IMG/VR virus record: IMGVR_UViG_3300028569_002801
Coordinates: 50,716 to 114,715 of that record
DNA from: a virus
Strand: one strand, 5' to 3'
Length of the DNA: 64,000 nt
Shown: piece by piece, positions 1-64,000 of the stretch
How the letters are laid out: each line of letters begins with the position of its first letter
How positions within the stretch are numbered: position 1 is the first letter of the stretch
Position numbers and translations under genes: made by a program
The notes under the pieces: model-generated
The model's database searches: none
Seen by the model: only the letters and a program-made list of their open reading frames with translations
What the model was told of the DNA's origin: nothing

Positions 1-1076
1 GTACAACCACTTTCACTTGTTACCGTATAACAATAACATTGTGGAGTTGGTGTAGGTGTTGGTGTAGGTGTCGGCGTTACACAAACCGAACAATCTGAAT
101 AAACGTCTAATACTTGTATTAAGTTTCTATTTGAAGATGCGGTTGTTTTACCGATATACGTTACACACTGTATTTGATTTGACGCACTTCCGTATAAAAG
201 TGCTAAGAATGTAGTTCCCGTACTAACAACAGACCCTGAATATGTTATTGGTTCTGTAATATAATAATGTTCACCCGTATCACAGTCCAATAAGTCTTTA
301 ACTGACGAACAAACAAAATCTCCGCTATCAACAACAAATGTTACTGTATCCGCCGATGGTGTTACAGGGCAATATGATGGTGTTGGTGTCGGAGTTGGTG
401 TCGGAGTTGGTGTTGTCCCTGAAGTGGATATCGTTATTGTGGCAGTAAACGCACTACATATATCTGGTGTTGGTGTGGGAGTCGGTGTAGGTGTAGGGGT
501 GGGGGTTGGTGTCAGAGTAGGTGTCGGGGTTGGAATATCACATTCTAACAATACGTCAAAATCTAAATCTGAACACGGATCTGTAGGAATTGGTGTTATT
601 GAACATATTCCTTCGTACATTATGGTACTATCTAAATCGGGACATCCGTATGTTGTTGGGTTCTGCCCAAAAAAATCACAGGTTCCACCTAATGAATTAC
701 TTAAACACCAATTTGTTCCGTTAAAAAATATGTATCTCGGATTAGTTCCTCCTGTCCAATAATAATCCCCGCCATAATTACCTTCTAATGTATATGTGCC
801 GTTATACCCACTATATGAACTAATAGGTATTGATAAGCAATAGTTATTTTGACAATACCCACTACAAAGTGAGTCATTACAGTCAGTAACCAAAGTAGCA
901 ACACCATCGATTGTAACGGTACTATTTACCAATGACCCAATAGTATAACAACCATCAGGTATATTTGTGTCACCCGTAATATTAAAGACTAAACCGAGCG
1001 TTGTCGAATAACTCCACCCACTTACACTAAAGTTTACACTACTATTTAAACAACTTTCTATGTTAACTAATGCCAT
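1..1076 (-). CDS. Virion/tail-appendage protein with three Thr-Pro tracts (3' end outside window)
   Basis: The frame is open from the ATG at 1076 down to the window edge, so at least 358 residues are present and the C-terminus is missing. The translation is rich in Ser, Thr, Gly and Cys. Three alternating Thr-Pro tracts lie at about residues 181-202, 220-233 and 333-344, separating Cys-containing beta-rich segments, which suggests globular modules joined by stiff linkers. No enzyme motif is visible. A TATTTATA box lies on the sense strand 18 nt before the ATG. The neighbours are tail-appendage genes, so a tail-fibre or decoration role is likely but inferred. No family is recognised for the globular parts. 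Confidence 0.75.
   Translation of the reverse strand, partial: MALVNIESCLNSSVNFSVSGWSYSTTLGLVFNITGDTNIPDGCYTIGSLVNSTVTIDGVATLVTDCNDSLCSGYCQNNYCLSIPISSYSGYNGTYTLEGNYGGDYYWTGGTNPRYIFFNGTNWCLSNSLGGTCDFFGQNPTTYGCPDLDSTIMYEGICSITPIPTDPCSDLDFDVLLECDIPTPTPTLTPTPTPTPTPTPTPTPDICSAFTATITISTSGTTPTPTPTPTPTPSYCPVTPSADTVTFVVDSGDFVCSSVKDLLDCDTGEHYYITEPITYSGSVVSTGTTFLALLYGSASNQIQCVTYIGKTTASSNRNLIQVLDVYSDCSVCVTPTPTPTPTPTPQCYCYTVTSESGC
46..76 (-). repeat. Thr-Pro coding tract
   Basis: Plus-strand GGTGTN/GGNGTN hexamers encode (Thr-Pro)n near the left edge. Confidence 0.9.
379..414 (-). repeat. Thr-Pro coding tract
   Basis: Hexameric GGTGTN repeats encoding six Thr-Pro pairs in the same protein. Confidence 0.9.
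469..533 (-). repeat. Longest Thr-Pro coding tract
   Basis: About 65 bases of GGTGTN/GGGGTN hexamers encode some eleven Thr-Pro pairs with one Leu interruption. Confidence 0.9.
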
Positions 1077-1094
1077 TGAATTATTACTTTATTA

Positions 1095-1102
1095 TATAAA
1101 TA
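1095..1102 (-). promoter_or_regulatory. TATTTATA box
   Basis: Sense-strand TATTTATA 18 bases before the ATG of the Thr-Pro protein (1-1076); part of a recurrent gene-start element. Confidence 0.45.
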
Positions 1103-1139
1103 ATCAAAAGTTTATTTTATTGATGGTTTGTTTTTAAAA

Positions 1140-2336
1140 TTATAAACTAAAGTCAATTCTGTTTACCCAATTACCTTCATTATCGTTTACCCAATACACC
1201 CATTTAACAGGGGTTTCTGTCGTTTTTAGTTTAACGTTTAAATATTCCTGATAACTGTACATGTCTTGTCTATGTAATACATTACCTAACTCATTTTCAA
1301 TTCCTATATATATAAATTTAAAATTTTCAGTATAAGGTATGTAAAGTTTGAACTCATATTCAATTTCCTTTAATTCGTACCAATCTGTATTATCGTTCAC
1401 CGGTGGGTTTGTTCCTTTTATGGTTTCGGGATGTAACTTTTTATTTTTAAAGTTTATTCCCGCATAATTTTCATATTGTGTGTGTGTTCTAACGTCACCT
1501 AACCCATAAACCCCTAAAGCTATATTGTTATCCTCTTCTTGTAACATATGTCTTAATCTACGTTTAGAGTCGTTATCCATTTCCCACCATTGTTTTTCAA
1601 CAATACCATTATTTTTATTTTCTTGATTAAAGTCTGTCCAATGTTTTGTTCTACCTTCTCTTGTGTATTCATGCCAAACCACAGTCTTATGTGGGTGAAA
1701 TAAATCGTAACCTAACGTATATGAACGAATAGATAAACTAATTTCATCACCAGCAAAATAGATATTAGGGTCATACTTATATTCTTCACAATGTTTTCCG
1801 ATTGTAAAAAAGAAATGTCCACTAACAAATCTTGCGGGGATTGGTTTATCTAATGTTTGCCAATTTGGTATTGCGTGTGGTCTAAAAAGGATTGTTCCTC
1901 CCGGTGTGAAGTTAGACGCGACCATCATATATGGTTCAACATTTAATAATTGGTTATCTGATGGTCGGTACATTCCGGCATATGATGTGATGATTGGTTT
2001 TTTTGAACCTGTTATATTCATCATTTCAATCAATTCCACATCCCAATCTTGTAAAAATCTATGATGTGAATCTAATTGTATGGTGTATTCTTCACCGTCC
2101 CATAATTTTTGAATTTCAGAACGAGCCCAACAAAGCCCTTTACTTTCACTCCAATGATAATCTAATATTTTAAATCTTTCATCATTTGTGAATTCTTCCA
2201 TCGATTCAGTTTCATCACGTTGCCAACAAATTCCAAATGTTAAATTTTCAGGGTGTTTTGCTTTATTAATACAATCCCTAATGGTTGGTAATAACTCAGG
2301 ATCTCTATAAGATGCGATTTGTACAAATATTTTCAT
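1140..2336 (-). CDS. Glycosyltransferase, Skp1-type peptidyl-hydroxyproline GlcNAc-transferase family (PF11397-like)
   Basis: The 398-residue protein opens with the family signature IFVQIASYRDPEL (residues 3-15) and PENLTFGICWQ (29-39). A metal-site segment QLDSHHRF (87-94) takes the place of the DxD motif, and a later YFAGDEISLS / VVWHEY region (about 190-225) is also typical. Known members transfer GlcNAc from UDP-GlcNAc to hydroxyproline of Skp1 in Dictyostelium, and homologues occur in large viruses. The last ~90 residues look like a separate beta-rich extension. The gene sits among Thr-Pro-rich tail genes, so modification of virion proteins is a reasonable inference; the host surface or a small molecule are alternatives. 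The family call is fairly firm and the acceptor is unknown. Confidence 0.8.
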   Translation of the reverse strand: MKIFVQIASYRDPELLPTIRDCINKAKHPENLTFGICWQRDETESMEEFTNDERFKILDYHWSESKGLCWARSEIQKLWDGEEYTIQLDSHHRFLQDWDVELIEMMNITGSKKPIITSYAGMYRPSDNQLLNVEPYMMVASNFTPGGTILFRPHAIPNWQTLDKPIPARFVSGHFFFTIGKHCEEYKYDPNIYFAGDEISLSIRSYTLGYDLFHPHKTVVWHEYTREGRTKHWTDFNQENKNNGIVEKQWWEMDNDSKRRLRHMLQEEDNNIALGVYGLGDVRTHTQYENYAGINFKNKKLHPETIKGTNPPVNDNTDWYELKEIEYEFKLYIPYTENFKFIYIGIENELGNVLHRQDMYSYQEYLNVKLKTTETPVKWVYWVNDNEGNWVNRIDFSL

Positions 2337-2376
2337 ACAAATAAATTAGTTTTTTTTTCTTTTTTGTAAATCTTTA

Positions 2377-2952
2377 TTAACTTGAAGTGTACTTAATCTT
2401 CATTCCTAAAACATAAAGATTAGTATCATTTTGAAAAACACTTAAACCAAAAACATTATTTGATGTTATTCCAGACATATAAGGTAAAACATCCAATGAT
2501 GTGAATTTATTGATATTATAACTATATGTCTGTCCTGTCGTTATTGTTGTGGCACTATAAAACGAATTTACGGGTCCGTATTGTACGTTTATATCAGTAG
2601 AAACATTACCACTAAATGTTGGTATTGTTACCACTTCAGCGGATATCATAGAAGATAAATCGTTTGGAATTAATCCATTTATATAAACAGGGTCGGTACC
2701 TGCATTACAGGTACCAGCATAAAAGTTACCAATATAAGTAGGATTTGTTTCTGAACCTTTAAAGAAAATCTCTTTTATTTGATTAGTATTACCACTAAAT
2801 ATAGTACTTAATTGTTGTAACTCAACTTTATATGATGACCCGTAAAGGCTTTGTGACGTATCTGCAGTTGTTACAATATGTATAATTGTAGTCGGAGTAA
2901 TCGCCGATGATTGAGCTAATGTTCTATCTGTTAATAATTGGTATGTTGGCAT
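2377..2952 (-). CDS. Hypothetical tail-associated protein
   Basis: This 191-residue protein has no recognised family. It is rich in Thr, Ser, Asn and Ile with few charges, has no predicted signal peptide or membrane span by eye, and looks beta-structured like the neighbouring tail-appendage proteins. A TATTTATT box precedes it at 2962-2969. It lies between the glycosyltransferase and a set of SprB-like proteins, all transcribed leftward, so a small virion structural role is likely but only by context. Confidence 0.6.
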   Translation of the reverse strand: MPTYQLLTDRTLAQSSAITPTTIIHIVTTADTSQSLYGSSYKVELQQLSTIFSGNTNQIKEIFFKGSETNPTYIGNFYAGTCNAGTDPVYINGLIPNDLSSMISAEVVTIPTFSGNVSTDINVQYGPVNSFYSATTITTGQTYSYNINKFTSLDVLPYMSGITSNNVFGLSVFQNDTNLYVLGMKIKYTSS

Positions 2953-2961
2953 AGTTTATTT

Positions 2962-2969
2962 AATAAATA
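2962..2969 (-). promoter_or_regulatory. TATTTATT box
   Basis: Sense-strand TATTTATT 9 bases before the ATG of the 191-residue gene. Confidence 0.4.
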
Positions 2970-2973
2970 TTAT

Positions 2974-3261
2974 TTATTGGAAAATATAACCTACTCCGTC
3001 CATAAAATTAAAATATATATCATTTTGAAACGCCTTTTGGACCTCACAATTAATAACTGTCGAGTACACACATCCATTTGTATCAACAATTCTTAAATAA
3101 AGGTAATTTTCGTTTGGAAAAAAGTCATCAGTATCAAATATAATATTTGGTGGTATAAAGGTACTCCCTGAAACAAAAAAACAAGACGTGTTAGTTGAGT
3201 CACATATAAAAATATCATATGGTGGTTGTCCGCTCGTTACTCCTGTTATTTCTACGTTCAT
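2974..3261 (-). CDS. Small protein with one SprB-like repeat
   Basis: The 95 residues match a single SprB-type repeat: an opening TSGQPPYDIFICD (9-21), a hydrophobic core, then LRIVDTNGCVYSTVINC (55-71). The D-x-x-G-C ending is typical of gliding-adhesin repeats in Bacteroidota. The last 24 residues are aromatic and unrelated. A sense-strand TATTTATA box ends only four bases before the ATG. It resembles the first domain of the next gene upstream (3276-3845), suggesting duplication. Probably a tail decoration or adhesion module. Confidence 0.65.
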   Translation of the reverse strand: MNVEITGVTSGQPPYDIFICDSTNTSCFFVSGSTFIPPNIIFDTDDFFPNENYLYLRIVDTNGCVYSTVINCEVQKAFQNDIYFNFMDGVGYIFQ

Positions 3262-3265
3262 ATAT

Positions 3266-3273
3266 TATAAATA
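3266..3273 (-). promoter_or_regulatory. TATTTATA box, 4 nt from ATG
   Basis: Sense-strand TATTTATA then ATAT then ATG of the small SprB-like gene; identical spacing occurs at 53128-53135. Confidence 0.5.
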
Positions 3274-3275
3274 CT

Positions 3276-3845
3276 TTAAGGGCAAGAAGGTAAATCGGTT
3301 ACCACACCGGCAGTAACTTCTGCGATTGCATTATATGTTGGTGAACCACCTATTTTAACTAAAAAGTATCCTGTTAATAATGTTGGTGAACACCCAACAT
3401 TATTAGAATATAAAATAGAACCGATTTGAGGTTCACTTTCATCAAGATACGCCAAAAAAGCCGCATTAACGGCACAAGTACCACCTGTAACACAATTAAA
3501 TGCGGTACAGGCACTTAAAAATGAAGTATAAAAGTATCCCGTAATATTAGTTGAACTACCAAAAGGTGTGTAGTATGGATGTACTGTGCTTGGACCACAA
3601 GTTGGTGTCGGAGTTGGTGTAGGGGTTGGGGGTGGGTCATAACAAGAAACTAATTCAAAGTATTCACATCCTGTTGAATCAATAGTTTTAACCATTAATG
3701 TATTCGCACTTGAATAGAAGGAATTAAGTGTATATGTCCCTCCTGTTGTACTTGTTAAATAACAGTTATTTCCATATTCATCACATAGGTAAACACTCAA
3801 TGGTGGTGTTCCCCCTGTTGTTCCTGATATCGTAATAACACTCAT
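3276..3845 (-). CDS. SprB-like repeat plus Thr-Pro linker protein
   Basis: Of 189 residues, about 1-65 form one SprB-like repeat (TTGGTPPLSVYLCD ... IDSTGCEYFELVSC), 70-82 are a Pro-rich (Thr-Pro)n linker, and 85-189 are a Cys-rich domain of unknown type. The start overlaps the stop of the upstream 824-residue gene in a TAATG arrangement, so the two are probably translationally coupled and used in the same structure. The modular layout (adhesin repeat, linker, head domain) fits a tail-fibre tip or whisker. Function is inferred from architecture only. Confidence 0.7.
   Translation of the reverse strand: MSVITISGTTGGTPPLSVYLCDEYGNNCYLTSTTGGTYTLNSFYSSANTLMVKTIDSTGCEYFELVSCYDPPPTPTPTPTPTCGPSTVHPYYTPFGSSTNITGYFYTSFLSACTAFNCVTGGTCAVNAAFLAYLDESEPQIGSILYSNNVGCSPTLLTGYFLVKIGGSPTYNAIAEVTAGVVTDLPSCP
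3601..3633 (-). repeat. Thr-Pro coding tract
   Basis: Linker between SprB-like and Cys-rich domains of the 189-residue protein. Confidence 0.9.
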
Positions 3846-6319
3846 TATTGATAAACTAATGTAAACCCCTCTTCTGTTATCATAAAATAACTATCTTCAG
3901 TTAATATTATAAATGATTGACTACAATCGTTACATACTACCTCATATTCTATTTTTAATCTTAAATAAAATTTACAATCACCTAAAGGATCAACATCACC
4001 AACACATTTTGAAATAATTTCAAATGTATTTGTTAATAAATCAATAGTAAAACTTTGTATGTTCGGTATACTACCTAAAATACCTTCGATTGTTGATTGC
4101 CAAAGAGTGTCTTGTGGAATATCATTTAGTGTTGTTGCAGTATAAAATGGTACAGTATATATAGTATCTCCCGATTCACAATCCGTATATACCAAGAAAT
4201 CACCATTTTCTGTTGTAATTGTAAATACGTCCTCAGTTAAAATAAAACACGTATCACCAGATCCTGGACAATCAATTTCTATTTGACAACTAAATACCGC
4301 CCCACTAAAACTACATCCGGTATATCCCGAAATAATATCAATATACCCCTCATTTAACATTTCCGATAAACCTCTTTTAGTTCCAACAGTAGTCGTAAAA
4401 GTACTATTACAAATATTAAATAACTGATAAGATGTTGGAGAGATACCGTTACAATCTATTGTAAAATCTTGTATATCGTAACAACCATTACTATCAGTTA
4501 TTTCAACATAATAGTTTCCAGCGGATAAACCACTTACAGTTGATCCCGTTTGTCCGTTACTCCAATTATACGTAAAAGTTGGTTCTCCTTGATATATTAC
4601 TACGGAAGCCGATCCGTCATTTCCATTAACACAATCTATTTTTTGTATGGAAGTTAAAAGTTGTCCTCCTGTTGTTATTGTAAAACCTGTGGATACCGCA
4701 CAACCAACACTATCAGTGACGGTTATCGTATAATTTCCTGGTAGTAAATTATTATATGTTATTCCTGTCGATGTGGTATCTATTAGGGTGTCTCCGTTAC
4801 TTAATACATAATCTAAAACTCCCGTATATCCTGAAAATACCTCAATAACCGCAACACCGTTTGGTTCCCCACATGTTGACCCGGTAGTTGTTGCACTAAC
4901 AATAAATTTTTGAGTAGATGTTATATTTAATGTTGTTGTATAAACACAACTTGTTCCTGAACCTGAAATTGTTAATTCATATGTATCATTTTGTAAGTTA
5001 GTAAAACTATTAGTTTGATTAAGACTTGTATTTTGATAAACGGTGTTACCACTTAAACCTGATAAAGTGTATGTGTAATATCCTCCAAGCCCTGCAATTT
5101 GCACATCTATTTGTCCATTATTCTGATTGCAGTCTGAGTTGGTAACAATTATGTCTACCACATTAAATCCTCCTACGGGACTTAGAAACCCACTTAATGT
5201 TGTTTCACAAAAATTGGCGTCTCTTACAACAACTTGATAAGTTCCAGCAGCAAGGTTTGTTAATGTGAACACGTTTGATAATGTATACCCAACTTGGGCG
5301 GTAGAAGCCGAATAATAGAAAGGAGCGGTACCTCCAGTTAAAAAATACGTCAGACTACCATCAGATGCGAAACAACTTGGTGTTGATGCACTTAATAACC
5401 CTATACCTAATGGATCAGCAGCACCTACAAATTCACTTTTAGTTACCTCACAACCATTAATATCTGTTACCGTACAAGTATATACTCCTTGTGTTAATCC
5501 CGTAATTAATTGTGTGGTTTCTCCATTACTCCACAAATACGTATAAGGTCCGGTTCCCGTAACTCCTGTTACCGCCAATTTACCTTTATCAATAACACAA
5601 TTAGATGTATTCACCTTCCAAAAACCAAAATCTAAAGAAGTACTTGCAGATATTACCGCGTTTTCAGTGTTAGCCGTGGTACCACCTGAATCAAAAACAG
5701 TAGCATAATAAATACCACTAGGTAATCCGTTAAAATCATATGGTAAAGTTCCTGTTGTTTCTACAACGTAAGGAACACCATCTTGATAAAGAAGAATAGT
5801 ATATGGGGCACCTGAAGATGTTGCACTTATAGTTAAAAATCCGGTATCTTGTCCACAAGTAGTTCCTGATGCGGTAACTACATTTGCCTCAAAACATCCC
5901 GTTACATTAACATTAACATATAATTCATTATTTTGTAAATTAAGAGTATCATTTATTCTGAACACATAAGTACCTCCTGTTAGCCCTGTAAATGTTATAG
6001 GAGAACTACTTGTTTGAGCAGTTAAAGTTCCCGGAATAATATTATCAATTGTGTATGGGGCAACACCACCATATGAAGTGAAAGTCACACTACCTGTTGC
6101 TGCGGAGCAAACCCCCGTAACTTGGAATCCGTAACTAAGTGGTCCTGATGTACATGTTTCTGTACAAGTTACCCCTGTAGCAATATAAACCCCTCTTGCC
6201 GAACCAGAATATGATTCATCTATACATATACTTTCACCAAGTGAAACTCCGAATTGGTATAATCCACAACAGTCTACATATTCATAAACACCATCCGTTA
6301 ATCCTGATACACAAGCCAT
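3845..6319 (-). CDS. Tail adhesin with about seven SprB-type repeats
   Basis: In this 824-residue protein about seven units of 65-85 residues run from roughly residue 68 to 625. Each opens with a C-x(3-5)-G segment, continues with a GG/PY/W-S-N-G core and closes with G-x-Y-x(2)-x-V-T/x-D-x-x-G-C. The best units end TVTDINGC, ITVTDSVGC and EITDSNGC. This matches the gliding-motility adhesin SprB repeat (PF13573-like), a family typical of Bacteroidota surface proteins. The C-terminal ~200 residues contain repeated Cys-rich segments with a duplicated LTED motif. No signal peptide is present, as expected for a virion component. Host binding or mimicry of the host adhesin is inferred. Confidence 0.8.
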   Translation of the reverse strand: MACVSGLTDGVYEYVDCCGLYQFGVSLGESICIDESYSGSARGVYIATGVTCTETCTSGPLSYGFQVTGVCSAATGSVTFTSYGGVAPYTIDNIIPGTLTAQTSSSPITFTGLTGGTYVFRINDTLNLQNNELYVNVNVTGCFEANVVTASGTTCGQDTGFLTISATSSGAPYTILLYQDGVPYVVETTGTLPYDFNGLPSGIYYATVFDSGGTTANTENAVISASTSLDFGFWKVNTSNCVIDKGKLAVTGVTGTGPYTYLWSNGETTQLITGLTQGVYTCTVTDINGCEVTKSEFVGAADPLGIGLLSASTPSCFASDGSLTYFLTGGTAPFYYSASTAQVGYTLSNVFTLTNLAAGTYQVVVRDANFCETTLSGFLSPVGGFNVVDIIVTNSDCNQNNGQIDVQIAGLGGYYTYTLSGLSGNTVYQNTSLNQTNSFTNLQNDTYELTISGSGTSCVYTTTLNITSTQKFIVSATTTGSTCGEPNGVAVIEVFSGYTGVLDYVLSNGDTLIDTTSTGITYNNLLPGNYTITVTDSVGCAVSTGFTITTGGQLLTSIQKIDCVNGNDGSASVVIYQGEPTFTYNWSNGQTGSTVSGLSAGNYYVEITDSNGCYDIQDFTIDCNGISPTSYQLFNICNSTFTTTVGTKRGLSEMLNEGYIDIISGYTGCSFSGAVFSCQIEIDCPGSGDTCFILTEDVFTITTENGDFLVYTDCESGDTIYTVPFYTATTLNDIPQDTLWQSTIEGILGSIPNIQSFTIDLLTNTFEIISKCVGDVDPLGDCKFYLRLKIEYEVVCNDCSQSFIILTEDSYFMITEEGFTLVYQ

Positions 6320-6345
6320 ATATAATTTTTTTCTTTATTTTTTTA

Positions 6346-9300
6346 TTAAGGACAAACCCCCATGTTTATTGCTGATACAAATCTTGGAGATGTACTTGTT
6401 GGTATTGTAGTTGAGCAAACATTAAATGTTCCTCCACCTAAAAATGAAGTAGTCGTCCCAACCCCACTACAGTTATATGTGGTATAAGCTCCTCCAGTTG
6501 GACTAAACGTTACTGCCCACATATATGTCACGCAAGGTGTAGGGGTTGGTGTAGGTGTTGGAGTTGGAGTTGGCGTCAAAACTGTTTGTTGTGAACAATT
6601 TATTTGTAAATCAACCCCTATGTTAAGATATAAGGTTTTACTTGTAAAATCGTCGTAACATGTTGAATTACTAACTACAAGTGTACTTCCAGCCAAATAA
6701 AAATTTAATCCGTAATTGTATAATTCAACTAAATATGTATTAACCGCATTTACCAAATCAGTGGTTGATGGGTAACCACCAATACCATACCCTGTATAAA
6801 ATTGTTCTTGTACTAAAATTTGTGAATCTAACCTACAGTCAATATACCAATTAGTAACTATACTATTAATATCACAATCACTCTGTGTGAATCCACTATT
6901 AGTTAAAACGTTATTTAACGCATAATTCAATATTGCTGCCGGATCGGTTTTTACATCACATTTTAATGTCTGATCAATACAATCATAACTAAATGGTTCT
7001 CCGTTATACGTACACGGAATACAAGAAACAGGAATAAATGTACAACCTCTTTGTCTTCTCCAAACAAACTTTTGTCTATGGAAAATAGAATTTTCCATTT
7101 TTTGTCCTGTTAACCATAAAGTGGTTCCTGGAACTACTTGTTCTAATAGTCTTTGCCAATGATCACCTAAACCTAAAGTATAGTCTATCATTTTTTGATA
7201 TGTAAACTTATTAGAAGGTATTCCTACAGTTTGATCAGACTCCAAATATCTCCAATAAACTGATTGTAACGTAGGGTAACCTCCCGTTTTACCATCAAAT
7301 ATTGTTTGTCGATTTCTAACATTAATGAAGTTATTATAAAAACTTTGAGCGAACTCAAAGAATGTTTTTTCTTTTGGTTTTGGGTTAATAAATGTCCAAT
7401 CTATATTACCAGGATATGGGTATGGTGCCGTCAATCCTGAATTTGGTATAGGGTATCCGTACTTTACAGACATATCCCATATATCATAAGTAATACCTTG
7501 ACCCATGTTAGTATATAACTCAATATTTTTAGAATTAATTACTAACCTATCATCACTAACAGTATAATCTACCCCATTAAAATTTGACCCGTCTTTTCTA
7601 TTCCCCGTATCATTAACTGCCCAAGATTTTTGATTATCACTTATCTTAGTTAACGTATACCCTTCTGCAATATCAGGAAAATCTCTAAACCTATCCATAT
7701 ATTCTTGTCCATATGTGAATGGTTTTAATGATGATATTAAATATGGGTTGGTTGGGTTAAAGGATGAGTTTACAGAGTCAGCCTCTTGATTTGATCTATG
7801 TTCAGGACTTGTCTCAAACCATCCAGCCCCTTTTTGGAAGAAGTTGTCGTCTGTAATTGCGGGACTTTGGGGGTACCCATCAGAATCAACTCCGTAATCG
7901 TTTAATGTCGTTGTTATTAAATTTATAACCCCACTTGTAGTATATCCTGTGTAAATCACACCCAATAAACTAAATGTATTAGCCGGATCAAAAACAGGTG
8001 TCTCTACATATGTTGTCCCTCCAGAAATTTGACAATACTTTTCGTAAAAATCATTATAATTTATTTTAGTATCAGCCAAATAAATAACTTCATTAAACTC
8101 TAATAATGCTTCAGGGGCACCTATAAATCTCATAACATATTCCAAAGATTGTCTAGTCCCCTTTGTTCTAAACATGTGTGCGGAGTTTAATATTATATTT
8201 CTATAGTATTGATAGTTTAACTCTGTTGGTGTGTCTGAAACTGACTGCCCAGGAAAAACTTGTTTAGCGTTTGGATCAAATACTGAATTTAAAAACCCTT
8301 CATTTGTTATTGGTGAGATGTCTGAATTAATCCCTAATGTTTGAGCTAAATTTGTGAGTAGTTGTGAAGGTATATCATTACCTACTTGGTAATTTACAGA
8401 GTTCATATATGCTAACGCATCAATAAACTTTTTAACTTCATCAAAACTTCTACCGTATATTTGTAATACCTTTTCAATTTTTTGATCATCAGTATCAAAC
8501 TCTTTGAATGATCCTGTAATTAAAAATCTACTTATTAAATTTGTTTTATATTCGTCTAATTTTTCAGCAATACTCTGTATTTGAGATATATATTGTTCAA
8601 ATTTAGTACTATTAATATCTAAGTTCCAATACTTGTCTATCGGCCAAGTTACTTGTTTTGTAAATAAAGTATATTTACCTGCCGAATCGTAATCAGGATA
8701 TGTAAATTTAGCACTGTATTTTGGATACACACTTCTATTTAACATAAAATCTTCAACCTCATCAAAGTTATCTAAAAATACCTTTTCTGTTGTTTCATTA
8801 TTTAATTTTATAACTAAATTAAAAGTTGATGCACTTTGTCCGGGAAACATATCCCCTTTCACTGTTAATGTAAGAGTACCCCCTGTCATATTCTCAACAG
8901 GAATCATATCCGTTACTTTGTATTCTGTACTAACATCTCTAAAATAAACGGCATAACTTTCAAAGTTATTAGTCATATCCCTAAATGGACTAACAGTTAT
9001 CGGTCTAGTTAATATGTTTCTAGCGGCGTTTTCAGAATAATCAATACTAAATGGGTTATAGATTAAACCAGTATTAATATCAAAAGTGGTTTCATCGTTT
9101 TTTCTATCATAAACAATATTAGATGCAGTATTTCCTGTATATAATCCTGACGTTTGTCTTGGATAAACCTCTAAAGCCGCAGGGAAAAAATTTATTACCT
9201 TTATAATTGAGGTTGACATTCTTTTCTGTAGGGAACCATACAACGAAAAACTAGTGATTTCCGATATATCAAAATTTGGGTAAACTTTAAAAGTCTTTTC

Positions 9301-9525
9301 AATAATCCTTTTTACCTCTTCAATATTATCTATTTTAAGGTTTTCTAAAGTATAAGGATTAGAAAATATACCAGTGTCAAATTTTCTATTTGTCTTTTCA
9401 TATATTGCACTAGTAAACTCAAAATTACCTTGCGTCAAACCTCCCCCATCCACAATTTGGAATCCTACAAGGTTATCAGAAAAGGTTTTAACCCCACCAG
9501 GTGGAAAAAATATTTTATTTGCCAT
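6346..9525 (-). CDS. Baseplate/tail structural protein with C-terminal Thr-Pro linker and Cys-rich cap
   Basis: The protein has 1059 residues. About residues 441-478 contain an AHMFRTKGTRQSLEYVMRFIG segment resembling the 'KGT...ES...R.(I/L)(F/G)' motif of baseplate-region proteins in T4-like and P2-like phages, so a baseplate-peripheral role is likely. Residues 983-996 are a (Thr-Pro)n linker, and the last ~60 form a small Cys-containing beta domain with a Y-x-C-S-G motif that recurs in the gp15-like protein at 51376-52605. The stop overlaps the start of the next gene downstream only by wide spacing, while its own start overlaps the upstream gene (TAATG at 9523-9527). The exact T4 counterpart is not identified. 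Confidence 0.7.
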   Translation of the reverse strand: MANKIFFPPGGVKTFSDNLVGFQIVDGGGLTQGNFEFTSAIYEKTNRKFDTGIFSNPYTLENLKIDNIEEVKRIIEKTFKVYPNFDISEITSFSLYGSLQKRMSTSIIKVINFFPAALEVYPRQTSGLYTGNTASNIVYDRKNDETTFDINTGLIYNPFSIDYSENAARNILTRPITVSPFRDMTNNFESYAVYFRDVSTEYKVTDMIPVENMTGGTLTLTVKGDMFPGQSASTFNLVIKLNNETTEKVFLDNFDEVEDFMLNRSVYPKYSAKFTYPDYDSAGKYTLFTKQVTWPIDKYWNLDINSTKFEQYISQIQSIAEKLDEYKTNLISRFLITGSFKEFDTDDQKIEKVLQIYGRSFDEVKKFIDALAYMNSVNYQVGNDIPSQLLTNLAQTLGINSDISPITNEGFLNSVFDPNAKQVFPGQSVSDTPTELNYQYYRNIILNSAHMFRTKGTRQSLEYVMRFIGAPEALLEFNEVIYLADTKINYNDFYEKYCQISGGTTYVETPVFDPANTFSLLGVIYTGYTTSGVINLITTTLNDYGVDSDGYPQSPAITDDNFFQKGAGWFETSPEHRSNQEADSVNSSFNPTNPYLISSLKPFTYGQEYMDRFRDFPDIAEGYTLTKISDNQKSWAVNDTGNRKDGSNFNGVDYTVSDDRLVINSKNIELYTNMGQGITYDIWDMSVKYGYPIPNSGLTAPYPYPGNIDWTFINPKPKEKTFFEFAQSFYNNFINVRNRQTIFDGKTGGYPTLQSVYWRYLESDQTVGIPSNKFTYQKMIDYTLGLGDHWQRLLEQVVPGTTLWLTGQKMENSIFHRQKFVWRRQRGCTFIPVSCIPCTYNGEPFSYDCIDQTLKCDVKTDPAAILNYALNNVLTNSGFTQSDCDINSIVTNWYIDCRLDSQILVQEQFYTGYGIGGYPSTTDLVNAVNTYLVELYNYGLNFYLAGSTLVVSNSTCYDDFTSKTLYLNIGVDLQINCSQQTVLTPTPTPTPTPTPTPCVTYMWAVTFSPTGGAYTTYNCSGVGTTTSFLGGGTFNVCSTTIPTSTSPRFVSAINMGVCP
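6536..6575 (-). repeat. Thr-Pro coding tract
   Basis: Linker before the C-terminal Cys-rich cap of the 1059-residue protein. Confidence 0.9.
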
Positions 9526-10433
9526 TAACTAATAATATTTGTAAAGTTTTTACTAAAATCTATATTGTTTCCTCTATCTTGTCTAACCTCATATAGTAAT
9601 TCATTAAAATTATCTCTAACCTCAAACAAGTTATATTGTTTATAGATATTACCGCCACTATCATATAACGTGTAAATACCGTCTTCAATACTTTTAGTTT
9701 GGTTACCATAAAGAGCAATCGCTATAGTATCTAAATCATAATCAGCCATTTGAATATCAATGGTGATTGGATTAAAAAACGTATTCGTAACTATGATGTT
9801 TTGGTTTGGTTGCCCAATAAATGGAGTCGCGTTTGGTTTATTGGTTGGTGACGACGATGGTGATAGCGTACAAAACACTAAATCACTTCCTCCATCAACA
9901 TATCTATATCTTATACTTTTTTGTGAGGAATTAACTTGTTCTGTAACAATAGGTTCACAAAAGAAAGAAGATGTAACGATTCTATAAAAATTAGGTATTT
10001 TTGTCCCGTCCTGATTTAAGTACTCAACTCTATACCCAACAAGTCCTTGGTTTGTAAATTTATTTCTAAATTGTGCAGGTACTTGGTTAATGTCTATTAT
10101 AATACCTTTAACGTTGGGTAATGCAGATAATACTCCACAATCACTGATTGTTGTTCTTATTTCTGCAGGACGTAAATAAACGGTATATATTCCTTTCTTA
10201 TTAAACTCTGAAGCCGGAAGTTTTAAACTATACAATCCACCTAAAATTTCAACATTAGCATTACCACCTGTATCGCCATTATGAAAATACGGTGTCAATA
10301 TACTTCTTGAGTTTAATTTCTTTAAAAGAAAGTTATCTGTAACATCTCTTGAGACGGTGTAATGTAAAATTATATCTACATCATCTGGTGACACGTCAGC
10401 CGGTCTAACTATTCCATAAGTTCCTAATGCCAT
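9525..10433 (-). CDS. Hypothetical baseplate/tail structural protein
   Basis: The 302-residue protein has no recognised domain. The first ~190 residues are mixed alpha/beta with an IIDINQVP segment; the rest is beta-rich with NIIVTNTFFNPITIDI. The stop overlaps the start of the following 1059-residue gene by one base, indicating translational coupling and probably shared assembly. A TATTTATA box at 10444-10451 precedes it and probably marks the head of a transcript covering the downstream tail genes. Confidence 0.65.
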   Translation of the reverse strand: MALGTYGIVRPADVSPDDVDIILHYTVSRDVTDNFLLKKLNSRSILTPYFHNGDTGGNANVEILGGLYSLKLPASEFNKKGIYTVYLRPAEIRTTISDCGVLSALPNVKGIIIDINQVPAQFRNKFTNQGLVGYRVEYLNQDGTKIPNFYRIVTSSFFCEPIVTEQVNSSQKSIRYRYVDGGSDLVFCTLSPSSSPTNKPNATPFIGQPNQNIIVTNTFFNPITIDIQMADYDLDTIAIALYGNQTKSIEDGIYTLYDSGGNIYKQYNLFEVRDNFNELLYEVRQDRGNNIDFSKNFTNIIS

Positions 10434-10443
10434 TTTTTTATTT

Positions 10444-10451
10444 TATAAATA
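10444..10451 (-). promoter_or_regulatory. TATTTATA box
   Basis: Sense-strand ACTATTTATAAAA in the 33-base gap before the 302-residue gene. Confidence 0.5.
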
Positions 10452-10466
10452 GTTTATATTGTTTTT

Positions 10467-11609
10467 TTATGTGGTTTTTATTCGATAATACCCATAACCG
10501 TATCTTACAAGATCACCAATATTATCAACCTCACCTAACCTTTGTAGTGGTTCAAATGCCGAATACTTACCCCTTTCTATATAAACATCCGTTTGTATTT
10601 CAGGTGACATAACAAAATCAAGTAAATACTCATTTTTAGTCATTGCCGATGCGATTATATCATTTGATGTTATACCACTACTATTAACAATATAAAAGGT
10701 TTTACCATTAACTAAATCGTAATAATTAACATTATTAATTGTATAGGCAGTATAATCAGGAGTCATTGAGTCAACTTGACCAAATACTTGATTGTTTTTA
10801 TTAAACACATAACCGACGGTGTATGGTGCTGGACCCCACCTTTTTAAATCTTGTATCCTTGATTTTGTGAATCCAGAAATTGGGAATGGTACTGTCGTGA
10901 AGTTACTTGATATTTGATATGGTATATTATTTTGTGCGTCCCCATCAAAAATGTAGTTATAAGATATTGGCGTATTAGCCCAATTACCTTGTTGTGGTAT
11001 AAATGTTATAGTTCCTTGTGGATTCGTAACTGATGCCAAAACTAAAGGTATTGTTATTGGTTTTTCTATTATGGTTACCCCCCACGGATTTGACCCCGAT
11101 AATGTTATTGTATAATCACCTGAACTTACATATGTATGATTTAAAAATGACGTTGTTAGTGGTTGTGATAAACCATCTCCCCAATCAACACTATATGTTG
11201 TGAAGTCTAAATAACTAACAGTAAAATCTCCAGAAGTGTTATATAATGTAACTTCATACGTATTAAATGGGTTTGCTCCTGAAAATAAAAAGTTGGTTAC
11301 TATATCTTTTTGTAATATTAATCCGTCAAATTCAGAATAAAACCCAATGTCGTTATATGTTTGTGTAAACATGATAGGTATCGTTAATCCTGTTAATACC
11401 GAATCTCCGTTTGTCCCCCCACTTAAAATGTCAGACATTCCAGAGTAAATATATATTTGATCCGTTCTAAAAATTTGATTAGGTACCGCAAGATCTAGAC
11501 ACGGTTGTTCCTCATAACTATACCCCGTATCTGCGGTATAAATAAACCCGTATATGTCTAAAGCTAAGGTTTCGGGTGATATTAAAATACTAAATTTTTC
11601 TGATTCCAT
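10467..11609 (-). CDS. Tail structural protein with a PKD-type domain
   Basis: In this 380-residue protein, about residues 123-193 match a PKD (polycystic-kidney-disease Ig-like) domain: YSVDWGDG, then HTYVSSGDYTITLSG. PKD folds commonly serve as spacers or adhesion modules on phage tails and bacterial surfaces. The remaining sequence is not recognised. The start abuts the stop of the upstream 281-residue gene with one base overlap. The role is probably structural in the baseplate periphery or a fibre attachment site. Confidence 0.7.
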   Translation of the reverse strand: MESEKFSILISPETLALDIYGFIYTADTGYSYEEQPCLDLAVPNQIFRTDQIYIYSGMSDILSGGTNGDSVLTGLTIPIMFTQTYNDIGFYSEFDGLILQKDIVTNFLFSGANPFNTYEVTLYNTSGDFTVSYLDFTTYSVDWGDGLSQPLTTSFLNHTYVSSGDYTITLSGSNPWGVTIIEKPITIPLVLASVTNPQGTITFIPQQGNWANTPISYNYIFDGDAQNNIPYQISSNFTTVPFPISGFTKSRIQDLKRWGPAPYTVGYVFNKNNQVFGQVDSMTPDYTAYTINNVNYYDLVNGKTFYIVNSSGITSNDIIASAMTKNEYLLDFVMSPEIQTDVYIERGKYSAFEPLQRLGEVDNIGDLVRYGYGYYRIKTT

Positions 11610-12454
11610 TATGGGTTAACGTATTCATACCAGATTATAGCTTCAGAGGCTAAAGGACCAACACCAACTCTTGTTAATGCTGGAGTTTCTTTATATATTT
11701 TATATTCATATGTTGAATAATCTATATCTACTTTATAGTAAAAGTACTGTGATTTATCAAAGTTGTACACCGTAGGTCCAACTAATGACGATTGTGGTGT
11801 GTTCATCATTCTTACAAATTGTCCTTTTTTTGCATTAAAGAATTTAGCACTCATATAAAATGTGGTGTTTGTTAAATATGATGGGTTTTTCAACCAATAA
11901 TAAAAAAACCCCTCTTTATCTGCACCAACATAATCAAGTAAAAATTTTGGTTTTTTAACGTCTACCTGTGTAGGATTTAAAATTGGACCAATGAAACCAG
12001 GTTCTTTTAATCCTTGTTGTGTTGGTAGTACCACTGAAAAAAGTATCTTTTGATTTTCAGGTACTTTAGTGTCGTAAAAATCCAATTTAAAAAAACTACC
12101 TTTAAATGAATTTGCAAAATAATATATCTCACTGTCAGTAAAAGTCGCATACTGATAATCATCTAACCAATTAGTGATTGATGGTGGGTTATTCATAAAG
12201 TCTGTTGTTGTTGCTGGATCAAAAAAGTTAAATTGGTAGTATATCTCTGTTTTATCTTGATTTAAATCCCACGGCGCGTGAGCAAATTTTGTAGTTTCAA
12301 AATCATCAATACCGTTTATCGCCTTTTTAACAACTTCGGATTCATATTCCTCAACACCCATTTCCCTACCTTCGGTATCAAAAGATAATTCAATAGGTAT
12401 AATAACATCTCTATCATTAACATTAAGATTAAATCTATAGTAATTATTATTCAC
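11609..12454 (-). CDS. Hypothetical tail structural protein
   Basis: This 281-residue protein of unrecognised family is rich in aromatic residues (many Tyr and Phe) and contains no enzyme motif. It overlaps the upstream gene by 8 bases and the downstream gene by one base, so it is the middle of a tightly coupled operon with two other unknown structural genes. A virion role is inferred from this context and composition. Confidence 0.6.
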   Translation of the reverse strand: MNNNYYRFNLNVNDRDVIIPIELSFDTEGREMGVEEYESEVVKKAINGIDDFETTKFAHAPWDLNQDKTEIYYQFNFFDPATTTDFMNNPPSITNWLDDYQYATFTDSEIYYFANSFKGSFFKLDFYDTKVPENQKILFSVVLPTQQGLKEPGFIGPILNPTQVDVKKPKFLLDYVGADKEGFFYYWLKNPSYLTNTTFYMSAKFFNAKKGQFVRMMNTPQSSLVGPTVYNFDKSQYFYYKVDIDYSTYEYKIYKETPALTRVGVGPLASEAIIWYEYVNP

Positions 12455-14198
12455 AGTCGTCGTTAATTGGATCGTTTATCAATGATGTTGTCACCATATT
12501 ATTTCTCTTAATAGGTTTTTGTAAAAACAATATGTTTTTAAATGGATAATGGGCACCGTTTATAAATGGGTTATCAATACCAATTCCGTCACCATCTATG
12601 TATCCATATGTATATATATCCCTCCATATGAAAGTCTCTTCGTATTGTGAATACCAAGCATAGTTAGGGATATTATCTACCTCACCTTTTTTACCATATT
12701 CTAAATAGTCACTAAATACCCGTATAGGTACTTCGTAGTGTGGTTCATATGCGTAACCACTCGGTAAATTTAATGGTGAATTATCTAAAAAATTAATAGG
12801 GTTAAATGAATATTTGTGATATAATGATGATATAACATATTCTTTTTGTTCCATATAATTATACTCACAAAAATCACCTTTAATAACGTCACCAACATTT
12901 AATAAGTTGTTATAATAAAAATATTGACCACTACCAACGGGGTATTCGTATGAGGATGATGTTATATTATCTTTATTTATAGATGATCCGTGATCCCACC
13001 AGTTATCTACATTATTTCTTTGGAAGTTAAATCCCCAACCAATATCCAACCCAACAACATTACCGTTTTGGTTTATCGATGGTGGGTTAAACCAACCCAT
13101 GTATCCTCTTTGTATTATACTAACAAATAAATCCATTACGGGTTTACCGTTATTATCTTTTAATTGGTTTATTTCAATATCTTTATCAAAACTATAACTA
13201 AAGGTTTTTGATCCATCTTTAACGGATACCCTTTGTAGTTGGTTTGGTGTAAGTGCTGAATATTCCAATTTTGATTTAACAGGAAATGGATTTGTTTCAA
13301 ACCCCGCCTGTAATAAATTAACGTCTTCAGCGTTTGTTAATATTTTATGTAGTCTAACATAGTATATAGATTTAGTTTCTCCACTATTTTGTATATTACT
13401 TATTCTTTTAAAATTACCATATGTTCCTGTTGTTGTTTGAGCCACAGGGAATTTTAAATCATATATACTAAAGACATTTTCTTCTGTACCGTAAGTCCCA
13501 TCACCAACACCATATACTTCAAATGTGTTTTTACCCCCCAAACCTAATGGGTTTGTTGGTATTGATAACTCAACGTTTTCTCCGGGTTTTAAATTGTGTT
13601 TAGTTCCACAATAAAAATAAACTAAAGATTTACCATTAAATGATGAGGTATCAATAACAAATGGTATCCCATCGGACGCAATAAAATTATTAGTAACGTT
13701 AAATTGTTCACTCGTATACGCCATTGCATGTTGGGTGTCACTACTAAACCCATATGATAAATAAATCGACCAATTATATGTTGTTGAACTTTTTGCAACA
13801 AACGGGATGTGTCCGATAATTCCTTGTTTTCTAATGAACGTAAACTCTTCAAATTGTGGATAACCTTCCCACAACACTGATGGGTTAGGTGGTGTATTAG
13901 CAGTAGCATTTGCAATAGCGTTAGTGTAGTATAACGTATTTCTATATGGTGTGTAAGATGTTTTTCCACTAACCGTATTGTTAAAAACATTTACAATTTT
14001 ACCTGAAACTCTAATTGTTCCACTTTCTTGTCTTTCTTTATTGAATAACTCCTCTTGGTTAACAGTAATCGATCTGTCACCTTCAACCATTGTCCTTCTA
14101 TCACCAATTAATGGTGGTTGTATCCATACATCTTTATCCGTACTTGCTGCGTATCGTTTTGAACCTAAGACAATTAATATTTCGTTTTCATTAGACAT
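12447..14198 (-). CDS. Hypothetical tail structural protein
   Basis: The 583 residues are rich in Tyr, Asn, Gly and Trp. The N-terminus includes IQPPLIGDRRTMVEGDRSIT. No domain is recognised. It overlaps its neighbours on both sides by 8 bases (14191-14198 and 12447-12454), so it is likely co-translated with the 1677-residue protein before it. Placement between gp6/gp25-like baseplate genes and the adhesin genes suggests a baseplate-periphery or fibre-connector role, which is inference. Confidence 0.6.
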   Translation of the reverse strand: MSNENEILIVLGSKRYAASTDKDVWIQPPLIGDRRTMVEGDRSITVNQEELFNKERQESGTIRVSGKIVNVFNNTVSGKTSYTPYRNTLYYTNAIANATANTPPNPSVLWEGYPQFEEFTFIRKQGIIGHIPFVAKSSTTYNWSIYLSYGFSSDTQHAMAYTSEQFNVTNNFIASDGIPFVIDTSSFNGKSLVYFYCGTKHNLKPGENVELSIPTNPLGLGGKNTFEVYGVGDGTYGTEENVFSIYDLKFPVAQTTTGTYGNFKRISNIQNSGETKSIYYVRLHKILTNAEDVNLLQAGFETNPFPVKSKLEYSALTPNQLQRVSVKDGSKTFSYSFDKDIEINQLKDNNGKPVMDLFVSIIQRGYMGWFNPPSINQNGNVVGLDIGWGFNFQRNNVDNWWDHGSSINKDNITSSSYEYPVGSGQYFYYNNLLNVGDVIKGDFCEYNYMEQKEYVISSLYHKYSFNPINFLDNSPLNLPSGYAYEPHYEVPIRVFSDYLEYGKKGEVDNIPNYAWYSQYEETFIWRDIYTYGYIDGDGIGIDNPFINGAHYPFKNILFLQKPIKRNNMVTTSLINDPINDDCE

Positions 14199-17100
14199 CT
14201 TGATTTAAAATGTATTTTGTTATATATCTGTTTATTGAGCTTTTACCTTTACCTAAACCAAAATAAAAATGGTATGGTGAACCAACCAAGAAAGGATTTT
14301 GTTGTCCTGCCGGCATAGTTTCATCTGTCGAACCACCCGGTGTTGAGTTATATATATAACCTCTTCTACCTGTGTTTAAATTATTAAAGTATTGTGAAAA
14401 TGGTGACTGATAAAAACTTAAGTCTTGGTATTTTTGAGAGTAGAATCCTCCACTACCTAATAAGTTTGTCTCCCAATCATTTAAATCGCTACCAAATATT
14501 GTATTTACAGATCCTTGGTTCAATTTCCATTGATAAAATGGTACTTCTTGAGTTTTAGGGTAACCAAAATAATTTGTAAGTGTTGGAGTAAATGTTGTTA
14601 TTCCTGGTGACACGACTATTCTATTTTCAGTGTTTGAGGTAAAGAATACTCCAATCGTTGCGTCTCCTGCGGTGGCAATATATATATCACCAACACCATC
14701 ATATGTGTCTTCATCAAACCCTTCAACGCCATACTCTGAATTAATACTAAATAATTGTACAATGTCTCCGTCCAGTCTATCTTCACTTCTTGAAAACATT
14801 CTATTAATTGATGCATCCCCAAAATTAAATATCTGTTGTAAAAAACTAGTATTAATAAGTCTTGATACAATAAATAACTGTAATAAATCTGACGTATCGT
14901 TATAGGATGTTGATTTAATTGTGTCAACAATATACCCCTCAAAGTCAGGGTTAGTACAAATTTCTTTAGTAAATTCATCTCTTGCACCTAAATCCATAAT
15001 AGTTGTTGGGAAAAATATATTCCTTTCGTTAGCCCCACCAAAATCAACAGGTAGAAGTGTTGGGTTTGAGTATGTCCCTTGTTTTGGTATTTGTCCAACA
15101 AAATTATTTGAGTCGTATGGTGTTGATCTATAGAAAAATGAGTTTGTTGTATTTTCTGTATAAAAAATTGGTCCTTGTCCAGGTCTAATGGTACTATCAT
15201 ACGTACCACAAAACTTATATTTTTTTGGTTGTCCGACAATGTTAAAAATTGTTTGTTTTTTAAATGAGAACATATATAAAGTACCATTAACCCAATTGTT
15301 TTGGAAAACGTGTGCGAAGATTCCTCTACATGCACCAAACATCATTCTAAATCTAAGTTTCCATTCGGTAAAGTTTTCAAAGTCTTTTTTAATGTTTACC
15401 ACATATGGTTTTTGAATAAATTGATAACATCCTGATTTAATCCTTACCGGGTCTTCATTATCATCACAAGGAGTTTCTATACCAAAACTATTTGTTGCCG
15501 CATCAATTGTATAACATTTTAATGGAACCATACCTGCACAATCAAAAGAACTTAAAACACTGCTCGCCGCGTTAGGTACGTCAGGACCAAAGTCTTGTGA
15601 ATTGTTTGATGAGTCTGTTGATCCAACACCAACAATTAAAGTTTCGGCATTTTCTGATAAAATATATGATGTAAAATTATCATTTTGATGTAATGAGAAA
15701 CTATTTAAACCATCGTTTTGATTAACATCAGAAGTTGGTAATCTGTCAGATCTTAAAACTAACTTGGGGTTTGCCCCCGAAGGTATTGTTACTGAAAGAG
15801 CCCCTGACGTTGTTGTATATGCGGGAGAATATATCCTACCATTATAACTTGATAATGGGTTAAAATCGTTATTTGGATTTTGTGTTGTTGCCATATAGGA
15901 TCCACCTTCTGTATTACCTTGTAAAATACCTGTAGTGTTATAGTATTTTATAGTGTTAATACCATTTTCAGAAACCGCAACTGTTGAGTAATACGTTCCT
16001 AATCCATTACCTGAACCAGGATTCCATCCACCACCTAATGATTTATCCAATGAAGAATAATATCTAATAGATGTTGATGTTACGGAACTAAACTGAGTTC
16101 CGCTTAATTGAAAGTTAAACGGTTGATGGTATATACTAGATGTTGCGTATGGTGTTGTATGTGCTTCTGGTGATCTATTGTTATTATACCAAGCACCTGA
16201 ACCTGAGTTTGGTTGTATTGGTACATTTAAATTAAATTGTCCTCTAACATTAACAGTGTTTGAACCTAATGGATACCCAAAAATTTTAGATAAGTCATAA
16301 TTAATATCCTGTTTTTCTGAATAGGTATCAACCCCTCTAACCAATATTAAAACATTCATATCTTTCCAACCATCACCATTAAGTGTTAATGGGTTAATTC
16401 GTTCGGTAAACGTTGATGTATTTCCATTCCTATATCTTATAAGTTGTAATTTATTTAAAACATATTTTCTTATCAATGATGATGTGTCATATTGTGTTGC
16501 CGTATTTGGGTTATTATTAATATTTATTCCACTCGCTAAAATGTCCGCATTATATGCTGTCATACCTGTAATCACTTGGTAATACTCTAACCCTGTTTTA
16601 AACTTATATTCTTTTTCTGATGAGGTTCCAGATACTTGTATATTAATCGTTACTGAATTACCAATTTGGTTTACGTATGTTAATGGTGTATTTGTAACGG
16701 CAGTATATGATGTTCCCGTTATTGTGTTAGAACCGAATTGGTTTGTTACTCCACTGACAATATTAATATCATTAATATTATTAGGGTTAGTAAATGTTAC
16801 TAACGTACCTGACGGATATGTGCCTAATGTAGATTGATCACAAAGTAACACTATAATGTTATCAGTAAATGGTGTTCCATTATTTACCGTTGTAGTAATA
16901 ACATTAGGTGCCGTTGTGTCAAAATATCTACTTCTTATATTTGCCAAATTTAAAGATTGTGAATACGTAATATCCTCTTGACTATAGTATTTTTCATTTG
17001 TCTCTGTAAAATCTTTCGTTATTGGCATCCCAATTTCAGGAGATGTTGGGAACCCCGCAATACCATATCTAATACCATAACTATCTGCTTGATATTTTTG

Positions 17101-19224
17101 GTTTTTCTTAGTGTCACTTCCTGAATATTGATCCGGACTTAACTCACAAAAATACGTTGGTCCAGGGGTTGGTGACGTGTACGCACCTTGTGTGATTTGA
17201 TCGTCATTAGAATCAAAGTTACAAATATTAACGTTTGGTACCCCACCCCAAAAGTCGTTAGAGTTAACATTCGCCAAAAACGAATTATTACCTCTTGTAT
17301 TGACAGTATACTTACCTATCTTTGTTTCAGCGTTTGCGCTACCTCCCAAAGGCGAATCGGTTATCTCTTCCAATTCCAAGTCAGGCGAGTCACAAGAACA
17401 CGCCTCACAGTCAGGATATGACATCATTGGGAGATTAATCCCTTTAAAGTTAAACTTAGTTAACATTGGTGATACTTTAGCTGCGAATAGAATTGCTGCA
17501 GCTATAAAGACAACTGCCGCTAAACTATAAAGAACAATTAACCCAATTGCGGGATAGGCAACAATTGCCGCTGCAATGTATTGGTACGCCAAATACAACA
17601 AATATACAGGGAAAAATATAGCAATAACCCATTTTAATATCGGCCAAACAAGAGCTAATACATGTAAGACAGGTATAAGTGCGTATAATATAGGACTAAA
17701 AATAGTCACAACTAAATTAAATAAGAAAAAGATAAAATCAAAATTTCTTACACCATCGTTAACGGGAAATCTATTTGTTGTTGTTGTACAAGTCCTATCC
17801 GTAATTTCTTTTATTCCTAAATGTCTACTTCTATTATATCCCCATTTCCACCTATCAATAAAATTTGCAATAGTATAAACTTTATTAAAATGAAATTCAT
17901 AAAATCTATCCTCACAATTTATTGCTTCTTGAATCATTTGTAAGCCGATTGTTGTTCCCGTATCTCCATAGTCGTTCCAATCTAAACTAAACCCATATGA
18001 AAATAATTGGGCGTTTAAATCTGTTGGTTGGCTTGTGTTACCTGCCGACCATCCCCACTCTTTAATATTAGGAACTAAATAATCTGCCCTTAGTATGTTA
18101 TTTTCTAACCCATCTTCATTCTGATATTGGATTCTAAATCTATATTTTGCCTTTGTTGGAATACCTACTGTCGGGTCGTTTGAAAGTATTTGTTCCCCAA
18201 ATTCGTTTGTTGTTACGTAATCCAAATTCATAGGTACCTCAGTTAACCATGTCCCTTCGTCATCAATTATTTTACCTCCTTCAGGTAAACTATATTGTTC
18301 CAATATTGGTCTACCATTGGTATCATAATCTATTGTTTGTCTTACTGCTAAAATTGTTCCTGACGATGAAACTAAATCACAAAGATTACCTGAATCTTTT
18401 TTAGGTTTACAATTAGTTTTTAAGAAGTCTTCTTCTGCGGTTGAGAATATTGACCCCATAAATATGGAGTGAGGTTTAACTTCAATACCAATATCTCTTA
18501 AATCAAAATCTACTCTTGTAATACCAACATCACATAACTCCTCTTCTCCCCAAAAAGATGTCACGTCAGCATCTATTTTTATGTTTACTATCTGTGGTAA
18601 TGATGCTAAGTCTGTTGACGACTTGAATTGATCTCCGTTAAATTGTTCAGGACCAGCCATACCCATTCTAATTAAATCGGCAGGGCGTAAAGAGAAACAA
18701 CCAATATTAGATAAGTCTAAATCTAAAACTACAGTTTGTATTCCTAACGGAACACCAATAATCATAAAGTCACCACTTTCGTTTGTTTTAACGGTGAACT
18801 TATAATACTTGTCATAAACCTCAAGTACTTCTTTTCTTGTTAATACGTCTTCTCTATCGGGAAATGTACCTGTTGGTGTATGTCCACCATATTCTTGTCT
18901 ATATGGTAATAGATTATATCTATATCCATCATCATTTTTAATATCTAAAGTTTTATAGGGATATAATGTTGATATTACAACATCATCTTCGTCTTCAGGA
19001 TCTAACGGTACAAACACCGAAACTGTTGCGTTTGGTATTCCGTATCCACCATTAACTATTACTCTTCCAGCAATAACCCCATAGTCGGCACAAAAACGTG
19101 TATACACATCGTCTTGTCTTAATTTTAATGATAATATTTCTAAAAAATCAAAATCTTGATTAACATTAATTCTTATGTTTTTGTCAACACCAGGTTGAGT
19201 TCTTATTCTATAACTTTTAGTCAT
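14191..19224 (-). CDS. Giant (1677 aa) tail/baseplate protein with internal hydrophobic helices
   Basis: Residues 48-175 look like a carboxypeptidase-regulatory-type beta-sandwich (GRVIVNGGYGIPNATVSVF ... GDFMIIGVPLG). About residues 490-590 hold four or more consecutive hydrophobic stretches with Pro and Gly breaks, unusual for a phage structural protein, and a Cys cluster follows (CEACSC, about 607). The rest is Asn/Ser/Thr/Gly-rich and beta-like. It starts after a TATTTATT box and follows the gp6-like gene. It could be a baseplate or tail-tip component that inserts into a membrane during infection. The family is unknown; the reading frame is continuous, so the hydrophobic block is not a sequencing artefact. 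Confidence 0.65.
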   Translation of the reverse strand: MTKSYRIRTQPGVDKNIRINVNQDFDFLEILSLKLRQDDVYTRFCADYGVIAGRVIVNGGYGIPNATVSVFVPLDPEDEDDVVISTLYPYKTLDIKNDDGYRYNLLPYRQEYGGHTPTGTFPDREDVLTRKEVLEVYDKYYKFTVKTNESGDFMIIGVPLGIQTVVLDLDLSNIGCFSLRPADLIRMGMAGPEQFNGDQFKSSTDLASLPQIVNIKIDADVTSFWGEEELCDVGITRVDFDLRDIGIEVKPHSIFMGSIFSTAEEDFLKTNCKPKKDSGNLCDLVSSSGTILAVRQTIDYDTNGRPILEQYSLPEGGKIIDDEGTWLTEVPMNLDYVTTNEFGEQILSNDPTVGIPTKAKYRFRIQYQNEDGLENNILRADYLVPNIKEWGWSAGNTSQPTDLNAQLFSYGFSLDWNDYGDTGTTIGLQMIQEAINCEDRFYEFHFNKVYTIANFIDRWKWGYNRSRHLGIKEITDRTCTTTTNRFPVNDGVRNFDFIFFLFNLVVTIFSPILYALIPVLHVLALVWPILKWVIAIFFPVYLLYLAYQYIAAAIVAYPAIGLIVLYSLAAVVFIAAAILFAAKVSPMLTKFNFKGINLPMMSYPDCEACSCDSPDLELEEITDSPLGGSANAETKIGKYTVNTRGNNSFLANVNSNDFWGGVPNVNICNFDSNDDQITQGAYTSPTPGPTYFCELSPDQYSGSDTKKNQKYQADSYGIRYGIAGFPTSPEIGMPITKDFTETNEKYYSQEDITYSQSLNLANIRSRYFDTTAPNVITTTVNNGTPFTDNIIVLLCDQSTLGTYPSGTLVTFTNPNNINDINIVSGVTNQFGSNTITGTSYTAVTNTPLTYVNQIGNSVTINIQVSGTSSEKEYKFKTGLEYYQVITGMTAYNADILASGININNNPNTATQYDTSSLIRKYVLNKLQLIRYRNGNTSTFTERINPLTLNGDGWKDMNVLILVRGVDTYSEKQDINYDLSKIFGYPLGSNTVNVRGQFNLNVPIQPNSGSGAWYNNNRSPEAHTTPYATSSIYHQPFNFQLSGTQFSSVTSTSIRYYSSLDKSLGGGWNPGSGNGLGTYYSTVAVSENGINTIKYYNTTGILQGNTEGGSYMATTQNPNNDFNPLSSYNGRIYSPAYTTTSGALSVTIPSGANPKLVLRSDRLPTSDVNQNDGLNSFSLHQNDNFTSYILSENAETLIVGVGSTDSSNNSQDFGPDVPNAASSVLSSFDCAGMVPLKCYTIDAATNSFGIETPCDDNEDPVRIKSGCYQFIQKPYVVNIKKDFENFTEWKLRFRMMFGACRGIFAHVFQNNWVNGTLYMFSFKKQTIFNIVGQPKKYKFCGTYDSTIRPGQGPIFYTENTTNSFFYRSTPYDSNNFVGQIPKQGTYSNPTLLPVDFGGANERNIFFPTTIMDLGARDEFTKEICTNPDFEGYIVDTIKSTSYNDTSDLLQLFIVSRLINTSFLQQIFNFGDASINRMFSRSEDRLDGDIVQLFSINSEYGVEGFDEDTYDGVGDIYIATAGDATIGVFFTSNTENRIVVSPGITTFTPTLTNYFGYPKTQEVPFYQWKLNQGSVNTIFGSDLNDWETNLLGSGGFYSQKYQDLSFYQSPFSQYFNNLNTGRRGYIYNSTPGGSTDETMPAGQQNPFLVGSPYHFYFGLGKGKSSINRYITKYILNQDV

Positions 19225-19236
19225 CAGTCTTTTAAA

Positions 19237-19244
19237 AATAAATA
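19237..19244 (-). promoter_or_regulatory. TATTTATT box
   Basis: Sense-strand ACTATTTATTTTT before the 1677-residue gene. Confidence 0.45.
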
Positions 19245-19296
19245 GTTATGTTCTTACTTTTAAAAAGTAAGGGTTATAGAAATAAAATAAAGAATC

Positions 19297-21135
19297 TTAT
19301 GAAAAGTCTACGGTTTTTAGACTCTTAACTCTCACTTTAATGTCCTTGTTATTAAATCTAACTTGGTACACTTGATCGGGTTCTGCAAATATTGTATCGT
19401 CAATTAATGCAATTTCTCTTGTTGTTTTATCAAGATATTTTTGAGAAGTTTCAGATGAAGAGTATTGCCCACCAACTTTATTATAAACCTTTAAGTCTGA
19501 TAGTGTTGATACCCCTGCAACATTTTGTATTAACCTTCTTACATCTGAAACGTTTACATTTTGTCCCAATTCTCTATTTCCTGGCTCCATATAGTTGGAG
19601 ACGGAATTGATAATCTCAGTAATCACTTGTCCTTGGTTTCTATCTGATTCCATCACCACATAAATATCAAATTCAAGATCAATAACTTTAGCAACGTCTA
19701 TAGAGATATAATCATTAATCATTCTATATTTTGATAGGTATGTCGCTAAATTGGATTTTAAATTATTAGATACGACTTGTGTTAATTTACCGTCAGTATC
19801 ATAAGATAATATTTGGATTTTAATTTTATTGTTATTTTCAGTTATTGAAACCTTTGCTGGTGCTCCGTATTTACCAGGCATTGTGTCAATAATAGATTTG
19901 TAGTCATTTACTGTTACCGCCCTTTTTTGTGCGGCAAAATTAAATGTAACCATATTTCTAACTTCTTCGGTTGTTGGTGGATTTGCTCCACCTATTGCTG
20001 CAGTTACATTATTAATTGCTAATGATTGTAATACATTAGTGTTAACGATATCAGAAGGTCCCGTTAATGCAAAATCTATTGTCCCCACTTGATTTATAAC
20101 ACTGACACCTACATTAGTCGCCAATCCACCACCAATTCTATATTGTACAAATATAGTTGTACTTGGTTGTACTGTTAAACCTAATCCTATATTATTTTGA
20201 TAATTTGCTAAATCTAATTTAATACCGTTTCTTGCAAAATCAGCAAGTTGTTGATTTGGTGTCGTTGTTCCTCCACCAAATTGTACTTTCATAAACCCTT
20301 CAGGTGTATACTCAGTAATGAATCTATTTTCTGTTTTAATATACTTACCAACCTTTACCCCGGCTTTGTCCGTTGGTTTTGTTATATCTTCAATAAATAC
20401 AGTATCTTCGGCTAGAGCGTCGACTTCATACCATCTATTCTGAGAACTTAAAAAATCCCCGTATGTTGGTATGTTAGGATAACTTGTCCCGTCTTTTTGT
20501 ATAATTGATGTTACCCCTAAAACGTTTCTTTCAGGTAAAAAAAAATTAAAAAATGGAACAACGTCAGCTGGATTAATAACTCTTTTAAATACTTTTGTAG
20601 TTCCATTAACTACTACCTCTCTTTTTGTAATAACGTAATTTATAATTTTATTATTAGCGTCAAAAGTTGGTCTTTTTGTTCTGTTTACAAATCCTTCATT
20701 ATTATATTGTGTTGAGAAGTCAATGTCGTAAACTGTTTCAAATGTTGTCCCCGCACCATTAAATTGTGATCCAGCACGTAAGATACCTAAATATCTATAA
20801 TCCTCACTATCACCAAGTGGTGGTACAGTAATAGAAACATCAACCACAGCGACTGAAGGACGATAACCCGGTATTTTTAAACCATAAGTTCTTGCTATGT
20901 TATATATAGAAGATCTTTGTTGTGCATATTGTAAAACCGTTTCTTGTATACTTCTGTCTATATGGAAATGTAAGTTATCGGCAACTGCCGCATTTAAATC
21001 CATTAATACTGAAAACACAGAAGCGTCGTTAAAATTTTGTACTAACTCAGGATAATACTGTTTTGTATAATTTATTAAATCCTGTCTTAGACCCTGAAAG
21101 TCCCTATTAGTATAATTAATTTTTTGATTAGCCAT
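19297..21135 (-). CDS. 6: Baseplate wedge protein, T4 gp6-like (baseplate J family)
   Basis: The 612 residues are close to T4 gp6 (660). The N-terminus KINYTNRDFQGLRQDLINYTKQYYPE and the segment SVLMDLNAAVADNLHFHIDR are typical of gp6-like wedge proteins. The later region AQKRAVTVNDYKSIIDTMPG (about 400-420) is the baseplate-J signature. gp6 dimers form the continuous wedge ring that holds the baseplate together and drives the dome-to-star switch. Its start lies two bases after the stop of the gp25-like gene, the conserved gp25-gp6 pairing. Confidence 0.9.
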   Translation of the reverse strand: MANQKINYTNRDFQGLRQDLINYTKQYYPELVQNFNDASVFSVLMDLNAAVADNLHFHIDRSIQETVLQYAQQRSSIYNIARTYGLKIPGYRPSVAVVDVSITVPPLGDSEDYRYLGILRAGSQFNGAGTTFETVYDIDFSTQYNNEGFVNRTKRPTFDANNKIINYVITKREVVVNGTTKVFKRVINPADVVPFFNFFLPERNVLGVTSIIQKDGTSYPNIPTYGDFLSSQNRWYEVDALAEDTVFIEDITKPTDKAGVKVGKYIKTENRFITEYTPEGFMKVQFGGGTTTPNQQLADFARNGIKLDLANYQNNIGLGLTVQPSTTIFVQYRIGGGLATNVGVSVINQVGTIDFALTGPSDIVNTNVLQSLAINNVTAAIGGANPPTTEEVRNMVTFNFAAQKRAVTVNDYKSIIDTMPGKYGAPAKVSITENNNKIKIQILSYDTDGKLTQVVSNNLKSNLATYLSKYRMINDYISIDVAKVIDLEFDIYVVMESDRNQGQVITEIINSVSNYMEPGNRELGQNVNVSDVRRLIQNVAGVSTLSDLKVYNKVGGQYSSSETSQKYLDKTTREIALIDDTIFAEPDQVYQVRFNNKDIKVRVKSLKTVDFS

Positions 21136-21137
21136 AT

Positions 21138-21602
21138 TTAAATGTTTATAATTACAAATTCTTTACTTCCAAAAGCCTTATTTTCGTCAGTATAGTCAAT
21201 TTTTAGTTTTGCGGTGTATTCTGCAGTGTTTGCTCCGGGTATTTTATATATACTAGCCTGTCCCAAAAGTTCGTAATCCAATTGTCCAACAACCTCATCA
21301 GTTTCAGTGTAGGGTTCAATCGTTATACTATTAATTAAAAGATTAGGTATGTATTTTGCAACTTGTTCTTCAATGTCTGATTTAATGTTTTCAAATGTTT
21401 CACCATCTAATGGTTCAAATATGAATTCATAAATTCTAGTACCAAAATCAGGTAAATAATACCTACTACCTTTTCTTGTCAAAATTAAATGTAAAAGATT
21501 TGTTCTTATCTCTTCATCTGAAAATTGAGTTAATAGTAAATAATCCCCGACATTACTTTGTCTAAAAGGAAAACTTATTCCATATGTTCTACCATCTGCC
21601 AT
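21138..21602 (-). CDS. 25: Baseplate wedge protein, gp25/GPW family
   Basis: The 154 residues from MADGRTYGISFPFR match the gp25/GPW family: RTNLLHLILTRKGSRYYLPDFGTRI (about 35-60) and FEPLDGETF are diagnostic. gp25 joins the wedge core and links baseplate to the first sheath ring. I place the start at 21602 rather than 21662: the longer reading would begin inside the terminator at 21650-21676 and would contain two TATTTATT boxes, the nearer one four bases before this ATG. Its stop is two bases from the gp6 start. This is the first gene of the late block after the replication island. Confidence 0.9.
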   Translation of the reverse strand: MADGRTYGISFPFRQSNVGDYLLLTQFSDEEIRTNLLHLILTRKGSRYYLPDFGTRIYEFIFEPLDGETFENIKSDIEEQVAKYIPNLLINSITIEPYTETDEVVGQLDYELLGQASIYKIPGANTAEYTAKLKIDYTDENKAFGSKEFVIINI

Positions 21603-21606
21603 ATCT

Positions 21607-21640
21607 AATAAATATAGTGTTGCTAATTTTCTAATAAATA
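21607..21640 (-). promoter_or_regulatory. Two TATTTATT boxes before gp25
   Basis: Sense-strand TATTTATT at 21640-21633 and again at 21614-21607, the second ending four bases before the ATG at 21602. They support the shorter gp25 start. Confidence 0.55.
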
Positions 21641-21649
21641 GATATAAAA

Positions 21650-21676
21650 TAAAAAATCCCAACTTACCGTTGGGAT
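21650..21676 (-). terminator. Intrinsic terminator after DUF5522-like gene
   Basis: On the minus strand ATCCCAAC, a 5-base loop and GTTGGGAT form an 8-bp stem (plus positions 21656-21663 and 21669-21676), followed by a run of T (plus A-run 21651-21656). It closes the replication island just before the gp25 gene. Confidence 0.9.
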
Positions 21677-21688
21677 TTATGTAATTAA

Positions 21689-21904
21689 TTATTGTAATTT
21701 AGTATTACCTTTTTCATAACTGGGTTCAAATGGGCAATGTAAACATTTATTACCACAACACTTGCCTCGTTTTTTGTGATACTCTTCAGTCATTACCATT
21801 CTACCGTTTTTATCGTAATAAAAGTCTGTAGGAAGGAGTTTAGGGTTAATAAACTCCTTCACATATAACTCTTGTATCCAATCTTTAGATGCCCCTACAT
21901 TCAT
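21689..21904 (-). CDS. Small Cys-rich protein, DUF5522-like
   Basis: The 71 residues contain the pattern KNGRMVMTEEYHKKRGKCCG then NKCLHCPFEP (about 33-60). This 'H-x-x-RG-x-CC-G-x-x-C-x-H-C-P' layout matches the DUF5522 family, small proteins of unknown function in bacteria and eukaryotes. The four or more Cys with His suggest metal or redox chemistry. It is the last gene of the replication island, 10 bases after the RNR stop and directly before a strong terminator, so it is probably co-transcribed with nrdJ. A role with the reductase is possible but not shown. Confidence 0.7.
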   Translation of the reverse strand: MNVGASKDWIQELYVKEFINPKLLPTDFYYDKNGRMVMTEEYHKKRGKCCGNKCLHCPFEPSYEKGNTKLQ

Positions 21905-21914
21905 TTTATTTTAT

Positions 21915-23774
21915 TTATACAATTTCACATGCTCCACCCGCACAAGCCACTTCTCCTCGTAGGTCAGTGTTATCTTGTAACTCAATTACTTTAGTAAGAT
22001 CAATATTAGTTAATGTTTTTACTAAGTTTTCATATTCTTCCTTTGTACAATCGGAAAACGGAGCCTGGGTATAAGAACCACCATTGTAAGGTAAAACTGA
22101 CAAACCGTTGTAGAAATCTCTATTATTCCACATCCATTCACCTACTAAGTCCCACTCATCTTCTTTAATTGAAACCGTTGCAGATACGTTGTGAGAGTTT
22201 TGTCCGTTTCTATGTCCAGGTTTAATCCATTCTTGAGATACTTTTTTAACTCTTTCCAACATTTGGAATACAGACTCGTGTCTTATAATAGCCCCTTCGG
22301 GTGCCTTTTGTGGTATACCAATAACTGCAGTATCGTGAGGACGGAAAAACTCATCTTCAATCAACTCAGGGTGGTTAACCGCCAAGTAAGAATATATCGA
22401 TTCATTTTTACCTACACGGATTCTTCTTAAATAGAAGTCATTATGCCAAGCGTGGATTCCTGATGAAGTACCCAATACCAATGATGAGGTACCTGATGGT
22501 TTAACAGTTGTTGTTCTTGCTGATTTATTAATTCCAATAAGTGTTGCAACTCTTTCGTTTTCTTCTTTAACTGCCTTAGCCGCTTTTTTCATATCATATC
22601 CTAAAACAACTCCTGATCCAATACCTGTCATTCCAACACCAATAAGTGCGTCTTTTTCTGTTGTTCTTTTCCAAATATCTCTTAGATAATGGAAGTCAGT
22701 GTATCCTGCTTGTAGTGTTCCAATGAACGCAGCCGCTCTAACTCTTTTTTCAAAGTCCTCTTGTGACTCGATGTCAGATGCATTTACTTCACATAGGTTA
22801 CAGAATTGGAACGGACGAAGTGCTATTTCACAACAAGGGTTTGTTCCCCAATCTTTATCGTTAGATAGGTAGATTCCAGGTTCTCCTGCCCCTGATAACT
22901 CAATGCGTTTCCAAAGATCCATAAAGAATTCTTTTGTGATTTTGTGACGAAGAAGTACTGCCGAGTTATTAGCTCTACCTCTTTGTGCGTTTTGTTCCCA
23001 CCAACTTCCTGATTTACAAGAAATCATTTCTTCATCATCGGCTGAGAATAAAGAGATAAGTGCTGCCCTTCTAATACCACCTGCAAGTACCGCATCTGCA
23101 ATATGACATACGATATCGTGAGTTTCAATTGGTGTTAATTTTTCACCATCTTTTTTGTTATCCAACACTTTTGTAATGTGGTGAATACAATCTTTTAATG
23201 GTTGAGGACCTGGAGCCTTTCCTCCTGATGTTACAAGCATTGCCCCTTTGTGTCTGATATCTGAAAAATCAAATATTGGTGTTGATGATTTATAACCTAA
23301 GTATGATTCCATCAATACTTTAATTGCGTCTGCCCATCCTTCAATAGAATCACCAATTAGGTATCTTCTTGTTCTATCGGGGTTTGGTTTTTTAACGTCT
23401 GGTAATTTTTCAACGTGGTGTTTTTGAACTGAGTACCCAACACCTGTTCCACCTAAAAGTAAAAACATTGTTTCAGAAAACGAATCAACGTGGTCGATTG
23501 GTATATATGCACAATTATAAACTCTGTTAGGTGATATCTCAATTGGTTTTCCACCGAATTGTAATGATCTCATTGATGGTAATACTTTCTTGTCGTATAC
23601 CATTTTATATACCTCTTCTATCTCATCTTTGATATAAGGGTACTTACGTTGGTGCATCTCTTTGTTACGAGTCACCAACTCTTCCCAAGTCTCTCTCCGG
23701 TTCTTTTCGGGTTGAAACTTAGCGTATTTCATAAAGACAGTAATGTCACTTAATATTTTTTGCGAAATATCCAT
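21915..23774 (-). CDS. nrdJ: Class II (adenosylcobalamin-dependent) ribonucleotide reductase
   Basis: The 619 residues match monomeric class II reductases of the Lactobacillus RTPR type. Visible marks are NRVYNCAYIP (about 82-91, redox Cys), GGTGVGYSVQ (about 108-117), GGIRRAALISLFS, the thiyl-radical loop NPCCEIALRPFQFCNLCEVN (active-site Cys and Glu), VKPSGTSSLVLGTSSGIH, and a C-terminal CAGGACEIV whose Cys pair shuttles electrons. The enzyme makes deoxyribonucleotides without needing oxygen or a partner subunit but needs B12, so the host must make or import cobalamin. At 619 residues it is shorter than the ~740-residue Lactobacillus enzyme. It follows the gp41 helicase gene. Confidence 0.92.
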   Translation of the reverse strand: MDISQKILSDITVFMKYAKFQPEKNRRETWEELVTRNKEMHQRKYPYIKDEIEEVYKMVYDKKVLPSMRSLQFGGKPIEISPNRVYNCAYIPIDHVDSFSETMFLLLGGTGVGYSVQKHHVEKLPDVKKPNPDRTRRYLIGDSIEGWADAIKVLMESYLGYKSSTPIFDFSDIRHKGAMLVTSGGKAPGPQPLKDCIHHITKVLDNKKDGEKLTPIETHDIVCHIADAVLAGGIRRAALISLFSADDEEMISCKSGSWWEQNAQRGRANNSAVLLRHKITKEFFMDLWKRIELSGAGEPGIYLSNDKDWGTNPCCEIALRPFQFCNLCEVNASDIESQEDFEKRVRAAAFIGTLQAGYTDFHYLRDIWKRTTEKDALIGVGMTGIGSGVVLGYDMKKAAKAVKEENERVATLIGINKSARTTTVKPSGTSSLVLGTSSGIHAWHNDFYLRRIRVGKNESIYSYLAVNHPELIEDEFFRPHDTAVIGIPQKAPEGAIIRHESVFQMLERVKKVSQEWIKPGHRNGQNSHNVSATVSIKEDEWDLVGEWMWNNRDFYNGLSVLPYNGGSYTQAPFSDCTKEEYENLVKTLTNIDLTKVIELQDNTDLRGEVACAGGACEIV

Positions 23775-23799
23775 TTTTAATTTATTTTAATAATTTATT

Positions 23800-25179
23800 T
23801 TAAGATTCTTGTTCTTTTTGTTTTTTTCTTTCCAATAACTCCTTAATACGGCTACGGTTTCTTTCTTCTTTTTGTTCCTCGTGACCAAGGAATGTTACAC
23901 TTTGTTCTGTGTCAATCTCTAACATACCGTTATCAAATTTACAGTTTTCAAATATAACTCCATCTTTACCAATTCTAGATTTAGTAATTGCGATGGTTGC
24001 TAAATTCATCTCTTTTTGTTGTAGACTCTTAGCCACCGTAATGATTACGTGACCAACTTGTGCCTTTTTAATTGATCCACCCATTTGGTCTGTTGTTACC
24101 ACTTCTGCTGATATTGAGCTTCTATTTCCTTGTGTTGCTGTCCATCCTGCAATATCCAACTCGTGACACATAGCCTCAAACCCTCTCATAACTGAACCTT
24201 CACTTTTCCATTCGTCACCCAAATTTTTGTCTGGTACTACACAATCAATATAATCTAAAATTATCATATCAATTTTTGTCCCTTCAGCAATCATTTTTCT
24301 AACTTGGTTTTTAATCTGATTCATAGTTACAGTATCGGAAGACAACTTTTTCATAATCAACTTATTTTTTCTTGATTCTTGAATCTGTTTAACTTTTTCC
24401 ATTACCTCAACTCTATTTTCAGTTAAATCGTCAGGGTGAATTCCAGTCCAAAGTGTTATGTGTTTTCTTTGAATGATTTTAGGGTTGTCTTCAAAAAATA
24501 TCTGAAGAACGTTATACCCTAAGTTAAATGCGTGGTTTGCAATTTTGGTTGTGAATGTTGATTTACCAACTCCGGTAGGGGCTAAAATAACGCCAATTTC
24601 TCCTTTGGCTAATCCTCCTTTTAATAAATTATCTATACCGGGGACACCAATAGGTATTGGATGTCTGTAATCCTCATTTAATACCTCATCAAGGTTAAAA
24701 AACACATCCGCAGTTCCTTTATCTACTTCACCAACTTGAAGTGCTCCTCTAACCATTTCTTCTAACTTATCGTAACTCTCAAAATCACCTTTATCAATGA
24801 TTGACTGAGTTTTAACCATAACTTTTTGAAGTTCCTGTTGTTTACAGAATTTTAAGGCTTTTTCTTGAACAAATATAGAACCCTCATCAGCTACATTCTT
24901 AACCTGTTCTAACGTATCTAAAATGTTCTTTTGAGCCATAGGTGAGCTGATTTCTGATTTTGTTAATTGTTCAAGGGTATTAAATGTCGGAGTGTGCTCA
25001 TATTTTGTATAATATTCTCTAATCATTTGACAAATAATTCTAAAATATTGGTTATCAAAATAGTGAGGATCAATAACTTCAATTATGGAATTAGCAAAAT
25101 CTTTGTATGTTACTATATTATTTAAAAGTTGTATTTGAAAGGTATTTCCTAAGTATCCGAAGTTCTTTTTGTCTGACAT
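23800..25179 (-). CDS. 41: Replicative DNA helicase, gp41/DnaB-like
   Basis: In this 459-residue protein the N-terminal ~150 residues are helical, as in DnaB N-domains. The RecA-type motor shows Walker A GVILAPTGVGKST (about 195-207), Walker B MIILDYIDCV (about 308-317) and the sensor region GWTATQGNRSSISAE. Fork unwinding 5'-3' on the lagging strand, with a primase, is the family role; no primase gene is seen in this window. A TATTTATT box lies upstream at 25207-25214. It is a member of the leftward replication island. Confidence 0.88.
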   Translation of the reverse strand: MSDKKNFGYLGNTFQIQLLNNIVTYKDFANSIIEVIDPHYFDNQYFRIICQMIREYYTKYEHTPTFNTLEQLTKSEISSPMAQKNILDTLEQVKNVADEGSIFVQEKALKFCKQQELQKVMVKTQSIIDKGDFESYDKLEEMVRGALQVGEVDKGTADVFFNLDEVLNEDYRHPIPIGVPGIDNLLKGGLAKGEIGVILAPTGVGKSTFTTKIANHAFNLGYNVLQIFFEDNPKIIQRKHITLWTGIHPDDLTENRVEVMEKVKQIQESRKNKLIMKKLSSDTVTMNQIKNQVRKMIAEGTKIDMIILDYIDCVVPDKNLGDEWKSEGSVMRGFEAMCHELDIAGWTATQGNRSSISAEVVTTDQMGGSIKKAQVGHVIITVAKSLQQKEMNLATIAITKSRIGKDGVIFENCKFDNGMLEIDTEQSVTFLGHEEQKEERNRSRIKELLERKKQKEQES

Positions 25180-25206
25180 ATTTTATAGATTTTTGTTCTG
25201 TGTTTT

Positions 25207-25214
25207 AATAAATA
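25207..25214 (-). promoter_or_regulatory. TATTTATT box
   Basis: Sense-strand AGTATTTATTAAAA in the gap before the gp41-like helicase gene. Confidence 0.4.
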
Positions 25215-25217
25215 CTA

Positions 25218-25670
25218 TTAATCTAATGAATAGTTCATCATCTCAAATGATAAATTTTTCTCTGAAAAAATGTCAGTTAGTTCTCTTAAAATGTTTTTTA
25301 TGGATGGGCGTATGTCCAGAGTGTATCTTACCTTTGGTGGGTATACTTTCGCATCAAAGATTCTATGACAAATTGTCTCATTTCCAAGTTTTAAAATAAT
25401 GTTAAATGTTTCAGGACCATCAGTGTTTGACGTTTCAAGGATTGACGCATCCTCTTCAATTTGAAATCTATTTTCTAACATGTATACTACTGTCTTATTT
25501 CTTAACTTCGTTTGTAACTCCATATCCAAATCCTTAATGTATTCAGTTAACTCCGCACTATTTTTAGCTTTAGGGTTAAATCCTTTTACGTTAAAGAATC
25601 TTTGGACTACAAAATTATTGTTAAGTGTCATTAAGAATTCAACTTTAGTAATGTCATTTTGTTCTTTCAT
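25218..25670 (-). CDS. Hypothetical protein in replication island
   Basis: This 150-residue protein has no recognised domain. The composition is soluble, with mixed charge and no Cys motif of note. It starts four bases after the RNase H-like stop and precedes the helicase gene, in a position where T4-like phages often carry small replication accessory proteins (for example helicase loader or polymerase partners). Nothing in the sequence identifies it as gp59-like, so no function is assigned. Confidence 0.6.
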   Translation of the reverse strand: MKEQNDITKVEFLMTLNNNFVVQRFFNVKGFNPKAKNSAELTEYIKDLDMELQTKLRNKTVVYMLENRFQIEEDASILETSNTDGPETFNIILKLGNETICHRIFDAKVYPPKVRYTLDIRPSIKNILRELTDIFSEKNLSFEMMNYSLD

Positions 25671-25674
25671 AATT

Positions 25675-26682
25675 TTACTTTTTTGTTTTAAATTTTGTTT
25701 TTTCTTTTCTTGTTAGTTTTAAGAATGGTTTTAAAAAATAAACCCATGCTTCATCGTTTTTTGGAAGGTATTTAAAGATGCCGTCCTCCATCATCATTCT
25801 AATTAGATTCTTATACCCTCTTCCGTCAGGATCCAATGACTCAGAGTAATATGATTCAACTAATTCTTTTCCTTCGTCAGATATTAATGGGTTTGATAAA
25901 TCAACAATCTTTTTGTTTATTTCAAAAAACTCATCTCCAAAAATACCTTCTTTAGTTTTCCCCGTTAAAAGATTCTTTAAAACGGTATTGTCTTTTTGTT
26001 CTTTTAGAAGTTCTTCACTCTTTGTTAAAATATCGGTAAAAGAAACTTCTTTTTCAAGTATCTCAGGAAATAATTTAACGAAAGTTTTCTCACCAAAATA
26101 ATAGATACCATCAATGTTATCTGACTTATCGCCAGAAAGTATCTTAAATGTTTTTACATTATAGTGAGGTATCTCAATATCGTGTAATTTGATATTATCT
26201 CCCTTCTTATAATACTTCTTGGTATTAGGTGAATAGATTGTCACATCATCAGAGATAAGTTGTGTAAGGTCTCTATCTCCACTAAAAATGGTTTTATCTT
26301 CTCCTTTAGATATTTGACAATAGTAGGCGATTAAATCGTCTGCTTCTGAGTTTGGAAACTCAAGTTGTCTTACAAACATTTCCTCAAGGTATTCCTTAAC
26401 TCTATGTTTTTGTTTGTTAAATGATTCCTCCTTCATTTCATTTTCAGGAGCCTTTCGGTTAAGTTTGTATTTTGGGTAGATTAACCTTCTTTGTGAAGAA
26501 CTTGTTTCTCCATCCCAAAATACAATTACCTTACTGAAGTTTTCTTCGTCTATAAACCTACGTAATGTATTTATAAAGTGCCAAAGACCCCCAATGTGTT
26601 CTCCCTTGTTAAAGTAATCTTTAACTCCGTGAAATCCAATTTTTAATAGGTTGTTTCCGTCAACCAATAACGTCTTTGTCAT
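25675..26682 (-). CDS. rnh: RNase H / 5'-3' exonuclease (T4 Rnh-like, PIN/FEN family)
   Basis: The 335 residues carry the FEN-type acidic motifs in order: LLVDGNNLLK (about 5-14), VIVFWDGE (about 53-60), SEADDLIAYYC (about 113-123), SGDRDLTQLI (about 134-143) and the helix-hairpin region LSGDKSDNIDG (about 182-192). T4 RNase H (305 residues) removes lagging-strand RNA primers and some adjacent DNA. The gene lies between UvsX and a short unknown in the replication island, matching that role. The Lys-rich C-terminus (KEKTKFKTKK) could contact DNA or SSB. Confidence 0.88.
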   Translation of the reverse strand: MTKTLLVDGNNLLKIGFHGVKDYFNKGEHIGGLWHFINTLRRFIDEENFSKVIVFWDGETSSSQRRLIYPKYKLNRKAPENEMKEESFNKQKHRVKEYLEEMFVRQLEFPNSEADDLIAYYCQISKGEDKTIFSGDRDLTQLISDDVTIYSPNTKKYYKKGDNIKLHDIEIPHYNVKTFKILSGDKSDNIDGIYYFGEKTFVKLFPEILEKEVSFTDILTKSEELLKEQKDNTVLKNLLTGKTKEGIFGDEFFEINKKIVDLSNPLISDEGKELVESYYSESLDPDGRGYKNLIRMMMEDGIFKYLPKNDEAWVYFLKPFLKLTRKEKTKFKTKK

Positions 26683-26706
26683 TTCTGTATTATTACAGGG
26701 TTCTTA

Positions 26707-27711
26707 CTATGATTCTTCTTTTTCTGTTTTCAAATCAAAATCACCATCAACTCCGATAATTTCTTTCCAATACTCAGCGTATTCTTTTTTGTATTGTTCA
26801 ATTGACGCCTTCTCTTCCGTTGCCTCTTTTCCAGGTAAAAATCCATGTGGTGTTATAATTATTTTCCCATCTTCAAACCCAAGTCCGTTGATGTGGTTTT
26901 TCATAACAGATACCTTTGTTCTCGATGCAAATTTAATTGTTCGTTTGTCTTTGGTTGCTGTGATTTTAGTTGTTCCAGCTCCTTTTTGATTTCCAAATAA
27001 GAATACCAATGATGAGTTTAACCAAATTGCTTCACCACCTTTTGCTTTAATTTTTGGTTGTCCAAAAGGATTGTCAGGTAATTCAACCCAAGGCTGATTA
27101 ACAATGATTAGGGTGTTTTCGTATTTAGAATCTGATTTACGTGATCCTGAGATACGTTGGTTAATCCCCATACCGATTTTATCTGCTAAAGTAGATGCGT
27201 TATGTTGTTTACCACCCTTACCTTCAAAAGTCATTTTACAAGGAACAGAACCAACTGAATCCCACATAAAACATAAACTATAATCTAATTCACCCTTTTC
27301 TTGTGCATCTAATAAAGAATTAATATAATCGGTAATTTGTTCTATATAACTAAAGTTATTATTGAATATGTAAAATCCGTCCCAATCTAATTCTCCTGTC
27401 TCTTCATCAACAACTTCTTCACATTCAAAACCCATAAGTTTTGCATGTTCAAAACTCCATTTTTGTTCTGTAATAATAAACACAGGAAGAATACCTTTCC
27501 TTTGTGCGTCTACTGCGGTTTTAACTAAGGCAGTTGTCTTACCAGTATCAGAATGTCCCAAGAACATATTAATATGCCCCATCGCCGGACCTGGTAATCC
27601 AACTGCGTCTAAAAATGGTTCTCCAAGATCAAAAAATCTTTGTGGTTTATATTTTGCAGACGTAGAAAATTTCTTTTTTAATGAACCGAAGTCGGTTTTT
27701 TTAATTGCCAT
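26707..27711 (-). CDS. uvsX: UvsX/RecA-type recombinase
   Basis: In the 334 residues the Walker A box is MFLGHSDTGKTTALVK (about 49-64), the Walker B strand is LCFMWDSVGSV (about 146-156), and the DNA-binding L2 region with GGEAIWLNSSLVF (about 230-242) follows the NQPWVELPDNPFG segment. It is similar in size to T4 UvsX (391) but shorter at the C-terminus, which ends acidic (DLKTEKEES). It drives strand exchange in recombination-dependent replication. A strong intrinsic terminator lies between the SSB gene and this gene, so it is probably expressed at lower levels than SSB. Confidence 0.9.
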   Translation of the reverse strand: MAIKKTDFGSLKKKFSTSAKYKPQRFFDLGEPFLDAVGLPGPAMGHINMFLGHSDTGKTTALVKTAVDAQRKGILPVFIITEQKWSFEHAKLMGFECEEVVDEETGELDWDGFYIFNNNFSYIEQITDYINSLLDAQEKGELDYSLCFMWDSVGSVPCKMTFEGKGGKQHNASTLADKIGMGINQRISGSRKSDSKYENTLIIVNQPWVELPDNPFGQPKIKAKGGEAIWLNSSLVFLFGNQKGAGTTKITATKDKRTIKFASRTKVSVMKNHINGLGFEDGKIIITPHGFLPGKEATEEKASIEQYKKEYAEYWKEIIGVDGDFDLKTEKEES

Positions 27712-27736
27712 ATATTTGTTTGTTTTTTTAAAAGTT

Positions 27737-27769
27737 AAAAAAAGGTAGTGACTTTGTAAATCACTACCT
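27737..27769 (-). terminator. Intrinsic terminator between SSB and UvsX
   Basis: A 9-bp perfect stem AGGTAGTGA / TCACTACCT (plus 27743-27751 and 27761-27769) with a 9-base loop is followed by seven T on the minus strand. Partial read-through would give high SSB and lower UvsX. Confidence 0.9.
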
Positions 27770-27786
27770 AACTTTATAGGTTTGTA

Positions 27787-28641
27787 TTAGAATGGTAGAT
27801 CCTCATCTGCAACATCGTTTACTTGTGGATCAACGATTGGTGTTTCTACTTTTGTTTCAGCTCCACCACCAAGAGAAATCTCAGATTCATCACCGTAAAC
27901 ATATTTTTTAAGTTCAGAACTCCACATTGGTGTTTCTCCAACTGCAACTGCCTCTAAATATTCTACAGGTTTTTTAGCGTAAACGTCTTTCCAAGTAAGT
28001 TCGTCTGTCATCCAACCTTCCATAATTTCACCGTCAGTGTGGATAGGTGCTGGATCATCATACATAATCGTTTGAACTACTGTATACTCTTTTCCTTGTG
28101 GTGTTTTTGCTTTGATTAGTTCAATAATCAAATCACGTCCTTTTTCAGAATCAGTTAAGTCACCTTTCGCTTTCCAAATAGGTAGGATTTTATCCAAGAC
28201 ACCTTCTTGTTTGTAATTGTGTTTGAATCTCCAAAACTTAACTCCGTCTTGTTCGTTATCACGATCAACTACTTTTACAATGTAAAATAAACGTGAACGG
28301 TACTGACCCGCCAAGTCTTTATCTTCTTTTTTCCCTGTAGCCATAAGTTCATTATAAACTTCTGTTAGTGGGGAACGCTCGTTGTCATTTTTTTCAGGAT
28401 CGTACAACTTTACCCATTGTCCATTAATTTGCATTTCGTGGTACCAAACTTCTACAAATGGTGATGAACCATCTTTTGTTGGTAGGATACGAACTCTACG
28501 TTGTCCGGATTTTTCATTCTTTTGAAGGATTGCTGAAAAGTATCTTTTCAATCTGTCTTCTTGTGAAATGTTTTGTTTTTGTGAACTCGGTGTTGAGTTC
28601 TTTTCGTACTGTGCTAGTACTGCATCAATTGAATTTGCCAT
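27787..28641 (-). CDS. 32: Single-stranded DNA-binding protein, gp32-like, no zinc site, DEDLPF tip
   Basis: The 284 residues match the gp32-like SSB pattern in order: a basic/amphipathic N-terminus, RLKRYFSAILQKNEKSGQRR, RVRILPTKDGSSPFVEVWYH (OB-fold start, about 48-68), FYIVKVVDRDN and KFWRFKHNYK. There is no Cys anywhere, so the zinc site of T4 gp32 is absent. The C-terminus ends DEDLPF, which resembles the bacterial SSB tip (DDDIPF) that recruits partner proteins. It opens the replication island behind a TTGACA/TATAAT promoter (28681-28708) and is followed by a strong terminator, which fits a protein needed in quantity. Confidence 0.88.
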   Translation of the reverse strand: MANSIDAVLAQYEKNSTPSSQKQNISQEDRLKRYFSAILQKNEKSGQRRVRILPTKDGSSPFVEVWYHEMQINGQWVKLYDPEKNDNERSPLTEVYNELMATGKKEDKDLAGQYRSRLFYIVKVVDRDNEQDGVKFWRFKHNYKQEGVLDKILPIWKAKGDLTDSEKGRDLIIELIKAKTPQGKEYTVVQTIMYDDPAPIHTDGEIMEGWMTDELTWKDVYAKKPVEYLEAVAVGETPMWSSELKKYVYGDESEISLGGGAETKVETPIVDPQVNDVADEDLPF

Positions 28642-28680
28642 AGATTTTTGTTTTTAATTTATACTCTTTTATCTATAACA

Positions 28681-28708
28681 ATTATAAGTGATTTTTCTAA
28701 AATGTCAA
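28681..28708 (-). promoter_or_regulatory. Sigma70-like promoter for SSB
   Basis: Minus-strand TTGACA (plus 28703-28708), 16-base spacer, TATAAT (plus 28681-28686), with a leader of about 30 bases to the SSB ATG. It shares TTTGACATTT and CTTATA with the polymerase promoter. Confidence 0.7.
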
Positions 28709-28710
28709 AT

Positions 28711-28739
28711 AAAAAAGGGCTCAAATACTTGAACCCTTT
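28711..28739 (-). terminator. Intrinsic terminator before SSB promoter
   Basis: On the minus strand AAAGGGTTCAA, a 4-base loop and TTGAGCCCTTT form an 11-bp stem with one G-U pair, then TTTTTT. It ends the tail operon (28772 onward) and its T-run abuts the -35 box of the SSB promoter. Confidence 0.85.
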
Positions 28740-28771
28740 CCACTTCCTAAATCTTTATTTTGGAATTATTT

Positions 28772-29401
28772 TTATTCTTCTTCTTGGTAATTATTAAACG
28801 TTTTTTTAATCTCGTTTGGTGATATATTTTCAACGTCGTCAGATGTTAATATATATTCATTTTTACCTGTCTCTTCCATCTCATCTTTTTTATCATCAAA
28901 GAAATCTGTTAATTTTTGGTTATAAGGATAAGAATCTAAAGATCTTAACATTAACTTTTCTTCAGGGGTTTTTTGTCTGTACTTGTCAAATTTAGTTTCT
29001 AATGAATTTATTTTATCCATAATATCATCCATATGGGATAGTTTTGACTCTAAATCATCTAACTTACTAAAAATACCATCCATAAATTCGTCTTGTTTGG
29101 TTTTAATATCTTGTTGTGCCGTAACCAAATCTGTAATATCAATTTCTTCTGAGGTATCACCATCACCTTTATCGTCACCAACTTCTTCAACATCAGGATC
29201 GTTTTCAACGTCTATTGGTTCAGGAATTGCCCCATCTGCCGGTGGAGCAGGAGCTGCAGGTGGTGCAGGTGCCGCTGGGTCAGCAGGTGGTGCAGGTGCC
29301 GCTGGATCTACTGGCGGTGGTGGAGCATCTTGTTCATTTAAATATGAATTAATATTATTAAATCTTCTTAGTTCCTCCAATATTTTATTATCTATTCCCA
29401 T
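28772..29401 (-). CDS. Hypothetical protein with Pro/Ala-rich tract and coiled coil
   Basis: Of 209 residues, about 26-62 form a Pro/Ala-rich tract of repeated DPAAPAPPA-type units, followed by a strongly acidic stretch (63-90) and a predicted coiled coil (about 93-143, ILE/LEU heptads such as KLDDLESKLSHMDDIMDKINSL is split here as two short heptad runs). The end is acidic. The disordered, acidic, helical makeup resembles scaffolding or assembly proteins, but no family is recognised. It ends at the terminator 28711-28739, so it closes the tail operon rather than joining the replication island. Confidence 0.6.
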   Translation of the reverse strand: MGIDNKILEELRRFNNINSYLNEQDAPPPPVDPAAPAPPADPAAPAPPAAPAPPADGAIPEPIDVENDPDVEEVGDDKGDGDTSEEIDITDLVTAQQDIKTKQDEFMDGIFSKLDDLESKLSHMDDIMDKINSLETKFDKYRQKTPEEKLMLRSLDSYPYNQKLTDFFDDKKDEMEETGKNEYILTSDDVENISPNEIKKTFNNYQEEE

Positions 29402-29411
29402 TTTTTAATTT

Positions 29412-29636
29412 TTATCCGTTTAATAATGTTTTAACTCCTGTAGGTGTTTCAACTTTTAATGTTCTATTTGTTCTCATAGTGTTATCTACTCTTTCTATTA
29501 AACCATCTTTCATTCTAATAGTATAACAATCACCAGTATCTAAATCACAAACTTCTTTATAACCGTTCTCAACTTGTTTTTCGGTTACTCTCGTATCTTT
29601 TCTAAGATAATCGTCTAATAAATTTTTAACATTCAT
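29412..29636 (-). CDS. Small hypothetical protein
   Basis: The 74 residues contain VCDLDTGDCYTIRMKDGLIERVDN (about 29-52, quoted as two parts VCDLDTGDCYT and IRMKDGLIERVDN), a beta-hairpin-like segment with two Cys. The family is unknown. A TATTTATA box lies at 29653-29660, immediately after the end of the 2319-residue gene, so this gene and the next can be transcribed separately from the giant tail genes. The 10-base gap to the following gene supports a two-gene operon. Confidence 0.6.
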   Translation of the reverse strand: MNVKNLLDDYLRKDTRVTEKQVENGYKEVCDLDTGDCYTIRMKDGLIERVDNTMRTNRTLKVETPTGVKTLLNG

Positions 29637-29652
29637 AATCTTATTTTTTATA

Positions 29653-29660
29653 TATAAATA
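29653..29660 (-). promoter_or_regulatory. TATTTATA box
   Basis: Sense-strand ATATTTATATATAAAA in the 28-base gap before the 74-residue gene. Confidence 0.5.
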
Positions 29661-29664
29661 TATT

Positions 29665-32600
29665 CTAGTTTGGATTTAGAACAAAATTTTCATACAGCGT
29701 TGTAAAAATGGTAACATAATTATTATATACACTAATTACCTTTGTATTTGTGTTATTAATTACTTCGTTTTTAATTTGTTCCGCAGTTAAGGGTGGTGGT
29801 CCAAAAGCCACCGGAGTATTCCAAGTTGTATAACATATTTGAGCTAAAGCCTTACCATACTGTTTATATTCATTAGTATCAATATTTAATGTTTTTAATG
29901 ATTCTATTAATGGTATCATTGATTGGTAAAAGGACACCATAAATTTAGTAGATGTTGTTGTATCTAAAAAACTCGCTAAAGCCACCGAGACACCCATAAT
30001 GTCAACACATGTCTGCTCTTTTAAATATGTATCTAAACTACCATTATGTTTTGTTTCTGTTGATATCTCGTATAAATTATTATTTATTGAATTCAATAAC
30101 GCCAAATCAGTCTCATAACTATTAACGGGTCTTGTAAGAGCAATACCTAAAAGTAATGCTCTTAACGCACTATTGGTTGTTTCCGCCTTAATGATTGGTA
30201 ATAATTCTTCATATGTTATTGCGGTTCTTTTTACATCAACAAACGGTAATGACGTGTATTTTGTTTTTTCTTTACACGCATCGGTACCCGTTTTAGTTGT
30301 TTTTATAGTTGGATCGGTATTGATTAATGTTTCTCCTGATGTAGGGGTGTTTGTTTTTTTATTTTTTTCTTTGTACGACTGTAATATTTTTTGATTAACG
30401 TTAATTAATAAGTTATCTACATTAGGTAAACTATATTTAGGTATTCTTGTTCCTTTAAATTTAGTTGTAAATCCGTTTTCAGATATATTATGATCAACTT
30501 CATAAATCCAATAAGGACCATAAAATAATGGTACATGTCTTAATACAAAATACATTGTTGGTTGTATCATTACATTACCCATTGATTCAACTCCACAACT
30601 ATAAGATCTAGATTTATAGATACTATACATAGAAACTGATTGCTGAGCAACTTTATCCCCCGCCACAGAACCACCAATATCAGCAAATACTTTAAAAGAC
30701 TCTGAAGTGTTTTTCATTTCAGACATATCTAAATCTAAATTCTTAAACATGTTTTGATTTTGTATTCCAAAATCAACACTAAACCCAACAACCCTATTTG
30801 TTTTAGAGTAGTCTCTTTTTGGGTCTGAGATTCTCAACGGGTTATCAGTAATTCTTAAATCAAAACTATCATCATCAAATCTAATAAATGAATTTTCTTT
30901 TGGTTTTGGGTATTCAGACGGGTTACCCATGTATAAACATAAAAACTTAGGACTCGACTTAGTGTAATCAACTTCTAAGTATGTACCAAATAACGAGTTA
31001 GGTATTTCAATATCTATTGATTGTCCGTTTTTTATTGCTGTTTGTATACCATAAAAATTTATATATGCCGGCATTGCAAAAAACATAAACTGATTGTCAC
31101 CTAAAATGTTACTTACTACCGTCATTAGATTCATGTCTGGATTATTCTGAGTATCTAATCTTTTCACTATCTTATCAACATCGACAACGTAAACATCACC
31201 AACATCACTATTAGCCCTATCCATAAATAAAAAGTCCTCAAATAATGTGACATATTTTAAATCAGAACCAGCAATCCATTTATCGTTAAACCCTTTTAAT
31301 GTGTTGTAAAGCGATAACTTACCAACATCCCCAGTAACTGAATTTGTTGTATTATCTTTTACGGTTATATTATTTAAATCTTTATTTAAATTTAAAAATG
31401 TTTGATTTAATATTTTTTCTTGTATTGATTTTTGATCAGTTAAAAACTGATTTATTAATGTTGTAAATGTTTGTTTATTTAAATTTGGGTTATCTAACTT
31501 CTTTTGTGCATATAACCTTATAAGTGGATATGTTTTTATTACATTATCACTTGTAAATTCAATGTCGTTATCAATAAAGAAATCCGCAACAGTAGACTTA
31601 GGTGTTCCAAACAACGGAACCACAGGTTGTGGTTGATTTGCAGGTAACTGTTGTTGAGGTGTTAAATTTTGTTGTTGTTGATGTTGTGATAAACAATTTT
31701 GACTAGGTATTTTATATGTTAAACATTTAACCGCAGCGTTTGTATCATTTGGGTATGGGTATTCATCATAATCCAAAGTATATGTCTTAATTAAAAATAA
31801 CGTTTGTGGTTGGTTCGGCGGATTAAATGTTGTTGTATTTGCGATTTTCCTAGCACAAAAATTTGTGGAGTTAGGAGTAAAAGACTCTATCGCCTCAAGA
31901 TAATATACTTCACCCTCCACGTAAGTACTACCAGTAGTAACAACATCAGATGTATTAAGTGGTATTACAACATTAAATATCTCATTAGGTGAACAACAAC
32001 TTTGGAACGTGTAATGTGTTGATGGTGTAATCGCGGATGTTGGTGATGTAGTCGCACTTGGCGTTGTAGTCGCACTTGGCGTTGTAGTCGCACTTGGCGT
32101 TGTTGAAGGAAATGCAGGATTCGGTTGTCCGGGGTAATCTATACCGTATATCGATGAGAACCCTAAATACGTCCTTAGAGTATTCCAAGCATCCTGATTT
32201 TGGGTAACACTTTGTAATAAAGTAACATTTGTACCATCTCCAGGAAGAGTTCCTTTTACGTATGGATTAAATGTATATTTTTCAAATTCAGGAACAAATT
32301 CCTTAAGATTTGAAAATGAGTTAAATAACCTTCTATCAAAGTTACCTGGATTACCTAATTTAAGTACACAATCAAAATTTAAAAATTCTTTTAGAGATGA
32401 GGTAAATGTTGCCATTTGTTTTTGTGCTAATGTTTTACCATCAACGTCCTCATTCACAAAAGTAATTCCAGATTTATTAACTAAAAATAAACTTAGTATC
32501 TGATTGTATAATCTTTTTTGTGCGATGTTTGCAACTTTATTACTGTTAGTATATGATGGATCAATTATCTCTTCTTTTAATATTAAATTTTTAGATAATG

Positions 32601-35600
32601 GTTTGTAATTACAAAAACCAATAAATTGTTCTTCAAATTTATCTAACATCTCAGGAGTAAAAACTGAAAATATTTCTTCAATAGATGAGTACTCCGATTG
32701 TGCGGATTTTAAATCAAATGGTGTTTGTGAGTCAGTATTTAATTTAATAGCCTTTAAATATTGTGTAGGTGTTGGTTTTTTAAGTAGACTATTATCAAAA
32801 TACCCAAAGTGTGGTGCCGACCATAAACTTCTTACTGAACCATTATATAATGAATTATTATTAATTAATTCCTTTGTTAAAATGTTATTAGAATTGACAC
32901 ACTCATAAATTGATTGATCAATCGGTATCCCCCCCATAGAAGGGAATAACATAATATACTGTTGTGTTGTTCCACTTTTTTCTGCGTAGTTATAGTAATT
33001 AGTTTTTTGTAGTGATCTGTCGGGATTTAAAGTGTCAAACCCAAAATTTAAATAATTACTTGATTGGTTATTCTTACCTACCCTAAAATTATTATCATTG
33101 TACGCGTTTTGAAAATCATTTGTTGTGTATCCTGTAAATAAGTCTTTTCCATTAACAAAATTATATACAGAATTTATTACTTTAGGATAAAACCCCGTAC
33201 CAATAAAGTCCTTGCTTTGTACTGATGGTATTGGGAAATTTTCAGTTTTTTGTAATACCATAGTTTGGCTATTACCACTATAATCAGGAATGGTGTACTG
33301 CGTTGTTAATCCTGAAGTTACGGGATCGTACGAACCAACATAATCAAAATTCTTCCAAACAGAATCTAATATGTCTACATTTTCATTAACATATTTTTTA
33401 TATCTATACCATATAGATCCATATTTTAAAACCCAAGCATATGGTACTTGGTGTACCGCTGAGTATTTTTTAAGTGTTGACGCTAAATAATCTAAATCAG
33501 TCGCAACATCATTCTCTATTGATTTTATTTTTTCTTTTGTGGTTATTAGTGGTAATGAATTTAAAAATAGATACCCTAATGTTGTAAATGCGTTATCTGT
33601 GTTTGTTTTGTTTTCATCAACACCCTTCACTAATGCGTTAATAAAATATGGAGTGTTAAGTAAAGAGGTTGTTTGAATTTGAGTTCCAACATTTCCTGAA
33701 TATGAATTACCATAATTAACATAAGATTCAGTAATATAAAAATCTTTGATTTCCCTTCCACTATAAAAATTTTTAAGAGCTAACTGACTATTAATTGGTG
33801 CGTTTGTTGTTGCTAAGTATGGTTGTGCTCCGTTATTTAGTGTTCTAAAATCACTTAATAAACTTAAGTTTGTATATTTTTCAGTCTCATTAATTCTTGC
33901 AATAGTCTTTTTGTCATCTAAATAAATGAACGTCTTTGTTGTGTCGTTGAATTGTTCTACACCTCCTACGGTATTACCGTTAGATGTGTTTCCACTAACC
34001 CAACTTAAATTAGTGAATGGGTACGTATCTAAAAAACTAATTTTAGATGAGTCCGTACTTTCTAAATATTCTTTTAAATTTTTAGATAATTCTAAATCAG
34101 ACGAAATTTTTATAGATCTATTAGATAATGTATCAATACTATATATGTCGTTTGTTGATTTTAATAAATTATCAATATATTCAGTCTTATATTTACTTCT
34201 TATGTATGTTTGCCAACTTTCACCTTGCCCACTATTTGATATCTTCTTAAGATATGTAATAAAATCATTATAATTAAATTTATAATTTTTTAATATCTGA
34301 TTTAATTCTATATTATTACCAATAGAGTTTGATATATTTTTACTTTCTATGTCACCATAAAATTTATCAATTTGTTTTTTAGATATTTCTTCGTTAATAA
34401 ATTTAGTATAATACGAAGATAGGTATGTTCTTTCAAATAATTCATAAAAGAAAGGGATAGCAACTAAGTCTTGGTATGGTGCAGTTTTAAATGGAAACTC
34501 AATCGCGTTAGCCGAAACATAACTACTGTAATCTGCCAAATTATTATATACATTAGCAGATGTAGGTTTAGACGTTTCTGTCGCTCCTTTTAAATATGCT
34601 TCAACGAAACCAATTTCCGGCCATATTCTATAGTCATACGCCTTTGTTTGTTTAATAACTTTAGAGTCACCAGGGTATTGTATTGTATATAGTTCTCTAC
34701 CGTCAGCCTGTTTTTCTTTAATAAAATATAACGGCCAAGGATAAATAACATTATCTTTATCTAACGTTCCACTAGATGATTGTATTGAGTTGAGTCCGTC
34801 AACTGAAAAACTTTTATCGGGTGGTATTACCGCTAATAGTCTTGCGGTTTCATTTCTTACGTCCCAAGCGGCTTGGTGTGTGTCTTCCATTAATCTATAA
34901 AAGGCGTCTGCCCCTGCAAAAATAATGGCAAAAATATTTCTTATTGTTGGTTTAAACCCTAACCCCCCTTGTGCTGGATTTTTTAATGATCTGTCCGCTA
35001 ATATTTGAGAAAGATTCCTTTCAATTATCTCCTCATTTGTTGCCAAAGTTTTTTCAGCGTCATCAATATCATCTAAAAAACTATTGGGTACATATGACCC
35101 ATCAGATACTGTTTTATCACCAAAAACAAAGTAAGTGGTATCATCATCAACCCATTCTTTTTTTTCGTTTAATACTTTTTCTTTAAGTAGTTTGTTTTTA
35201 TCCTCATCTAACTTAAACTTTTCAAAATCATTTTTTCCTTGTTCAGTTGATAAGTCTACAGGTTTATTAAATCTAAAAAAATATGTGTTTTGTAAATCGT
35301 TAGTATTATTAATCCACGCCTCAAAATTTAATTTTTTTAATACGTCATTTTTATTTTTAATTTTTAATGGTATTTCTCTTTTACCTCCTTTACCAAAAGT
35401 TTTATTATTATTTAATTTATCTAAATAATATTTAATTCTTTCTTCAATTTTTGTTTTATAATCTTCTTTTGTTTGATATTCAATGTCTTTTTTAAATGGG
35501 TAATAAATTAATTTTTGATCACCACTAACATAAAAACTACTTTTATCTAAAAACTTATCAATTGAATTTGTGTATACACTTTTTCTTAATGATTGTAGGG

Positions 35601-36624
35601 TTTCTCTATAATCTTGTATGTCGTTTAGTTGTGAAAAATCCCCCTGATTAGCGGCATCTTGTTGTAGTTTAGTTGCGTAATTTTCAACTCTATACTTAAA
35701 CTCATCTATAGATAGTTGTGGAAAATCGTCGGGTATTAATCCCTTTCTTTTATATATTTCATAAACCTCATCTAATTTTTGTCTACCCTTATATGTGTTT
35801 TTTGTTTGTAACGTATTGTTACTGTTATCCCTATATGTGATTTCAGTATTATACATTTTAGGGGCAGTTACCGCATATTGTAAAGGAGTGTCAAATAATA
35901 GTGCAGTAAACTTACCAACAAGTTTTAAACTGATATCATAATTTCCGGTATTTGAATCGAACCTAGCATTAAAGGATAGTAAAGATAAACGATATCTAAT
36001 CGCCTTTCCGTAATAACCCTTTAGTGTTAAATAAAATAATGGGTATGGAAAATTAAAGAATGCAGAATATATAGAACTATCCCCTTGTTCAAAAAGTGTC
36101 CTTCCTTGTATGTCTGTCATTTCAATGTTAACTTCAGGAACCCCCGTCCCTTTAACATTAACCCTAATTGATTTAATACCCAACATTTGGGTATCTTCGT
36201 GTCTTGTAATTGAATTTTTAAATCTTGATTTACCGTCAATGGTTACGACTTGTTCGGTTTTTTGATTTGCCCCCTTACCTAATCTTGATTCAAACCCTGT
36301 TAATTGATCAGACCAACTACTATCAAACGAGGTTTTACCTTTTGGTTTTAAAAAGTTTATTTTTAAATCGTCATCCCCTTGAAATAATGTTGCAACGGTT
36401 GTATTAACAACTGGCGAATCAAATGTCTCACCTATCGCCAATTTTGTTCGTGGGATTATAAATGTTTCTAAGTTAGCGTAATAAACTAAATCTTCATGAT
36501 CCACCAATCTTGGTGCCGCCTGATTATTCTCGTCGTAAATTTGGTTCGGGTTTACTAAGAGTATGTTATCGTACTCCATTTCAACAAATATTTTTTTTGT
36601 TTGTTTTAGTCTTTTATCTGCCAT
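29665..36624 (-). CDS. Giant (about 2319 aa) baseplate-region structural protein
   Basis: I start at MADKRLKQTKK (36624) rather than the longer ATG at 36675: this gives an 11-base overlap with the gp53-like gene instead of 62. The first ~250 residues carry a virion-type region (FFNFPYPLFYLTLKGYYG and LSFNARFDSNTGNYDISLKL, about 195-245). About residues 1508-1526 are a TPSATT triple repeat in a Ser/Thr/Pro-rich linker, followed by a QQQ-rich stretch. The region about 2000-2115 (MYSIYKSRSYSCGVESMGN ... YFVLRHVPLFYGPYWIYEV) looks like a hub- or tail-end domain. It sits in the gp53-tape measure cluster, so a baseplate hub or wedge role is likely; the T4 counterpart is uncertain. Confidence 0.7.
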   Translation of the reverse strand: MADKRLKQTKKIFVEMEYDNILLVNPNQIYDENNQAAPRLVDHEDLVYYANLETFIIPRTKLAIGETFDSPVVNTTVATLFQGDDDLKINFLKPKGKTSFDSSWSDQLTGFESRLGKGANQKTEQVVTIDGKSRFKNSITRHEDTQMLGIKSIRVNVKGTGVPEVNIEMTDIQGRTLFEQGDSSIYSAFFNFPYPLFYLTLKGYYGKAIRYRLSLLSFNARFDSNTGNYDISLKLVGKFTALLFDTPLQYAVTAPKMYNTEITYRDNSNNTLQTKNTYKGRQKLDEVYEIYKRKGLIPDDFPQLSIDEFKYRVENYATKLQQDAANQGDFSQLNDIQDYRETLQSLRKSVYTNSIDKFLDKSSFYVSGDQKLIYYPFKKDIEYQTKEDYKTKIEERIKYYLDKLNNNKTFGKGGKREIPLKIKNKNDVLKKLNFEAWINNTNDLQNTYFFRFNKPVDLSTEQGKNDFEKFKLDEDKNKLLKEKVLNEKKEWVDDDTTYFVFGDKTVSDGSYVPNSFLDDIDDAEKTLATNEEIIERNLSQILADRSLKNPAQGGLGFKPTIRNIFAIIFAGADAFYRLMEDTHQAAWDVRNETARLLAVIPPDKSFSVDGLNSIQSSSGTLDKDNVIYPWPLYFIKEKQADGRELYTIQYPGDSKVIKQTKAYDYRIWPEIGFVEAYLKGATETSKPTSANVYNNLADYSSYVSANAIEFPFKTAPYQDLVAIPFFYELFERTYLSSYYTKFINEEISKKQIDKFYGDIESKNISNSIGNNIELNQILKNYKFNYNDFITYLKKISNSGQGESWQTYIRSKYKTEYIDNLLKSTNDIYSIDTLSNRSIKISSDLELSKNLKEYLESTDSSKISFLDTYPFTNLSWVSGNTSNGNTVGGVEQFNDTTKTFIYLDDKKTIARINETEKYTNLSLLSDFRTLNNGAQPYLATTNAPINSQLALKNFYSGREIKDFYITESYVNYGNSYSGNVGTQIQTTSLLNTPYFINALVKGVDENKTNTDNAFTTLGYLFLNSLPLITTKEKIKSIENDVATDLDYLASTLKKYSAVHQVPYAWVLKYGSIWYRYKKYVNENVDILDSVWKNFDYVGSYDPVTSGLTTQYTIPDYSGNSQTMVLQKTENFPIPSVQSKDFIGTGFYPKVINSVYNFVNGKDLFTGYTTNDFQNAYNDNNFRVGKNNQSSNYLNFGFDTLNPDRSLQKTNYYNYAEKSGTTQQYIMLFPSMGGIPIDQSIYECVNSNNILTKELINNNSLYNGSVRSLWSAPHFGYFDNSLLKKPTPTQYLKAIKLNTDSQTPFDLKSAQSEYSSIEEIFSVFTPEMLDKFEEQFIGFCNYKPLSKNLILKEEIIDPSYTNSNKVANIAQKRLYNQILSLFLVNKSGITFVNEDVDGKTLAQKQMATFTSSLKEFLNFDCVLKLGNPGNFDRRLFNSFSNLKEFVPEFEKYTFNPYVKGTLPGDGTNVTLLQSVTQNQDAWNTLRTYLGFSSIYGIDYPGQPNPAFPSTTPSATTTPSATTTPSATTSPTSAITPSTHYTFQSCCSPNEIFNVVIPLNTSDVVTTGSTYVEGEVYYLEAIESFTPNSTNFCARKIANTTTFNPPNQPQTLFLIKTYTLDYDEYPYPNDTNAAVKCLTYKIPSQNCLSQHQQQQNLTPQQQLPANQPQPVVPLFGTPKSTVADFFIDNDIEFTSDNVIKTYPLIRLYAQKKLDNPNLNKQTFTTLINQFLTDQKSIQEKILNQTFLNLNKDLNNITVKDNTTNSVTGDVGKLSLYNTLKGFNDKWIAGSDLKYVTLFEDFLFMDRANSDVGDVYVVDVDKIVKRLDTQNNPDMNLMTVVSNILGDNQFMFFAMPAYINFYGIQTAIKNGQSIDIEIPNSLFGTYLEVDYTKSSPKFLCLYMGNPSEYPKPKENSFIRFDDDSFDLRITDNPLRISDPKRDYSKTNRVVGFSVDFGIQNQNMFKNLDLDMSEMKNTSESFKVFADIGGSVAGDKVAQQSVSMYSIYKSRSYSCGVESMGNVMIQPTMYFVLRHVPLFYGPYWIYEVDHNISENGFTTKFKGTRIPKYSLPNVDNLLINVNQKILQSYKEKNKKTNTPTSGETLINTDPTIKTTKTGTDACKEKTKYTSLPFVDVKRTAITYEELLPIIKAETTNSALRALLLGIALTRPVNSYETDLALLNSINNNLYEISTETKHNGSLDTYLKEQTCVDIMGVSVALASFLDTTTSTKFMVSFYQSMIPLIESLKTLNIDTNEYKQYGKALAQICYTTWNTPVAFGPPPLTAEQIKNEVINNTNTKVISVYNNYVTIFTTLYENFVLNPN
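32046..32100 (-). repeat. Three 18-bp direct repeats
   Basis: The plus-strand unit GTTGTAGTCGCACTTGGC recurs three times with almost no change, encoding (TPSATT) units in the linker of the 2319-residue protein. Confidence 0.9.
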
Positions 36625-36931
36625 AATAAAAAATATGTGTATCCAGGGCAGATTTGTAGTCTTGCAGGGCAGCAACTAACGGAAAAGGTACAACTAATAT
36701 TGTTCCATCGGGTATGTTCGTCTCCAATCCTCCATATAATGGGTTTGCCATCATTATTAACCAACCAAAATATGGTGCTCCATATTTTTCGTAACTTATC
36801 TTATCTAACCTACTTTGATTTTTTCTATAAATATATCTTTGATCTGACGATCTTGCAGGTAAACTTAAAAATGGTACTACGGTTTGTTTACCATTAATTA
36901 AAAAATTACCATATCTATCATAATATTGCAT
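36614..36931 (-). CDS. 53: Baseplate wedge protein, gp53/LysM-like
   Basis: The 105 residues contain SRLDKISYEKYGAPYFGWLI (about 40-59) followed by MANP and an IPDGTILVVPFP segment (about 73-84). This 'RxDxIayxyYGxpxxWwxIxxxNp...G..l.iP' pattern is that of gp53-type wedge proteins and the LysM-like tail protein X fold. T4 gp53 completes the wedge next to gp25. The gene lies two bases after the 2124-residue gene and overlaps the 2319-residue gene by 11 bases. Identification as gp53 rather than another LysM-like tail protein is probable, not certain. Confidence 0.6.
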   Translation of the reverse strand: MQYYDRYGNFLINGKQTVVPFLSLPARSSDQRYIYRKNQSRLDKISYEKYGAPYFGWLIMMANPLYGGLETNIPDGTILVVPFPLVAALQDYKSALDTHIFYYGR

Positions 36932-36932
36932 A

Positions 36933-39900
36933 TTAATTAAACGTTTTTTTCAAATTAAATTTATTCCACTGTGAGTTTTGATCCGACCACACCTCTTTTA
37001 AATTAGTATCATTAGGTGGATTAATAGGGTTTTGAGTCTCATAGTTTAAAATCCTAGTTTTTTCCTTATTATATGGATTATAGGTGTTGTATTTATTTTT
37101 ATAGAAATTATCATTGAATGACTTAAATCTATTATCAACATTAGTTTTTGATTTATTATAACTATCAACTAATCCCGTATCTTTAGTGTAGAATGTTACA
37201 CCAAAATATGCCTTCCAATTATCTTTCGTTTGAGTATCCTCATTTTTCAATCCATTATCAACAACATCATTACTAAACCCTTCAGCGTCTAAAGCAATAT
37301 CTTTTCCAAATAACATAAAAAATCTATTTTCAGGTGGTGTTGTATATGACGGATCATCTGCAATATATGTATTAAACACAAATGTATCATTAAACGAATC
37401 GGTATCCCCTGATGCGATAATTTTTGTTTCGTATAGTTTGTTATAATATTCATTTAAATCTGAACGTATTTTTAAGAAATCTTGTACAAGTTCTGAATAG
37501 GTGTCAGTCACACCAACACTTGCAGGATCAACACCTGTTCCCCCACTTAAACTATACATAACAACACTACCGTTTTTAGCGATATAACCGTCATTAGCAC
37601 TTGTTACAAAATTTAATTTATCAATTGTACTGATTAATTTTAATTCCTCATTTGCAATTGTCGTATTACAATTTTCTAATAATGCCAAAAGTACGGAACC
37701 CCTATCATCAATTAATTTTTTAATTTGTCTTTTTATTTTTCTTATATCTGAATCTGCAAAATTTTGGTATTGTACTTCAGGTAATAAAGGGCACGTTCCA
37801 TCATCAACATCGTTTTTTGCTTCTTTTACTAGTAATTCAATTTTATTTTGTATTGATTCCGATTTACCGTATATATTTGCAGTGTTTGTTGTGTTACCTG
37901 TTAAATAGTCAAATAACCCATCAGTGAATTTCCTATCTTTTGTCGACATTAAAAGCCCCCCTAATAGATAATTTTCATTAATTTTTTCTAAATTGGTAAT
38001 TGTAGTGTCAGCGTACGATTTTGTTTGATCAGCTAATGTTTTCATAATATCTTGATATGATATTGTCCCGTAAGCCTTTTGAGTATTTAAATCATATGAG
38101 TTTGTTTTTATAGCTCCAATAGTATCTCCAGCATCATTTGTTCTTTGTTTTACAGGATCATCTTTTATACCTAACTGATCTTTTATGTCTGCCAAGATTT
38201 CAGCATCGTATTGTGATGTTGCATCCTCAGTGGAGTCAGCCCTTTCATCATAGATTTCAGTGTTTGCGTAGTAATTAAAAGACAGTGCGTTTTGTAGTTT
38301 AGCTATTGGTGCTGCCAATCCATGTCCACCAATAAAATTAAAACTAACACTAATGTCAGCAATCATTGGCTGTACACCAATACCTTCGGGATTTAAATCA
38401 AATTTTGCATCTTCATATTTAATACTTAATGAGTCGATTGCTATTTTTGTGTGAAAGAAATCCCCAATTCTTAAAACACATATAGGTGGAGCCCCAAATA
38501 CACTGTTTGTTACATCGTTGTAAATTAACTTTGTGTTTTCTCCGTCTTTTGATACTGTAGGTATCGTGTCTCCGGGTCTCATACATTGTTGTAAAAACGT
38601 TAATCTAGCATTTAACCCTTCAGGAGTTATTGAATGGAAAACCGGATGAAAATGTTTAAGTTTACTTTTTAAACCATCATATATCATAGGATCCCTTTGT
38701 TTTACTAATTCAAAATAATTACACTCGGTTAATAATTTTCTTGCAAGTCTTTTGGTTAAGTCTTGTCTTGGTTGGGTTGTTCTTTTTACTATAGGGTCTT
38801 GTTTTTGTCTTGTTGTTGTATAACCTGCAGGATCATTACTTGGGATTCCTGATGTTGTGGTACTACCATTTCCCGGATTTTCTTCAGGTTCAGTAAATAC
38901 TTCCTCATTAGGCGGGTTATCGTTTGTTTGCGTTGATGGTGGTTGCTCAACATCTACCTGTGGTGGTGCCTCATGTTTTACATCAAGTATCCTAACACGT
39001 CTACACGCCATAGCATTTACTGATACCGTACCCTCATTACTATCACTTTTATAATCTCTACTACAATCAATGTATTTGTATTTTGGATCGATGATATTAG
39101 TCGTCTCACCTTCGGGTGTTTGTGTTATTGTTAAATTTTTTCCTATTTCATTTTTTAGTTTTACTCCATCATATTCAAAGTTAGATATAAATTGTAATAC
39201 TGAATCTATTCTTCTTTTTGATAAATCTAAGTTGTATCCAGTGTTAGTTACTGCTGATGCTGATGATTTTAAAGTGAAAGATATTTTACCTCCTTGTTTT
39301 AATGCAATACAAACCTGCGTTAAAAACGCCTTTACTTCTTCAAACTCAGCATCAATATACCCAAAAAATTCATTAATTGAGTCTATTCTTGTCTCAATAT
39401 AGTCTCCTAAATATTTTTCTTGTAATTCTATTGCTCCGTTTATAATTGTATTAACATAATCAACATAAGTTGCATCACCATATTTAATTATTTTTTTTCT
39501 TGCTGCTCCAAAATTTCTTATACCATCACTACCCCCTGTATCATAAAGTGGTTTTAAATTCTTATATGCTATAAGTGTTTGATCGTAAGATTTACCAGCT
39601 TTAGTTGGTTCTGTTGATGATTTCATTCTTGGGAAATCGTTATGGAAAAAAAATAATGGTTCGGTAAACTTTAATACTTCTGGCTCAGGTGGTTCGGTAA
39701 ACACATCTATAGTTGATACTGTAGGTGTTGGCGTTGGGTTAGGTATTGGTGTTGGTGTTGGATTAGGTATTACATCCTCATCAACCAAGTTTTCAACAGT
39801 CTCATTAGGCAACATTTCAGTAACCGTTATTATATCTTCCGGATAGATTATTTCTTCCATTACCTGAAAAACATCATTAGGCGTAAACATTGGGAATTTT

Positions 39901-42900
39901 TTAACTAAATCATATAAATCGTATTTAGTACATCCAGCAAAAAATGAATCTAAAACTTTTGTTATTTCAGATTCAGGTGTTAAATTTTCTAACTCTCTAT
40001 CTAAAATAACATTCATAATAGATGGGTGATCCACAATAATTTTCCAACTTACATTACCTTTTCTTGTTGTATTACTATACGTATATATTGGTTCAGGTCT
40101 TCCTAAGAACGTATTATCCGTCCAATTAGTATTAATTGATTCGTCAAAATTTAAATCGTATGGTGGGAACCACATAATTCTACCTCCATTTGGTCCCTTT
40201 TCACAATCAGGTAAATCTTCATACGTATATCCAGGTCTATTTGATGTTCTCCAAGACAAATTTTCTAATGAGAACATATATTTTTTCACCTTTCCTCCTT
40301 GAATATTTGTCGATTCGGTTCCTTTCCAAGGAGCAATATTTAAATTAAATGTGTTATCCAACACTGAATTTGTAAATTTACGACCCGACGTTGTTATACC
40401 ATCGGTTTTTTGTAACTCATCATGTGAATAGTATGGACGATCTTTAGTGAATACCCTACAATACTCATATCCCTTTGCCGTTGCGGTTCTATCCTCTTTA
40501 GGTAACGATGTTTTTGTTGTGTATCTCACAACTCTTGACCCCTTAGTTAACTCAATATACCCATCATTAAAAACTTTAGACACTTGGTTTATTGCATTAC
40601 CTACGTGTTGGAGTTTGTTTGCTGATCTATTTCCAGCATCTATTAATTTTTGTGTAACATCTAATATTGAATTTTCCGTAAATTCATAATTAGTGGACTT
40701 TGTTGGTTCATATACTGAACTAATGTTTGAAAAATTATATTTACTATTATCTTTAAACGCTTCTCCTCCAGGACCAGCAAAATCTCCAGGTAATATATAA
40801 TTTTTACTCCCTCTACCTGCTTTAGAAATCCAAGTAAATCCTGCTTGTACACCATTTAATCCGTCAAAATATGGACGACTATTTAATCCACTATATATTT
40901 CACTTATTTTTGTCCCCTCATATTCCTCACCAACTTTACCATATGAAAATACCGCACTTCTGTCTGTTGCAATACCTTTAATTTTACTTTCAGGTAATTC
41001 ACCATCGGGTGAAACAATCTCAGTAATTGAAGATTTTCTATTTCCTATATAATATTTTCCTTGTGGTGCTAAAAGGTTATTACCAATTTTATAATCAGGT
41101 CTAAAATTATTTAATCTTAACTGATCATATAATAAATCCCTTGTGGCAACAGATGTGAACTCGACGAATAATTCTGATGCCGATTGGTTTTTAGGTTGTA
41201 ACATTCTAAATACCCCACCAATTGCACCCCCAATTGCCGATAATGGGTTATTGAATATAGCAGAACCTTTCTTATCTGGATAATCAAAATATTCTCCAGG
41301 TATGTAAGAATACGGAGAGTACGTCCCCGCTAATTTTGCCGCAAAGTTTATCGCTTGTCCTAAAAATAAAACAGGGTTAGTGATTGAGTAATTTCTAGAT
41401 ATTATAGGTATTTGTCCTGATAATATACCAAGAGCGTTAAACGGATCTAAGTTTGGTTCTGCAGATATTTGTCCCGTATCAGGGTTAACTTGAGAATTTA
41501 ATAAATTTACCCTACCAAGTGTTTGTTGTAGTAACTCTAACGCTACTCTATGTTTAAATTCTTTTTGTAGTTGTTTTGCTGCAAGATTTGCAAGTGCCGA
41601 ATCTTGTGATAAATTACCATCTGAACCACTTGGATCATTACTTATTAGTATACTTGCAGGACTATATGTAGAAGGTAGAAATATAAACGTATTATCAGAA
41701 TTTGCATATGGTAATCCCGTATTTGGTATTTCTAAATCGTCTATTGTTAATATTGGGTATTTACCGTTACCTGTGACATATTTGTTTATTATATATGCGT
41801 CATTTGCTTCAACATCACCAACATTTTCTAATTCACTATCAATAGTATCAGGAAACCCATACTCACCTTCATTAGTTTTTACTTGGTAATTTTGATTAAT
41901 AATAACAGAATCTTTATCTATAATCTGAGGTCCGTACTGATTTGTTGCAATAAGTATCGGTCTATCAAGTTTACCCTCTTGATATAAATCACTATTTATT
42001 GTGTCTCCGTAGTTATAGTTACCTCTTGGTTGGATTGGTTTTGGTATAAACGCAAACGGTGAAACTTCCGTCTCACTTTGCCCTCCTTCAGGTCTATATA
42101 TGTTTTTAACTATTAAAGTTATTTTAGTCTCCCCCCCAATAGTTTCTAAATCACTACCAAACGTATCCCAAAAATTATAATTACCTTCATTAGAACCTAA
42201 TGTTAAAACATTATTTATATCGTAACGACTATTACCATATTGCGTACTATTCTCAGGTGAATATTTGTTTTTAACTATTAGTACTGTCTCTTGAACATTA
42301 CCTATTTGGTATAGGTAACTGTTAAATGTGTCGTCTATTGTGTATAATCCACTACCTGTCGTTAATATAGATTGGTTATCATTAATATACCAAACGGTAT
42401 TTCCGTAATCTTGTGATGTTGATGGTTTATAAACATTTTTAAGTTTATGAAACACTTCTTGAGTATTCCCTATTTGGTATAGATAACTGTTAAACGTGTC
42501 GTCAATGGTGTATATTCCAGAACCTGTACTTAATATAGTTTGATCATTATTAATTGAGTAAACAGTATTACCATAGTCATCAGGACTTGTCGGTTTATAT
42601 AGGTTTTTTACTTTATGAAAAATTTCTTGATTATTTCCAATTTGGTAAAGGTAACTATTAAGGGTGTCTTGAATGGTATATTCACCATCGCCCATAGTTA
42701 AAATATTTTGATCGTTATTAATGTACCAAACAGTATTACCAAAATCACCTAAACCAAATGGTTTATATACGTTTCTAACTTTGTGTACAACTTCTTGATT
42801 GTCACCTATTGTCTCTAATTTACTACCTATAGTTAGTGGATAACCGTAATTACCTAAATTAGTATTACCAAGTAATGTGGTGTTAATGGTTACGGTGTTA

Positions 42901-43307
42901 CCGTAATTTGTACCTAAACCAATCGGTCCGTATAAATTTTTAACAAACAGTAATGTTTCTTGGTTATCACCTATAGTTTCTAAATTACTCCCCACACTAT
43001 CAGGATATCCGTATTCTCCCTCATTGGATTTGGTTCCTAAATTTAAATTTATTTGTACCACATCACCATAGTAGGTTTTGTTTTCAGGCGTGTATTGGTT
43101 TTTAGTATGAAGAATTTTTTCTTGAACATCACCAACAACTTCAATTTTTGGTGAATCTATGATGGCGTAATCTAAAATTAGAAAATCATTTGTTGCAGGA
43201 ACATCTCCAGTTGAAAACACATTTTCTACTTTATATGGTGGTAAATTTCTTAAAAGTAATTTTTTTCTAAAATTCTCACTTGAATTAAACGATAACGGAC
43301 TTTCCAT
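36933..43307 (-). CDS. Giant (2124 aa) baseplate protein with tandem repeats, Thr-Pro linker and OmpA-like domain
   Basis: Residues about 68-500 hold eight units and a partial ninth of 50-57 residues, each with KN-x-Y-x-P, YGNTV-x-x-IN and a closing D-T-x-x-S-x-L-x-x-IG-x-x-QE. About residues 1177-1197 are a Pro-rich Thr-Pro linker. About 1335-1410 resemble an OmpA-like peptidoglycan-binding domain (SFTLKSSASA, then YNLDLSKRRIDSVLQFI and a late CRRVRIL). The remaining regions are not recognised. It follows the tape measure gene and precedes gp53, behind a TATTTATA box at 43323-43330. A virion protein that contacts the cell wall is a reasonable inference. Confidence 0.7.
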   Translation of the reverse strand: MESPLSFNSSENFRKKLLLRNLPPYKVENVFSTGDVPATNDFLILDYAIIDSPKIEVVGDVQEKILHTKNQYTPENKTYYGDVVQINLNLGTKSNEGEYGYPDSVGSNLETIGDNQETLLFVKNLYGPIGLGTNYGNTVTINTTLLGNTNLGNYGYPLTIGSKLETIGDNQEVVHKVRNVYKPFGLGDFGNTVWYINNDQNILTMGDGEYTIQDTLNSYLYQIGNNQEIFHKVKNLYKPTSPDDYGNTVYSINNDQTILSTGSGIYTIDDTFNSYLYQIGNTQEVFHKLKNVYKPSTSQDYGNTVWYINDNQSILTTGSGLYTIDDTFNSYLYQIGNVQETVLIVKNKYSPENSTQYGNSRYDINNVLTLGSNEGNYNFWDTFGSDLETIGGETKITLIVKNIYRPEGGQSETEVSPFAFIPKPIQPRGNYNYGDTINSDLYQEGKLDRPILIATNQYGPQIIDKDSVIINQNYQVKTNEGEYGFPDTIDSELENVGDVEANDAYIINKYVTGNGKYPILTIDDLEIPNTGLPYANSDNTFIFLPSTYSPASILISNDPSGSDGNLSQDSALANLAAKQLQKEFKHRVALELLQQTLGRVNLLNSQVNPDTGQISAEPNLDPFNALGILSGQIPIISRNYSITNPVLFLGQAINFAAKLAGTYSPYSYIPGEYFDYPDKKGSAIFNNPLSAIGGAIGGVFRMLQPKNQSASELFVEFTSVATRDLLYDQLRLNNFRPDYKIGNNLLAPQGKYYIGNRKSSITEIVSPDGELPESKIKGIATDRSAVFSYGKVGEEYEGTKISEIYSGLNSRPYFDGLNGVQAGFTWISKAGRGSKNYILPGDFAGPGGEAFKDNSKYNFSNISSVYEPTKSTNYEFTENSILDVTQKLIDAGNRSANKLQHVGNAINQVSKVFNDGYIELTKGSRVVRYTTKTSLPKEDRTATAKGYEYCRVFTKDRPYYSHDELQKTDGITTSGRKFTNSVLDNTFNLNIAPWKGTESTNIQGGKVKKYMFSLENLSWRTSNRPGYTYEDLPDCEKGPNGGRIMWFPPYDLNFDESINTNWTDNTFLGRPEPIYTYSNTTRKGNVSWKIIVDHPSIMNVILDRELENLTPESEITKVLDSFFAGCTKYDLYDLVKKFPMFTPNDVFQVMEEIIYPEDIITVTEMLPNETVENLVDEDVIPNPTPTPIPNPTPTPTVSTIDVFTEPPEPEVLKFTEPLFFFHNDFPRMKSSTEPTKAGKSYDQTLIAYKNLKPLYDTGGSDGIRNFGAARKKIIKYGDATYVDYVNTIINGAIELQEKYLGDYIETRIDSINEFFGYIDAEFEEVKAFLTQVCIALKQGGKISFTLKSSASAVTNTGYNLDLSKRRIDSVLQFISNFEYDGVKLKNEIGKNLTITQTPEGETTNIIDPKYKYIDCSRDYKSDSNEGTVSVNAMACRRVRILDVKHEAPPQVDVEQPPSTQTNDNPPNEEVFTEPEENPGNGSTTTSGIPSNDPAGYTTTRQKQDPIVKRTTQPRQDLTKRLARKLLTECNYFELVKQRDPMIYDGLKSKLKHFHPVFHSITPEGLNARLTFLQQCMRPGDTIPTVSKDGENTKLIYNDVTNSVFGAPPICVLRIGDFFHTKIAIDSLSIKYEDAKFDLNPEGIGVQPMIADISVSFNFIGGHGLAAPIAKLQNALSFNYYANTEIYDERADSTEDATSQYDAEILADIKDQLGIKDDPVKQRTNDAGDTIGAIKTNSYDLNTQKAYGTISYQDIMKTLADQTKSYADTTITNLEKINENYLLGGLLMSTKDRKFTDGLFDYLTGNTTNTANIYGKSESIQNKIELLVKEAKNDVDDGTCPLLPEVQYQNFADSDIRKIKRQIKKLIDDRGSVLLALLENCNTTIANEELKLISTIDKLNFVTSANDGYIAKNGSVVMYSLSGGTGVDPASVGVTDTYSELVQDFLKIRSDLNEYYNKLYETKIIASGDTDSFNDTFVFNTYIADDPSYTTPPENRFFMLFGKDIALDAEGFSNDVVDNGLKNEDTQTKDNWKAYFGVTFYTKDTGLVDSYNKSKTNVDNRFKSFNDNFYKNKYNTYNPYNKEKTRILNYETQNPINPPNDTNLKEVWSDQNSQWNKFNLKKTFN
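39718..39775 (-). repeat. Thr-Pro coding tract
   Basis: Linker NPTPTPIPNPTPTPT in the 2124-residue protein. Confidence 0.9.
41790..43110 (-). repeat. Tandem ~165-171 bp coding repeats
   Basis: Eight full units and a partial one encode 50-57-residue repeats in the 2124-residue protein; the three units between about 42290 and 42800 are most alike at DNA level (recurring CTTGATTATTTCC/TTGGTA segments), suggesting recent duplication. Confidence 0.85.
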
Positions 43308-43322
43308 TCACTCTATTTTATT

Positions 43323-43330
43323 TATAAATA
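43323..43330 (-). promoter_or_regulatory. TATTTATA box
   Basis: Sense-strand CTATTTATAAATAAAA 15 bases before the ATG of the 2124-residue gene. Confidence 0.5.
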
Positions 43331-43345
43331 GATAAATTTTTATTT

Positions 43346-45163
43346 TTATGCAATTACACCCTGTTGTTTTTTGTACGATTCTAACTTATATAACACTGTA
43401 TCCATTATTTGTTTTTGTACTTTAGGGTCTTCAAATATTTTTGAAATGTTTCCTCCATCTCCATTTACGCTACCCCCAACATTTATATTTATATCTAATT
43501 TCCCTGATCCACCACCAACTTGATTTAAATAATTTCCTAAATTAGTCCCGACAGCAATTTGATCATCAGGTAATGTTTTATACATTTCACCTCTACCTTT
43601 AATAATTGCTGCACCTGAAGATGGTAAAAAACCATCAGACATAGGCTTACCTTCTTCTATTTCTTTTTTCTTTTTTTCCAGATCCACTCTTCTGTTTTCC
43701 GTTTCCATTGGTGTCTTCGTTCTATCCGCTCCAACAATTTCGTTAATTTTAGATGCCCCTGTTGCTGCCGCTTGGTTAAGACCATCAAGTCCTCGCACAG
43801 TTGTTGGTGCTGCCATATCGGCAGCATCTTTAAATGTGTTACCTAAACCCTCGTTGGTTGTTTTTATATCTTTAAGGAATTTATCTCTATCAGGAATATT
43901 TTTTATAACCGCCTCTTTAATAATATTAACATCTTTTGCTTGATTTTCGGTTATTGTCATTTGAGCGACGGCTAAATCTTTTTCTGATAACGCAGCCTTG
44001 TCTTGATAAACTTTTAATGCTTTTTGTGTGTCCGCATTTTGAAGTTGTGCCGCTTCTATTTTTTTAAATCCCGGTATATCTATTGAGACTTTTCCGTCTT
44101 TACCTATCTCAGCCAATCCCGCAACTAATGATTGTGTATCTTCAGACATTGATCCTAAATCAAATTTATCTTTTAGATAATCCATTTTTGATGCTTCTTT
44201 TCCTGCTTCAAGTAATTCATCAAAATTTTGACCCGTTATTCTAGCTTGTTCTCTTAATCTATATAAATCTTCTGTTGACGCTTCAAACCCACCCGTCGCT
44301 TTATTAAATGTAAATGCCGCCTTTGTTGAGTTTATAAGTTCTTTTTGTAATCCAGCCATGTCACTTTGTGCCATGTGCATTAGTTGAAATGGGTCAGCTA
44401 ACTTTCCAACCGCACCACCTAACATTTGCATACTTGCTGCCGCCTCAATAGCCTTTTCTGGATCCAATAGATTACTAGCGAATCCTTTAGCCCCTATTTT
44501 ATCTACGGTAGTTCTTAACAACATGGCTTGTTTAACCATATTTTTCATACCATCAATACCCGTTTTAAATCCAAAACCACTAACCGCCTTTACGTTTGTT
44601 CCGATTTCTTTAAGATAGGATTTAGCACTTAACCCCGCCTGTCTTGCTTCTACCGATAAATCATGTATTTTTTTTGTTGCTTCCTCCTGTGTACCACCAA
44701 ACCTTGTCATATCGGTTATTAACATAGCGATTTCTTTTGTGGACTCTCCCGTTGCTTTAGACAACTCCACAATATTTTGTAAAACTTGGGTACTTGGATT
44801 TACTATTCTTCCCATACCTTCCGATAATCCCTCAACAGCAGTTGTAACATCTTTAAAAGATGAACCAATATCCATAGTAGCGGTATACGCTAAATACATT
44901 TTTTCTCTGAACTTATCAGTACCCATAGCAACACCACCCATTGATCTCTGTAACGATAACGCCTGATCGTTCATAGAAATAAGTTCTTTATTTGCGTTTT
45001 CTAAAATGGTTTTCCAACTTGTACTTACAACAAAGTTAGTTAAAGCCTTTTTTAAGTCTTCTATTTGTTCAATAGTTCCTTGGGTATTCGCGTATTGACT
45101 AGTACCGCCGTCTCCGGCGGTACTTGCAACATTAGAATCAGAAGATACGGAATATAGAAACAT
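43346..45163 (-). CDS. Tail tape measure protein
   Basis: The 605 residues are mostly helical and Ala/Lys/Glu/Met-rich, with repeated motifs such as LSEGMGRIV, KEIAMLITDMTRFGGT and MQMLGGAVGKL that are common in tape measure proteins, and a Gly-rich C-terminus (VGGGSGKLDININVGGSVNG). The length equals that of T4 gp29 (590), which sets tail length. It is downstream of the gp26-like gene and its possible frameshift partner, an order in which tail chaperones usually precede the tape measure. A TATTTATA box is at 45180-45187. Confidence 0.8.
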   Translation of the reverse strand: MFLYSVSSDSNVASTAGDGGTSQYANTQGTIEQIEDLKKALTNFVVSTSWKTILENANKELISMNDQALSLQRSMGGVAMGTDKFREKMYLAYTATMDIGSSFKDVTTAVEGLSEGMGRIVNPSTQVLQNIVELSKATGESTKEIAMLITDMTRFGGTQEEATKKIHDLSVEARQAGLSAKSYLKEIGTNVKAVSGFGFKTGIDGMKNMVKQAMLLRTTVDKIGAKGFASNLLDPEKAIEAAASMQMLGGAVGKLADPFQLMHMAQSDMAGLQKELINSTKAAFTFNKATGGFEASTEDLYRLREQARITGQNFDELLEAGKEASKMDYLKDKFDLGSMSEDTQSLVAGLAEIGKDGKVSIDIPGFKKIEAAQLQNADTQKALKVYQDKAALSEKDLAVAQMTITENQAKDVNIIKEAVIKNIPDRDKFLKDIKTTNEGLGNTFKDAADMAAPTTVRGLDGLNQAAATGASKINEIVGADRTKTPMETENRRVDLEKKKKEIEEGKPMSDGFLPSSGAAIIKGRGEMYKTLPDDQIAVGTNLGNYLNQVGGGSGKLDININVGGSVNGDGGNISKIFEDPKVQKQIMDTVLYKLESYKKQQGVIA

Positions 45164-45179
45164 AATTTTTTATTTTTTA

Positions 45180-45187
45180 TATAAATA
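45180..45187 (-). promoter_or_regulatory. TATTTATA box
   Basis: Sense-strand CCTATTTATATAAAA 16 bases before the tape measure ATG. Confidence 0.5.
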
Positions 45188-45200
45188 GGTGGTTATAATG

Positions 45201-45386
45201 TTATTTATTATAACTTTCAATCAATTTATCTATAAAGTACCTTCTTTCAAATGAAGGCATTTTCATAACGTCACTATAAGAAAAATGACATTTACTTACT
45301 AAATAAAAAATTTCATCTAATAACGATTGTTTATATTGAGAAGAAAGGACGAAAAAACTCAACCCCAAAAGCGATGTCAACATCAA
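45201..45386 (-). CDS. Short ORF overlapping gp26-like gene; candidate +1 frameshift extension (tail assembly chaperone-like)
   Basis: The 61-residue frame overlaps the last 56 bases of the gp26-like gene in the +1 register. Its conserved-looking part, LLDEIFYLVSKCHFSYSDVMKMPSFERRYFIDKL, is split here as LLDEIFYLVSKCHFSYSDV and MKMPSFERRYFIDKL; the 'FSY-x-x-x-x-MP-x-x-x-R' layout is common in the downstream part of tail-assembly chaperones. It has no leader or box of its own, and the first ~17 residues are merely the other frame of gp26. I infer that it is mainly made as a frameshifted C-terminal extension at 45351-45360, giving a 295-residue fusion. Independent initiation at 45386 remains possible. 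Confidence 0.55.
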   Translation of the reverse strand: MMLTSLLGLSFFVLSSQYKQSLLDEIFYLVSKCHFSYSDVMKMPSFERRYFIDKLIESYNK

Positions 45387-46089
45387 CTCTTTCTCCAGAC
45401 GGGGCTATAATAGTTCTTTTAAGATTTATCGATGGCTCAGCTTCGTTTAATAATTTTTTTAGATTTTTAGAGTCTGAAATTGGCATTTGATTAACAAATG
45501 TGGCAATCTTCATTCTATCGGGGTCACCGTTTAATTCAACAATATGTTTTTCTAATCTTTTTGTTATAATTGGAGCAATCATGCCTTGTGGGTACGAGTC
45601 TTTTAATTTATCAATTTCATTAGTATCACCTAAAGTTAACAATTTACATTTAACTGAAGATTTAGACGATGGTAAAATAAATTCAAATAATCCATTTTCA
45701 TTAGGTTTATGAATAGTGTCTGTAAAATTTATTTCATCTAATTTTAGTGAGTACTCAAATTTTCTATTAGTTTGTGGATCGATTGATGATACTATATATT
45801 CAGGACCAAAAGATGTGTTTCTTAAAAATAACAAGACTGCCTTTGCGTCTGCATCTAATAATTGATTTACATCAAATCCAGGTTCGTAGATTTTGTTTTT
45901 TAATAGTGTAGTAATTAATCCGTCTATTGGGATATTTTGTGACATTAAAATGTTCTCATCATAGGCAGTTAAATATCCAACCTTTAATGATTCTTTTTTT
46001 GGTTTATAAAATACCCCTTTTGACGGTAACTTAACAACGTCGTGTGGTAAGTTAAAATCTTGTTGTCCATAAATTGCTGATTGATCCAT
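45331..46089 (-). CDS. 26: Baseplate hub protein, T4 gp26-like (T4_baseplate family)
   Basis: The 252 residues show the family features: an N-terminal LPHDVVKLPSKGVFYKPKKE (about 14-33), then YLTAYDENILMSQN (about 39-52) and a central FEYSLKLDEINF. T4 gp26 (208 residues) belongs to the hub/assembly set of the baseplate. Here it lies between the tail tube and tape measure genes, where many phages encode tail chaperones. The run TTTTTTC near the 3' end (45351-45357) followed by a rare-looking CGT codon is a candidate slip site leading into the short overlapping ORF. Confidence 0.75.
   Translation of the reverse strand: MDQSAIYGQQDFNLPHDVVKLPSKGVFYKPKKESLKVGYLTAYDENILMSQNIPIDGLITTLLKNKIYEPGFDVNQLLDADAKAVLLFLRNTSFGPEYIVSSIDPQTNRKFEYSLKLDEINFTDTIHKPNENGLFEFILPSSKSSVKCKLLTLGDTNEIDKLKDSYPQGMIAPIITKRLEKHIVELNGDPDRMKIATFVNQMPISDSKNLKKLLNEAEPSINLKRTIIAPSGERVDVDIAFGVEFFRPFFSI
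45351..45360 (-). other. Candidate +1 ribosomal frameshift site
   Basis: In the gp26 frame the minus strand reads GAG TTT TTT CGT. A +1 slip of the Phe tRNA from TTT to TTC improves its pairing and continues as GTC CTT TCT in the 45201-45386 frame, giving 246 + 49 residues. The -1 frame meets a stop within 12 codons, so only +1 is productive. Confidence 0.5.
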
Positions 46090-46134
46090 AATAATTTTTT
46101 ATTAAAAAATAAATGATTAATGGTGTATGTAAAC

Positions 46135-46162
46135 AAAAAAACCCCACTTTGTTAGTGAGGTT
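46135..46162 (-). terminator. Intrinsic terminator after tail tube gene
   Basis: On the minus strand AACCTCAC, a 7-base loop and GTGGGGTT (plus 46140-46147 and 46155-46162) form a stem with one wobble pair, followed by a T-run. It follows the gp19 stop. Confidence 0.88.
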
Positions 46163-46186
46163 CTTAAAATTATTTTTATAATTGTA

Positions 46187-46675
46187 TTAATATACTAAAA
46201 TACATCTATCAGGTCTCATTGTTGCTTTAACAGTGATTAATCCGTCTTCACTATATCCTAATGAATCAAAATCGACACTAGTTAAGAATACTCCTTGAAG
46301 AATCCACTTTTCAACAGCTACTCCCGTTGGGTCTAACATCTCTAAGTCAACGTCTTTTTTGTATCCCGCAGCATACCCCATACGTCCTGTTACAGACTCT
46401 GCATGTAGACGAACCCACTCCATTAACGCTTGTGACGCTGAAGGTCCAATAGGGTCACGGAAAGTAACATCCATGGACTCCCAATTAAATCGTCCTGCAA
46501 CATATGTAGAAGTGTTTAAGAATGGTATCTCAACATCTTTAATTGTAACTTTAGGTCTTGTAGTTGACTCAACATACCAAGAGTTAATCCCCAAAGAAGA
46601 AGGGAATGTCAATATAAACCTATTTTTTCTTTTAGGTTCGTATTGAAAGGGCATTTTCATTAATAAATCAGCCAT
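46187..46675 (-). CDS. 19: Tail tube protein, gp19-like
   Basis: The 162 residues equal T4 gp19 in size (163). The N-terminus MPFQYEPKRKNRFILTFPS, the segment WESMDVTFRDPIGPSASQALMEWVR (quoted as WESMDVTFRDPIGPS and ASQALMEWVR) and the ending MRPDRCILVY are diagnostic of contractile-tail tube subunits. gp19 stacks into the inner tube through which DNA passes. A terminator follows at 46134-46162, consistent with high, separately ended expression, and a TATTTATT box lies upstream at 46707-46714. Confidence 0.92.
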   Translation of the reverse strand: MADLLMKMPFQYEPKRKNRFILTFPSSLGINSWYVESTTRPKVTIKDVEIPFLNTSTYVAGRFNWESMDVTFRDPIGPSASQALMEWVRLHAESVTGRMGYAAGYKKDVDLEMLDPTGVAVEKWILQGVFLTSVDFDSLGYSEDGLITVKATMRPDRCILVY

Positions 46676-46706
46676 GTCTTATTTTTTAATTTGTTTTTAT
46701 TTATTT

Positions 46707-46714
46707 AATAAATA
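46707..46714 (-). promoter_or_regulatory. TATTTATT box
   Basis: Sense-strand GATATTTATTAAATAAA upstream of the tail tube gene. Confidence 0.45.
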
Positions 46715-46788
46715 TCTGTTCGTTTATTTTTTTTCTATTTACTTTTTTTTGGTTTAAAATTATCCTTATACTAGACCGGACTTAATTA

Positions 46789-47664
46789 TTAAACTTCTTT
46801 TTTTACTCCTCCTTTAGTTAAATACATTCTTACTGGTTTTTCTTTATATTCTTTTTCTATAAAATCTTTCATTTTATCAATATTTCTAGGATCATCATCT
46901 GAAAATCCAATAAAAGGGATAATTTCGTCATTTATAATGTCATTTTTAAAGAAACTTTTTTTACCTATCTCTTGAGCCATCTGTTTACAATATGAAATAA
47001 ATTTTCTCATTGCAACAATTTTTCCTTCTTCAGGATTAGCCGCAGTACCCTCACCGAAGGTTACAGGTTCAAACTTACATAAATCTAAATACTCAGTAAT
47101 AATAGTCTTATCGTCGAAGTTTATATTATAAGACTCATCTATTGGGTTTTCTGCCCAATTCCTATATTGTTTTAACGATTCAACAACTCTTTTACTATCA
47201 ATACCATTATGATTAGAAAGAATGTAATTTAATGTTGCCTCTTTTAATGTTTCAGGATTATGTCCTCTTGCAGTAATAATTGCAAAAATAGAACCACCAT
47301 TAAGACACTCTACAAAATCATTCCATGAAGGTCCAGGACTTGCTGACATGGTATCAATAATGAATCTCTTATCTCCTTTAACTCCGAAGTTTCTAAATGG
47401 GTCAGGAGCATAATCAATTACAGTTGTTCCCTTATATGAAAATGGTTCTTTTCCTATTTGGTGTCTATGTTCAGCAAAATCTTCAGTGGACATACCAACC
47501 GCCTCGTTATTTTTTGTCATCACAATAATATGTGTTGGCATAAAAACAATATTATCATCCCAATCAAAAGCATAGTATTTACAATCAGGAGTCCCTTCTA
47601 ATGTGACACCCTCATTTAAATTTTTACGTTTTAGGTAATTAAATACATGTCTTTTAACATCCAT
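46789..47664 (-). CDS. HAD-superfamily phosphatase-like protein between sheath and tube
   Basis: In the 291 residues motif I is YYAFDWDDNIVFMPT (D34 and D36, about 30-44), motif II is FAIITARGHNPE (about 127-138), and the acidic motif IV is GFSDDDPRNIDKM (about 252-264). This is the HAD core layout, so a phosphatase or phosphotransferase acting on a small molecule or nucleic-acid end is plausible; the substrate is unknown. Its start overlaps the stop of a 45-residue gene (TAATG). An enzyme gene between sheath and tube genes is an unusual placement. Confidence 0.7.
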   Translation of the reverse strand: MDVKRHVFNYLKRKNLNEGVTLEGTPDCKYYAFDWDDNIVFMPTHIIVMTKNNEAVGMSTEDFAEHRHQIGKEPFSYKGTTVIDYAPDPFRNFGVKGDKRFIIDTMSASPGPSWNDFVECLNGGSIFAIITARGHNPETLKEATLNYILSNHNGIDSKRVVESLKQYRNWAENPIDESYNINFDDKTIITEYLDLCKFEPVTFGEGTAANPEEGKIVAMRKFISYCKQMAQEIGKKSFFKNDIINDEIIPFIGFSDDDPRNIDKMKDFIEKEYKEKPVRMYLTKGGVKKEV

Positions 47665-47801
47665 TACTTTTGAAGTTTTAATAATAATTTTTCTAATTGA
47701 GATTCAGTTAGAATGATGTTTTGTTTTTTTTGAGAAAACGTTTTAGGGCTCACTTGTTTATCACCTAAAGATTCCTTAATTAATTTTTTTTCAATTTTCA
47801 T
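47664..47801 (-). CDS. Small 45-residue protein
   Basis: The ATG at 47801 opens 45 codons ending in a TAA that overlaps the start of the HAD-like gene by one base (TAATG), so translational coupling is likely. The sequence is Lys-rich and helical with an end ILTESQLEKLLLKLQK; 'TES-Q-L-x-x-L' endings are common in very small phage proteins. No function is assigned. It would be missed by an ordinary length cut-off. Confidence 0.6.
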   Translation of the reverse strand: MKIEKKLIKESLGDKQVSPKTFSQKKQNIILTESQLEKLLLKLQK

Positions 47802-47827
47802 ATCTTTTTTATTATAATATATATATA

Positions 47828-47851
47828 TGGGGGAATATTTCTAAACCCCCA
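47828..47851 (-). terminator. Hairpin after sheath gene, possible terminator
   Basis: TGGGGG and CCCCCA are separated by 12 bases. On the minus strand the stem is followed by an A/T alternation rather than a T-run; on the plus strand by TTTTATTTTTTT. It may end sheath transcription or block antisense reading. Confidence 0.5.
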
Positions 47852-47865
47852 TTTTATTTTTTTAT

Positions 47866-50800
47866 TTATACGTCATCAAAAGATGCTCCAGTCGGTGTGA
47901 TAACAAACTCGATGTCTATATATTCTAACGCTCTTGTTGGTTTCAAGTAGATTTTACCTGTTAAAGTATTTGAATCTAAATCTTCAGGTGTGTTTGAAAC
48001 CGCCACACGGAAATCAATTAAACCTCTATCTCTTCTGATACTATCCAATATTGGGTTAACAGAATCTAAAAAGTCTTGTCGTACTTTTTGATCGTTTTGT
48101 TCAAACAATAACCTAATTGCTACAGCTGAAATCAATTTACGTGCTTGTAATAACAATCTTCTAACGTTGATTCTATCAAGTGCAGATTCTTTAATTTGCA
48201 TTGTTTTGTTACCCCAAATTACCGTACCTACATCGGAGAAAGTAGCGATTGGGTTAATTCTACCTTTATAAAGTGTATCTCTATCGTCTTGTGTTAATTT
48301 ACGTCTCGCTCTAATTGCGTTAACTAAACCTCTTGTGTACCCCGCAGATGCGAACCAAGGGAACGCAATGTTATCGGTTAATGCTAAATTCTTAACCACT
48401 TCAGAAGTTGGTGGAATATAGATTTGTGTATTGTTAACTGCATCTCTTGTTAAAATCCAAGGGTAGTATGATGCTGTATAGTTAGAATCAATACCTGTTG
48501 CTTCTAAGTTATCAACTACTTGTTGTGGATAAATAAGTCCCTCTTCAATATCGTTGTATGATGGTAAGTATAAATTAAAATCAGGGGTAGTACAAATATA
48601 AATTGAATCCGCTCTATCCGTTTCAATCATATCAATAGCCTCCTCAACTAAATTTGAGTTGTTCACATAGTCAATTCCTGGTGTAGTAAATATGTTAATA
48701 TTTGTCGCTTCAGGATTTGCAAATGTGTTTTGTCCCCATTTATATGCGTAATAGTCAGTATTAGCCCAATTTTCTTGGTTAGGTCCTGATATTGCTTTGA
48801 ATGCTCCCCACCCTGTTGCGGTTGGGTATGTAATACTTGGTTCAGCACCATATTTAAAACCTGATTGTCCTAATGCATATGTGTCTTCATTTGTTCTATA
48901 TTCTCTATATATGTCCCATCCGTCAAAACCTCCGTAAGCCATTAAAGTAAACTTACGAGTGTTTAATCTATAATAAGGACTAGAAGTATCTGTTGGTTCA
49001 GAATTAAATGATCCGACGCCAACCTCAAACGCTGATTGTCCTGATGTTGCGTAACCATTAGCAATCGTTACTACAGTTGCCCCACTATCCATGTGGAATC
49101 CTTTAGTAATATATCCCCATTCCATACCTGTAGTGTCGGTACCTAAATTAGGAGGTAATTGTTTACCCTTATATTCAAAGAAATCATAATCAATTCCTGA
49201 TATGTTTGATATGCCTAAATATGCCTTTCTTGGGTTTTCACCACTTGATATTACGGGATTGTCTCCACCATTAGAAGAACCAAAAGGAGGGTTATAAACA
49301 ACATCACCAGGTTTGAAATATTTAGTCTTATAAACTAAGTATGGAGGAGTTGCGTTGGCGTACTCTCTACTGATATACCCCTCAAATCCACAAGGAAGAG
49401 CATCTATTGGTGATTCCTCACTCATTTCTAACATTATATATTTAGAATTAACTTTGTATTCTCCGTTTGATGTCCCTATTTTATTAGCCACGTAATTGTT
49501 ATTAGACGGATCCAAAGAACAATTAGTGAAACTTTCAATAACTCTTGGGTTTTGATCAGTATCATAAAAATCTCTTATGAATACATCAAAGGTACTTGAG
49601 TTAAAGGATATGTTACCTATCGACATCTTTACAAGTCTGTTTGCTGCGTTTCCATCGGAAATTAAAACAAATTTAAATAACTTGTAAACTTTATTACCTC
49701 TAAGTTCTGAAACCAAAAACGGAGTTGCTGGTGTTTGATATTGTTCTAAATAGAATCCTATTGAATCGTTATTTAACGATCTTGCTCCTGGTAAATCTAT
49801 CAAATCACAATATAATCCTCTAATCTTTCCTGATCTATAACCTGTAGTTAAAAGACTTGTATATGTTTCTTCAACAAATAAAGGAACCTGAGTTCTATCT
49901 TTACCAAAGTTATTTCTTCCAAATACTTTAGAAATGAAGTTTTTATCTGAGGACAACATTGACGTTTGGAATTCAAACACATCACCGTCGGACGATACTC
50001 CTGAAATTGAGAATGGTAAATAAGGGTTTTTAGTCACCGCAGAATACGAACCTGTACAAATCATTTGTACGTCGGTAACTCCTGTTACTTCATAAGATGG
50101 TCCTGACTGAGTTGAGTTATAATTAGAAATACCTCTTGATCTTAATGTCGCAACGACTAAATCATCGTAATCTAAGAATGGTGTACCTGAATAATTAGTA
50201 TTATAGAAAACACAAGAACCTGAGAAGTTACCACTTGAACCTGTTAAAGTACTTAGTGCAGCCCCAAAACCTTGTCCATAATATGAACTAATATCAGTAA
50301 TTGGGTTTTGTGAATAATTAAATAATGCATAGTACCAAGCATCATTAGTTGTTGCCGATAAATTAGCTAAAGATAAATTTACATTATTTACACCAAAAGA
50401 CTCTGTGTATGCTGTAATTGTACCAGTACCATTTAATGTTGTACCTGTAACTAAATTGAATGTACCTCCACTTACGGTACCCCAAAATAGTGCGGTAGAT
50501 CCTGTGGATGGTGAAGCATTTGCAAATGCATTAACTTGACTTGATATGAATACTCTTAAATCAGAATCAATAGTAGATGTCCCCCCATTAAATTCTGTAT
50601 ATGTATTGTAAAAATTATTATTAACATTGATTGTACTTGGTACAGTCATGTTGTAAGTAATATTAGCACTTGTACCCGTAGTTCCTGTAAATGTTAAAAT
50701 AGTTGAAGAAACTCCCGTTGCCGCAACTGTGGAAGGGTTAACGTTACCTATTGTTGTGATTGACCAAGATGGTCCTGCGTCGTATCCTGATAATCCTAAT

Positions 50801-51087
50801 ACTCTTGTTACAAAAAGTTGATTTGATTGTTGTAGGTATGCCTTAGTAATATATGCTAATTCATATTTAGGTATTTGTGTGTTAACGAATTTTTCAGGAC
50901 TTGTGCCACCAAAATATACTTGAAACTCGTCAAAGTTTGTGATAAATATTGGTTCAAAAGCGGGACCCTGAAGAGTTTCACCAACTACACCTAAAGTTGT
51001 TACACCTACACTTTGTGCAACAAAAGTTAAATCTCTTTCTGAAGTGTAGACTCCAGGTGAAACGAAAACTTTGTTTGATGATGCCAT
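47866..51087 (-). CDS. 18: Tail sheath protein, gp18-like, unusually long
   Basis: Of 1073 residues, the N-terminal FVSPGVYTSERDLTFVA (about 8-24) and the C-terminal third are gp18-like: FSDVGTVIWGNKTMQ, then INVRRLLLQARKLISAVAIRLLFEQ (split as INVRRLLLQARK and LISAVAIRLLFEQ) and a final IDIEFVITPTGA. T4 gp18 is 659 residues; here about 400 extra residues lie in the middle, rich in Ser, Thr, Gly and Asn, probably surface insertions on each sheath subunit. A TATTTATA box is at 51122-51129. The hairpin at 47828-47851 follows the stop. Confidence 0.92.
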   Translation of the reverse strand: MASSNKVFVSPGVYTSERDLTFVAQSVGVTTLGVVGETLQGPAFEPIFITNFDEFQVYFGGTSPEKFVNTQIPKYELAYITKAYLQQSNQLFVTRVLGLSGYDAGPSWSITTIGNVNPSTVAATGVSSTILTFTGTTGTSANITYNMTVPSTINVNNNFYNTYTEFNGGTSTIDSDLRVFISSQVNAFANASPSTGSTALFWGTVSGGTFNLVTGTTLNGTGTITAYTESFGVNNVNLSLANLSATTNDAWYYALFNYSQNPITDISSYYGQGFGAALSTLTGSSGNFSGSCVFYNTNYSGTPFLDYDDLVVATLRSRGISNYNSTQSGPSYEVTGVTDVQMICTGSYSAVTKNPYLPFSISGVSSDGDVFEFQTSMLSSDKNFISKVFGRNNFGKDRTQVPLFVEETYTSLLTTGYRSGKIRGLYCDLIDLPGARSLNNDSIGFYLEQYQTPATPFLVSELRGNKVYKLFKFVLISDGNAANRLVKMSIGNISFNSSTFDVFIRDFYDTDQNPRVIESFTNCSLDPSNNNYVANKIGTSNGEYKVNSKYIMLEMSEESPIDALPCGFEGYISREYANATPPYLVYKTKYFKPGDVVYNPPFGSSNGGDNPVISSGENPRKAYLGISNISGIDYDFFEYKGKQLPPNLGTDTTGMEWGYITKGFHMDSGATVVTIANGYATSGQSAFEVGVGSFNSEPTDTSSPYYRLNTRKFTLMAYGGFDGWDIYREYRTNEDTYALGQSGFKYGAEPSITYPTATGWGAFKAISGPNQENWANTDYYAYKWGQNTFANPEATNINIFTTPGIDYVNNSNLVEEAIDMIETDRADSIYICTTPDFNLYLPSYNDIEEGLIYPQQVVDNLEATGIDSNYTASYYPWILTRDAVNNTQIYIPPTSEVVKNLALTDNIAFPWFASAGYTRGLVNAIRARRKLTQDDRDTLYKGRINPIATFSDVGTVIWGNKTMQIKESALDRINVRRLLLQARKLISAVAIRLLFEQNDQKVRQDFLDSVNPILDSIRRDRGLIDFRVAVSNTPEDLDSNTLTGKIYLKPTRALEYIDIEFVITPTGASFDDV

Positions 51088-51121
51088 TTTTTTCTGTTTT
51101 ATTAAGCGTTTTATTTTTTTA

Positions 51122-51129
51122 TATAAATA
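51122..51129 (-). promoter_or_regulatory. TATTTATA box before sheath
   Basis: Sense-strand GGTATTTATATAAAA, 34 bases before the sheath ATG. Confidence 0.5.
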
Positions 51130-51165
51130 CCCTGAAAAAAACCAAAAAACTTTACATTTAAATAA

Positions 51166-51173
51166 TATTTATT
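51166..51173 (+). promoter_or_regulatory. TATTTATT box (plus strand)
   Basis: Plus-strand TATTTATT before the leader ORF and the 49-residue gene; orientation follows the gene, not the surrounding strand. Confidence 0.4.
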
Positions 51174-51175
51174 AT

Positions 51176-51229
51176 ATGGTGAGAAAAAATTCTGCCTTTT
51201 TTCTACCCACACTTAAAAGAAAAATATGA
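51176..51229 (+). CDS. Possible 17-residue leader ORF
   Basis: An ATG two bases after a sense-strand TATTTATT box (51166-51173) opens 17 codons (MVRKNSAFFLPTLKRKI) ending in a TGA that overlaps the start of the 49-residue gene (ATGA at 51226-51229). The box-to-ATG spacing resembles that before 2974-3261, 52608-53123 and 54963-56048. It may act as a coupled leader peptide. Very short ORFs are often fortuitous, so confidence is low. Confidence 0.3.
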   Translation: MVRKNSAFFLPTLKRKI

Positions 51230-51375
51230 AAAAGATAAAAAACATAAAAATATCAATTGAGGCTCACCAAATCCTAAAAAACTATTGTGATGATAATGAT
51301 TTAAAAATGTATAAGTTTTTAGAATCATTAATTAAAAAGAATTGTGAGAAAAAAAAAGATATATACGGGGAGTGA
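51226..51375 (+). CDS. Small ribbon-helix-helix-like protein (49 aa) on the opposite strand
   Basis: The 49 codons translate to a protein with KIKNIKISIEAHQILKNYC (3-21) and LKMYKFLESLIKKN (26-39): a basic beta strand then two helices, the outline of a ribbon-helix-helix DNA-binding protein. It is the only plus-strand gene between two long minus-strand tail genes, ending exactly where the convergent gp15-like gene ends (51376). A 17-codon ORF (51176-51229) overlaps its start as ATGA. A transcription regulator is likely by fold but unproven. Confidence 0.55.
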   Translation: MKKIKNIKISIEAHQILKNYCDDNDLKMYKFLESLIKKNCEKKKDIYGE

Positions 51376-52605
51376 TTAGACTAAGTATGCTGTCGTACTT
51401 ATCTTCGCCGCCTTCGTAATGTCATCTTTGTATGAGATTATTAATAAAGTATCCCCGTCATTAATTTGAATTAAATCTAAATTATCACCAACGTAATTAT
51501 TATTAATATAAACAGAATACGCACTTGCGCAATACGATCCATTATTGTATGTCACCCCTGTTGGGTTAGTAAACGACGGTATTGTCCCTCCTTTAACACA
51601 AATAGTATTTGTGTTTCCCGTAGTTAATGATAATGTTACTGAGTTACCCGAACAGTTAGTGTATGTTAAATTTGTATTCGTTATCGCACTGTATGTTACG
51701 TTATAACAGTTAATTAAATTTTCTTGATTTGTAACTTTCAAATCAACACTATACCTAAACACCTCACTTAATTGTGTCACACCACTTAAAAAATTAATAT
51801 CTAAATCAAAAAAATTAGGTTTAGGCGGTTCAATCGTTACTCTTCTACTTTTAACTTTTGTGTCAACCTCAAACATAGTTACTTGTCTTGTAATTGCTGG
51901 AGAAATTTGAAACTCCTCCTCGTCAATTAAAAGTCCCTTCATTGTGAACTTATAATTTGCAATATAGTATTTTCTTTTTTCTAAATCTTTTGCTGATTCA
52001 TCGGAAACATCATCCAACACAATTGGAATGTAGTGTCCCTTTATTTGTTGGTATGCCTGTTTAGACGTAAATGTTTGCATTACAATTTTATTAAACTCAT
52101 TGAGTTCTCTCATTCTATTACAGAATATTTTTACATTATAAGTAATATCTACAGGTATTGGTTGTGGTATTTTATAAACGTCAGCCCCTTTTCTTTGTCC
52201 GTCCCAAGTAGGTACCGTGTAATAAAAAAATTGTCGTCTATTTGGTATGTTTGCTGCACCTCCTTGAAATGTTCCATATTTTACTTCCGGCATCCTAACC
52301 GTAGCAATAAATGGTAATGAAACGTTATTATCTAAATCTTGAAAATTCCAAGTTTCGGTAAACTGAGACCAATTTTGGTTTGTTATTATTTTATTAATTG
52401 TTGGTACTTTTTTTTCACTTACAACTAATTGTAATCTGTCCTTAACAAAATCTAACATTCCTAAATCTAAATCTGCGTGTAGAACCCCTTTAGGTAAAAA
52501 AGTACCGTCATCGGTTATGTCGTCTAACATTTCTTGTCTTCTTTCCCTACCGACTTTTTCAGGTATTAAAGGTAAATGTTTTTTTATTTTTTTAGGTAAT
52601 GCCAT
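51376..52605 (-). CDS. 15: Tail completion/sheath stabiliser protein, gp15-like, with extra C-terminal domain
   Basis: Of 409 residues, about 1-275 look like a gp15-type tail terminator (PFIATVRMPEVKYGTFQGG, VDITYNVKIFCNRMRELNEF and YIANYKFTMKGLLIDEEEF), matching T4 gp15 length (272). The remaining ~130 residues are a Cys-containing beta domain with a Y-x-N-C-S-G motif also found at the end of the 1059-residue protein (6346-9525), suggesting an appended decoration. It follows the gp14-like gene by two bases, the T4 gene order. The gp15 call is probable rather than certain. Confidence 0.6.
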   Translation of the reverse strand: MALPKKIKKHLPLIPEKVGRERRQEMLDDITDDGTFLPKGVLHADLDLGMLDFVKDRLQLVVSEKKVPTINKIITNQNWSQFTETWNFQDLDNNVSLPFIATVRMPEVKYGTFQGGAANIPNRRQFFYYTVPTWDGQRKGADVYKIPQPIPVDITYNVKIFCNRMRELNEFNKIVMQTFTSKQAYQQIKGHYIPIVLDDVSDESAKDLEKRKYYIANYKFTMKGLLIDEEEFQISPAITRQVTMFEVDTKVKSRRVTIEPPKPNFFDLDINFLSGVTQLSEVFRYSVDLKVTNQENLINCYNVTYSAITNTNLTYTNCSGNSVTLSLTTGNTNTICVKGGTIPSFTNPTGVTYNNGSYCASAYSVYINNNYVGDNLDLIQINDGDTLLIISYKDDITKAAKISTTAYLV

Positions 52606-52607
52606 TA

Positions 52608-53123
52608 TTATAATCCATTAAATTCGTTATTATTTACAGGTGCCCCAATTATTGATCGATAAAATGGTTTATACCCTCCATAGGTATGTTTATTATCCGA
52701 AACAACACGACCATCGTTAACTACGGAATAATATCTGACTTTTGACTCCGTTTCGTAGTAACCAATATAATCACCATAAGCAATTTCTATTTCTAAGTTA
52801 TCTAATTCTTTTTGGTAAACACCTATCTTAATATTACCCGGTTCTGTTTGTGATAGTTTAGAAGAACCATAATCTGCATTTGTAGGAGTCTCAATTTGAA
52901 CATAACCCCTAAACTCAACAGGAGGTAAGTATTGTATTGAATCTTCTAACGCCTCACCATAAACATCGTCGTTATTGGTCCTTTGTCTATCAACTCTATA
53001 AAGAACTAATGTAAAATTCATATCCCCAACAAGCCACTCTTCACCCATTGATATGTCTAAGTCAAAATCTTGTTCAGAAAAAAACTTATTTAATCTAGTA
53101 ATTGGAACTTTATTATCACTCAT
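52608..53123 (-). CDS. 14: Neck protein, gp14-like
   Basis: The 171 residues include LVLYRVDRQRTNNDDVYGEA (about 37-56) and LEIEIAYGDYIGYY (about 109-122), which fit T4-like neck proteins and the position beside gp15 and gp13. T4 gp14 (256 residues) attaches with gp13 below the portal to receive the tail. The gene starts four bases after a TATTTATA box (53128-53135) and is divergent from the SNF2 helicase gene. Assignment rests on pattern and synteny, so it is moderate. Confidence 0.55.
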   Translation of the reverse strand: MSDNKVPITRLNKFFSEQDFDLDISMGEEWLVGDMNFTLVLYRVDRQRTNNDDVYGEALEDSIQYLPPVEFRGYVQIETPTNADYGSSKLSQTEPGNIKIGVYQKELDNLEIEIAYGDYIGYYETESKVRYYSVVNDGRVVSDNKHTYGGYKPFYRSIIGAPVNNNEFNGL

Positions 53124-53127
53124 ATAT

Positions 53128-53135
53128 TATAAATA
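53128..53135 (-). promoter_or_regulatory. TATTTATA box, 4 nt from ATG
   Basis: Sense-strand AGTATTTATAATATATG before the gp14-like gene. Confidence 0.5.
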
Positions 53136-53170
53136 CTTTAATTGATTTTTTATAATTATTTTGTTATTTT

Positions 53171-53178
53171 TATTTATA
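53171..53178 (+). promoter_or_regulatory. TATTTATA box (plus strand)
   Basis: Plus-strand TATTTATA five bases before the SNF2 ATG at 53184, back to back with the gp14-like box. Confidence 0.5.
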
Positions 53179-53183
53179 ACGAT

Positions 53184-54950
53184 ATGGAAGACGTAATTTT
53201 AAAAACTCCTGAATCAAGAGCTCAATATTTATTAGATAATTATGTTGGGTCAAATAACTATATACTTAATTTAAAACATAAAAAAGAAAATAGTAAGTCT
53301 TTTACCTTAACAAGGGCTCAGTCCGAATACATTATAAACTTTCACGGAAGAACACCAAAAGTTGCTAAAAAATGGGTTAAACTTGATTCGTATTTTGGTA
53401 AAAAAATGATGGAGGAGAAAATGTATACAAAAGAACCAACAGAGATATATGTTGAAAAACTTTTGGTTGAGAAGGATAAGTCGTACCATATATGGGGTAA
53501 AATATTTAGTGGTGATACAATACATGATTTTTGGATGCCAAAATCTGCAATCATAAAAGACAATGAAGTTAAAAATATTGTTGTCGATTACACGAAATAT
53601 GAACATAGAGTTCCTATGGAACACCAAAAAGACGCTATTCAAAAATTAGTCGGGAATAAAAAGTTTATTTTGGCGGATGATATGGGACTTGGAAAAACAA
53701 CGTCAACAATCATATCTGCATTAGAAACAGGTGCAAAAAAAATATTAATAGTTTGTCCAGCATCTTTAAAAATTAATTGGCAACGTGAAATTGAAAATTA
53801 CTCAGATAGAACCATATATATTGCCGAAGGAAAGAAATTTTCAAATGAACATGATTTTGTTATAATAAATTACGACATATTAAAAAACTTTCACGATCCA
53901 AAAAAACAAGACGAGTCAACAATTTTAAATACAAAGTTTGATTTAGTTATTATGGATGAGGCACATATGATATCAAACCCACAAGCACAAAGAACAAAAA
54001 TAGTTAATGATATTTGTGATAAGGTTGATAGAGTTTGGTTATTGACAGGAACCCCGATGACATCACGACCAATGAATTACTATAATCTTTTAAGTTTAGT
54101 TGAGAGTCCTGTAGCATCTAATTGGATGGCTTACGCTAGAAGGTACTGTAATGGGTTTCAGTTTAGTGTGGGGAAAAGAAAAGTATGGAATGTTACAGGA
54201 GCATCCAATTTAGATGAACTAAGAGAAAGAACACAATCACATATTCTTAGAAGATTAAAGGAAGAAGTTTTAGATTTACCTGATAAAATCATTACTCCCG
54301 TTTATTTAAGATTAAAATCTAAAGACTATGAAGAGCTCATGGGTGAATACTATAATTGGTACGACAATAATTCAGAAGAGTCATCCTCACTTACAATACA
54401 GTTTGGTAAATTAATGAAAGTTAGAAAAGTGATTGCTGAAGAGAAAGTTAAAAATACTATTGAGTTAGCAGAAAATATTATTGAACAAGGAAAAAAAGTT
54501 ATCATATTTACTAATTTTACTGATACGTTACGAACCATTTATGAACATTTTGGAAAACAGGCAGTTTATTTAGACGGGTCTTGTTCAAAACCTCATCGTC
54601 AAAAATCCGTTGACGACTTTCAAGAAAATGACAAAATTAAAGTGTTTGTTGGTAACTTAAAAGCTGCAGGGGTTGGTATTACTTTAACATCGGCGGAAGC
54701 GGTAATAATGAATGACTTATCGTTTGTCCCTGCTGAACATGCACAAGCAGAGGATCGTTCACACAGAATTGGACAAAAAAAATCAACTTCAGTTTACTAT
54801 CCTCTTTTTGAAAACACAATAGAAGGGGCAATTTACGATATCCTTAGTAGAAAGAAAAAAATCATATCAAAGGTTATGGGTGACGATATGTTATTAGACG
54901 ACGCATCTTCAATAGAAGAAATGTTAACTATAATTTCTAATGGTAGGTGA
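53184..54950 (+). CDS. SNF2/UvsW-type DNA helicase
   Basis: The start is placed at ATG 53184 (MEDVILKT), five bases after a TATTTATA box; the longer reading from 53142 would run through that box. The 588 residues carry the SF2/SNF2 motifs: Walker A ADDMGLGKTT (about 163-172), DEAH-type MDEAH (about 257-261), LLTGTPMTSRP (about 287-297), and the C-terminal LDGSCSKPHRQKSVDDF and DRSHRIGQKKSTSVYY. This resembles SMARCAL1-like fork-remodelling enzymes and fills the role of T4 UvsW (fork regression, R-loop removal). It heads the plus-strand block. Confidence 0.88.
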   Translation: MEDVILKTPESRAQYLLDNYVGSNNYILNLKHKKENSKSFTLTRAQSEYIINFHGRTPKVAKKWVKLDSYFGKKMMEEKMYTKEPTEIYVEKLLVEKDKSYHIWGKIFSGDTIHDFWMPKSAIIKDNEVKNIVVDYTKYEHRVPMEHQKDAIQKLVGNKKFILADDMGLGKTTSTIISALETGAKKILIVCPASLKINWQREIENYSDRTIYIAEGKKFSNEHDFVIINYDILKNFHDPKKQDESTILNTKFDLVIMDEAHMISNPQAQRTKIVNDICDKVDRVWLLTGTPMTSRPMNYYNLLSLVESPVASNWMAYARRYCNGFQFSVGKRKVWNVTGASNLDELRERTQSHILRRLKEEVLDLPDKIITPVYLRLKSKDYEELMGEYYNWYDNNSEESSSLTIQFGKLMKVRKVIAEEKVKNTIELAENIIEQGKKVIIFTNFTDTLRTIYEHFGKQAVYLDGSCSKPHRQKSVDDFQENDKIKVFVGNLKAAGVGITLTSAEAVIMNDLSFVPAEHAQAEDRSHRIGQKKSTSVYYPLFENTIEGAIYDILSRKKKIISKVMGDDMLLDDASSIEEMLTIISNGR

Positions 54951-54958
54951 TATTTATA
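54951..54958 (+). promoter_or_regulatory. TATTTATA box, 4 nt from ATG (plus strand)
   Basis: Plus-strand GATATTTATATATCATG between the helicase stop and the SOD-fusion start. Confidence 0.5.
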
Positions 54959-54962
54959 TATC

Positions 54963-56048
54963 ATGGATGTTGAAATTAAATATGACGGGTGTAACCCAAC
55001 TAAAGAAGAAAAAATACTAATTAATCGTTTTATTAATAATCTTAAGAAATCTCATCCTCTTAACGATGACGTAACCATTATTTTTCAAACGGAAAGATCA
55101 GAAAAAATGACAACGGGAGTTAGAACCAATAAACATAAATTAAAAATATTAGTTAAGGATAGACTTAATAGAGATATTTTAAGGACGGTTGCCCATGAGT
55201 GGGTTCACGAATATCAAAGGAACGTTTTAAAAAGAAAAAAACAAAAAGACGTTGGGAGTGAGAATGAGAACGAAGCCAATGCAAAATCCGGAGAAGAGGT
55301 AAAAAAGTTTGAAAAAACAAATAAAAAATTAGAAAAAACTATATATTCTAGATTTAGTGAGGAAATTTCTAAAATAGAAAACATTTTAAATGAAGAGATA
55401 CCAAGTAATCGTAAAATCATTTCAGAAATAAAAAAAATAAGTATAGAACAATTACCCTATGATTACGATTCTTTAGGTTCATTTATAGATGATGAAACTA
55501 TGAAAACCCACTATACTAAACACTATAAGGGGTATGTTGAGAAATTAAATCTTGAGTTAGAGAAAGTATCGGGTAAAGATATGGACATAGAAGAGATAAT
55601 AAAAAAAATATCAAGATTTAATAAAAAAGTTAAAAACAATGGGGGTGGTGCATTCAACCACGCATTATTTTGGAAAATGATGACACCTAAAAAAACAACA
55701 CTTAAAAATCCATTATTGTTTAAAATTGAAAAAACTTTTGAATCTGTAGAATTGTTTAAAGAAAAGTTTGAGGAAATTGCAAAAACCAGATTTGGTTCAG
55801 GTTGGGTGTGGTTAATATTAACTAAAAATAATACATTAAAAATCGTAACTACCCCAAATCAAGATAACCCATTAATGGACACTGAAAAAAATGGGGGTTA
55901 TCCGTTACTTGGTTTAGATATATGGGAGCACTCATATTATTTAAAATATAAAAACGAAAGAGATAAGTATATTCATAACTTTTGGAAAGTGGTGAATTGG
56001 GATTTTGTTTGTGATGTGTATGTATCCCAAACAAAAAAGAAGATATAA
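54963..56048 (+). CDS. Fusion of HExxH metallopeptidase-like domain with Mn-type superoxide dismutase
   Basis: In the 361 residues, 65-110 contain VAHEWVHEYQR (H78, E79, H82) and a downstream ENENEANAKSG that could supply a third ligand, the zincin layout seen in small phage proteins. Residues 163-355 are superoxide dismutase: LPYDYDSL, H183 in MKTHYTKHYKGYV, H233 in NNGGGAFNHALFW, D319 and H323 in DIWEHSYYLKY, with Y191. Q300 in NQDNPLM is the Mn-type glutamine. All four metal ligands are present. A coiled-coil-like linker (110-160) joins the halves. It follows the helicase by 12 bases with a TATTTATA box. The peptidase half is less certain. Confidence 0.85.
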   Translation: MDVEIKYDGCNPTKEEKILINRFINNLKKSHPLNDDVTIIFQTERSEKMTTGVRTNKHKLKILVKDRLNRDILRTVAHEWVHEYQRNVLKRKKQKDVGSENENEANAKSGEEVKKFEKTNKKLEKTIYSRFSEEISKIENILNEEIPSNRKIISEIKKISIEQLPYDYDSLGSFIDDETMKTHYTKHYKGYVEKLNLELEKVSGKDMDIEEIIKKISRFNKKVKNNGGGAFNHALFWKMMTPKKTTLKNPLLFKIEKTFESVELFKEKFEEIAKTRFGSGWVWLILTKNNTLKIVTTPNQDNPLMDTEKNGGYPLLGLDIWEHSYYLKYKNERDKYIHNFWKVVNWDFVCDVYVSQTKKKI

Positions 56049-56072
56049 TAATCGTATTTTTAAATACAAAGA

Positions 56073-56080
56073 TATTTATA
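56073..56080 (+). promoter_or_regulatory. TATTTATA box (plus strand)
   Basis: Plus-strand GATATTTATATAATAAAA 13 bases before the gp13 ATG. Confidence 0.5.
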
Positions 56081-56093
56081 TAATAAAACATCT

Positions 56094-57215
56094 ATGGCAA
56101 CTACCGTAATTATTACAGAACCAGAAAGAAGTAGGATGTACAAAAGAATTAGAAATCTTTTGGGTGCCCCTTTACGTTCAGTGGAATTAGAGGACGAACA
56201 ACTTGATTCCCTTTTAGAACTTTCAATTGAAGACTACGAACAGGCGGTTCAAGATTGGTTAATAGAGTCCCAATGGGCATCTGTTGCTGGATTAAATGTT
56301 GAGGAACAATCAATAGCAAGAGCTCTTACAACAAAAGATATGAATTGGGAAACCCAATACACCTACGCATACTCAAAGATAGTTGGGCTGCAGGCTGGAG
56401 GAGAATGGGTTTTAAAAAAAGACTACATAGATTTAGTACCAAACCAACAAGTATATGAAATACCTGCTTGTCGAGAAGTTAATGAACTTTTATGGTTTAG
56501 TCGATCAGAATTAGATGCTGCATACTTCGATCCTTTTATGGGTGGTTTTGGTGGTATGGGTGGTGTTGGTTTAGGTGGTGGTGCGGGATTTTCACAAATG
56601 GGAAATTCGGGTAACTATTTTGTAACATCAGCATTTGATATTCTTTTAAGAATGTCTGACATAAATATTAAAAAAAGAATTATAACAGGAGATTTAACCT
56701 ACAGAATAACGGCATTACCTGAAGGTAAAAAGGCGTTACATCTTTATAACGTTCCTGGCGGTAAATTTGATTTTGGTACTATAAAGAATAAAGGATACAA
56801 AGTTTGGTATTGGTATTACGAAACTTGTGATAGAGAGGACTGTTTGGCTAATAATCCTGACGTTATACGATTACCGTCCGACGTTTCGGTTGAAAGATTA
56901 AGATGGGATAAATTAAATTATCCTGCACAAACTTGGGTTAGAAGATGGTTTACCGCATACTGTAAAGAAACATTAGCAAGAGTTCGTGGTAAATTTAGTG
57001 GTAACTTAAAAACCCCTGACTCAGAGCTAACCTTAGAATACCAAAGTTTACAAACTGAAGCCAAAGACGAAAAGACAATGTTACAAGAAGAATTAAAAAC
57101 TAGACTTGAAAGGATGCGTCCTGAAAAACTTATGGAGGCAAAGGCCCTTCAGGCGGAAAATCTTAATAAGTTATTAAAATTTAGAGCATTCACAAGTCCT
57201 TATAACGTAATATAA
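56094..57215 (+). CDS. 13: Neck/head completion protein, gp13-like
   Basis: Of 373 residues, the N-terminal ITEPERSRMYKRIRNLLGAP and LSIEDYEQAVQDWLIES, a GGEWVLKKDYIDLVPNQQVYE segment (split as GGEWVLKKDYIDLVP and NQQVYEIP, about 101-121) and C-terminal WVRRWFTAYCKETLARVRGKF (about 284-304) fit gp13-type neck proteins. A Gly-rich loop of ~25 residues at about 150-175 is inserted. T4 gp13 (309 residues) seals the filled head with gp14. The start is preceded by TATTTATA (56073-56080). Confidence 0.8.
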   Translation: MATTVIITEPERSRMYKRIRNLLGAPLRSVELEDEQLDSLLELSIEDYEQAVQDWLIESQWASVAGLNVEEQSIARALTTKDMNWETQYTYAYSKIVGLQAGGEWVLKKDYIDLVPNQQVYEIPACREVNELLWFSRSELDAAYFDPFMGGFGGMGGVGLGGGAGFSQMGNSGNYFVTSAFDILLRMSDINIKKRIITGDLTYRITALPEGKKALHLYNVPGGKFDFGTIKNKGYKVWYWYYETCDREDCLANNPDVIRLPSDVSVERLRWDKLNYPAQTWVRRWFTAYCKETLARVRGKFSGNLKTPDSELTLEYQSLQTEAKDEKTMLQEELKTRLERMRPEKLMEAKALQAENLNKLLKFRAFTSPYNVI

Positions 57216-57219
57216 TTTT

Positions 57220-57552
57220 ATGGCAATATTTAGATCACAACCATCAAAAAGAATAATAAACGGAAACGAAATTGTAACATCAGATTCTTCTGTTGTTACA
57301 AATAAAAGTTACAAAACCGATGGTGAGTATGTTATAGTCATAAAAGATGTTGATTTTTGTGAACTAACATTAGACGAAAACACTACAGATCACGTAGTAG
57401 TAAAATCATTAACACATGTTTTAGTTAAAACGGATAAACTAATAGATGGTGAATATAATGAAGTTGAACTCGACAAAGGTTCTTGTGTCGAGTTCAAATA
57501 TATTGGGGGTGATTGGTATATTCTTTCTTCAGATGGTTTAAAAAACTCTTAG
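57220..57552 (+). CDS. Small hypothetical protein downstream of gp13
   Basis: The 110 residues are beta-rich with DGEYVIVIKDVDFCELTLDE (about 33-52) and GDWYILSSDG at the end. This resembles short beta-prism or knob-type modules, but no family is recognised. It starts four bases after gp13 and ends three bases before the convergent DNA polymerase stop, so there is no room for a separate terminator. It may be a virion protein by association with gp13. Confidence 0.6.
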   Translation: MAIFRSQPSKRIINGNEIVTSDSSVVTNKSYKTDGEYVIVIKDVDFCELTLDENTTDHVVVKSLTHVLVKTDKLIDGEYNEVELDKGSCVEFKYIGGDWYILSSDGLKNS

Positions 57553-57555
57553 TTA

Positions 57556-60501
57556 CTAAGTCTCGAAAATGTGACTCATTAAGTCCCCATCTACGTCATA
57601 CTCAAAGATATCATCTACATCAACCTTTTCAACTCTTTTGGTTTCAATCATTAATTTATTATTGTGGTTAACCCTATCTATATCTACTAAATCAATAGTA
57701 TCATCTATGTACATATAGTACGGATCAATGCCAACAGATTGCCAAAAACTAATCTCCATATCCGATAAGGTTAAAACCTCATCTAAATTATCTTGATCTT
57801 TTTCTTTCATCGGGAACCCTCTACCCATAATTGTTTGTGTTTTGGTAAATATTGGTTGATCTTTAGGGTACTCAATTAAAATGTCATTTCTAATCTCAGG
57901 ACTATACACTACAAGTAATGGTTCAATTCTTTTATTAAATGCTGCCAAATATCTTGGTACGTTGTATTCACCTAACAAGTCAGGATTGTCTTCAATTTCT
58001 TTTTCATCAATCATATAACAATTCAAAATTACCTCACTTTTTGATAACATCTCAGGTGGTACTGCTCCGTGAATGTTTGTGTAATCTTCTATTTGTTTTT
58101 TTGTCATTTTGGTTGTCTTTCTTTGAACGTCACCGTGTGATTTCTTTTCACCATTATTAACATAATATATAGTATCCCCTAATCCAGGATTTTTTTTGTT
58201 GTTAATTAAAAGTTCCATATGTGCCTGTCTTGACATTAAACTACCTGACTTTGTTGTTTTTTTTACGTGAACCTTATAATCGTCTATTGATTGTTTAACA
58301 CGAGCCTTGTTTGCAATTTTTGCTAAAGGAATTTCTCTATTGTAAATTTTATTAACATATTCGTAATAGAAATCTAAGAATTCACCACCCTTACCGTCAA
58401 GTAACATTCTTAACCCTTTATCTAAAAATTCTGCAACATAAGTTTGGAGTTTTTTAGATTTAATAGAGTTACCTGTAAGTTTTACTTTACCTTTATCTGT
58501 AAGTAATGCGTAGTTTTTACGAGCCACGTTAATTGTTGCCGGCCACACACCGTCAATATCAAGTCCCATTTCATTTCTCATAAACAAGTCATTGTACTCT
58601 GCAACATCCGCTTCCGCCCCCACATATTCTTTACCTTCTTTAACCAAACCATTTAGTCCTTTACCAACATACGTATATGATTCTCTTTCTTTAGGGGTTT
58701 CAAAGTTTACACCATCCGTGTCCATAACTAATGGAACGTAACCTCTTTTCATAAAGTACATAATCATCTGACGAAGATACTGTCTACCCGTACAAGTAAT
58801 CTGCTCACCCATATCAATATCACCCCAAGGGAATACGTGAGGAGCGGATAACGAACCAAAGAATGCGTTGATAAATATTTTAATTGGTAACTGTTTTCTA
58901 TCGTATGAAATTGATGCCTTTAAGTCTATTGATTTATATTCTCCAGCCAAGTTTTTATATTTAATACGAGTATCACGGAAATACTTTAACATACTCTTCA
59001 TTGATCCTGTAACATCACACGCAGGGAAAACATCGTGAACCAACTGAATAGATGGGTATAGTGATGAATAGTCAAGTTTCAATACGTTTCTTGAATAACC
59101 AACCTGAACCAAACGAGAGAGTCCCCCTGTGAATTTTCTTTTTTCTTTCTTTTTAGGTAACGCTAAATTATTTTTATAAGACCAAGCGCACATAATCATT
59201 TTCCAAAGTGTTGCCGTACCCATTGTTGAAAGTCTTTCGTATGTTGTTGGTACAAGTTTAGAAAGTAGGAAGTTTGCTTGATTAAACTGTTCGTCGACAA
59301 TCATAGTTTCATATAAGTCATCATCAAGATAATCCTCAATTATTTTTGAACCATTAGTTTTAAAATATATATCATCTCTTCTTGAACATATCTCATCTAT
59401 TTTTTCATTGGTTCCAACCTTTTTATAGTTACCGTTTTCTTTATTCATCCAATAATCCTCATTGTCAAAATAAATTTTACCGATTTTATCCCCTGCAACG
59501 TAAACACGATTCTCTTTTTCTGACTCAATAAATTTGGTGATGTACTTCAAGGACCAACTCTTAATGTCTGAATTAATTGCTTGTGCTCTACGAACCGCAT
59601 GAGCAATATCAATGATATTGTAACCCCACATTTGTGTTTGAACGTAAGGTTCCATCTCGTTTGCTAATTTTAACATCCCGTCTTTTTGTTTTAAAGAGTA
59701 ATCAGGATTTAAAGTTTTTGCAATTTTTTTAATATTTAATTTTAAAATTTCTGCACGTTTTAAAATAAACGGGAAGTCAAAGAATGATGAGTTGTACCCA
59801 CCAACAAGGGATGGTTTAAGTTGGTCTATAGTTTCAAAAAACTCAATAATCATTCTCCTCTCTTCATCTTCATTTTGTGCTGATAAAGATTTCATAAAAC
59901 CACGATTGTCTTTCATCCCTATTAAGAACATTTTACTTGTTTTAGGATCTAAACCTGTGGTTTCAATATCAAATACAAACCTGTGAATTTCATCGTATTC
60001 GTCAAACCCTTTGAATAGTCTTTTACTTTTTTGGATGAGGTATTGTTCTACCGGTGTCATAATGGTAATTGCGTCTGAGTTATCTCTATTCCACGGATCT
60101 AAACCACCACCTTTAAAAAAGTTTACAAGGTTTGAGTAGGACTTCGTTGTTTTAACTAAAAACGTTAATCCGTTTTTTAACCTTTCGTCTCCCCTGTCTT
60201 CTAATTTTTCTATGATTATGCCGTTTTCAGACATTGCTTTCTTTTGAAACTCCTTATTACCTTTATAGAAGTTTTTATCTTTAAGATCCCCAACCCAAGC
60301 AAATGGAATAAACGTGTCCATTCTCAAAAGTTTACCTTTGATTGGGTCTTGTATTACCTTGAAAATTTTATCTGATCTGTAATCGTATTCTAATGCAACA
60401 ATATATTTTTCGTCGTCTTCGCCATGTAAAAAGTGTTCAATTTCTTCTTGAGGTACCATATTTGTATAATTTAAGTTTGGGTTATTATGCTCACAAAACA
60501 T
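57556..60501 (-). CDS. 43: DNA polymerase, family B (gp43-like)
   Basis: The 981 residues carry 3'-5' exonuclease motif I (FVFDIETTGLD, about 171-181), exo II (GGYNSSFFDFPFIL), polymerase motif A (LKLDYSSLYPSIQ, about 473-485), motif B (KIFINAFFGSLS) and motif C (VMDTDGVNF, about 593-601). T4 gp43 is 898 residues, so this is slightly longer. It replicates the phage genome with its own proofreading. A TTGACA-N17-TATATT promoter lies 20-50 bases upstream (60522-60550). It is separated from the other replication genes by ~29 kb. Confidence 0.95.
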   Translation of the reverse strand: MFCEHNNPNLNYTNMVPQEEIEHFLHGEDDEKYIVALEYDYRSDKIFKVIQDPIKGKLLRMDTFIPFAWVGDLKDKNFYKGNKEFQKKAMSENGIIIEKLEDRGDERLKNGLTFLVKTTKSYSNLVNFFKGGGLDPWNRDNSDAITIMTPVEQYLIQKSKRLFKGFDEYDEIHRFVFDIETTGLDPKTSKMFLIGMKDNRGFMKSLSAQNEDEERRMIIEFFETIDQLKPSLVGGYNSSFFDFPFILKRAEILKLNIKKIAKTLNPDYSLKQKDGMLKLANEMEPYVQTQMWGYNIIDIAHAVRRAQAINSDIKSWSLKYITKFIESEKENRVYVAGDKIGKIYFDNEDYWMNKENGNYKKVGTNEKIDEICSRRDDIYFKTNGSKIIEDYLDDDLYETMIVDEQFNQANFLLSKLVPTTYERLSTMGTATLWKMIMCAWSYKNNLALPKKKEKRKFTGGLSRLVQVGYSRNVLKLDYSSLYPSIQLVHDVFPACDVTGSMKSMLKYFRDTRIKYKNLAGEYKSIDLKASISYDRKQLPIKIFINAFFGSLSAPHVFPWGDIDMGEQITCTGRQYLRQMIMYFMKRGYVPLVMDTDGVNFETPKERESYTYVGKGLNGLVKEGKEYVGAEADVAEYNDLFMRNEMGLDIDGVWPATINVARKNYALLTDKGKVKLTGNSIKSKKLQTYVAEFLDKGLRMLLDGKGGEFLDFYYEYVNKIYNREIPLAKIANKARVKQSIDDYKVHVKKTTKSGSLMSRQAHMELLINNKKNPGLGDTIYYVNNGEKKSHGDVQRKTTKMTKKQIEDYTNIHGAVPPEMLSKSEVILNCYMIDEKEIEDNPDLLGEYNVPRYLAAFNKRIEPLLVVYSPEIRNDILIEYPKDQPIFTKTQTIMGRGFPMKEKDQDNLDEVLTLSDMEISFWQSVGIDPYYMYIDDTIDLVDIDRVNHNNKLMIETKRVEKVDVDDIFEYDVDGDLMSHIFET

Positions 60502-60521
60502 TTGTGATTTCCCTTTGTTAA

Positions 60522-60550
60522 AATATATAAGTTATGGAATCAAATGTCAA
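60522..60550 (-). promoter_or_regulatory. Sigma70-like promoter for DNA polymerase
   Basis: Minus-strand TTGACA (plus 60545-60550), 17-base spacer, TATATT (plus 60522-60527), about 20 bases before the polymerase ATG at 60501. It overlaps the stop region of the upstream small gene. Confidence 0.65.
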
Positions 60551-60900
60551 ACAATATTTATATAAAGATTTTCTCTTATTGGTGTAACTAAATCACCATT
60601 CTCAAGAGTAATTAAAAATTGACCAATAAACCTACCTTTTTTACTTGTATCTTTGTTTTTCCACTTATAATATATGTAATACTCTACAGGGGAATCAGGA
60701 TTTCTTCTTTCTTTTTCAACCAAATAAGCATTATCCATAAAAACTTTTTGTATACCGTCTTCTTCACTCACCATAGAAAATCTTAATCTGGCATTATCTA
60801 AAATAGAATAAAATTCCTTCCAAGACTCGGTTCTACCGTCTTTTACAATATCCATTTTTAAAATCGGTAATGTACTATCTTGTTGTATAAAAAATTCCAT
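60547..60900 (-). CDS. Hypothetical protein upstream of DNA polymerase
   Basis: This 117-residue protein has no recognised family. Its pattern (STLPILKMDIVKDGR, then YYIYYKWKNKDTSKKGRFIGQF and an ending TPIRENLYINIV) suggests a single beta-sandwich, possibly a virion component. A TATTTATA box is at 60924-60931. The polymerase promoter overlaps its stop region. No function is assigned. Confidence 0.6.
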   Translation of the reverse strand: MEFFIQQDSTLPILKMDIVKDGRTESWKEFYSILDNARLRFSMVSEEDGIQKVFMDNAYLVEKERRNPDSPVEYYIYYKWKNKDTSKKGRFIGQFLITLENGDLVTPIRENLYINIV

Positions 60901-60923
60901 AGAATGTAATTATTTGTTTTTTA

Positions 60924-60931
60924 TATAAATA
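60924..60931 (-). promoter_or_regulatory. TATTTATA box
   Basis: Sense-strand CATATTTATATAAAA before the 117-residue gene. Confidence 0.45.
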
Positions 60932-60933
60932 TG

Positions 60934-61572
60934 TTATTTATTTTTATTTTGAAAGTATTTTTCAATTCTTTTACTTAATCTAACTCTTGGATCATTTTCT
61001 GTTCTATTTAAAATTTCATAAGGTAAAATAAAACCAAAACTCAAAAAAATCCTTCTTGAATTAAACTCGTTTGTCCAATGTTTATATAGTGACGCTTCAA
61101 AACCATAAAGATCGGTTTCTTGTATCTTAATAGACTCCTTATCCAAAAATAGATCGTAATCTTCTGACAATACACTTATGTTACATTTGTAATTAACATA
61201 TCCATCAATTGACGCATCATAATGGGGATTTATTTTTCCACCTTTATTCATATCAACCGACTGTAAGAAAATGTTGTCCTTTGGGAAATTAAACTCTTCT
61301 GATATTCTATCTATAATTTTATAAATAAATTCAGGTAGGTTTTCATTTGAAACGTCAGATATTGATTGAAATTTTGTAATGTAATTTGTTAAAGGTGTTT
61401 TAGAAATATCAAACATATAAGATTTACCATTAAGTGTTTTAGATAATTCTGTAAGGTGATGGTTACTATCATTACCGTTGTGATTAACAGAATCAATCCA
61501 ATTTACTATTTGGTTTACTTCATCTTTTGTGATAAATTTTTTTTTTATCTTATATGTTTCTGTATTTTCCAA
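60934..61572 (-). CDS. 2-oxoglutarate/Fe(II)-dependent oxygenase (prolyl-hydroxylase-like fold)
   Basis: The 212 residues show the iron triad and cosubstrate Arg: GGKINPHYDAS gives H117 and D119, YKHWTNEFNSRR gives H165 and R174, with the hydrophobic strand IFLSFGF following. The double-stranded beta-helix spacing (HxD, ~46 residues, H, 9 residues, R) is that of 2OG/Fe(II) hydroxylases such as prolyl and aspartyl hydroxylases. It overlaps the next small gene by 23 bases. The substrate is unknown; proline in virion Thr-Pro tracts is one hypothesis, and nucleobases or lipids are others. Confidence 0.75.
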   Translation of the reverse strand: MENTETYKIKKKFITKDEVNQIVNWIDSVNHNGNDSNHHLTELSKTLNGKSYMFDISKTPLTNYITKFQSISDVSNENLPEFIYKIIDRISEEFNFPKDNIFLQSVDMNKGGKINPHYDASIDGYVNYKCNISVLSEDYDLFLDKESIKIQETDLYGFEASLYKHWTNEFNSRRIFLSFGFILPYEILNRTENDPRVRLSKRIEKYFQNKNK

Positions 61573-61810
61573 TTTTTTTTAAGTTGTGTTTTTCTAAAAA
61601 TTCTTTTGGGTTCATCGCCTCAATTATTGTTAATTCCGCAGAATCCATAAGTTGTTTCGCCCTTTCTTCCGTTACTGCCATAACACATAATTTATGGGTT
61701 GCTGGTAATTCTCCTGTTGGTGATAAATCTATTTTTAAGATATTATCATTTTTCATCTTTTCTCTTGCTTGTGAAACTTTAGATTCTTCACACAATATAC
61801 AGATTCTCAT
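61550..61810 (-). CDS. Small hypothetical protein overlapping the oxygenase gene
   Basis: The 86 residues start RICILCEESKVSQAREKM and include GELPATHKLCVMAVTEER. The small alpha/beta layout is unrecognised. The last 23 bases overlap the oxygenase start, so the two are likely translationally coupled and may act together. It contains CxxC-like spacing ILCEE only once, so no metal site is argued. No function is assigned. Confidence 0.55.
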   Translation of the reverse strand: MRICILCEESKVSQAREKMKNDNILKIDLSPTGELPATHKLCVMAVTEERAKQLMDSAELTIIEAMNPKEFLEKHNLKKIGKYRNI

Positions 61811-61822
61811 AATTTTTATTTA

Positions 61823-62404
61823 TTAATTATATACTCTTATTTCTATTGGGGTTTTCCAATATAATACATCATTATAAGGTGTTGATATATCTCCTGTAAC
61901 AATTCCGCAACTGTTAGGTTCTGACATATACCCTCTGCATAAATATCCATTTTCTAAATCATCTCCCATCAGAATAATACTAAAAGTAGTTTTATTTTCT
62001 GTAAATAATCCATTTGAATAAATACTGTAATTTCCAACTCCATCATAAGTAAACCAAATATTTCCAATAGTGTTCTCTAACACTGTTACTATTGGAGCCG
62101 CTGTGTTGTATCCCAACATACCAACCCCGTCCCAACTATTAGGTTCTTTATTTGATGTGGCAACAAATGAATAATATTCTGGATGAACCGGTCCCCCCAC
62201 ATTACTAAAATCCCAAGTACCTCTATCAAACACATCCAAAAGTTGATATGATACACCCTCACCAACTTTACCACCTGTAATGGTTTTTGGGTCATCTACA
62301 CCAATCTGTGTTAATAAAGCAGTGTACACTTTATATTTAGGTAAAATTGATTCACCATTTATGGTTTGTCCTCTTAAATTATCTACAATGTATTTTGTCG
62401 ACAT
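61823..62404 (-). CDS. Hypothetical tail/virion protein
   Basis: This 193-residue protein has no recognised family. It is Gly/Tyr/Thr-rich with few charges, like the tail-appendage proteins elsewhere in the window. It lies between the LCIB-like gene and the oxygenase pair, all leftward with 12-20 base gaps, and shows no enzyme motif. A fibre or decoration role is inferred from composition and context only. Confidence 0.55.
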   Translation of the reverse strand: MSTKYIVDNLRGQTINGESILPKYKVYTALLTQIGVDDPKTITGGKVGEGVSYQLLDVFDRGTWDFSNVGGPVHPEYYSFVATSNKEPNSWDGVGMLGYNTAAPIVTVLENTIGNIWFTYDGVGNYSIYSNGLFTENKTTFSIILMGDDLENGYLCRGYMSEPNSCGIVTGDISTPYNDVLYWKTPIEIRVYN

Positions 62405-62424
62405 TTTTTTATTTTTTAATTTAT

Positions 62425-63501
62425 TTAATCAATCGGTAATCCAGCCATATAACCAACTGTTATATCACTCCACCCAATACCAAATTCGTATTTCATAACT
62501 TTATCAACAACAACGTATGATTCAAATTGTGTTGTACCGGAACTAACATCACTATTAATAAAAATACCACTTAAAAAATATACATCGTTTGTGGTATTAG
62601 CGGTTACTTGGCTTGGTAAATTTGTAATAATATAATCATAAGCAGAATCCCTAATAGTTTCTGTGGTAAATATCATTTGTTTATTATAAACCTCTTCAGT
62701 AGTTCCTGTGAATCCACTTAAAGTAGATTTAAATGGCCATAAAATATCTGTCAATTTCCAAAAAGAATAATTTTCATTATTAAAAGGTGCATTATTTTGA
62801 TCTGGCACTGAACTTAGTTGATTTACAACTTGATCAATCGCTCCCGCAACCGCTCCACAGGTATTATCTGTTAAACTATTTGCTTTACCTCTTCTTAACA
62901 TTCTACCTGAACGACCATCTTCAGTAACACCAATGTGTGGTGTACTTGTTACAAACAAGGTTCCACCAAGAGTTGTTGCTACGTGACTTGCAAATGCCCC
63001 AAATCCAACACTACCAACAAACGGATAACCTGCCAATCCACCGGACATAAACGGACCTAAAAATGAATTAATACTTGTTGGCCATCCACCGATATTTCCT
63101 GGTAAATATGCCGCATCAACATCATCAGAACAAATACCTTCCGCTAAAACAATGTCAGTTGATGGTATTCCTTCATCTGTAATATATTGTGTTGTGTATG
63201 TCCCCCATACTTCAGATAATACCGCTCCTGAGAATGGTTGATATCCTCCATCAACAGTAACAGTTCTTACCGTTTGAGTATATGCACTCTGACCTGTTAA
63301 TGGTGCTGGTACAATTATTTCATATGTTCTATCATATAAAGGAACCTCTAATTCGTATGTCCCATAAGGATAAACCGAAATATTATTAAATGGTATTACT
63401 TCGGTACCTAAATTAATGGTTCCACCAGTTGTGGGTAAAAAAGTAACGTTTGCCGTTAGTCCTGATAAATTTGTGCTTGTTATTCTAATTCCTTGTATCA
63501 T
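62425..63501 (-). CDS. Virion-type beta domain fused to LCIB-like (beta-carbonic-anhydrase-type) domain
   Basis: Of 358 residues, about 1-85 form a beta-sandwich resembling phage appendage modules. Residues about 118-230 match my memory of the LCIB/LCIC family: EGICSDDVDA (C124, D126), GGLAGYPFVGSVGFGAF (154-170), TPHIGVTEDGRSGRMLRRGK (188-206, H189, stated here in outline) and NTCGAVAGAI (C215). C124, H189 and C215 would be the zinc ligands of this beta-carbonic-anhydrase-like fold; the usual partner Arg is not evident. Some family members hydrate CO2, others are inactive. It precedes a beta-helix fibre gene. The domain call is moderate; catalysis is unproven. Confidence 0.55.
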   Translation of the reverse strand: MIQGIRITSTNLSGLTANVTFLPTTGGTINLGTEVIPFNNISVYPYGTYELEVPLYDRTYEIIVPAPLTGQSAYTQTVRTVTVDGGYQPFSGAVLSEVWGTYTTQYITDEGIPSTDIVLAEGICSDDVDAAYLPGNIGGWPTSINSFLGPFMSGGLAGYPFVGSVGFGAFASHVATTLGGTLFVTSTPHIGVTEDGRSGRMLRRGKANSLTDNTCGAVAGAIDQVVNQLSSVPDQNNAPFNNENYSFWKLTDILWPFKSTLSGFTGTTEEVYNKQMIFTTETIRDSAYDYIITNLPSQVTANTTNDVYFLSGIFINSDVSSGTTQFESYVVVDKVMKYEFGIGWSDITVGYMAGLPID

Positions 63502-63529
63502 TTTTTTTGTTTTTTTATTTTTTATTTAT

Positions 63530-64000
63530 TTATAATATTAATCCGAAATTCAAATCATTTTCTGGTATGTCTAACACATTTAATCCACCTAAACAAGGTG
63601 CTTCAGTTAATGTTTCTATTGTTAGAACATCCACTTCATCGTAATACGACAATCTATTATCACCATTTTTATTTTTAAATACATTAACTGTTGTGATATC
63701 ATATAACATACCTGTACTTAAACAAGTACCAAAAACTTCGGCATTAACAATATTCCATTGGAAATAATCCCCAACTGTATTCTCGGTAAAGTTATCAGGT
63801 ATCGTATTATTGTAGAAGTATTCTCCAATAGTATTATCATTAAAATTATTTCCAATTCTATTTCCTTGAGAACTTCCAACACCAAAACCAAATCCATCTT
63901 GTATTTCATTAGAATTGAAATAAGTTCCTATTGTGTTATATGAGAATGAACCATAACAAGTATTAAATGAAAAATCATCTCCAATATTGTTATGTGTTGT
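63530..64000 (-). CDS. Tail fibre with beta-helix NxIGxxF repeats (5' end outside window)
   Basis: The open frame runs from 64000 to the TAA at 63530-63532, 156 residues, with the N-terminus missing. About residues 1-80 repeat a short unit of the form N-x-I-G-x-x-F-x-x-N, for example NNIGDDFSFN, NTIGTYFNSN, NRIGNNFNDN and NTIGEYFYNN. This is a right-handed parallel beta-helix pattern found in many phage tail fibres. The rest (about 85-156) is a different C-terminal domain ending DLNFGLIL. It is the first gene of a leftward set leading into the LCIB-like gene. Confidence 0.75.
   Translation of the reverse strand, partial: TTHNNIGDDFSFNTCYGSFSYNTIGTYFNSNEIQDGFGFGVGSSQGNRIGNNFNDNTIGEYFYNNTIPDNFTENTVGDYFQWNIVNAEVFGTCLSTGMLYDITTVNVFKNKNGDNRLSYYDEVDVLTIETLTEAPCLGGLNVLDIPENDLNFGLIL

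Follow-up and report, generated by a model that had tools for sequence, protein, structure and literature searches.

The window analysed here is a stretch of 64,000 nucleotides from the virus record IMGVR_UViG_3300028569_002801, and the locus of interest lies on its minus strand, where a gp26-like gene follows a tail tube protein gene and precedes an extension in a second frame (Table 1). The gp26-like gene has 252 codons, with its stop at 45331-45333, and its 3' end reads GAG TTT TTT CGT; the +1 frame is free of stop codons from 45404 down to a stop of its own at 45203-45201. The product encoded in the +1 frame after the putative shift, VLSSQYKQSLLDEIFYLVSKCHFSYSDVMKMPSFERRYFIDKLIESYNK, comprises 49 aa, and the fusion would measure 295 aa. 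The first-pass annotation had proposed a +1 slip at this run and had placed it between the tail tube and tape measure genes. The upstream half of that placement is borne out by the match of the neighboring gene to phrog_4542, and the tape measure is assigned by position only: the 605-aa downstream gene gave no significant family or pairwise match in profile searches and BLASTP, including a BLASTP comparison with the tape measure of Flavobacterium phage immuto, a phage in which the next large gene after the gp26-like gene is annotated as encoding the tape measure.

Table 1. Features of the gp26-like locus, in window coordinates
Feature	Position	Strand	Remarks
gp26-like gene	45331..46089	minus	zero-frame product 252 aa (putative short chaperone form, G-like); PF12322, phrog_150, AlphaFold
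Shift site TTT TTT CGT	45349..45357	minus	codons 245-247 of gp26-like gene; CGN Arg in A site
+1-frame extension	45201..45350	minus	49 codons and stop; T-like domain, matches T4 gp51 C-terminus
RNA hairpin (putative), just 5' of shift site	45360..45407	minus	outer stem 45400-45407 with 45360-45367, CCCC:GGGG core
Hairpin inner stem arms	45383-45390 with 45368-45375	minus	
Hairpin bulge UCUGGAGAA	45391-45399	minus	
Tail tube protein gene, directly upstream of gp26-like gene	46187..46675	minus	phrog_4542, 92.5 bits
Next gene downstream, 605 aa	43346..45163	minus	presumed tape measure, by position only
Terminator-like hairpin between tail tube and gp26-like genes	46137-46165	minus	

A protein-pattern scan of viral contigs returned 117 relatives, of which the best 80 were kept, and TTTTTTCG stands in frame at the end of the gp26-like gene in the window and in 78 of these 80, which were fetched by protein similarity. 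In one of the two exceptions (L072, from the same contig as L102) the gp26 frame is broken upstream and the site is intact, and in the other (L079) the sequence ends before the shift site. Among the 79 sequences with the site, the window included, a complete +1 extension of similar length is present in 76; two of the others are cut by contig ends (L024 and L076), and in L018 the extension runs on without a stop after position 3732 into the next gene, apparently through a deletion when compared with L017. Pairwise differences in the extension amount to 0.337, 0.255, and 0.505 at positions 1, 2, and 3 of the +1-frame codons, the corresponding values for gp26 itself being 0.319, 0.216, and 0.482; by this measure the +1 frame of the extension evolves as protein-coding sequence does, varying mostly at the third position, and it carries a conserved SY..D...MP..ER-like pattern.

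A second allele, TTC TTT CGN, emerged when TTC TTT CG was searched for downstream of a loosened hairpin pattern; it is present in 21 contigs (17 distinct), in all of which the CCCC and GGGG blocks of the hairpin described below are present. Its longest T run is three, and the +1 frame and the extension are both kept (the extension of L237 is cut by a contig end); Streptococcus phage GXN1 likewise has TTC TTT CGT with a +1 extension. Relatives without the TTTTTTC run had been named in the first-pass annotation as evidence that would tell against frameshifting; such relatives do exist, but they retain both frame and extension, and the idea survives them. The alignment of the overlap in relatives that the same annotation had called for shows the slip site and the frame to be conserved, and, at the level of sequence comparison, confirms that the frame relation and the dual coding at the end of the gp26-like gene are real.

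The codon after TTT TTT is CGN in 41 of 41 distinct fusions (22 CGG, 12 CGT, 6 CGC, and 1 CGA), and elsewhere in the same genes CGN accounts for 19 of 302 Arg codons, with CGG and CGC absent. CGN also occupies the site in 99 of 99 loci of a wider thinned set, most of which were fetched with patterns demanding CG, and it is the 79 unselected sequences that carry the weight. The choice of CGG or CGC may partly reflect the +1 protein, the third base of CGN being the middle base of the first +1 codon. In-frame TTT CGN is found once in the 38 window ORFs of at least 100 aa, at the shift site, with about 3.6 occurrences expected from codon counts, and within the 99 thinned gp26 genes it is found at the shift site alone. 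The locus has the features of a UUU_CGN site, with a P-site UUU, an A-site CGN, and a second ORF in frame +1, in the two alleles TTT TTT CGN and TTC TTT CGN; a literature search of open-licence papers yielded no description of such a +1 site in a phage tail chaperone.

Against PF12322, the window protein scores 26 bits (cut-off, 24.5), T4 gp26 215.6 bits, and T4 gp51 177.5 bits, and BFVD returned matches to gp26 and baseplate hub proteins. The phrog_150 profile has 282 positions, gp26 proteins stopping near 235 and gp51 running to 280; the zero-frame protein matches it with 41.2 bits (E, 2.6e-10) as far as position 234, and the frameshift fusion with 56 bits as far as position 278, a gain of 15 bits with the extension. 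In hhalign comparisons, the N-terminal 200 columns of gp51 align on gp26 at 99.5%, and gp51 is therefore a gp26 paralogue with about 48 extra C-terminal residues; the value for the short gp51 of cyanophages and relatives against the gp51 tail is 96.7%. The window-clade extension reaches only 46-70% against gp51 C-termini, in register and with controls at most 1.2%, and the zero-frame gp26 of the window clade only 2.8% against Straboviridae gp26. On these profile comparisons, the extension counts as a homologue of the T4 gp51 C-terminal domain.

AlphaFold gave a pLDDT of 85.4 for the short form and of 33, too low to be of use, for the fusion, which was modeled without an alignment. The best PDB chain in Foldseek was the HK97 tail assembly chaperone, at a weak E of 0.49, and when 991 PDB chains were realigned only 3, from 2 entries, reached a Z of 2: YqbN, which we take to be a chaperone of the XkdN kind (Z, 5.4), and the HK97 tail assembly chaperone (Z, 5.3). 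The earlier reading of the extension as chaperone-like gains weight from the T4 gp51 C-terminal match and from the fact that the sole two structural matches are tail-chaperone proteins. We infer a chaperone function and read the locus as the probable tail assembly chaperone locus of a contractile-tailed phage.

The putative RNA hairpin (positions counted from the first T of the run) ends its 3' arm 2 nt before the first UUU. Two blocks within it are nearly invariant, GCCCCGTCNGGAGAA at -48..-34 and GGGG at -9..-6; GGG at -9..-7 occurs in 49 of 49 distinct sequences, compared with 56 of 454 Gly codons elsewhere, and same-codon conservation peaks at the hairpin blocks (ratio, 2.0 in the best ten-codon window). 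The +1 frame would be untranslated upstream of the shift, and silent constraint there therefore points to a nucleic-acid signal. RNAalifold, applied to 32 sequences, pairs the blocks in a hairpin that has an inner helix and a bulge of nine bases. In 99 sequences, standard pairs make up 89.2% versus 83.2% after shuffling, doubly changed cells number 99 versus 39, and covariation is 0.268 versus 0.174, slid versions attaining at most 0.106; none of 500 shuffles reached the observed value of any of the first three measures. On a tree of 97 taxa, for which the hairpin region was left out, 13 compensatory changes fall at -49:-4 and 12 at -31:-13, both pairs of third-position partners, compared with 0 to 5 at 28 control pairs of third positions that are not partners, and the 2 changes at -46:-7 are both compensated. 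When a scan required the Ala third base to differ and set no condition on that of Gly, it yielded 16 contigs (4 distinct); each of them has GCA with GGT, such that A-U replaces C-G. The 120 matched stretches listed all have the same length of 56 nt, though a gap of 15 to 35 nt was allowed.

Single sequences fold no more stably than their shuffles (z, 0.05, -1.52, -0.42, and -0.31), RNAalifold on 99 sequences keeps six outer-stem pairs only, and the pair -49:-4 is unformed in 33 of the 99. A ribosome positioned at the shift site would hold the 3' arm in its mRNA exit path, and the stem could therefore not form in full there. Rfam gave no match in 45250-45550, and the terminator scan did not list this hairpin, the loop of which is longer than the scan permits. 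The bulge, UCNGGAGAA (45391-45399), is nearly invariant in the 99 sequences, silent positions included. The contigs that combine the hairpin with UUU_CGN seem to form one clade; distant relatives have other shift codons, and the hairpin was not seen in them. Compensatory third-position changes across a large clade support the hairpin, to which we ascribe a presumptive role, and the signal looks new in joining a rare CGN Arg codon in the A site to a hairpin that ends 2 nt before the first UUU; among open-licence papers, we found no covarying 5' hairpin described at a natural +1 site.

We suggest that the locus very probably specifies a tail assembly chaperone of the G/GT type in two forms, through +1 frameshifting at UUU_CGN. 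Most ribosomes would read gp26 to its stop and produce the short form, and a fraction would pause while peptidyl-tRNA-Phe sits on the P-site UUU and a rare Arg codon, CGN, occupies the A site; this tRNA would then slip one base forward onto UUC, and 49 more codons would be translated to give the gp26-extension fusion. By analogy with lambda gpG and gpGT, coating of the tape measure protein would fall to the short form and recruitment of tail tube subunits to the extension. The hairpin may favor the forward slip: it could refold once the ribosome has passed or keep the ribosome from moving back. We give an even chance to the more specific proposal that, in a large phage clade without Shine-Dalgarno (SD) usage, a natural 5' stem-loop stimulates the UUU_CGN +1 shift by refolding as it leaves the ribosome and biasing the P-site tRNA forward, in place of the SD-like or 3' stimulators of bacteria. 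That the shift is ribosomal and is +1 rather than -2, its efficiency, and the role of the hairpin are all matters that we infer from a sequence that fits +1 and -2 alike.

The same fusion could arise if a polymerase, stimulated by the hairpin, dropped one U of the T6 run and ribosomes then read the transcript normally. Stem-loop-mediated slippage is already known, from parts of two sources (PMC5009743 and PMC6211511), the hairpin adjoins the T run with a gap of 2 nt and, like that of the Roseiflexus IS630 case, has the look of an intrinsic terminator, and T6 is present in all 78 readable unselected relatives. The TTC TTT CGN relatives, however, and GXN1 likewise, keep the frame, with the hairpin core also kept in those relatives, and in this allele, with at most three T in a row, the transcript would not be expected to slip by one base; ribosomal +1 shifting on UUU, with an A-site CGN, fits both alleles. 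Slippage as such needs no conserved rare Arg codon, though 3' context can matter. On the evidence of these relatives, transcriptional slippage on the T run was rejected as the sole mechanism, and we consider hairpin-stimulated slippage quite improbable. An assembly or sequencing error is a natural suspicion at a homopolymer run in a metagenomic contig, but the frame relation recurs in the contigs counted above, the three without a complete extension being cut or running on, and +1-frame extensions are seen in cultured phages too; the relatives already refute such an error, which we rejected as having practically no chance of being the cause. The +1 ORF might instead be a separate small gene with its own start or coupled translation after the gp26 stop, and some relatives and the window do have ATG or TTG in the +1 frame near the shift site, as cyanophages have a homologous short gp51 annotated as a gene of its own. 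Yet no start codon is conserved: of 96 thinned complete extensions, 48 lack an ATG between the point where the +1 frame opens and extension codon 15, and in 3 the same stretch contains neither ATG nor GTG nor TTG. The frame is open for merely 2 to 80 nt upstream of the site in the thinned loci, SD-like leaders are lacking in the window genes, and a separate gene would leave the slip site and the rare Arg codon unexplained. The first-pass annotation had also named a second ORF with its own leader and start as counterevidence; the second ORF has no conserved start, and the separate ORF was rejected on the start codons of the 96 thinned loci; we hold it to be very improbable.

The test of the leaders is a weak one, as an SD-like 4-mer is present in 0 of 38 leaders of window ORFs of at least 100 aa, with 0.9 expected from shuffles. 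These leaders are A/T-rich throughout. GGGG 5 nt upstream of the first UUU and GGAG in the bulge made SD-driven stimulation a candidate, but by the same weak test the window genes are without SD leaders. A further possibility, somewhat unlikely in our judgment and nonetheless a serious one, is that the fusion is made by +1 frameshifting and the hairpin serves another purpose, such as RNA stability or protein binding. Only one clade has the hairpin, which seems to be missing from other phages whose +1-frame extension lies at this place, and the near-invariance of the bulge has no explanation. The distance from hairpin to site is nevertheless fixed in all 120 listed stretches, for which protein constraint may partly account, and synonymous conservation peaks exactly at the hairpin.

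Ribosomal +1 frameshifting at UUU_CGN, the reading that we prefer, can be set beside the frames of the wider family, which were obtained as single readings of the DNA that follows gp26-like genes in records from cultured phages and metagenomes, with no statistics. A +1-frame extension is present in Mel-JY01 (L082), LIS04, GXN1, LR756508, SP-15, the MAG contigs L258 and L259, and Flavobacterium phage immuto. L258, L259, and Mel-JY01, of a more distant branch, have the +1 frame at TTT TTT TGG in the homologous position, with Trp and not Arg, and in the cultured phage immuto (L260; gene 2974-3714) the +1-frame extension follows TTT CTT TGG, with GGGG at the same distance, no clear hairpin, and an annotation without the long form. 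S-SCSM1 is in the +1 frame, and in Cygsa01 the short gene starts at an ATG that overlaps the gp26 stop. An open -1 frame follows T TTT TTC in S-RIM8, Bakedbeans, and Atu_ph07, and LR756511 has a -1-frame extension. In Synechococcus phage S-RIM8 (L091, at about 3169), L092 (about 3175), and L089 (about 3807), the -1 frame is open into a gp51-tail-like domain; the short gp51 gene of the S-RIM8 annotation has probably been given too late a start and may belong to a product of -1 frameshifting. A scan of genome contigs returned only two distant relatives and so no host, and a Bacteroidota-type promoter pattern was not enriched in the window (2 found, 2.71 expected); a Bacteroidota host is a guess from the SD-less leaders and the Flavobacterium relative only.

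Vladimirov et al. (2022) reportedly dealt with the tail assembly chaperones of T4-like phages. Frameshifting by -1, -2, or +1 is established for tail chaperones, and the relevant section of a 2016 review excepts T4 (PMC5009743); some T4-like phages carry separate short and long chaperone genes, according to a passage in PRFect that cites Vladimirov et al. 2022, and poly-T -1 signals in T4-like chaperone genes are already known from a passage that cites the same work (PMC12846349). The chaperone role and the relation to T4 are not new. With lambda G/GT, as outlined in that review (PMC5009743), the window shares a locus beside the tail tube gene, a short form and a frameshifted long form, and a T-like C-terminal domain, but lambda shifts by -1 and the window clade by a predicted +1 at UUU_CGN, and the two are likened by layout. 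The gp26 domain (PF12322) is common to T4 gp26/gp51 and the window, and the window extension matches the gp51 C-terminus, whereas in T4 the two are separate genes, of which one, a paralogue, encodes the C-terminal domain in frame, and the window has one gene with a putative frameshift. The first-pass annotation contained neither this equivalence, which is already in print, nor the upstream hairpin, nor the likeness to UUU_CGN sites.

Sites of that kind, in which a UUU Phe codon is followed by a slow CGN Arg codon and the second ORF is in the +1 frame, are those of influenza A virus PA-X and the amalgaviruses. These examples are from eukaryotic RNA viruses, whereas the window is from a phage and has an upstream hairpin; for PA-X, a stimulatory signal is described in the review section (PMC5009743) as not evident. 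The SARS coronavirus stem-loop, 4 nt 5' of a -1 site, also ends a few nucleotides upstream of its shift site and can, according to the same section, stimulate +1 shifting in synthetic constructs (PMC5009743), but its natural effect is to lower -1 shifting, and the window hairpin stands at a putative natural +1 site. In the +1 frameshift of prfB (RF2), known in part from PMC10885494 and in part as general background, the P-site tRNA also slips forward beside a slow A site; prfB, however, employs a stop codon and an SD-like element, and no SD usage is seen in the window.

In summary, the locus ties the T4 gp26/gp51 pair to single-gene versions that would depend on frameshifting, by +1 in this clade and, in some cyanophages, with the second frame at -1, and the annotation of window-clade phages misses the predicted long chaperone form. 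The action of 5' stem-loops on shifting is called mysterious in the section of the review that treats it (PMC5009743), and a covarying hairpin beside a putative natural +1 site, with many natural variants, would make that action directly testable. The locus may thus be a natural place to study, in a large group of uncultured phages, how structure behind the ribosome could promote forward slipping.

What the first reader, a model, noticed from the sequence alone, without database searches (positions are those of the whole stretch)
54963..56048. Superoxide dismutase fused to an HExxH metallopeptidase-like domain in a phage
One continuous frame joins a zincin motif (H78-E79-x-x-H82) to a full Mn-type SOD domain with all four metal ligands (H183, H233, D319, H323) and the Mn-type Gln300. 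Phage SODs are rare and I know of no such fusion. It sits between the helicase and gp13 genes with its own upstream box, so it may be a late, possibly virion-associated, protein.
Basis: partly seen in the sequence, partly recalled or inferred. Interest (0 to 1): 0.8.

Follow-up and report, generated by a model that had tools for sequence, protein, structure and literature searches.

The report
Phage superoxide dismutase with protease-like domain
A family of large, mostly lake-dwelling phages carries an antioxidant enzyme (superoxide dismutase) preceded by, and often fused to, other domains at what look like head-protease cut sites, which suggests the enzyme is packed inside the virus particle and injected into the host cell.

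Summary
Window 54963-56048 (+) is one 361-aa frame joining a small HExxH...E zincin-like domain (aa 1-127) to a complete Mn-type Fe/Mn superoxide dismutase (aa ~160-354). It is not an assembly error: 55 non-redundant IMG/VR homologues keep the fusion and all catalytic ligands, nearly always between a helicase and gp13.

The fusion is one stage of a series. Sister phages at the same site encode the SOD without the zincin, starting with a ~30-aa leader and usually ending in a PD-(D/E)xK-like domain. The zincin also exists alone elsewhere in relatives, and one contig has the two as overlapping genes. The linker in the fused protein is homologous to that leader.

Leader or linker ends in an invariant [I/L/V]-x-E directly before the SOD (55/55 fused, 67/67 unfused), close to L/I-x-E, the published motif of the T4 prohead protease gp21. 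Relatives encode a gp21-type protease and a Gp23 capsid protein with the same kind of site.

Best explanation: a late, capsid-packaged precursor, cut during head maturation, that delivers SOD (sometimes with nuclease-like cargo) into the host. Packaging and activity are inferred, not shown. No published phage account found; chlorovirus PBCV-1 packages an unrelated Cu/Zn SOD.

The parts
54950..54960 (+). ATATTTATATA box upstream of the fusion gene (late-promoter-like)
   Evidence: TATTTAT in 53/54 distinct homologous upstream regions, 49 at -12; 2% in random windows
54963..56048 (+). Fusion gene, 361 aa: zincin-like domain + leader-like linker + Mn-type SOD
54963..55343 (+). Zincin-like domain, aa 1-127 (strands, HExxH helix, second helix with Glu)
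   Evidence: AF2 of the N-terminal part pLDDT 88, pTM 0.81; stand-alone 129-aa homologues end at about this point
55194..55208 (+). HExxH motif, aa 78-82 (HEWVH); H78, E79, H82 invariant in 30 aligned homologues
55266..55268 (+). E102, probable third zinc ligand (NE motif on the next helix)
   Evidence: invariant; 55/55 carry HExxHE...NE
55344..55427 (+). Linker, aa 128-155, homologous to the N-terminal leader of unfused SOD proteins; low-confidence/disordered from aa 136
   Evidence: pLDDT <50 for aa 136-162; HHalign 95%, E 1.7e-8, leader versus linker
55386..55394 (+). LNE, aa 142-144: first L/I-x-E site in the linker
55419..55427 (+). ISE, aa 153-155: predicted cleavage site; E155 invariant, aa 153 always I/L/V
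   Evidence: 55/55 fused and 67/67 unfused proteins
55440..56024 (+). Mn-type superoxide dismutase domain, aa 160-354; metal ligands H183, H233, D319, H323; outer-sphere Q300; G317 at D-2
   Evidence: metal rules PMC10172142
56072..56082 (+). Second ATATTTATATA box, upstream of gp13
56094..57215 (+). gp13-like neck/head-completion gene, directly downstream in 51/53 fused and 76/77 unfused loci; never fused to the SOD in the fetched loci
53142..54950 (+). DNA helicase gene, directly upstream in 52/55 fused and 76/80 unfused loci

Best explanation
The gene encodes a precursor of a capsid-internal, ejected protein of a large T4-like phage, probably infecting Bacteroidota. In late infection the TATTTATA-box gene is expressed, as is gp13. 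The leader segment (at the N-terminus in the unfused form, between zincin and SOD here) carries the protein into the prohead core, as capsid-targeting sequences do in T4. The gp21-type prohead protease then cuts after E155 (and probably after E144), releasing a free Mn-type SOD with a near-native N-terminus and a separate zincin domain; in relatives, cuts after the SOD also free a PD-(D/E)xK-like cargo domain. These products are injected with the DNA. SOD would remove superoxide at the start of infection. The zincin would act as a second small effector or protease. Shown: architecture, conservation, synteny, box, homology of leader and linker, and presence of the protease and Gp23 in relatives. 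Inferred: packaging, cleavage, injection, enzyme activities and purpose.
For: (1) Sister phages at the same locus encode leader(~30 aa)-SOD-X without zincin (80/80 loci; G001); the leader is homologous to the linker of the fused form. (2) Position 155 is Glu in 55/55 non-redundant fused proteins inside an otherwise variable linker that AF2 leaves disordered; [I/L/V]xE ends the leader in 67/67 unfused proteins. (3) L/I-x-E density is 8.3-8.4 per 100 aa in leader/linker and 5.3-5.6 at the SOD-cargo junction, against 0.8-1.3 in the folded domains; residue shuffles give 77 against 143 observed (fused leaders, largest of 500 shuffles 100), 14.5 against 42 and 54 against 154 (junctions). (4) T4 gp21 cuts after L/I-X-E (PMC9026906); giant-phage homologues also cut after Glu, with propeptides up to 127 aa (PMC5694885). 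(5) Five of eight tested records hold a Peptidase_S77 gp21 homologue, two of them in genomes with the SOD fusion; their Gp23 has a ~60-aa propeptide-like start ending SFLINE|ATS, and another gene starts MLNDIIKKILRE|ATSDSSG, sharing the post-cut sequence. (6) Many other proteins of these phages start with short leaders ending in xxE. (7) Late-type box and fixed gp13 neighbourhood. (8) Precedent: chlorovirus PBCV-1 packages a late-expressed SOD and infected cells accumulate less superoxide (PMC7019647).
Against: No virion proteomics for these phages was available. L/I-x-E is a short motif and leaders are rich in I, L, E, so part of the enrichment is composition (the shuffles recover about half for leaders). 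T4 targeting sequences are N-terminal, whereas in the fused form the leader is internal. The window's own record is a 114.7-kb fragment in which no such protease is found. E155 could be kept for SOD folding or assembly. The stand-alone zincin has no leader.
Confidence: 0.6

Rival explanations
1. Intracellular auxiliary enzyme: the SOD acts in the infected cell's cytoplasm during late infection to protect phage synthesis; leader and linker are coiled-coil or solubility segments and the zincin is an unrelated passenger. Nothing is packaged.
For: Free SOD genes occur in other phages (Callisto, MIJ3, Vibrio 2.275 and others). All catalytic residues are kept. The leader looks helical and amphipathic.
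Against: Does not explain an invariant Glu with I/L/V at P3 in an otherwise variable linker, repeated L/I-x-E sites at module junctions, or the nuclease-like cargo.
Confidence: 0.22
2. Self-processing polyprotein: the N-terminal zincin is the protease that cuts the linker and frees the SOD (the role proposed for zincins in polyvalent proteins, PMC5512222).
For: The zincin has HExxH and a conserved Glu. Zincins are the hub domain of polyvalent proteins and are proposed to process them. It sits directly upstream of the putative sites.
Against: The same sites occur in all 80 unfused loci, which lack a zincin in the protein, so the sites do not depend on the fusion. Some relatives keep the zincin as a separate distant gene.
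Confidence: 0.08
3. Neck or tail structural protein: the domains are structural parts of the virion attached near gp13, not an injected enzyme.
For: Fixed adjacency to gp13 and a late-type box.
Against: Full conservation of the SOD active site and variable C-terminal cargo, absent in the window clade, argue against a fixed structural role. gp13 is never fused to it.
Confidence: 0.06
4. Fusion caused by frameshift or assembly error joining two neighbouring genes.
For: One contig (L169/L230) has the two as overlapping ORFs.
Against: 165 loci, 55 non-redundant, carry the continuous frame.
Confidence: 0.01

Closest known systems
Cellular Mn-type Fe/Mn superoxide dismutase (SodFM, E. coli SodA type)
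   Same: Both Pfam domains, four ligands, C-terminal Gln and Gly at D-2
   Different: Only 35-48% identical to the cellular SODs found; preceded by a leader or zincin and often followed by a nuclease-like domain; the phage SODs form their own clade in a tree with limited cellular sampling
T4 internal head proteins (IPI-III, Alt) with capsid targeting sequences cut by gp21
   Same: Short N-terminal leader ending L/I-x-E in the unfused form; gp21-type protease and Gp23 in relatives
   Different: Cargo is an antioxidant enzyme; in the window the leader is internal, behind a zincin domain; packaging untested
Polyvalent proteins of phages and conjugative elements (PMC5512222)
   Same: Multidomain, zincin-containing, likely delivered, variable cargo
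   Different: SOD is not mentioned in that paper and the zincin hits no Pfam model
Chlorovirus PBCV-1 A245R Cu/Zn SOD, packaged in the virion (PMC7019647)
   Same: A viral SOD, late-expressed and virion-packaged: the proposed function
   Different: Unrelated enzyme family (Cu/Zn), eukaryotic algal virus, not known to be fused
bS21-encoding phages of freshwater Bacteroidetes (PMC9723584)
   Same: Relatives with this SOD family have the same head-gene layout with a reverse-strand bS21 gene
   Different: That paper's main text does not mention superoxide

Membership tests
Fe/Mn superoxide dismutase (SodFM) | Sod_Fe_N and Sod_Fe_C domains | tested here: met
   both far above the gathering score
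Fe/Mn superoxide dismutase (SodFM) | Four metal ligands (3 His, 1 Asp) | tested here: met
   H183, H233, D319, H323 invariant; the ligand motifs in 55/55 fused proteins
Fe/Mn superoxide dismutase (SodFM) | Mn preference: C-terminal Gln and Gly/Ala at D-2 | tested here: met
   Q300 and G317; statistical rule from PMC10172142, not proof of metal
Fe/Mn superoxide dismutase (SodFM) | Superoxide dismutation activity | not testable with these tools
   Needs purified protein
Gluzincin-type zincin | HExxH plus a downstream Glu on the next helix | tested here: met
   H78, E79, H82, E102 invariant; 55/55
Gluzincin-type zincin | Zincin fold | tested here: inconclusive
   AF2 pTM 0.81; viral matches to IrrE- and SprT-like proteins at E down to about 1e-5; no PDB match below 0.001, best M61 peptidase 0.014
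Polyvalent protein zincin (MPTase) | Match to a described zincin family | tested here: not met
   No Pfam family above cut-off for aa 1-160
T4-type capsid-targeted internal head protein | L/I-x-E cleavage motif at the end of a leader | tested here: met
T4-type capsid-targeted internal head protein | gp21-type protease in the same genome | tested here: inconclusive
   Present in 5 of 8 records, two with the SOD fusion; not found in the window's 114.7-kb fragment
T4-type capsid-targeted internal head protein | Found, cleaved, in the virion | not testable with these tools
   Needs virion mass spectrometry
PD-(D/E)xK nuclease (C-terminal domain of relatives) | Conserved D...(E/Q)xK core motif | tested here: inconclusive
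   GxD...QxKP conserved; two cargo types related by HHalign, 93%, E 3e-7; no Pfam hit

The most novel reading that the evidence does not exclude
A widespread family of large lake phages packages a superoxide dismutase in the head as part of a modular precursor (zincin, SOD, nuclease-like cargo) whose modules are separated by prohead-protease sites, so that head maturation works as a polyprotein processor and the virion injects an antioxidant enzyme at the moment of infection.
Probability: 0.5. Interest if true: 0.78.

Novelty: new variant of a known kind. Interest (0 to 1): 0.64.

Why it matters
If true, phages independently use the same trick as algal and giant viruses: carrying a superoxide dismutase in the particle. 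That would make it testable whether superoxide is an early barrier to phage infection. It would also show T4-type head maturation used to cut multidomain cargo, and it gives a simple sequence signature (leader ending L/I-x-E) for finding other injected proteins in these freshwater phages.

Tried and rejected
Assembly or frameshift artefact: rejected (55 non-redundant continuous homologues). Fusion to gp13 in relatives with ~740-aa frames: tested and rejected, since the extension is a separate cargo domain and gp13 is always its own gene. Pfam, PHROG and PDB sequence searches for the zincin gave nothing significant, and Foldseek against the PDB had no match under 0.001. Pfam for the C-terminal cargo found nothing. 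The T4 late promoter as I know it (TATAAATA, from memory) was not the enriched motif; its reverse complement TATTTATA was, so I call it a box only. Host by isolate: no close cultured relative; gp13 hits only Microcystis phage Mel-JY01 weakly, the sheath hits many T4-like phages at about 30%. The bacterial SOD donor cannot be named: the genome scan reached only 11 relatives through two patterns. Paper searches for phage virion SOD found none.

Full report
Observation. The frame 54963-56048 (+) is open from ATG to stop, 361 aa. Residues 161-349 match both Pfam SOD domains and the best NCBIfam model is MnSOD, though below that model's own cut-off. PDB sequence relatives are SODs, mostly Mn type, best about 1e-58. 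AlphaFold2 gives fairly confident zincin and SOD regions joined by a disordered stretch, aa 136-162; the N-terminal part folded alone has pLDDT 88 and pTM 0.81. In 30 homologues H78, E79, H82, E102, H183, H233, Q300, D319 and H323 are invariant. Gln300 and Gly317 (two residues before the Asp ligand) are the residues statistically linked to Mn preference (PMC10172142).

Not an artefact, and how widespread. A scan of IMG/VR found 215 stretches encoding relatives. Across the fetched loci 165 carry the full fusion, 55 non-redundant at 95% identity. The gene sits directly after a helicase (52/55) and before gp13 (51/53). None of the 50,697 phage records searched shows the fusion; 28 records hold only SOD matches, and the zincin part is weakly matched in one Synechococcus phage, present as two records.

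Evolution of the architecture. A further scan, with the SOD of a 322-kb relative (G001), returned 80 loci, none with a zincin in the protein. They sit at the same place (gp13 downstream 76/77, helicase upstream 76/80) and read leader(~30 aa)-SOD-C-terminal domain. In G001 the zincin is a separate 129-aa gene 146 kb away. In contig L169/L230 zincin and leader-SOD are overlapping neighbouring ORFs; the SOD of that contig groups with the leader type in the tree. In L164 the zincin is joined to a different C-terminal part. The labels 'zincin' and 'leader' need only two changes on the SOD tree. The linker of the fused form is homologous to the leader of the unfused form (HHalign probability 95%, E 1.7e-8). 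The simplest reading is that the zincin was added in front of an existing leader-SOD gene. The window's clade has no C-terminal cargo domain.

Cargo domains. Relatives carry unlike C-terminal extensions. The type in unfused proteins and one type in fused proteins share a GxD...QxKP core and are related (HHalign 93%, E 3e-7), which looks like PD-(D/E)xK. This is a motif-level inference; Pfam finds nothing. One 962-aa protein (L174) strings zincin, SOD, two repeats and a nuclease-like domain together, with INES/INEH at the boundaries. A protein that looks related to one cargo type, with its own leader, lies between the head protease and the MCP gene in G001.

Cleavage-site argument. T4 gp21 cuts after L/I-X-E and removes N-terminal propeptides of internal and capsid proteins (PMC9026906). 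Giant-phage prohead proteases also cut after Glu and can remove propeptides of 124-127 aa (PMC5694885), about the length of the zincin part here. In the SOD family, E155 is invariant in 55/55 fused proteins and the same Glu ends 67/67 unfused leaders, each with I, L or V two residues before it. L/I-x-E density is about ten times higher in leader/linker, and about five times higher at the SOD-cargo junction, than in the folded domains. Shuffling residues within each segment recovers only about half (leaders) or a third (junctions) of the sites. Several cellular SODs begin close to LPY, so E155 lies outside the usual SOD domain.

Protease and capsid protein in relatives. Peptidase_S77 (gp21) is found in five of eight tested records, two of them with the fusion; Pfam and PHROGs confirm the protease and Gp23 in G003. 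Gp23 in five relatives starts with a ~60-aa segment ending SFLINE or SHLINE, then ATS; another gene in the same region reads MLNDIIKKILRE, then ATSDSSG. These post-cut sequences match, which supports the site assignment. In the window's record, a fragment, no such protease was found.

Expression. TATTTATA is the most enriched octamer upstream of genes in the window's record (20 against 1.4 expected); it or its core precedes sheath, tube, gp13 and several leader-bearing genes. It is conserved upstream of the SOD gene in both architectures (53/54 each, against 2% control). I infer late expression; no transcript data were available.

Who these phages are. Relatives have the portal-protease-Gp23 region with a reverse-strand bS21 gene (PF01165), the layout described for bS21 phages predicted to infect freshwater Bacteroidetes (PMC9723584). 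bS21 was not found in the window's fragment. The host and habitat of the window phage are therefore inferences.

Judgement. What it works like: a T4 internal head protein with an antioxidant cargo, by sequence logic. Whether it is a member: motif and leader met, protease in relatives met, presence in virions untested. The closest functional precedent is chlorovirus PBCV-1, whose late-expressed Cu/Zn SOD is packaged, with lower superoxide on infection (PMC7019647). No paper found describes this for phages, within a library that lacks many subscription journals.

Noticed in passing
G000 outside the window (window coordinates about -44386 to -7382) and 28772-29401, 46789-47664 (-): Many proteins start with short amphipathic leaders ending in xxE (e.g. 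MNLKNIIRRVLNEQ, MKKIIKLTESDLTRIVRRIIKESE, MNKSFLITEQERKRIIGMH). Three leader patterns fall almost only in the first 40 residues. They may mark a whole set of capsid-targeted proteins.
   Followed up: partly
Window-wide: TATTTATA box upstream of structural and leader-bearing genes; it is the reverse complement of the T4 late promoter core.
   Followed up: partly
L233 2605-3561 (G001): Stand-alone protein with leader MKITISEGQYKILSE between the head protease and MCP genes, resembling one of the SOD cargo domains.
   Followed up: partly
L164 3965-5497 (G006): Zincin domain joined to an unrelated ~380-aa C-terminal part instead of SOD.
   Followed up: no
46789-47664 (-): Protein with a leader-like start (MDVKRHVFNYLKRKNLNE) followed by what looks like a phosphatase-type domain.
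   Followed up: no
47866-51087 (-): Tail sheath protein of 1073 aa, unusually long; only its last ~300 residues match the sheath family.
   Followed up: no
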